IMG/VR virus record: IMGVR_UViG_3300042475_000610
Coordinates: 1 to 22,565 of that record
Length of the DNA: 22,565 nucleotides
Strand: one strand, 5' to 3'
DNA from: a virus
The first letter of the stretch is position 1, and each line of letters opens with the position of its first letter. The position numbers and the translations under genes were made by a program. Shown here piece by piece: positions 1-22,565 of the stretch. The notes under the pieces were generated by a model. It worked only from the letters and a program-made list of their open reading frames with translations, did not search any database and was not told the DNA's origin.

Positions 1-1
1 T

Positions 2-58
2 TTTGGAAAAGATACGTTAGCAAGCATTTCTGTTTATCTTAGGAAATTACAAAAATGA
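2..58 (+). CDS. C-terminal end of an unknown upstream protein (partial)
   Basis: An open frame enters from the left edge and encodes the last 18 residues (ending ...SVYLRKLQK) before a TGA at 56-58. The TGA overlaps the ATG of the next gene in an ATGA arrangement, the same tight linkage used by most other genes in this window, which is why I read it as a real gene end and not chance. Too little is visible to assign a family or function. Confidence 0.5.
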   Translation, partial: FGKDTLASISVYLRKLQK

Positions 59-711
59 CACAAAAACCAATTGCATACATCAATGTCGAAAAGCGCACAC
101 TGGAATTTGCAGAACCGATCAAATGGCATACGCCTACTGTTGCAAATCTAGATCGAATTCCATTGTTCACCAAAGAAGCCTTGGCACAGCCAGAGCAAGA
201 GCCTGTGGCGTGGATGCACGTTCAAGGCAATTACAAAGAACCATCATTTCGTGAATTGGCTGATGATGAAGTTGAACGTGGTTGGGAACAGTACCCGTTA
301 TACAACACCCCACCACAGCGCACAGAGCAAGAGCCTGTGATTGGCAAATGGAGTTTGCGTGAAGTGTATTTTGATGAAGATGGAGAGCCAATAAGCCACA
401 GAAGCCCACCACAGCGCACAGAGCCTGTGGCGCATTGGTCAGATTGTGCTGTACATAGCGAGCCAGCATACCCAAAAGGTGAGTGTGATTGCGGTGGAAT
501 TGTTGCAGTCGCTGATTACACGGCACTATCCGACAAGTATGTTGCTTTATCCGACAAGTATGTTGCTTTGAAAGCACAGCGCACATGGGTGGGGCTGACA
601 AACAACGAACTCCAACCAATTGCTGACGAATATCGCATTTTGTTTGGTAGTTGGGTAGAAGACTTTGCCAGAGCCATTGAAGCCAAACTCAGGAGTAAAA
701 ATGGATATTGA
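55..711 (+). CDS. Repetitive phage hypothetical protein with EQEPV / PPQRTE modules
   Basis: This 218-residue protein has no recognisable enzyme domain. It is built from short modules: 'EQEPVAW' near residue 48, 'YNTPPQRTEQEPV' near 84-95, 'PPQRTEPVAHW' near 118-128, then a tandem 'SDKYVAL' pair near 158-172, and a more conserved C-terminus (WVGLT...FARAIEAKL). Proteins with such modules recur in phage genomes as uncharacterised genes; that is from memory of the family, not a search. The start is the ATG at 55, preceded by AGGAAA at 41-46 and overlapping the upstream stop. Its own stop overlaps the start of the HNH gene by 11 nt. The repeats suggest growth by internal duplication. Function unknown. 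Confidence 0.75.
   Translation: MTQKPIAYINVEKRTLEFAEPIKWHTPTVANLDRIPLFTKEALAQPEQEPVAWMHVQGNYKEPSFRELADDEVERGWEQYPLYNTPPQRTEQEPVIGKWSLREVYFDEDGEPISHRSPPQRTEPVAHWSDCAVHSEPAYPKGECDCGGIVAVADYTALSDKYVALSDKYVALKAQRTWVGLTNNELQPIADEYRILFGSWVEDFARAIEAKLRSKNGY
309..423 (+). repeat. Dispersed 19-nt direct repeat inside the 218-residue protein gene
   Basis: The 19-nt sequence cccaccacagcgcacagag occurs identically at 309-327 and 405-423. A second overlapping repeat, cagagcaagagcctgtg, is identical at 191-207 and 323-339. Both encode the PPQRTE and EQEPV modules in the same frame, so they are coding repeats produced by duplication. Confidence 0.85.
527..569 (+). repeat. 21-nt perfect tandem duplication (SDKYVAL twice)
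   Basis: The unit tatccgacaagtatgttgctt is present twice head to tail at 527-547 and 548-568 with no mismatch, plus one further matching base. It is in frame and adds seven residues to the encoded protein, which fits a recent slippage or unequal recombination event. Confidence 0.9.
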
Positions 712-1177
712 ATTACAACTTGCAGAAGTGTTGCGTTATGAGCCTCTAACTGGTTTATTATTTTGGACTGATAAAGCTCATAAATCTGTTAAGAACAAAC
801 AAGCAGGCACACCAAATCATCTTGGTTACATCATTGTGTTGTTTAAAAGTAAACCATATAAAGCACATCGATTGGCTTGGTTTTTGGCGTATGGCTCATG
901 GCCTAGTCAAATGATTGACCATATTGATGGCAACACATCCAATAATGCGTTGACAAATTTAAGAGATGTAGACAACAAAACAAACCAATGCAATCGTCAT
1001 AAAGCAAGAATTGATAGTAAATCTGGTTTGATGGGCGCATCACCCTATCGAAATAAATGGAGAGCACAAATTACACGTAATGGAACAATCAAATATCTTG
1101 GACTTTTTGATACGGCACAAGAAGCGCATGAGGCTTATAAAGAGCAAAAGAACGGCTTTGCCGAGGAGAACACTTGA
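701..1177 (+). CDS. HNH homing endonuclease with C-terminal AP2 DNA-binding domain
   Basis: The 158-residue protein has the HNH_3-type layout: H56 in 'KAHRLAW', the core 'IDHIDGN' at 72-78 with H74, and asparagines in 'NNALTNLR' at 81-88. An AP2-like segment follows at about 107-147 ('SGLMGASPYRNKWRAQITR', then 'KYLGLFDTAQEAHEAY'). Such freestanding endonucleases cut DNA at specific sites and spread their own genes among phages. I chose the ATG at 701 over an in-frame ATG at 665 because an AGGAG at 691-695 lies correctly before it and the family's N-terminal pattern (LxYxPxTGLxFW) starts there. It overlaps the upstream stop by 11 nt. It is similar in plan to the endonuclease at 3687-4151. Confidence 0.9.
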   Translation: MDIELQLAEVLRYEPLTGLLFWTDKAHKSVKNKQAGTPNHLGYIIVLFKSKPYKAHRLAWFLAYGSWPSQMIDHIDGNTSNNALTNLRDVDNKTNQCNRHKARIDSKSGLMGASPYRNKWRAQITRNGTIKYLGLFDTAQEAHEAYKEQKNGFAEENT

Positions 1178-1359
1178 TAAGCCGCATCATCTTATGCTTG
1201 TCAATGATAGGCGTTGGCGGTTATAACCTATTGCCGCCAGCGCCCCTTAACATCTACCAAATGCAACGCAAGTCAAAAGAAAAGTCAATCAGCAAGTTAT
1301 GTCAAAAACCTAAAAAAACCAAAAACGTACAGGAGATATGCGACCGATGGAAGAAGTAA
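1174..1359 (+). CDS. Small basic protein with hydrophobic N-terminus (hypothetical)
   Basis: A 61-codon frame starts with TTG at 1174 that overlaps the HNH stop (TTGA) and has GAGGAG at 1163-1168 in good position. The N-terminal 20 residues are hydrophobic (IILCLSMIGVGG), enough for a signal anchor; there is no lipobox cysteine. The rest is very basic, rich in Lys (KSKEKS, KPKKTKN). Its stop overlaps the start of the next small ORF. No family recognised. It could be a small membrane protein; the non-ATG start and short length keep confidence moderate. Confidence 0.45.
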   Translation: MISRIILCLSMIGVGGYNLLPPAPLNIYQMQRKSKEKSISKLCQKPKKTKNVQEICDRWKK

Positions 1360-1442
1360 TTATCACCATTGCCGTTCTGTTCATAGGCGCAATTATTGGC
1401 ATTGTTGTTGTTGTTGCCTTACTGCATTTTTTTGCAGATTAA
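1347..1442 (+). CDS. 31-residue single-span membrane peptide (hypothetical)
   Basis: The frame from the ATG at 1347 encodes MEEVIITIAVLF followed by a long hydrophobic run ending LLHFFAD, that is, nearly the whole peptide is one transmembrane helix with an acidic N-terminus. An in-frame ATG at 1338 would give 34 residues, but it lies only 2 nt from the AGGAG at 1331-1335, whereas 1347 lies 11 nt away. It overlaps the end of the preceding ORF and its TAA (1440-1442) interlocks with the stop of the convergent endolysin gene. Phages often carry such tiny membrane peptides in lysis or membrane-modifying roles; the function here is unknown. Confidence 0.45.
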   Translation: MEEVIITIAVLFIGAIIGIVVVVALLHFFAD

Positions 1443-1777
1443 ACGTTGCGTTCAAAGTGTGGGCAATCCACCAAATTAGAAAAGTGTCCACCCCAGCGGT
1501 TTTTAGGGTGCAGGCTTTCCCAGTAGATGCCCAGCGGTTCAATGGTGGCCTTGTCCCAAATAATCTTGCCATCTTTAAAAAAGTTTAGGTCAATGGCGCA
1601 GCGCTTCAGGTGGATGGATTTCATGGTCTTGGATCGCCCTGTTTTGACGTAAATAGCTTGTTGTTCTGGTGTGCGGGATAGTTCCCCGCCAGTGACCATA
1701 AAACCCTGTTCTGTGGCGTATTGGATCAGTTTGCAGGCATCTAGTAGGAATGCAGCTTGTTCGGTGCTTAAACTCAT
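1439..1777 (-). CDS. M15-family peptidase endolysin (L-Ala-D-Glu / DD-peptidase type)
   Basis: The 112-residue protein shows the M15 zinc-peptidase signature: H56 and D63 in 'SIHLKRCAIDLNFF' and H107 in 'DCPHFE', with D104 in the position of the catalytic acid. 'LSRTPEQQAIY' at 33-43 and 'PLGIYWESL' at 81-89 are typical of the phage endolysin branch that cuts peptide cross-bridges of murein. It is a bare catalytic domain with no signal peptide or wall-binding domain, so it would need the holin encoded two genes upstream. AAGGG precedes the ATG, and the ATGA overlap couples it to the HNH gene. The usual Gly of the first motif is replaced (R59/C60). It is the last gene of the leftward operon. 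Confidence 0.9.
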   Translation of the reverse strand: MSLSTEQAAFLLDACKLIQYATEQGFMVTGGELSRTPEQQAIYVKTGRSKTMKSIHLKRCAIDLNFFKDGKIIWDKATIEPLGIYWESLHPKNRWGGHFSNLVDCPHFERNV

Positions 1778-2271
1778 TTTTTGCCCTTTCGCAAATTGTC
1801 TATTGCTGGAATTACTCTCATGTTTTTATAAACATGAAGCCCACCACGACTTAAAGGAATTATGTGGTCAACGTGAAAACGTTCACCCAATGACATTGCT
1901 TGATAGAAATCTCTCAAAATATACAATTGCTGTATTTCAACAGAAGTTTCACCCGCAAGTTTAGTTCTGCGTTTTGCACAATCCGCAAGAATTCTTCCTT
2001 TGTTTTCTGTTCTATCTTTCTTTTTCCATTGATATACTTTTTCTGGGTTGTTTGCCCTATAAATATTGTTTCTTTCTAGCTTTGCACTATAGTTTTTCTT
2101 GGTGCTTTTGCTTACGGCTAACCTATGCGCTTCTGGATTTTTTGCCCTTCTTTCGCGCATTATTTCAGCAAAGCACGTTTTGCAACGTGACTGTACCCCT
2201 GATGATCCCCTCTTATCAGGGCTAAAACTTGCTAAAGGTTTTTCTACTTTACAAAGAGAACAAATTCTCAT
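1774..2271 (-). CDS. HNH endonuclease with N-terminal zinc-finger cysteines
   Basis: The 165-residue protein begins with a CxxC...CxxC pair (C4, C7, C30, C33) typical of the zinc-binding head of phage HNH nucleases, followed by a basic Lys/Arg-rich region, and ends with the HNH core: 'HVDHIIPLSRGG' at 133-144 (H136), N150 in 'KNMRVIP', and N159. It lies inside the lysis cassette between holin and endolysin and overlaps both neighbours by 4 nt (ATGA). A GGAG 9 nt before its ATG lies inside the holin gene. One counted line of 60 nt (2041-2100) is 32 percent GC, lower than nearby virion genes, which fits horizontal arrival. Probably a freestanding homing endonuclease. Confidence 0.88.
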   Translation of the reverse strand: MRICSLCKVEKPLASFSPDKRGSSGVQSRCKTCFAEIMRERRAKNPEAHRLAVSKSTKKNYSAKLERNNIYRANNPEKVYQWKKKDRTENKGRILADCAKRRTKLAGETSVEIQQLYILRDFYQAMSLGERFHVDHIIPLSRGGLHVYKNMRVIPAIDNLRKGKK

Positions 2272-2783
2272 CGGGCTTTACTCCGAATTTCCGTAATCTT
2301 TTCAACCGTTCTTGATCCAAAATAAGCCCCAAAAACCAGCATCCCCCAATTCCCAAGCAAAGTAACGTAGCTTTCATTTGCGTTGTACCCGTATGCACTC
2401 ATCATGGCAAACAGGAAATAGCCTAGAAAGATAGCTATAAGGGACATGGGGCGTATGTTTTTGGACAACCATGAATCACTGGACATATCTGCCTGCCAGC
2501 GGTCAGTAACGTTGTCAGCGTCACTTTGGGCGGCCTTTGCCAACAAGTCAAGTTCAGCCAATTCCATTTTGGCTTTTTCAATGCCCAATTCCATTAGGCG
2601 TTCTTCGTGTTCAAATTGAAGCTGGCGCAGCTTTCCAACATCTTCAGGGGTTGGGTTGTCAGGGATTTTTACGCCCAAAGTGTTTTCAACCACTTGTTTG
2701 CCTTTAGCTTGGATGGCGCTAGATAGCAGGCCAAGGCCGTTCTGGGCAAGACTACCTAAAAGAGATGCGACTATGGGAATCAT
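2268..2783 (-). CDS. Holin of the 3-TM (GTA_holin_3TM-like) type
   Basis: The 171-residue protein has a hydrophobic N-terminus (IPIVASLLGSLAQNGLGLL), a charged helical middle (50-95), then the motif 'SSDSWLSKNIRP' at 101-112 directly before a hydrophobic span at 113-132 and a second at about 140-157. This arrangement is characteristic of the 3-TM holins first described from gene transfer agents. The role would be to permeabilise the inner membrane at the end of infection so the M15 endolysin reaches the wall. GGAGG lies just before the ATG. It overlaps the upstream 94-residue gene (ATGA) and the downstream HNH gene by 4 nt each. Confidence 0.85.
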   Translation of the reverse strand: MIPIVASLLGSLAQNGLGLLSSAIQAKGKQVVENTLGVKIPDNPTPEDVGKLRQLQFEHEERLMELGIEKAKMELAELDLLAKAAQSDADNVTDRWQADMSSDSWLSKNIRPMSLIAIFLGYFLFAMMSAYGYNANESYVTLLGNWGMLVFGAYFGSRTVEKITEIRSKAR

Positions 2784-3064
2784 TTCTTTTCCTCCAGTTG
2801 GGTAATAAGGCGGCGAATAATGGCCTGATGCTGTTTGTTTTCTTGTTGCAACACAAGCATATCAAAATACATAGAGGCCATCAAATACAGGAACAGCGGC
2901 AGAATCAACACCACCACAATCAATGAAATCAAAAAAACTATTTGCCCGCTGTCATCTGCTTTATTGACCATAACAGGAGGTGGAGGTATATAGTAACTGT
3001 CAGAATTGCCCCGATTATTAGGGCTTTGTCTTGCAGATTGTTGAGTCTTTTTCTGCGTTGCCAT
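2780..3064 (-). CDS. Small single-span membrane protein of the lysis cassette
   Basis: The 94-residue protein has a polar N-terminus (about 40 residues, Gln/Ser/Asn rich with a PPPP run at 27-30), one strong membrane span (IVFLISLIVVVLILPLFLYL, about 42-61) and a short helical C-terminus ('QQENKQHQAIIRRLITQLEEKK'). Its first 42 codons overlap, in another frame, the end of the 171-residue gene upstream. GGAG lies 11 nt before the ATG at 3064. An internal ATG at 2971 would cut the overlap to 34 nt but has no Shine-Dalgarno sequence. A spanin-like or accessory holin role is possible from position, but there is no lipobox and no family is recognised. Confidence 0.65.
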   Translation of the reverse strand: MATQKKTQQSARQSPNNRGNSDSYYIPPPPVMVNKADDSGQIVFLISLIVVVLILPLFLYLMASMYFDMLVLQQENKQHQAIIRRLITQLEEKK

Positions 3065-3453
3065 TTGCGTTGCATCTCCATCTGGCGGTCAAGTTCAATC
3101 TGCCTTTCGTTTTCTTCGTTCAGTTTTTTATATTCTTCCTCAAACCGCGACCAAACTGCACCTAGTGCTGGGTCTGTGTGGTAGATCAAAAACTCACGCA
3201 ATTCTACTGACTGCCTTTCCAATTCAATCTGGTGAAACACATTTTCTAATGCTTGTGCTTTCATTGATTTGGTCTTGGGCGGGTCAAGTTCTTGTTTTTT
3301 GACTTCTTTTTTTATTTCTTCGTGCGATTCAAAGAATTGCCCAATGAAGCCAGATATTTCTTTGGTTATCTTGTAAAGGTCTGTACCCGCAGCTTTTGCA
3401 TCCTTGTACAGAGCCACAGATTGCTTAATTCCAGCAATTGCAGCCAGTGCCAA
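2938..3453 (-). CDS. Coiled-coil protein with C-terminal membrane anchor
   Basis: The protein (171 residues from a TTG at 3453) has a helical N-terminus (MALAAIAGIKQSVALYKDAK), a long charged helical middle rich in Glu/Gln/Arg (about 75-140; 'RFEEEYKKLNEENERQ'), and one membrane span near the C-terminus (ALIIGAILTVTIYLHLLLW, about 143-162). The start is uncertain: no ATG is present, and the frame stays open up to a TAA at 3487-3489. Candidates are TTG 3453 and ATT 3468; the latter overlaps the upstream stop as ATTGA and follows a GGG. It overlaps the next gene by 127 nt. Probably a membrane-associated lysis accessory; I do not recognise a named family. Confidence 0.65.
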   Translation of the reverse strand: MALAAIAGIKQSVALYKDAKAAGTDLYKITKEISGFIGQFFESHEEIKKEVKKQELDPPKTKSMKAQALENVFHQIELERQSVELREFLIYHTDPALGAVWSRFEEEYKKLNEENERQIELDRQMEMQRKWQRRKRLNNLQDKALIIGAILTVTIYLHLLLWSIKQMTAGK

Positions 3454-3463
3454 TGTGATAGGT

Positions 3464-3694
3464 TCAATTCTTACCCATCCAGTGGCTTACATAGCCCACA
3501 GCAGAAGACAAAGCTGATACCAAGGCCATACCCGCCCAGAACCCGCCACGCCCTTGATTTGCCAGTGCCACTAGCTTTTCAATGGAAGATTCCATTTTGT
3601 CAATCTTGGTTTCCATCTGGTCGAATCGGCGTTCATAGTCCTGAACCTTTTGCCAAAGTACACCATATTTAACTAAATCAATTTTTTCATCCAT
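3464..3694 (-). CDS. XhlA-like small coiled-coil membrane protein
   Basis: The 76-residue protein has a heptad-like N-terminal half ('DYERRFDQMETKIDKMESS') and a C-terminal hydrophobic span (FWAGMALVSALSSAVGYV). This size and layout match the XhlA haemolysin / phage holin-partner group: cytoplasmic coiled coil followed by one membrane helix. I take the ATG at 3694 because the predicted conserved part starts there and it overlaps the end of the HNH gene by 8 nt; earlier in-frame ATGs at 3751, 3712 and 3703 would put the N-terminus inside the HNH gene. No strong Shine-Dalgarno is seen. It opens the lysis cassette. The family assignment rests on topology only. Confidence 0.65.
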   Translation of the reverse strand: MDEKIDLVKYGVLWQKVQDYERRFDQMETKIDKMESSIEKLVALANQGRGGFWAGMALVSALSSAVGYVSHWMGKN

Positions 3695-4151
3695 GATTTG
3701 CATAAACCCCATGAAATTTATCTCTTGCAACTTGCATAACCAATTCAGCAAGTTCTAAATCTTCAAAACTACCTAAAACAATTCTTTTGCCATTTACTGC
3801 AATTCGCGCTTCAAATTTATTGTTATCTGGTCGAATACGAATTCCTTTAATACCGGTTTTATTGTTTGCACTAATTTTTCTATTCCATTGATTTTGAATA
3901 CGATTGACCATTCGCAAATTTTCAATACGATTGTTTGATCTATCTCCATCGATGTGATCAATAAATCCATTAATTTTTTTATTGTGATACAACCAAACAA
4001 GACGATGAGCCATGATGTTTTTGTTGTTAATTTCAATAACTGTATATCCAGTAGGTTTCAAAGAACCTGCTTTTTTGCATTTATTCTTCCAAATAAGATC
4101 ACCATCTTTATATTCAAATAAAGATTGCACAGTTTCTTGATCAATTTCCAT
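3687..4151 (-). CDS. HNH homing endonuclease with AP2 domain
   Basis: The 154-residue protein has H49 in 'MAHRLVWLY', the core 'IDHIDGDRSNNRIENLR' at 64-80 (H66, N74, N78), then an AP2-like domain at about 98-145 ('GIKGIRIRPDNNKFEARI', 'LGSFEDLELAELV'). It begins 2 nt after the stop of the tail-collar gene and its stop overlaps the first lysis gene, so it fits seamlessly between virion and lysis genes. Hand count of 3901-4080 gives 57 G+C of 180 (32 percent) against 60 of 120 (50 percent) in two lines of the adjacent collar gene, which supports horizontal origin. Confidence 0.9.
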   Translation of the reverse strand: MEIDQETVQSLFEYKDGDLIWKNKCKKAGSLKPTGYTVIEINNKNIMAHRLVWLYHNKKINGFIDHIDGDRSNNRIENLRMVNRIQNQWNRKISANNKTGIKGIRIRPDNNKFEARIAVNGKRIVLGSFEDLELAELVMQVARDKFHGVYANHG

Positions 4152-4153
4152 GA

Positions 4154-4897
4154 TTAGCTTTTCATAACGTAGGCCAATGCGTAGTAAGGAGGCAGATTTG
4201 CATTTGTTCCGCTTACACCCGCGTTTGCGTTTGTGGTTGCAACAGTAATTCCAGTAGTTTCTGTAGTTGTTGGGCCTTGTCCTGTTCCAGTATTACTAGC
4301 AGTTGCAATTGGAAATTGAGAACCACCTGAAGGGCCAGCAGAAAATCTTGCGGAATGAAAGTGTCCGGAATCTGTAACCACTGAAGTTGCCGTGTGCGTA
4401 TGAGTTACCACAATTGCATCTGCTGAACCGCCAGTAGCAGCCACAGAATAAGTTGACCCTGCGCCAACAACAAATTTATCCCGCAAGTCTGGTGTGCCGT
4501 TTGTGCCATCACACAAATACCAACCCACAGGAACGCTACCAATTGACCCATACCACAGCGAAATCATGCCTGTGGGAATGGTTGTGCCAGTGCTGGTGTT
4601 TGCCACACCAATGATTCCATAAAGGTTGTCGTATGTGCCAAGGGTCACCGCAGCAGATGTTTTGACAACAAATTTGTAAAAGAAACCATAGGTCAGCCAC
4701 ACTTCATTTGGCAGGCGACCAGACGAATCCAGCACAATAGGATTTGAATTTGCAATTGTGCCGTTGATGTCGGTGTAGGTTGCCAAGGGCGTGGTTGAAC
4801 CAGCTTGGTAGGTGTAGATCAAGCCACCATTCAATGGCAACCCTGTGTTGTCAAAGAATTGTTGCCCGTTGCCAATAGGCGAAAGATTAACTGCCAT
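4154..4897 (-). CDS. Tail fibre / tail-collar domain protein
   Basis: The 247-residue protein starts with a segment common in short phage fibre proteins ('QQFFDNTGLPLNGGLIYTYQ', 'PIVLDSSGRLPNEVWL', residues 12-68), then carries a phage tail-collar domain at about 108-147 ('PTGMISLWYGS', 'VGWYLCDGTNGTPDLRDKFV'). The distal part is Thr/Ser/Gly rich with His clusters ('THTHTA', 'SGHFHSA') of the kind that bind metal in trimeric fibre shafts, and ends in the family's 'PPYYALAYVMKS'. The expected role is a trimeric receptor-contacting fibre. AAGGA precedes the ATG. It sits after the ejection genes, where P22-like phages place their tailspike. Confidence 0.85.
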   Translation of the reverse strand: MAVNLSPIGNGQQFFDNTGLPLNGGLIYTYQAGSTTPLATYTDINGTIANSNPIVLDSSGRLPNEVWLTYGFFYKFVVKTSAAVTLGTYDNLYGIIGVANTSTGTTIPTGMISLWYGSIGSVPVGWYLCDGTNGTPDLRDKFVVGAGSTYSVAATGGSADAIVVTHTHTATSVVTDSGHFHSARFSAGPSGGSQFPIATASNTGTGQGPTTTETTGITVATTNANAGVSGTNANLPPYYALAYVMKS

Positions 4898-4906
4898 GAT
4901 GCGTCC

Positions 4907-7468
4907 TTATTTGTTTATCAAGTCTTTGATTGGTACAAACCGTGATTGTGCATTTTTAAATGCTTCAGCTTCAGCTTGTTCAATTTTCTTTAGTTTGCCT
5001 TTTTCTAATTTTGCGCCAATATATTCATGGGCAGCAAGCGCGGGTAATCCAAAACCAGAGCCGCCTGTAGCAACTTCAGCAGCAGCCGCAGTACCTTTTT
5101 GCAAAATTTGCTGACCAATTTTTCCAGCCAATTTTTGTTCTATGTTTATTTTTTGAACAGCAGCGCCGGGATACCCAGTGTCTGTTTTTAAGATGTGCGC
5201 CACATTATGCAAATCTCTAAAATTGTTCATTTCTTCAGCATTGAACAATCGCGGCATAACTTCACGATTGTCATTCATGAACTTGGTTAACTGTTTTGGC
5301 TTATCTGCCAATGAAGCTATGTTGCTTGCAAATTGTGACTTGATATTTGCCAAGGCTTGATTGCCAGCAACACGCAATTCTGGCGGCATATTTTTCAACG
5401 TATCAATCACATGGGTAAATTGCTCAACAGACATATTTGCAATGTTTTGAGAAATCTTTTCTTTGTCAACTTTGCGGTTTATGTTGTTTGGCCCACTTTC
5501 ATCCAAAATTGCAGATATGCCTTTTGGATTGTCCAATGTGTTTTTACGCAACTCAACCAAACTTCTAGCGTTTTTGTAAATTGGCGTGTTGGTGTCTAAG
5601 TTTGCCAATACATCTTCATCTACGGCTGACTTTAAAGCACGGTGCAAATTTGCGTTTTTTCTATCGTAATTTTCATTTAAAAATTGTCTAAAGTTTTCGG
5701 CGGTTTTTGCGTCAGTAGGCAACAAATTGCCGTCTTTATCAATCATTTTCAATTGACGCATTCTTGCTTTTGCAATGTTTGCCAAACCAATTGTTTCTGT
5801 GTTTGCCAAAGTCAAAGAATCATCATTTAAAACTTTTAATATGTTGTTTGATTCAACAGGAATAGTTGCAGCTTGTGCATCTCTTTCTGCATATATCTTT
5901 TTGGTTTCTTTGTTAAAGTAATCTTCTAATTTTTTCAGTGGATCAAGGATTGCCTCGCCACGTTTGTATTTGGCGCTTTCATCCAATCCAACAATACCGC
6001 CTGTTTTTTGCGCTTGTTGATCAGCAAATATTTGCAATCGCCTTTGTTCATCTTTAAACTTTTCAGCAAGAAAATTACCCAATGGCGTATCAGATTTTGA
6101 AGTCTGATAATTTGTTGCGCGTTCTTTGCCCTTACCCTCCAATGCCGCAAGATCAGCCGCATGGTCTTCACCTAAGACCCGCTGCATAGCTTTTGCTCTT
6201 GCAAACTGTTCATCTAATGGCAAACCATTTTCAGCATATTCAACAGGCTTAAATTCAGAATTTGGGCGTGTTGGTTTTGCCGTACCAAGGTCAGCTTGTC
6301 CAATCACTTGCCCATTTGTGTCTAAAATTGGTTGTTGAACCGACTGAGCTTCAGTTGTGCTTGCCCGTTGTTGTTCATAGTTTTGATTCAACTGCTCGGC
6401 ATTTTGTTTTAAATTGCCGCCCCTAGCTTCGAATTGCGCTTGCAATTGTTCTGATGTTAAACCGCCACTTTTAACAGGTTTGTTTAAATTAGTATCAGAA
6501 CGCACAATTTCCAAATCTTTTGCTATTTCACGCAAAGGTTGCGCGGCGCTTTTGACTTCTTTAAGTGCTTGCGGTACGGCTGCTGATCCAATGACCACCA
6601 TGTTTCTTATGTCTTCTGGCGGTAAAGTCACATTAAATTTTGACTTTAATGTTTCTGAAATCTGTTCTGGGGTCATGCCCATTGCATTAAACATTTTGTT
6701 AATTTGTTCAGCAATAGGTTCAGTCACACCACCCAATGGTTGCTGATAGGATTCTTTGCCTGTGATACCAAAAACCTTACCTAAAGGTTGGCTTGGAAAC
6801 ATAAATTGACCAGCTTGTTTGCCTAATTCTTCAGCTTTTGCAGGCGTAGTGAATGGGCGCACAATAGCTTGTTGCACCGCACCATAAGCAGTAGGCAAAA
6901 CCTCATAAATAGTATCAACAGCGCCAGCAATTCTTTGCGCCAAATCAGGTGATTTAGGTTGCACCATTGGCGTTGCCATTGTCAATGCATTAGTCAGAAT
7001 CTGCCGCACCATTGGAACTTTTTGTTTGACCTTGCCAGCTTTTTGTTCTTCAGCAGCAGAGTAACCTTGATAACGATTAGACCCAGAAACTGCCGCTGGT
7101 TGTGTTGTTGACTGCGCTGCTGGTTGCGCTACTGGTTGTGCTGCGGGCGCAGGCTTACCAGACAAGAACGCCTCTAGCGGATCAGATGTGGTAGCTTGGG
7201 CAACAGGGGCGGCAGGGGCGGCTTTTGCTGCCGCTGGTAATTTTTTTTCAAAACGGGCAATTTCACGTTTTAATGCAGCAACATTTATTTGCGCTTCTTT
7301 ATTGCCCTGTGCTGCCAATTCTTGGTTTTTCCGCAATTCTTCTTTAATCATTGCCAATGCAATTTGTTCGCGCTTGGCTTGTGCATCTGATGGAATTTGA
7401 CCACCTGATTTCTTAGGCGGCTCAGCAACAGCTTGACCACCTCCAAGGAATTTTTCTAAGGCATCCAT
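4907..7468 (-). CDS. Large internal virion / DNA ejection protein (gp16 position)
   Basis: The 853-residue protein is mostly predicted alpha-helical and Ala/Gln/Lys rich. Residues 75-150 are Pro/Ala/Gln low complexity ('AAPAAPVAQ', 'QPVAQPAAQ'). A short motif occurs twice near the N-terminus: 'DALEKFLGG' (2-10) and 'DPLEAFLSG' (96-104). No lysozyme or transglycosylase motif is evident. It is the third and largest of three consecutive Ala/Gln-rich genes after the gp10-like gene, the place of P22 genes 7, 20 and 16, whose products leave the head with the DNA and form a conduit across the envelope. The start is adjacent to the upstream stop (TAAATG) with AGAGG before it. The role rests on position and composition. 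Confidence 0.6.
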   Translation of the reverse strand: MDALEKFLGGGQAVAEPPKKSGGQIPSDAQAKREQIALAMIKEELRKNQELAAQGNKEAQINVAALKREIARFEKKLPAAAKAAPAAPVAQATTSDPLEAFLSGKPAPAAQPVAQPAAQSTTQPAAVSGSNRYQGYSAAEEQKAGKVKQKVPMVRQILTNALTMATPMVQPKSPDLAQRIAGAVDTIYEVLPTAYGAVQQAIVRPFTTPAKAEELGKQAGQFMFPSQPLGKVFGITGKESYQQPLGGVTEPIAEQINKMFNAMGMTPEQISETLKSKFNVTLPPEDIRNMVVIGSAAVPQALKEVKSAAQPLREIAKDLEIVRSDTNLNKPVKSGGLTSEQLQAQFEARGGNLKQNAEQLNQNYEQQRASTTEAQSVQQPILDTNGQVIGQADLGTAKPTRPNSEFKPVEYAENGLPLDEQFARAKAMQRVLGEDHAADLAALEGKGKERATNYQTSKSDTPLGNFLAEKFKDEQRRLQIFADQQAQKTGGIVGLDESAKYKRGEAILDPLKKLEDYFNKETKKIYAERDAQAATIPVESNNILKVLNDDSLTLANTETIGLANIAKARMRQLKMIDKDGNLLPTDAKTAENFRQFLNENYDRKNANLHRALKSAVDEDVLANLDTNTPIYKNARSLVELRKNTLDNPKGISAILDESGPNNINRKVDKEKISQNIANMSVEQFTHVIDTLKNMPPELRVAGNQALANIKSQFASNIASLADKPKQLTKFMNDNREVMPRLFNAEEMNNFRDLHNVAHILKTDTGYPGAAVQKINIEQKLAGKIGQQILQKGTAAAAEVATGGSGFGLPALAAHEYIGAKLEKGKLKKIEQAEAEAFKNAQSRFVPIKDLINK

Positions 7469-9130
7469 TTAAAAATCCTCTGGGCCAAGTGGTTCTACTG
7501 GCAAACCTGTGGCCGCCATGCTTTTTAAGTTTTTGTATTGCTTGAGAATTGTTTTGCGTTTTTTCTCAGATGGAAATAATTCTTTAAATTTGTTTTCCAT
7601 CTTTTTAGGGTCAGATTCTGTTTCCAAAATATTTATGGCTTCAAAGATTTTGGTATCTCTTGAATTTGCATTCCATGCTTGCTGAAATGCTTTCATGTTG
7701 TTGTCGCCAAATCTTGAACCAAATTGCTGTGCAGCACTTGCTTGCATATCAATGTTTGTTTGATCAGCTTGCACCCTACGGGCAATTTTTACCAACACAT
7801 CAGGCGTAACTTTAATTGTGCCGTTTGCAACCGAAGCCATGTCTAATCCAGCAACAGTACCCCCAACATTTCCCATTGCTTGGGAATTGTCAATTGCCAT
7901 TCTTGCCAAGTCTTTAGCAAGCAAATCGTATTGTTCGCTTCCAAAAAACTGACGAACAGCACGTTCCATTTTTTCTGGTGCGCCGCCTTTTGAAAAACCA
8001 AACTGAGCCAAGAAATTAGGCACAACCAACGATTCACTAATTTTATTAGCCTGATTAATTACTTCTTCAACATTGCGGCGCTTTGTGGCTAAGTTACTTT
8101 GAGCATTGACCAAATTATTTCTAAATTCATAACCAGATGTTTGATCTTTGTTTTCAGTTGGCATTTCTGTATAGGGGACGTCTGACCGTCTTACGGGGTA
8201 AGGTAAACGAATGCCGGGGGCAACTTCAGAACCAGCCGTTCCACCAGCGCCGCCAGCGCCGCCAGCGCCGCCTTGTGACGTTGGAGATTGCAAACCTTGA
8301 GGAATGCTAACTTCAACAGTCGGTTTGCCGCCAATAATGCTTGGAGTTGTTGTTAACACTCGACCTTTTTCATCCATAGAAACTTGAGACGCAAACTTTT
8401 CTTGTTGTTCTGCTGGAGTCATTAAAGTTGCTACGCCTGCCATTACTTTTCCCGGCAAATCAGGGCCAGATTCCATTCCTTCATTCCATGTGGTCAAGTA
8501 GGCATCAAGCAGTCGATGCAAATCAGGATTGTCTGGGTTTTCCTTTTTCATCAATTCCATTTCATTGATGTAAGGTTTTTTGTCTTGAATGCCCATTCTG
8601 CCCAAAACACCAAGTCTTTGACCAATCATTGATCGTTGATCTTTGGTCAATCCTTGTTTGGCTTTGATAGCTTCTGTTTGCGCTGTGCCTAGTGTGGTGT
8701 ATTTGTTGATGTACTCTGAACCAGTTAAAGGCGCAATTTTTGGCACAGCAGAATTAATCTTATCTATATCAATCCGACCATTGGTTTGAAAATTATTTGG
8801 GTCAGCAAAGAATGTCTGCATATTCTTGCGTTCAAGTTCTTTTTGTTTTTCAACTTCTAAAGCAATTGCGCCTGAACTTGTTGTTTGCTGTGCTTGTTGC
8901 AACAATTCAGGATTCATCTGTTGCGCTTGCTCATAAGTTTGTTGCAATGCTCGCAATTGTTGTTGCTGTGTTTGCAATTGTTGCTGTTGCTGCTGAACCG
9001 CCAAAGGATTTAATTTTTGCGCTTGTTGATATTCTTGTGCGCCACGGGCAATGTTAAGCATTTCACCCAACGACATAGGCGTAGGTGGTTTTAGGTTTTG
9101 TGCAATAGGGTTAACTGAAAAATCTGCCAT
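7469..9130 (-). CDS. Internal virion / DNA ejection protein (gp20 position)
   Basis: The 553-residue protein has a Gln-rich coiled-coil N-terminus (about 35-85; 'VQQQQQQLQTQQQQLRALQQ'), a helical middle, a Gly-rich linker near residues 285-300 (GGAGGAGGAGG), and a helical C-terminal region. The Gln-rich helix plus flexible linker is typical of proteins packaged in phage heads and ejected with DNA. AAGGATAAAAA precedes the ATG. It is followed directly by the 853-residue gene. No catalytic motif seen. Assignment is by position after the gp7-like protein and by composition; no sequence-level family is recognised. Confidence 0.6.
   Translation of the reverse strand: MADFSVNPIAQNLKPPTPMSLGEMLNIARGAQEYQQAQKLNPLAVQQQQQQLQTQQQQLRALQQTYEQAQQMNPELLQQAQQTTSSGAIALEVEKQKELERKNMQTFFADPNNFQTNGRIDIDKINSAVPKIAPLTGSEYINKYTTLGTAQTEAIKAKQGLTKDQRSMIGQRLGVLGRMGIQDKKPYINEMELMKKENPDNPDLHRLLDAYLTTWNEGMESGPDLPGKVMAGVATLMTPAEQQEKFASQVSMDEKGRVLTTTPSIIGGKPTVEVSIPQGLQSPTSQGGAGGAGGAGGTAGSEVAPGIRLPYPVRRSDVPYTEMPTENKDQTSGYEFRNNLVNAQSNLATKRRNVEEVINQANKISESLVVPNFLAQFGFSKGGAPEKMERAVRQFFGSEQYDLLAKDLARMAIDNSQAMGNVGGTVAGLDMASVANGTIKVTPDVLVKIARRVQADQTNIDMQASAAQQFGSRFGDNNMKAFQQAWNANSRDTKIFEAINILETESDPKKMENKFKELFPSEKKRKTILKQYKNLKSMAATGLPVEPLGPEDF
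8244..8272 (-). repeat. 9-nt tandem repeat encoding the GGAGGAGG linker
   Basis: On the + strand the unit gccgccagc recurs about three times in tandem. It lies in frame in the 553-residue ejection-type protein and encodes a flexible Gly/Ala linker. Such a repeat is prone to length change by slippage. Confidence 0.8.
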
Positions 9131-9139
9131 TTTTTATCC

Positions 9140-9901
9140 TTATGATGGGCTAAATCTTAAACCTTGCGCCCCGCCCATGTTTGGGTTGTTTTGCCCAATT
9201 CCATAATTTGTTGGCGTTATGCCGTAATTTGTGGGCGCACCGCCTTGTGAACCCAACATATTGCTTAACATATATGCGTTGCCAGCACCTTGGAATCCAC
9301 CAGACAAAGCATTTGCCGCACCAATTTGACCGCCTGCCATTGCGTTACCAATTCCAATCGTAGCTTGACCAATGTTGCCAGATACGTTTTGGGCAAGGTC
9401 TGAAGTCTGCTTTTGTGCGGTCTGACCAATTCCAGCAATGCCAGCCAATGTGTTGTAAATGTTGCCTCTTTGCGTTTGAAAACGATTAAACGCATTTTGA
9501 AACTCTGTACTTGCAGCGCCTTGCCCGTAATCTGTCAAACCTTGCAAAGCATTACCGCCAACCAATCCACCAGCCCGATTTGCTAAATTTGTGGTTGCTA
9601 TATTGCCTTGTTGAAGTCTGAAGTTGTAGCTAGGATCAATGCCTGCTTGAAATTCCTCTTGCCCAAATTTCTGAGTCAGATAAGGTTTCATGCCAGCAAT
9701 GTCTCTCAATGCACTGTAACCAGCTTCCCTATAAGGTCGCTGCTGTTCGTTTTGAATATCGAACATTCTTTGTTGTTGGGCAATAGCTTCACGGGCGGCA
9801 GCAGCTTGCGTTTGAGCAGCTTTTTCTGCCCCTCTCCCACCAAGATAGCCGCCAAGAAGACTGCCACCAGCACCTATTAATGCTACTGTTGTCCAAGTCA
9901 T
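9140..9901 (-). CDS. DNA transfer / ejection protein (P22 gp7-like)
   Basis: The 253-residue protein starts with a Gly-rich hydrophobic segment ('ALIGAGGSLLGGYLGGRGAE') followed by an Ala/Gln helix ('AAAAREAIAQQQRMFDIQNE') and 'QRPYREAGYSAL', a pattern I know from phage DNA transfer proteins related to P22 gp7. The C-terminal half is low-complexity Gly/Ala/Asn with repeats such as 'PTNYGI' twice near the end. In P22 the equivalent is carried in the head and ejected early. AAGGGG precedes the ATG. It is the first of the three ejection-type genes and is followed after 9 nt by the next. Confidence 0.75.
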   Translation of the reverse strand: MTWTTVALIGAGGSLLGGYLGGRGAEKAAQTQAAAAREAIAQQQRMFDIQNEQQRPYREAGYSALRDIAGMKPYLTQKFGQEEFQAGIDPSYNFRLQQGNIATTNLANRAGGLVGGNALQGLTDYGQGAASTEFQNAFNRFQTQRGNIYNTLAGIAGIGQTAQKQTSDLAQNVSGNIGQATIGIGNAMAGGQIGAANALSGGFQGAGNAYMLSNMLGSQGGAPTNYGITPTNYGIGQNNPNMGGAQGLRFSPS

Positions 9902-9902
9902 A

Positions 9903-10367
9903 TTATTCCCCTTTAATTTCTAGCGTTTTCAATTTATTAGAAGAATCAAACAACGCGAGTTCATCTGGTTCAATCAATTCTTTTTCCAATTTGTCCAAGT
10001 CGGTTTCCGCACTGTTGTGGAACGTTATCCCAATTGCATCAGTAACCGCCAACGTCACTCGCTTTGTGCCGGGTCTGCTTTGCACAATGTCTCCAGCGTA
10101 CAGGTGCTTCATGCCACCCTCTGTCCATGCAATTATTTCACCTTTGGCGCATAAAAAGAAGTGATCTTTCTTGTGTACCTTGCCGACAATCAATGTGCCT
10201 GCTGGTCGGGTTAACTTTCTTGCATACATCCCTGCGTGGAAATAATGTTCTGTCTGCATAGCATCAGCCGCCAATTGCAAATCTGCTCTTGGCATCTGCG
10301 ACATTTCCATTTGCAGTCTTTCGATCTGCTCACGGCTTGGCACATTATTTAAAATCAGGTCGTTCAT
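9903..10367 (-). CDS. Cupin-like phage protein
   Basis: The 154-residue protein has a helical N-terminus and a small beta-rich core at about 44-117 with cupin-like spacing: 'HAGMYARKLTRPAGTLIVGK', H65 in 'KVHKKDHFF', 'GEIIAWTEGG', 'PGTKRVTLAV'. It ends in the conserved 'ETDLDKLEKELI' (121-132). Relatives occur widely among phage virion genes without known function; the fold is RmlC/cupin-like and the histidines could bind a metal, but this is inference. It starts with an ATGA overlap on the 74-residue gene without a clear Shine-Dalgarno, so translation is probably coupled. It lies between the gp10-like and gp7-like genes, where P22 has genes 26 and 14. Confidence 0.75.
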   Translation of the reverse strand: MNDLILNNVPSREQIERLQMEMSQMPRADLQLAADAMQTEHYFHAGMYARKLTRPAGTLIVGKVHKKDHFFLCAKGEIIAWTEGGMKHLYAGDIVQSRPGTKRVTLAVTDAIGITFHNSAETDLDKLEKELIEPDELALFDSSNKLKTLEIKGE

Positions 10368-10588
10368 TGGTCGTAATATGGCACTTTGTAAGCCACACCA
10401 TTAACGGTTACATTCATAAAGCCAACAGGGTTAGCAGGCAATGTTGCCGATCCCGCAGTCGCTGTGCTGGCGCTAGTGAAGTTCAACAAGTTAATAAAGA
10501 ACTGCTGCCATGCCCGTGTGGGCCTTTTGGTCTGCCCATCCAAAAACTCTGATTGCGGATATGGCTGGCTTTGTGGTGTTGGCAACAT
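10364..10588 (-). CDS. Small phage protein between gp10-like and cupin-like genes
   Basis: The 74-residue protein contains 'RPTRAWQQFFINLLN' (22-36), an Ala/Thr/Ser-rich linker and a conserved C-terminal beta segment 'PVGFMNVTVNGVAYKVPYY' (54-72). I know this C-terminal pattern from many small phage virion-cluster proteins of unknown function. It is linked on both sides: its ATG overlaps the gp10-like stop in TGATG, and its stop overlaps the next start in ATGA. It occupies the slot of the P22 tail needle gene 26 but is too short and lacks its long coiled coil. Confidence 0.75.
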   Translation of the reverse strand: MLPTPQSQPYPQSEFLDGQTKRPTRAWQQFFINLLNFTSASTATAGSATLPANPVGFMNVTVNGVAYKVPYYDQ

Positions 10589-12858
10589 CAGTTTTCCCCT
10601 ACGCTAGATTTCAGGTTAGCAGAGATGATGACCGCCTTTACAGGGTCAGAAATTGAAACTTCAAACACACGATCCCGCGCTGTACCCAACCGCCGCCAAA
10701 TGGCACGGTTTGCATACTTACCAATCAAGCCAATGGTAGTCCAATGTTCGTTTGACCAAGTAGAACCGCCGTTGTCCGACCACCGCAGCATTGCTTGAGG
10801 GTTTTCCCCTTGTCCTGTGGGCAAACCAACACCGGGCTGGAACTGAATCTGCAATTCATCAAAGTATTCCCGCTGGAAGTCTGCCACCAAATGCGGTGCG
10901 CGGCGCAAACGCCTAACGTGCTGACCATCATCTGTGTAATTTAATTTGTCGAGCTTGTATATCTTGCCGTTGGCGTAATCCCCAACCATTACCAAACCTT
11001 GGAATTCAGCGCAACAATTTCCCCTTGCGCGTTCATACTGGCCTAAATTGTTTGTATACAACCACTTATGCCACATTCCTGAAGCAATGTCATAAGCCCA
11101 AGTTAGGTTAATTGATGGGAAGCTGATAACGTAAACTTCGTGGCCTTCAAGCTGATAAGTCCATGCAACAGCATCGCTAATCACTTGATTTGTCAAAGAA
11201 TTTTCAACCGCATGGGTGGAAATCCTTGTGGGAACATAGCCATTCATTTGCACAATTTGGGCTTGCCCTCTAATGTTTCTGCTTAAATATGCAAAGGAAT
11301 TGCCAAGCCGCGCTACGCTAAATGCGGCTGCAATGCCGTGCTGGGTAGATGTGCCGGGGATTCGCTGGAACGGGAAAGGGCTTGTGCCTGCATCAATCCA
11401 CACCTCGCTAGAAACCTCACCCAGCAAATAAACTTCACGGTGGTCAACAATCAATGCAACCAAGTCATCAGGCGCACCGTCTTTGCTACCAAAACTCAAC
11501 GCAGGCGAAATAGGCGACAAAGCCGCAGATGCACCAAACTGCTGAGTATCTGGGCGGTTGTATACAAAGTAGTTGTCCACAATGTCAACAGAAGTGGCGC
11601 TCGTGAATGCCCCGTCAGTGCTAGGCAAAACCGACCAATTCAAACCATACATGGTCTGACCAGCAGAAGTGTTCATGGTAGTTGATGCAACGGTTTGCGA
11701 TGCGCTTACAGTGTAGCTTTGACCGTTAATAGCGGTGGATGCTGTTGCTGTGGTTTGTGTGGTATTCCATGTACTACCACTTCCGCTACCACTGATGTTT
11801 GATATGATGCGAGTCCCTGCCACGACGTTTGTGCCAGTTAAGACTTGACCAACAGAAATTGTGCCAGCAGTTAATGTGCCAATTGTCAAAACCCCAGTGC
11901 TTACAGTAATTGTTGAACCTGTGGACGTAAAAGTGTTTGAAGCTGTTATGGTGGTGGCTGGGGTTACGCCAGTGCCATAAAGGTATGCGCCAACATTAAT
12001 TGTTCCGCTAGTAACAGATGTTGCACTTAATACAGTGCCAGCAACTTGACCTGTAAAGGTTGCGCCAACTGCGGGAACATTTTGCGATGCGTTAACTGTA
12101 TAAGTGCCTATTCCACCTGTTCCAGTTCCCAAAGCAGTGATAATTGTGTCAGCAGTAACACCTGAACCCTGAATGGTTTGCCCTGCATACAAAGTACCTG
12201 TGACAGTGTTTGCATACAAAGTTGTTCCAACAATCTGCCCATTTATGACCGCACCAACAGATGCTGAATTTAGCAACCCACTTACCACAGCTTGACTTTG
12301 GTTAACAGTGTAAGTACCAACCCCGCCAGTTCCAGTACCCAAGGCCGTAATGACCGTTGCTTGCGTTACGCCTACACCAAACAACGCCTGATCGATGGCA
12401 ATTGTTCCATTTGTGATTGCGGTGACTGTTAAGGTTGTGCCGCTGATTGAACCAGTGAAAACCGCAGCAGATGGGCTAGAAATGCGCCATGTGTACCGAT
12501 TTTGACCGTCAACAATATACACATTTACACCGTTGTCAGTGATGCCCACAATGCCCGTAGAAGTGGTTAATTGACCCACCATTGTAGTGGTGTAGATGGA
12601 AGTTAAAGCGTAAACATACGGGCCACAAACCGCCACAAGAATGTCGCCGCCTGACAGGGTACGCATTCCCCTGACTTCTTCTTGATTCTGAAAAAGCACC
12701 AATGAAGTCAGTCCCGGCGTTGGGTACAGCGCCACCACCCCGCGTTCACCTTGTTGCTTCAGCGGATCAATTTCAGGAACAAAATTGATGCACTCTTGGG
12801 CATCTTGGTAAATGCTGGGCGCTTCGTAAGATGGGCCAACAAAGCCAAAATCTGCCAT
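10588..12858 (-). CDS. P22 gp10-like tail accessory / packaged-DNA stabilisation protein with inserted beta repeats
   Basis: The N-terminus ('[11 protein letters not shown]', '[12 protein letters not shown]', '[13 protein letters not shown]') and C-terminal half ('[15 protein letters not shown]', '[18 protein letters not shown]', '[13 protein letters not shown]') match the phage stabilisation family of P22 gp10, the hub that seals the portal and carries the tail spike. P22 gp10 is about 470 residues; this one is 756. The excess is a Thr/Gly/Val-rich block at residues 131-398 made of about four repeats of a '[12 protein letters not shown]...[12 protein letters not shown]' unit. The ATG at 12858 overlaps the HNH stop (TAATG), so translation may be coupled to that gene. 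Confidence 0.88.
11665..12468 (-). repeat. Repeat-module insertion (about 268 residues) in the gp10-like gene
   Basis: This in-frame block encodes about four degenerate copies of a 60-70-residue beta-rich unit. Best copies: residues 133-190 ('[12 protein letters not shown]' to '[12 protein letters not shown]') and 205-255 ('[11 protein letters not shown]' to '[12 protein letters not shown]'); two weaker ones follow, ending in '[14 protein letters not shown]'. At DNA level the segments near 12110-12135 and 12317-12347 are nearly the same. Confidence 0.8.
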
Positions 12859-13343
12859 TAGGATTTTCTCCTAATCAGTGATTTGATAGTTGATTTGTTT
12901 GCATTCATTTTTTTTGCAATCATGCTCATGGTTAATCCATTTTGACGCAAATCCATGATTTCTTCAATTTGCTGATTGGTAAAAACAGAACGATGATGAT
13001 CGCCGCCAACTTTATGTTTTACTCTGCCTTTTTGATGCATATCCAAATTGTTTTCTCGCAAAGTTGCTATTTGCAAATGATTTGGATTGCAACAAATACG
13101 ATTGTCGCAAAGATGCATTAAAAAGCCTTTTGCTTTTTTATTGGTTGGCGCTTTTAATTCAATCATGTCTGGATTTGCTAAATTAAAAATAACTCTATGG
13201 GCGTAATAACCTTTGTCATTAATCCAAGTTCGCCCATATCCATTTTCAATTGATCCCTTCCAAGGCCAACATTCATTTTTACTTTTAACATCAACTTTAC
13301 TCCACAACACTTCTGGCGTGTTTTGAGGTTTTCCAGCTTTCAT
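12858..13343 (-). CDS. HNH homing endonuclease with C-terminal helix-turn-helix
   Basis: The 161-residue protein has 'YYAHRVIF' (H49) and the nuclease core '[15 protein letters not shown]' at 76-90 (H77, N81, N86, H89, with C79, C84 and C85 as likely zinc ligands), then a C-terminal segment 119-160 ('[20 protein letters not shown]') that reads as a DNA-binding helix-turn-helix. AAGGA precedes the ATG. It separates two tail genes that are normally adjacent (gp4-like and gp10-like), and its TAA shares a base with the gp10-like ATG. Counted GC is 38 of 120 (32 percent) at 13081-13200 against 34 of 60 (57 percent) at 13561-13620 in the neighbour gene, fitting a recent mobile insertion. Confidence 0.9.
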
Positions 13344-13385
13344 GGCAATTCCTTTTTAAAACCACCATTCTAACTGTTTTATAAA

Positions 13386-14360
13386 TCATCGGAAGCCGCC
13401 GTCCATGATAAAGCCAGCGTCTTTAGCCCGTCCGACCATCAAGGCATCAGGATAACGGGACACTTGTGCTGGGCGCATATTGGTGCGCTTAATCGTGGCT
13501 TTTGCTTGACCAGCAAAGGCGTTAATCATTTGAATCTGGGTAGCTGAAGCCTTGCCATACATAGGCATCATGCGTTCAGCTAAGCACCACCGCAACGCCA
13601 TGTTGTAGCCCTGTGGCAGCGCGATTGTGTCGTACAAAGAACCAAATGTGCGGAAAATCGTGCTGGTAAATAAGTGAAGCTCGCCAGACGACGGGTTAGG
13701 AAAGACATACAACGTTCCCAAATTTTCGCTGGGTTGGTAGTAAATCATCTTTGCCCACGGGCCGTTCAATTGTTTGATGCCCAAGGATTGGTATTCTTCC
13801 AAACTCAGGATTGCCACGGGGTAATCCAAATAACCACCAGCTATATTTGAGCCGCCTTGCTGCGTAGCTACGCGAACAAACGCTGATTCAATGGTCAAAG
13901 GGCGTTCATAGTAGGCAGTGATTGTGGTGCTTGCCACGGTCTGGGAAACGCTGACAGTGTATGTACCGCCCTCATTGACGTTACCACCAGCGCCAGTGCC
14001 AAAGCCCACAATGGTTGTGCCTGCGGCAATGCCTGCGCCAGTAATGGTCATGCCCATTGTGATAGCGCCAGAAATTACGCCATTCACAGGAACGGTCAGG
14101 GTTGTGCCTGCAATTGAACCTGTAAAAGATGCGCCCACCGACCCAGACGGGCCAAGGGTATATTGCACGGTATTTTGAACAGTCTGGAAGATAATTTCGG
14201 TCTTGTAGAAAACCATCATGTTTTCATTCGACCACTGGGCGCACATATCGTTTAGCAGATCAAATGCGTCTTGGGCATCATCTGCTGATGGCGATTCGCC
14301 AGCCGCTAATGCACCAATATCTTTAAGCGCCCTGCTGATAATGTCGTAAGGAGTCGTCAT
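13386..14360 (-). CDS. P22 gp4-like tail accessory / head-completion protein with inserted beta module
   Basis: The N-terminal 70 residues ('TPYDIISRALKDIGALAAGE', 'ALDAFDLLNDM'-type helix 'DAFDLLNDMCAQWSNENMM') and the C-terminal half ('PLTIESAFVRVA', 'YNMALRWCLAERMMPMYGK') match the gp4-like family that binds the portal after packaging and connects it to gp10. P22 gp4 is about 166 residues; this one has 324, partly through a 75-residue insertion at 75-149 of the same beta-rich unit found in the gp10-like protein. AGGTG precedes the ATG, which follows the upstream TAATAA directly. Confidence 0.82.
   Translation of the reverse strand: MTTPYDIISRALKDIGALAAGESPSADDAQDAFDLLNDMCAQWSNENMMVFYKTEIIFQTVQNTVQYTLGPSGSVGASFTGSIAGTTLTVPVNGVISGAITMGMTITGAGIAAGTTIVGFGTGAGGNVNEGGTYTVSVSQTVASTTITAYYERPLTIESAFVRVATQQGGSNIAGGYLDYPVAILSLEEYQSLGIKQLNGPWAKMIYYQPSENLGTLYVFPNPSSGELHLFTSTIFRTFGSLYDTIALPQGYNMALRWCLAERMMPMYGKASATQIQMINAFAGQAKATIKRTNMRPAQVSRYPDALMVGRAKDAGFIMDGGFR
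13914..14138 (-). repeat. Single copy of the shared beta-repeat module in the gp4-like gene
   Basis: Residues 75-149 read 'FTGSIAGTTLTVPV' through 'GTGAGGNVNEGGTYTVSVSQ' to 'TVASTTITA'. This is the same pattern as the units at 11665-12468 in the gp10-like gene, including the identical 'SQTVASTT' ending. The flanking host-protein sequence resumes at once ('YYERPLTIESAF'). Confidence 0.8.
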
Positions 14361-14363
14361 TTA

Positions 14364-14684
14364 TTACACCTTTGGCACAAATTTCTGTGGTAACCAAGGG
14401 GCAACAACAACTCCATTCCCTGTCAGGGACGCTAGTTGTTCCTCTAATCGTGATTTTATAAGGTTTATTCCGTTTTGGGTAGTCTCATTTTCAATCCATG
14501 ATGCCACATCAGCTTCTGTCACTTCGCTAAAGGGCTTTTTCAAGATTTTGTCGCTAAACCACCAATTGCCCTCAGTTTCTACTTTTTCGCCTGTGTCAGC
14601 TTCTGCGGTCACATGATATTTGGCGTGAGTGATCAAATCACCATCAGCGGAGACTTCAAGTATTTTCCAATTAAATGTAGTCAT
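14364..14684 (-). CDS. Conserved-type small phage protein of unknown function
   Basis: The 106-residue protein begins 'MTTFNWKILEVSADGDLITH', continues with beta-type segments ('AKYHVTAEADTGEKVETEG') and a helical part ('EVTEADVASWIENETTQNG'), and ends with a hydrophobic/proline tail. The N-terminal 'TFNWxI' beta layout resembles small phage proteins found beside tail genes, with unknown function. Its ATG overlaps the stop of the 18-codon ORF (ATGA) and its stop is 3 nt before the gp4-like start. Cytoplasmic or virion location cannot be told. Confidence 0.65.
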   Translation of the reverse strand: MTTFNWKILEVSADGDLITHAKYHVTAEADTGEKVETEGNWWFSDKILKKPFSEVTEADVASWIENETTQNGINLIKSRLEEQLASLTGNGVVVAPWLPQKFVPKV

Positions 14685-14737
14685 GGCATAGCCGCTTTGA
14701 TTTGGTCAATAGTGGATGCTGAATTAATGGCGTTCAT
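14681..14737 (-). CDS. 18-residue micro-ORF coupled on both sides
   Basis: The frame encodes MNAINSASTIDQIKAAMP and a TGA. The ATG (14735-14737) overlaps the stop of the upstream 97-residue gene as ATGA, and its own stop (14681-14683) overlaps the ATG of the next gene as ATGA. AAAGGAAA lies 4-6 nt before the ATG inside the upstream gene. Signals this good at both ends argue that ribosomes do translate it. It may be a real peptide, a leader that couples two genes, or the remnant of a larger gene. No function can be assigned. Confidence 0.6.
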   Translation of the reverse strand: MNAINSASTIDQIKAAMP

Positions 14738-15027
14738 GGTGTTTCCTTTGGGTATTTAGCTTTGACTGCCAAGCAATCAGCAATGTACTTGTCAATCTGC
14801 GTTTGATCGCCTTTGACTACGCCATCAAGGTAGTCTGTGATGGGTGGGTACTCTGATGCTCGTTTTTGTGCATAGGTCAAACTTGCCTCAAGTGCAACTT
14901 GCTCTGCAACACGAATTGCATTTGCTTCTTCCTCTGTGATTGCAGTGCATTGAGGCAACCAGACCGCAGGGTCGTCACCAGCGTCAAGCCAATACAGTTT
15001 GTTGTTTGAGTCTTTAAAATGTGGCAT
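14734..15027 (-). CDS. Small phage protein downstream of the fibre gene
   Basis: The 97-residue protein starts 'MPHFKDSNNKLYWLDAGDD' and ends with a helical part 'TYAQKRASEYPPITDYLDG ... IADCLAVKAKYPKE'. The 'YAxKRAxEYPPIxDxLD' segment recurs in small proteins encoded just after phage fibre genes, often annotated as tail assembly or fibre assembly proteins; I infer a similar link here but cannot prove it. AAAGGACAAACA precedes the ATG, and the gene follows the fibre stop by 11 nt. Its TGA overlaps the micro-ORF start. Confidence 0.7.
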   Translation of the reverse strand: MPHFKDSNNKLYWLDAGDDPAVWLPQCTAITEEEANAIRVAEQVALEASLTYAQKRASEYPPITDYLDGVVKGDQTQIDKYIADCLAVKAKYPKETP

Positions 15028-15038
15028 TGTTTGTCCTT

Positions 15039-18000
15039 TTATCTAAGTTCTGCCCAATATTGAATCGTAGTTCCACTATTACTGTTTGTGATTGAATAAG
15101 TGCTACTTGGAGGGACAATTCCCATATTAGTGACATTATGAGGAGTAACGAGTGATGCAGTGTAATAATCATTATCTTTAAAAGCTGAGACGATAATGCC
15201 ATCAATAGTAAGTCTTGCAACATTATTACCAACACCCGAATTTGAAGTTACTTGCACTTGAATAGGTTTACCAGTAGTATTTGTATAAGTTGTACCAACA
15301 GCCCTACTACTAGCTACATTTTGCCAAGTCTGCCCATACCCCAAGCTACTCATAGCCGTCATCGCTTGCCCGCCCACACCTTGAATCGTGCTAGGTGCAG
15401 TTACCCACGTCCCTGCCGTTGCCTGAGTAGACTGAATAAAACCAATTACACGATAAGCCAAAGATGTACGAGCAGTGGTTGAATACACTACGGTTGCGCT
15501 GTCTGCACCGCCAGAACCACCTTCAGCAGTGGTAGAAATCAAGTTAGTTTCATCAAGCTGTGTGCCGCCAGAAATGTTGACCGCCGCCAGTTCAATCGTT
15601 CCAGCGTTGTTGAGGGCAATGACCACAATACGCGAAGCAACGTTGTTTACCGTTCCAAGGGTTGATCCGCTTGAAATGACCAAGTTGGCGGGTGTTCCAG
15701 AGACAGTCGTAACAGTACCGCTACCCAAAGTGACTGAACGAAAATCCAAACTCAATGGAGAGGCAGAAATTGTCAATGCGTTGGCTGCAACAGAAGCGGA
15801 AATTGAAAATACTTTAGAAAAAGCATTTTTGAATATCGCATTACCGATGGAGTCAAGTCGCATAGATTCCACACCACCTTCAGAAAAAGCAATGGTGTCA
15901 GCGGCAGGGAAGAAGATACCTGTGTTTGTGTCACCAGATGTAGTAATAGCAGGTAGTGAAACTGTTCCAGCTTGAACAGTGGTAACGCCTGTAGCAGATA
16001 AAGTGGTAAATGCCCCTGTATTTGCCGTAGTTGCGCCAATAGTGCCATTAAAAGCACCAGAAAATCCAGTCGCCGCCAATATTCCAGTAGATGGATTAAA
16101 TGTTAGCTTAGTGCTAGAAACATTTTCAGAAGTAATTGTTCCTGTCGTTGCGCTTGTAAATGTCAAATATCTGGTTGCATTTGTTGTTGTATCGTCAACA
16201 ATGGTTAATCCACCAGAACCAGCCACCCAAGCAAATGCCGATCCATCCCATGTTAATGCTGTGTTTGAAACAGTTGGCGCAACAATAAATGAAGTCGCGC
16301 CAGCACCTGTTTGGAAAGGAATCTGGTTAGCTGTACCGCCTGCAATATTGGTTGCCGTAGTTGCACTTGTTGCAGTCGCCGCATTCCCACCAATTGACAA
16401 ACTGGTTGCTGTCCCTGTCAGGCCCGTACCCGCACCACTGAATGATGTAGATGTAAAAACGCCAGTGGAGGGATTGAATTGCAGCTTTGTGGAACTGACA
16501 AACTCAGTGGTTAGGTTGCCCGTGGTCTGATCAGCATACAGCGGGTATCGCGTTGCATTGGTGGTTGTGTCATCAGTGACGGTGGCGTAACTTGATGGAG
16601 TTACCCATGTGGGTGCGCTTGAACCATTGGATTGAAGAACTTGACCATTTGTGCCTGTTGACCCATTAACAGCCAATGTGCTTGTCAGTGATAAGGTTGT
16701 GAAATATCCAGCGGCAGCAGTTGTTACGCCAATTGAGGTGTTGTCAATTGTTCCCGCGTTAATATCCGCAGTATCAGCAATTAAGCTGTCAATATTGGCA
16801 GTTCCATCAATATACAAATTGCGCCATTCGTGGCCTACACGCCCCAAATCGTAAGTGTTATCAGTTGCAGGGTCAAAGTCTGAATTTATGCGCCCAACAA
16901 AATTGATTGTGTCAGTATTGCTAGTTCCAAAAGTGGAATTGTCATCAACCGTCAGAGTCGTAAATCTACCTGTGTTCGGCGTTGTGTTGCCAATGGTTGG
17001 AGGGCTAGACAGGTCTAAAGTGCCACCTAAAGTAATTGTTCCAGAACTTGTAATTGGCCCACCAGTTAGTGTTAAACCATTAACAGTACCCGCAGTTCCT
17101 ACCGATGTGACCGTTCCTGTGGTTGGTGTTGCCCATGATGGAACGCCTGAAGCCAAGGTCAAAACCTGACCATTTGACCCAGCTGCCAAGAATGTTGTGG
17201 TGCTTGGCGCTGTTTGGTAAGGTAACGATCCTGATGCCCCGCCAGCCAAATTAGTGGCGGTTGTGGCGCTTGTTGCGGTGGTGGCAGTAGCTGCGTTACC
17301 CCCAATGGATAAACCGCTTGCAGTGCCTGTTAGATTCGTTCCAGCGCCGCTGAAATAAGTGTTTGCTGTAACCACTGCGCCAGTGACTGCCGCAGCAGTT
17401 GACCCGCCAATGGTTGTGCCATCAATTGTGCCGCCCGTAATTGCTACCGCATTGGCATTTTGGGTGGACATTGTGCCAAGCCCAGAAACTTGCGTATTTG
17501 CAATTGCAATTGGGGTGTTGGTGACTGAACTAACCTGACCTGATGCGTTGGTGACAAACACAGGTACAGCAGATGCAGAACCATATGTTCCAGCAGTTCC
17601 CACAGGGGTGATGCTAAACACATAGTTGGTTAGTGTTAACCCTGTGCCAGCAGAATAAATTGCAGTATTGGCAAACCGCACAAAGGTAATGGCAGTGACC
17701 CCAAGAGTCCCGCCCGGCAAATTGGTATCCACCCATGCAGACCCTGCCAACGTCACGCCATCCAGTACAAACAGGTAAGCAGACAGCAATTCATCATAGG
17801 TATTGGCATCAAGGGATCGAGTCCAAGCGCCAGCCGCAGCCAAATAAATACCGTTGTCAGCACCCGCTGTTTGGTCTTTTACCAATATGCGGTTTCCCGC
17901 AGTTAAAGTTACATTCCAATCGCCACCAGCTTGTACCGCCAAGCCAGACAGCGTGATATTGCCTGTGGTAGTGAAGTTTGCTGGCGCTTTGAACGCCAAA

Positions 18001-18311
18001 CCTTGGGCAATTGCGTCCACATAGGCTTGATTTACTATGGAAGTCGGGCCAGATGGAACGCTTGAAATTGTGCCTGTGGTTGTGGCAATATCGGTGAAAA
18101 CCCCAGTAGACGGGGTAATTGCTCCAATTGTGGTGCTGTTTATTGTGCTATTGGTGATGTTTAAGCCTGATTGATTTGGATCAATCTTGGCGTAAAAAGG
18201 CGTACCCGCTGGCCCAATCAGCGTGATCAAATCGAATGTCGGTTCAGGCTGGAATATGCCCTGAACTGGGACAATGTTTATGGTTTGGGTTTTGGCGGCT
18301 TCATTTGCCAT
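15039..18311 (-). CDS. Large fibre-like virion protein (1090 residues) with internal repeats
   Basis: The protein is Thr/Ser/Gly/Ala rich and beta-repetitive. Residues 1-60 include 'IGPAGTPFYAKIDPNQSG'; about 95-210 hold a domain known from phage fibre proteins ('APANFTTTGNITL', 'VKDQTAGADNGIYLA', 'GSAWVDTNLPGG'). The middle contains many units of 'SGAGTGLTGTA.SLSIGGNAATAT' and 'STGVFT / NTGAFTTL' types, like trimeric shaft repeats. The last 95 residues ('YTNTTGKPIQVQVTS', 'IVPPSSTYSI', 'YWAELR') form a compact domain that ends many phage fibres. It is probably a receptor-binding fibre or a long head/neck fibre. AAGGG precedes the ATG. Its place between the capsid genes and the gp4-like gene differs from P22. 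Confidence 0.75.
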   Translation of the reverse strand: MANEAAKTQTINIVPVQGIFQPEPTFDLITLIGPAGTPFYAKIDPNQSGLNITNSTINSTTIGAITPSTGVFTDIATTTGTISSVPSGPTSIVNQAYVDAIAQGLAFKAPANFTTTGNITLSGLAVQAGGDWNVTLTAGNRILVKDQTAGADNGIYLAAAGAWTRSLDANTYDELLSAYLFVLDGVTLAGSAWVDTNLPGGTLGVTAITFVRFANTAIYSAGTGLTLTNYVFSITPVGTAGTYGSASAVPVFVTNASGQVSSVTNTPIAIANTQVSGLGTMSTQNANAVAITGGTIDGTTIGGSTAAAVTGAVVTANTYFSGAGTNLTGTASGLSIGGNAATATTATSATTATNLAGGASGSLPYQTAPSTTTFLAAGSNGQVLTLASGVPSWATPTTGTVTSVGTAGTVNGLTLTGGPITSSGTITLGGTLDLSSPPTIGNTTPNTGRFTTLTVDDNSTFGTSNTDTINFVGRINSDFDPATDNTYDLGRVGHEWRNLYIDGTANIDSLIADTADINAGTIDNTSIGVTTAAAGYFTTLSLTSTLAVNGSTGTNGQVLQSNGSSAPTWVTPSSYATVTDDTTTNATRYPLYADQTTGNLTTEFVSSTKLQFNPSTGVFTSTSFSGAGTGLTGTATSLSIGGNAATATSATTATNIAGGTANQIPFQTGAGATSFIVAPTVSNTALTWDGSAFAWVAGSGGLTIVDDTTTNATRYLTFTSATTGTITSENVSSTKLTFNPSTGILAATGFSGAFNGTIGATTANTGAFTTLSATGVTTVQAGTVSLPAITTSGDTNTGIFFPAADTIAFSEGGVESMRLDSIGNAIFKNAFSKVFSISASVAANALTISASPLSLDFRSVTLGSGTVTTVSGTPANLVISSGSTLGTVNNVASRIVVIALNNAGTIELAAVNISGGTQLDETNLISTTAEGGSGGADSATVVYSTTARTSLAYRVIGFIQSTQATAGTWVTAPSTIQGVGGQAMTAMSSLGYGQTWQNVASSRAVGTTYTNTTGKPIQVQVTSNSGVGNNVARLTIDGIIVSAFKDNDYYTASLVTPHNVTNMGIVPPSSTYSITNSNSGTTIQYWAELR
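16084..16584 (-). repeat. Segmental duplication in the fibre gene (about 120 nt, 378 nt apart)
   Basis: The segments 16084-16206 and 16462-16584 align in register with a constant offset of 378 nt (126 codons). They encode 'DDTTTNATRY' through 'VSSTKLxFNPSTG'. Sequence between them and at 17251-17333 also shares a second unit ('SIGGNAATAT'), so the fibre grew by repeated internal duplication. Confidence 0.75.
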
Positions 18312-18320
18312 ATCAAACCC

Positions 18321-18659
18321 TTAATCAGCTTGGCAAGCAGTGATATACAGCGTGTTTGTGCTTGAACTAATTGCCTTGATGTAAAAAGGCGCTTTAGGGG
18401 CGGCAATTATCAAAGGGTAAGTCATGGTTGCTGGCAACACAAATGAGCCGCTGTTACCTGTGGATGCCACAGTCGGGGTGGTTACTGTGCTGGAATTAGA
18501 CAATTCCACCGCGGCAACGCCAGAACCTGTGTTCAACAGTGAAACATAGTTGGTTTGGTCATTGGTGGTGGCCTCAATCAACAGTGCGGCACTGGCTGCT
18601 GTTGTCAAATTTAGGGCGTATGTGCGACCGCTTGGGCGCATTACAGAAGTGTTGACCAT
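18321..18659 (-). CDS. 112-residue virion-type protein of unknown function
   Basis: The start is the ATG at 18659 with GAGGGA at 18666-18671, 6 nt before it. The frame remains open further upstream, but that would run through a terminator hairpin. The protein ('MVNTSVMRPSGRTYALNLTT' to 'STNTLYITACQAD') is small, Ser/Thr/Ala rich and probably all-beta, without membrane span. It resembles phage decoration or fibre-associated proteins only in composition. It lies directly behind a promoter-like sequence and 9 nt ahead of the fibre gene, so both are likely made together. Confidence 0.65.
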   Translation of the reverse strand: MVNTSVMRPSGRTYALNLTTAASAALLIEATTNDQTNYVSLLNTGSGVAAVELSNSSTVTTPTVASTGNSGSFVLPATMTYPLIIAAPKAPFYIKAISSSTNTLYITACQAD

Positions 18660-18684
18660 GTTTAGTCCCTCAGTAGTTTGATGA

Positions 18685-18713
18685 ATTATAGGCTTACAAA
18701 TAGAAAAAGCCAC
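18685..18713 (-). promoter_or_regulatory. Candidate promoter for the tail/fibre transcription unit
   Basis: On the - strand a perfect TATAAT (18685-18690) lies 17 nt from GTGGCT (18708-18713), which matches only 3 of 6 bases of TTGACA. It is placed just after a terminator hairpin and about 26 nt before the ATG at 18659, leaving a short leader with a good Shine-Dalgarno sequence. The weak -35 means it could be a weak or activator-dependent promoter. Confidence 0.45.
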
Positions 18714-18734
18714 CCCTTTTGAGGATGGCTTTTC
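18704..18734 (-). terminator. Intrinsic terminator after the capsid genes
   Basis: An 8-bp stem (18705-18712 with 18726-18733, AAAAGCCA/TGGCTTTT) continues past one mismatch with two further G-C pairs around a 7-nt loop. Read on the - strand the hairpin ends in GGCTTTTT, giving a T run directly after the stem. It lies 17 nt past the stop of the 140-residue gene. The symmetry would allow some activity on either strand. Confidence 0.7.
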
Positions 18735-18751
18735 CACTTATTCCATGCGAT

Positions 18752-19174
18752 TTAAGGCAGGAATGTCAGGTCGTAACCATAGATGAAAACATCAGCAGTT
18801 GCAGCCGCGCCTTGCACGGTTGTGTTGCGGATGTAAAGGGGTGTGCCAGTTACTGCATCGGTAGATGTAGCAGCAGTCACAACCACTTTGGCTGCGGTTG
18901 TGTTACCAGACAAAGCATAAGCAGATTTAACTGCTGTGCCAGTTGCGCCGGGGCCTGTGTACACAGCCAATTGCGCTGTGGTCAGGTCAATAGATGCATT
19001 GGTAACAATGACGCTTTGAACGCTAACGCGACCATTAACCAAAATAGGTGCAATAGTGTCTGCGACTTGGTTCAAATTCACGCCTTGGGCAGACGCAATC
19101 AAACGCAGGGCTTGGTTGGTTGCTAAAGGCGTGGGGTGGTTGGTGGTGGTTGATGCTGGTCCGGGATTTGCCAT
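18752..19174 (-). CDS. Possible capsid decoration protein (hypothetical)
   Basis: The 140-residue protein has a flexible Pro/Thr N-terminus ('ANPGPASTTTNHPTP'), then a segment 'LRLIASAQGVNLNQVADTI' and a beta-rich Ala/Thr/Val domain ending 'ADVFIYGYDLTFLP'. It contains no membrane span or cysteine. Its place directly after the coat gene and before a terminator, in the same probable transcription unit, suggests a head protein needed in amounts similar to coat, such as a decoration or head-stabilising protein. That is inference from position. AAGGAAAA lies before the ATG. Confidence 0.65.
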   Translation of the reverse strand: MANPGPASTTTNHPTPLATNQALRLIASAQGVNLNQVADTIAPILVNGRVSVQSVIVTNASIDLTTAQLAVYTGPGATGTAVKSAYALSGNTTAAKVVVTAATSTDAVTGTPLYIRNTTVQGAAATADVFIYGYDLTFLP

Positions 19175-19207
19175 GATATGTTTTCCTTAAAATTTGTTTG
19201 ATGAAAC

Positions 19208-19226
19208 GGGGGTGTTTTAAGCCCCC
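19208..19226 (-). terminator. GC-rich hairpin between coat and 140-residue gene (weak terminator or attenuator)
   Basis: Five G-C pairs (19208-19212 with 19222-19226) close a 9-nt loop just past the coat stop. Read on the - strand the stem is followed by only GTTTC, so the T run is short. It may act as a partial terminator or as a 3' end that protects coat mRNA. Confidence 0.4.
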
Positions 19227-19234
19227 ATTAACCT

Positions 19235-20482
19235 TTAGGCTGCGACACGGCAGGCAAGTTCTGGGTACAGCGGCGCCCAACCATAAAGCACATCAACGCG
19301 AGTCGGGATCGAATCGTTGTTGATTGTGTATTGGCGAACCACACGCATTGACAAACCCAGTTCCTTATCGCTTGCGCGACCAGCAAAGTGAACGCCATCA
19401 GGCAATTCCAAATCGGCGCAAGCCAAAGTAAAAGCATTTTTGTGCATCACAATATTTTGTGGAGACACAGTGCCTGTGTTATTAAAAGGAGTCACAACAG
19501 CGGTTGCGCTGGTGGAAGCCAAGCTAACGTTTTGGAACTGACCACCAGTAATCACGGCAGGGCTAACGGTCACAGAAGTTGTGCCAGCAGTTCCCACGGT
19601 TACATCAGAAGTCACGACAAAGTTACGCAGTTTGTTGCTGCCGTAGGCTTGACGGTTCTGTGGGTTGACTGCATAGATGCCTGCAATCTGAATCACATCG
19701 CCTTGTTTCAAACCAGCAGTAGCTGTGGTAGCGGTCAATGCAATGGTGGAGGTTGATGCCCAGCCAGTTGAAATGAAGCCAGTACCAGTGGTAGTAGCGC
19801 AAGCCAAAGTTGCGGTTGCATAAGAACCGAAAGTTTGTGCCACAACGTTCTGATCCATCTTCCAGTTCATGCCTGCTGAGTCACGGCCCATCATGCCTTT
19901 GGTGTACTGGCTTGAAATTTTTTCTGAGGGAACAAACAAACCTTTCAAGCTGTCAACAATGGTTGCGCCTGTGAACGGTTCAACGATACATGAACGGCGA
20001 CCATCACGGGGTGCGCCCTCGCTGTCAAGATACGCGCCTGCGGTCAGGTATGTGATCAAGCCAGTTGGGGGTGTGCCAGCAGTACCGACAATGTTGGCGG
20101 TGTTGTTTTTAGCCATTGTCAGACCGTCAAAGTCGATCTTGTTGGCAATAGCTGCAACAGCAGGCTTCAATACACGGTCAGAGAACATATCCAGAGACAA
20201 AGCCAAGTCTTGGCTGGTGAACTGGGTATCAACGTGGAACTGTGTGGACAAAGTGACAGGCACTGAGGTTTCGTTGAAATCTTCAACGTTCAGGGCTGGG
20301 CCAGTTGTACCGATGAAACGACCGGGTTTGCGGACGTTCAAGGTTGCACCAATTTTTGCGCCAGTTACGGCAAATTGGTCATCGTAGTTGCGTTCGACTT
20401 CACTTGAAAAAGTCAATTCGTTTTCCAAGACCATCAACGCTTCGTTGGTGATCATGCTGATGGTAAGCAGATTGTTGCTCAT
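19235..20482 (-). CDS. Major capsid protein, P22 coat (gp5) family
   Basis: The 415-residue protein matches the P22 coat family in length (P22 gp5 has 430) and in conserved segments: 'LLTISMITNEALMVLENEL' at the N-terminus, 'GATLNVRKPGRF', 'STQFHVDTQFTSQDLALSLD' (about 80-99), 'VVAQTFGSYATAT', 'GDVIQIAGIYAVNPQNR' (about 246-262) and 'MRVVRQYTINNDSIPTRVDVLYGW' near the C-terminus (shown in part). It forms the HK97-fold shell with an inserted domain as in P22. AAGGAAAC precedes the ATG. It follows the scaffold gene by 23 nt. The most secure assignment in the window and the best marker of P22-like head architecture. Confidence 0.95.
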   Translation of the reverse strand: MSNNLLTISMITNEALMVLENELTFSSEVERNYDDQFAVTGAKIGATLNVRKPGRFIGTTGPALNVEDFNETSVPVTLSTQFHVDTQFTSQDLALSLDMFSDRVLKPAVAAIANKIDFDGLTMAKNNTANIVGTAGTPPTGLITYLTAGAYLDSEGAPRDGRRSCIVEPFTGATIVDSLKGLFVPSEKISSQYTKGMMGRDSAGMNWKMDQNVVAQTFGSYATATLACATTTGTGFISTGWASTSTIALTATTATAGLKQGDVIQIAGIYAVNPQNRQAYGSNKLRNFVVTSDVTVGTAGTTSVTVSPAVITGGQFQNVSLASTSATAVVTPFNNTGTVSPQNIVMHKNAFTLACADLELPDGVHFAGRASDKELGLSMRVVRQYTINNDSIPTRVDVLYGWAPLYPELACRVAA

Positions 20483-20505
20483 TTCGTTTCCTTAAAAGAA
20501 TGGGT

Positions 20506-21411
20506 TTAGCGAATCTTTCCAGCCAATCGTGCTGCTCTCCAAGCCTGATATGAACCATGAAATTGACCATCACTGGTCAGGTTTACATCACGCCCGTTGG
20601 CTGCTGATCGGATTGGATTGATCGGCGCGGGTGCTTTACTTTTCCCAACAACAGTCTTTGTCTGAGGCTCAGTCTTTTCGTACTGGGCTTCCAATCTCCC
20701 AATTGCTCGTAAGGCGGCGGTCAAGGTCATGCCTTGCAGTTTCACAGCAAAGTCAGGATTTTCGGCAAGGTGATACAAAATGCGTGGGCCAACATCTGAT
20801 TCAAAGATTGCGTCCCGCACTTCGTTACTTACCGTAACGTCTGTGGAACTAATCATGTCATCAAAGTCTGGCATTTCAGCTTTGGCTGCCTTTACCCGTT
20901 GACCCCATGCATCTATCAGCTTGGAATGTTCGGCGGCTGCCTTGGCCTGCACTTCTTTTTGCTTTTCTTCCTGTAATCGCTGCTCTACACGATAGTCAGT
21001 CAACGCCTTGGCGTATTCGTACATATCGCTGAACTGCTCTGGCAACGGTTCTGTTTCGGCTACTGGTTCAGCTTTGGGCTGAAATTTGGCCTCCAAGTCC
21101 CTTACCTTTGCTTCCAGATTCTCCCTTGCTTCGCGTTCCCTACGGGCTTCTTCCCGTGCTGCCTCGCGCTGCTTGGTTATTTCTGAAAACCGTCTTTCCA
21201 GCTTAGGATTTTGTTTTCGATCCTCTGTTGCTGTCGCATCATTTTCTGCCTCTGTCGGTTCACTCTGTCCTTGATCAACCTCTTGCGGCTCTGTCACCTC
21301 GACAGCCTCGCTAGGCGATGGATCAGCTAAACCCATTCGTTTGGCATTAAATTCAGCTAAATTTTCACTTGTCACCACATTGGCGGCAAGTCGTTCTGCT
21401 ACTTCTGACAT
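20506..21411 (-). CDS. Scaffolding protein
   Basis: The 301-residue protein is acidic and helical: a Glu-rich N-terminus (about 30-70), a long charged coiled coil (about 75-112; 'KQREAAREEARREREARE'), a central region with 'FSDMYEYAKALTDYRVEQR', and a basic C-terminal tail 'YQAWRAARLAGKIR'. Size (P22 scaffold 303), composition and the basic C-terminus, which in P22 binds coat, fit a scaffolding protein, as does the order portal-scaffold-coat. It should be absent from mature virions. GAGG at 21419-21422 precedes the ATG, below a leader hairpin and a promoter-like sequence. Confidence 0.88.
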   Translation of the reverse strand: MSEVAERLAANVVTSENLAEFNAKRMGLADPSPSEAVEVTEPQEVDQGQSEPTEAENDATATEDRKQNPKLERRFSEITKQREAAREEARREREARENLEAKVRDLEAKFQPKAEPVAETEPLPEQFSDMYEYAKALTDYRVEQRLQEEKQKEVQAKAAAEHSKLIDAWGQRVKAAKAEMPDFDDMISSTDVTVSNEVRDAIFESDVGPRILYHLAENPDFAVKLQGMTLTAALRAIGRLEAQYEKTEPQTKTVVGKSKAPAPINPIRSAANGRDVNLTSDGQFHGSYQAWRAARLAGKIR

Positions 21412-21433
21412 TGAGTTTCCTCAAAGAATTCAC

Positions 21434-21450
21434 CCAGTTGACCCAACTGG
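21434..21450 (-). promoter_or_regulatory. Leader hairpin upstream of the scaffold ribosome-binding site
   Basis: CCAGTTG and CAACTGG (21434-21440, 21444-21450) form a perfect 7-bp stem with a 3-nt loop. It ends 11 nt before the scaffold GAGG and is not followed by a T run, so it is not a terminator. It may shield the 5' end of the capsid mRNA or be a protein-binding site. Confidence 0.5.
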
Positions 21451-21463
21451 TAAGGTTTTGTGG

Positions 21464-21492
21464 TTTTTACCACGAAATCATTTTAGTGTCAA
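21464..21492 (-). promoter_or_regulatory. Candidate promoter for the scaffold-coat unit with overlapping dyad
   Basis: On the - strand a perfect TTGACA (21487-21492), starting right at the end of the portal gene, is followed after exactly 17 nt by TAAAAA (21464-21469), a 4-of-6 match to TATAAT. A small dyad GTGGT-AAAA-ACCAC (21460-21473) overlaps the -10 box and could be an operator or only a hairpin. The position would give a short leader before the scaffold gene. Confidence 0.5.
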
Positions 21493-22565
21493 TCATTGCA
21501 TGGGTTGCTCAAATGATTGTTGCATTGGCGGCTGCATTGGTTCTTGCGGCTGCATTTGTTGTTGCATTTGTTGTGGGTTGATGAATGGGTTTGCCTCGTG
21601 CGAAATGTCTTGCGCGGCAGCCATTGCAAACTGTTGCTGTTCAGCGTTCAGGCGGTCAATCTCCATCATCAACTGATCGGCTGGCATTCTTGCAATAAGC
21701 ATTTTGACCAACGCATCGATTTCAGTCTTGTTTTGGCTGGTAATGGCATTGAGATTGGTTTGATTGACCTTGGCTTCGTTGATGGTTTCTGTGTTGTGCG
21801 CCCGTGCGGTAACGTCCATAAGTTTGCGTCTAGTAGCGCCCTCCTCGCGGATTTGGGCAACCTGACCACGGTTGTTAATCTCTAACATCGCGGCCTGCAA
21901 TTGCTGCTGCATCTCTTGCAGTTGTTGCTGAGATTGCGCCAGACGCATCTGAATTTCAGGCGGTATATCTGACTTCTCATCAATATTAGCCATTGGGTTC
22001 ATGGCGGCAAGGCGGTCAGCAATTACATCAGCGCCGGGGAAGTCCATATTCCTAAACACCAAGTCACCCGCAATATTGAACAACTGTTCATTGCCTGTCA
22101 GCAAAGGCATCATGGCTTCGACTGCTTGCTGGCGCTTGGATTGGAAGCCCGGCCCTGTGTCCATCACCACATCATATTCACCCACAGTCACATCATTCAA
22201 AACCTCATTAACTTCGTTCTTTTCATTAATGGTGGTCATGTCTGGTTGACCGTCTGAACCAATGATCCGCATTACCCTTTGGGTGTCATAAATCTTGGGT
22301 ATCAAGTCCAACAGGATTTTGCCTGTATGCCTGATTGATCGGGTCATGTTGTCGTAAAAGTGGAAATTGCTTAAATCAGTCTGGTTTTGCTGACCTTGTA
22401 GGGCTTTCCCTGATATGTTGCCACTTGGTAACTGGTTGGGATCAAGGATGCCCAGCACCATCTGCAAGTCAGCGGAAATAGCGCCAGCGGCTTCCATAAT
22501 GCCAGCAGGCGGTGGTTCTGGTTGCAAACGGGTTGGCACTGGGGCTGGTACGCCCTCAATGTCTT
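21493..22565 (-). CDS. Portal protein, P22 gp1-like (partial, N-terminus outside window)
   Basis: The frame is open through the right edge (residues before 'VPTRLQPEPPPAGI' read DIEGVPA), so this is the C-terminal part, about 357 residues, of a larger protein; full-length P22 portal is about 725. Recognisable are 'LSNFHFYDNMTRSIRHTGK', 'LIPKIYDTQRVMRIIG', 'GEYDVVMDTGPGFQSKRQQA' and 'EAMMPLL', typical of P22-like portals. The distal part is a long Gln-rich helix (about 200-300) like the P22 barrel, ending in a Met/Gln/Pro tail. The portal forms the dodecameric DNA channel at one vertex and organises packaging. Its stop lies 82 nt from the scaffold start. Confidence 0.9.
   Translation of the reverse strand, partial: DIEGVPAPVPTRLQPEPPPAGIMEAAGAISADLQMVLGILDPNQLPSGNISGKALQGQQNQTDLSNFHFYDNMTRSIRHTGKILLDLIPKIYDTQRVMRIIGSDGQPDMTTINEKNEVNEVLNDVTVGEYDVVMDTGPGFQSKRQQAVEAMMPLLTGNEQLFNIAGDLVFRNMDFPGADVIADRLAAMNPMANIDEKSDIPPEIQMRLAQSQQQLQEMQQQLQAAMLEINNRGQVAQIREEGATRRKLMDVTARAHNTETINEAKVNQTNLNAITSQNKTEIDALVKMLIARMPADQLMMEIDRLNAEQQQFAMAAAQDISHEANPFINPQQMQQQMQPQEPMQPPMQQSFEQPMQ

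Follow-up and report, generated by a model that had tools for sequence, protein, structure and literature searches.

A small all-beta module, probably a promiscuous decoration domain, inserted in the gp4-like and gp10-like neck proteins of a P22-like podophage

In the DNA analysed here, a virus-derived stretch of 22,565 bases which is called the window below, the genes of two neighbouring tail proteins contain what looks like the same beta-repeat unit, once in a gp4-like protein and several times in a gp10-like protein. Such an arrangement raises the question of whether the copies are related, whether they belong to the folds of their carriers or were added to them, whether they passed from one gene to the other, and what they could do on the virus particle. 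The carriers and the module copies are located as follows, with positions counted in the window.

13386-14360, minus strand: gp4-like head-tail adaptor, 324 aa, with one module (PF24175 SU10_adaptor; phrog_637 head-tail adaptor Ad3)
13905-14132, minus strand: module of the gp4-like protein, residues 77-152, between YTLGPSG and ..YERPLTI (HMM 70 bits)
10588-12858, minus strand: gp10-like packaged-DNA stabilisation / head closure protein Hc3, 756 aa, with four modules (phrog_578)
11644-12477, minus strand: whole insert of the gp10-like protein, residues 128-405, replacing the hairpin turn WxxSTNTFxxLPSTDG (51-homologue alignment)
12253-12465, minus strand: gp10 module 1, residues 132-202 (HMM 89.7 bits)
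12067-12252, minus strand: gp10 module 2, residues 203-264 (HMM 67.8 bits)
11908-12063, minus strand: gp10 module 3, residues 266-317, truncated (HMM 50.6 bits)
11656-11907, minus strand: gp10 module 4, residues 318-401, with a divergent start and an internal insertion (HMM 32.6 bits)

Both carriers could be assigned to known families. The gp10-like protein matches phrog_578 (head closure Hc3) at E=4e-99 in the PHROGs profile search, and this similarity over the full core places it among the P22 gp10-like / Hc3 proteins. The gp4-like protein scores 28.7 bits against PF24175 in Pfam (cut-off 27), and its model finds podophage adaptors at prob 1.00 in Foldseek, so that by profile and by adaptor fold it belongs to the P22 gp4 / SU10-type adaptors. 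The P22 tail accessory proteins gp4 and gp10 are homologous to the carriers here: gp10 homologues without the insert match P22 gp10 (8tvr_S, E=4e-20) and the Pam1 needle-head protein (7eeq_1, E=2e-45), and module-free gp4 homologues match P22 gp4 through the gp4 helices (E=3e-7). Unlike the carriers, P22 gp4 and gp10 have no modules; in P22 gp4, most of the beta domain that houses the insertion site of the gp4-like protein is missing as well. The two carriers are not homologous to each other, as the original prediction had said, because no ORF was found that matches both the gp4 and the gp10 core families.

Exactly between the two genes lies an HNH homing-type endonuclease gene (12858-13343, minus strand; PF05551, phrog_1872); in most relatives no gene separates gp4 from gp10. 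Three further small ORFs of the window (665-1177 on the plus strand, 1774-2271 and 3687-4151 on the minus strand) look HNH endonuclease-like by eye, and by these calls the fragment seems rich in homing-type genes. Besides, a fibre-like protein of 1090 aa with many short internal repeats is encoded at 15039-18311 (minus strand) and matches phrog_27782 and others.

The module is a beta unit of about 65-75 residues. With the module HMM we found one copy in gp4 and four in gp10, in line with the predicted single unit and "about four" units, and no further copy elsewhere in the window at E<=1e-3; the third gp10 copy is truncated and fused to the divergent fourth. The match between gp4 and gp10 is far above chance, because direct BLASTP with composition correction gives E=8e-6, an HMM built from the gp10 modules alone gives the gp4 module of the window 53.1 bits against a maximum of 1.6 bits for 2,000 composition-preserving shuffles of that module, and both proteins share the same part of phrog_21413 (positions 390-466) as a common match (E=4e-25 and 1e-16). 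Both also match one and the same stretch of phrog_38233 (tail fiber protein). At the level of protein sequence the gp4 and gp10 units prove homologous, and the predicted presence of one module in two adjacent, unrelated tail proteins is upheld. In the DNA, the repeats common to the two genes are only 64-80% identical over 27-36 nt. A tblastn search of the phage collection with a single module gave no match, where the low-complexity filter probably masks the module.

To judge from the homologues, the modules are true and clean insertions, integral to neither the gp4 nor the gp10 fold, because relatives of both proteins have empty sites at the same positions. They sit as inserted domains in loops, an arrangement that the original prediction had proposed to look for. 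Among 119 gp10 homologues, the insert is missing or contains 2, 3, 4 or more units. Homologues with the empty site are 491-493 aa long and have W(V/I)xSTNTFxxLPSTDG, or a sequence near it, at the hairpin turn, where gp10 of the window reads WRISSPS and continues into the insert; P22 and Pam1 gp10 have the empty site too. For gp4, the empty site, with YTIGPGG running directly into ..RP, is found in Rhodoferax phage P26218, PAE2, VvAW1, EBPR1, DSL-LC05, MW202557 and MW202573. Generally, gp4 homologues carry no module at 232-241 aa, one at about 322-350 aa and two at about 399-407 aa (the last measured as stop-to-stop ORFs), and in gp4 of Xanthomonas phage PBR31 the same insertion site holds a diverged relative of the module. 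Nearly all complete gp4 homologues of the clade keep the module (153 carriers), and the complete homologues without it are those of distant cultured phages.

The idea that the insert accounts for the extra length over P22 turned out to be right for gp10, which has 756 aa versus 472 in P22 and 491-493 in the empty-site relatives, but explains only about half of the excess for gp4 (324 aa versus 166 in P22). There the module makes up only about 75-80 aa, and the remaining excess is a beta domain that relatives without the module (232-241 aa) have as well. When mapped on the tree of the gp10 core, module presence or absence needs one change, and the three states (0, 2 or multiple units) need five; a single gain of the gp10 insert in this clade, followed by changes in the number of units, is therefore probable.

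In gp10 relatives of 700-800 aa (L100:1797-2519, L107:8532-9518 and others), GTGYAVNDTVTVLGGVYG... and SYTNGTY... repeats are nested in the loop of the module, and a domain is thereby inserted within an inserted domain.

Finding the same module in two adjacent genes had led the original prediction to propose gene conversion or shuffling between gp4 and gp10; direct copying between the neighbours was weighed along with this. We compared the module identity of gp4-gp10 pairs within and between genomes in 74 genomes, and it turned out to be 48.4% within a genome versus 47.9% between genomes. The within-genome excess is just detectable (0.4835 vs 0.4788, permutation 0.0115), but it amounts to half a percentage point, and shared ancestry alone could give the same. 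Modules at the same position in orthologues form the class of highest identity (64-78%), and gp4 modules are as near to those of tail-sheath and collar-fibre proteins (0.60) as to those of gp10 (0.56-0.57). Besides, some gp10 relatives with an empty site still have the module in gp4, and no long near-identical DNA tract common to the gp4 and gp10 modules was found. Because the tree of the modules, built on 71 columns, is poorly supported, conclusions were drawn from the identity classes only. By these classes, homogenisation of gp4 and gp10 modules within genomes is absent, and spread of the module by conversion or copying between the two neighbours is largely refuted and highly improbable. 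The HNH gene was also considered as a driver of conversion: most module loci have no intervening gene (gp4-gp10 gap <100 bases), and larger gaps occur in all module states, so it is not required.

Block exchange is visible among the gp10 alleles of related phages and none is visible with gp4, because in the nearest relative of the window by core (L006) the gp10 core is near-identical (97-99%, aa) while the modules differ. The gp10 of this relative has two modules, modules 3-4 are absent, and module 2 is only 72% (aa) or 60% (nt) identical to that of the window, whereas gp4 is unchanged, with 100% identity in the core and 96% in the module.

We consider it probable that the module is a promiscuous decoration domain, whose copies in gp4 and gp10 arose without mutual conversion. 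Phages would insert this small autonomous all-beta domain into hairpin turns of many virion proteins, in the way that Ig-like domains are used; here the gp4-like adaptor would have received one module in a loop, and the gp10-like protein a tandem of four in a single turn. The gp4 and gp10 modules may have been acquired independently, or so anciently that a direct link is no longer visible, and changes in the gp10 array would reflect exchange and expansion among gp10 alleles in related phages rather than conversion with gp4.

To see which virion proteins carry the unit, as had been proposed, we surveyed module carriers in a sample that is biased by the queries used, and the module was found in at least 12 unrelated virion protein families. 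Outside gp4 and gp10 there are 70 ORFs with the module, which fall into 25 clusters and include the following carriers.

Tail sheath: DUF3383/phrog_205
Neck terminator: PF23961/phrog_1876
Minor head protein: PF23982/phrog_2122
Baseplate wedge: phrog_6, phrog_438
Collar fibre: phrog_1800; also an Mtd_N fibre
LamG wedge: phrog_13163; also tail phrog_376
Virion proteins: phrog_3287, phrog_10938; also head phrog_1912

The same module is thus used in many unrelated virion proteins and is optional in relatives, which is the mode of use of Ig-like domains. Structural matches to the module in BFVD include an HK97 major capsid protein, a tip attachment protein J and a gp10. Neither Pfam nor NCBIfam has a model for the module. 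The profiles phrog_21413 and phrog_38233 both contain it, at positions of about 390-470 and 550-625, but they are whole-protein clusters, one of them unannotated, in which the module is neither named nor separated.

Twelve loci have the module in two or more ORFs other than gp4 and gp10, and several of these are an adjacent terminator-sized ORF and sheath, so the pattern of the module in neighbouring virion proteins seems to recur in unrelated tails. It is possible, though somewhat doubtful, that an undescribed family was recruited repeatedly into consecutive neck proteins by unrelated tail types, giving a collar of dozens of similar domains with a common putative binding role; examples would be gp4 and gp10 in P22-like podophages, and terminator and sheath in XM1-like myophages, with the minor head protein added in one Rhizobium prophage.

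In a Rhizobium prophage region (L247:577-8874) three proteins have the module, namely the minor head protein, the neck terminator and the tail sheath. A tail protein of 1210 aa (L293:3776-7405), besides carrying the module, matches the model of the eukaryotic E1 FCCH domain (PF16190, E=4e-13). Collagen-like proteins from Indivirus ILV1, a giant virus (BFVD A0A1V0SDM6 and A0A1V0SCQ2), resemble the module in fold, with an identity of about 25%.

For the fold, we used AlphaFold models based on shallow alignments (54 and 18 rows). The module blocks of the gp4 model mostly have pLDDT 83-93, and the gp10 insert was modelled as all beta with mean pLDDT 83.9, the best of five insert models that run down to 58.7. 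The modules form all-beta units in both, and the module is predicted to be a small all-beta autonomous fold. There was no match to an Ig-like family at E<=1 in Pfam or <=0.1 in NCBIfam, and no credible match to the Ig beta-sandwich in Foldseek, where antibody chains appear only at prob 0.01. Sequence searches of the PDB with module profiles gave chance matches only, and the F1-ATPase N-terminal barrel was discarded as a fold relative (Foldseek E >1). According to PMC10684548, which cites Fraser et al. 2006, phage Ig-like domains are likewise small and all-beta, occur in unrelated virion proteins, are present or absent among close relatives, and are probably surface exposed. The module differs from them in not being Ig by sequence or Foldseek, in forming hairpin-turn inserts and tandem arrays, and in having no Pfam or NCBIfam model.

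No virion structure with the modules was found, and we therefore infer their exposure: an outward position on the tail neck is likely. P22 entries in the PDB have 6 gp10 chains (24 in 4 entries) and 12 gp4 chains (60 in 5), so that about 36 modules would surround each tail neck if this P22-like stoichiometry is conserved. The most likely role of the modules would be to decorate the outer face of the neck and to touch, weakly and multivalently, either surfaces of the host or the environment or adjoining parts of the virion. Taken by itself, this weak-contact function is quite possible and is put forward tentatively, and sticking to hosts or surfaces is our first choice over neck cement or a tolerated passenger.

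Selection on the modules bears on these choices. The dN/dS is 0.11 in the gp4 module versus 0.05 in the core, and 0.089 versus 0.055 in two-module gp10; purifying selection acts on the modules at about half the strength seen for the cores. A hypervariable receptor-binding role is disfavoured by module values near 0.1. It could also be that a stable small domain, tolerated in exposed turns, spreads simply as harmless, for which the wide spread in unrelated virion proteins and the variable copy number would speak. We consider such a neutral passenger unlikely, because of purifying selection (dN/dS about 0.1) and because nearly all complete gp4 homologues of the clade have kept their module, although selection for foldability alone could explain part of both.

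Decoration, and likewise a structural role, would fit the nearest solved phage fold, which for both models (the adaptor core aside) is 8eci_1, the gp7 of Arthrobacter phage Bridgette, named Decoration protein; the matches have prob 1.00 and 0.95 and rmsd 3.9 and 3.2, at weak E of 0.018 and 1.2. Bridgette gp7 has a VGxTITxAGIxAGTTI motif similar to the module, but it is a stand-alone capsid protein of 126 aa, whereas the module here is an insert in neck proteins, and the sequence similarity is weak (only 8 bits for the best domain with the module HMM). The cement proteins of Bridgette are dimers which bridge hexons around the penton (PMC13033339). In the same manner as capsid decoration proteins, the modules might clamp neighbours in the virion (gp4-gp10 or neck-spike) and stabilise the pressurised neck, and the clustering of carriers at the neck in two tail types (gp4 and gp10; terminator and sheath in several myophage loci) would fit. 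However, a fixed interface is hard to reconcile with a gp10 copy number that varies between 0 and 4 or more and with the foreign repeats inside some modules, and the constraint on the modules is relaxed relative to the core, so structural cement is rather unlikely.

Some phage adhesion domains are small beta domains on the outside of the tail, as the module would be, and this would suit a specific glycan-binding module. We regard this as very unlikely: searches of Pfam, PHROGs and NCBIfam gave no carbohydrate-binding family for gp4 and gp10, the Foldseek matches listed include neither a lectin nor a carbohydrate-binding fold, and the consensus is rich in Gly/Thr/Ser/Val and nearly without the aromatic residues typical of such sites.

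In conclusion, we hold the modules to be folded, functional surface domains that are dispensable to their carriers. Promiscuous Ig-like domains are the textbook shared add-on domain of phage particles, and the module in connector proteins represents a variation on this theme. If the reading as a decoration domain is true, the module would be a second, sequence-unrelated shared add-on domain, for which databases have no model. Among the viral metagenome contigs searched it is common, and it sits in connector proteins that are usually regarded as invariant plumbing. With a named profile of the module, many repeats labelled "hypothetical" would be explained, and what such decorations do could be compared directly between natural gp10 alleles of 0, 2 or 4 units.
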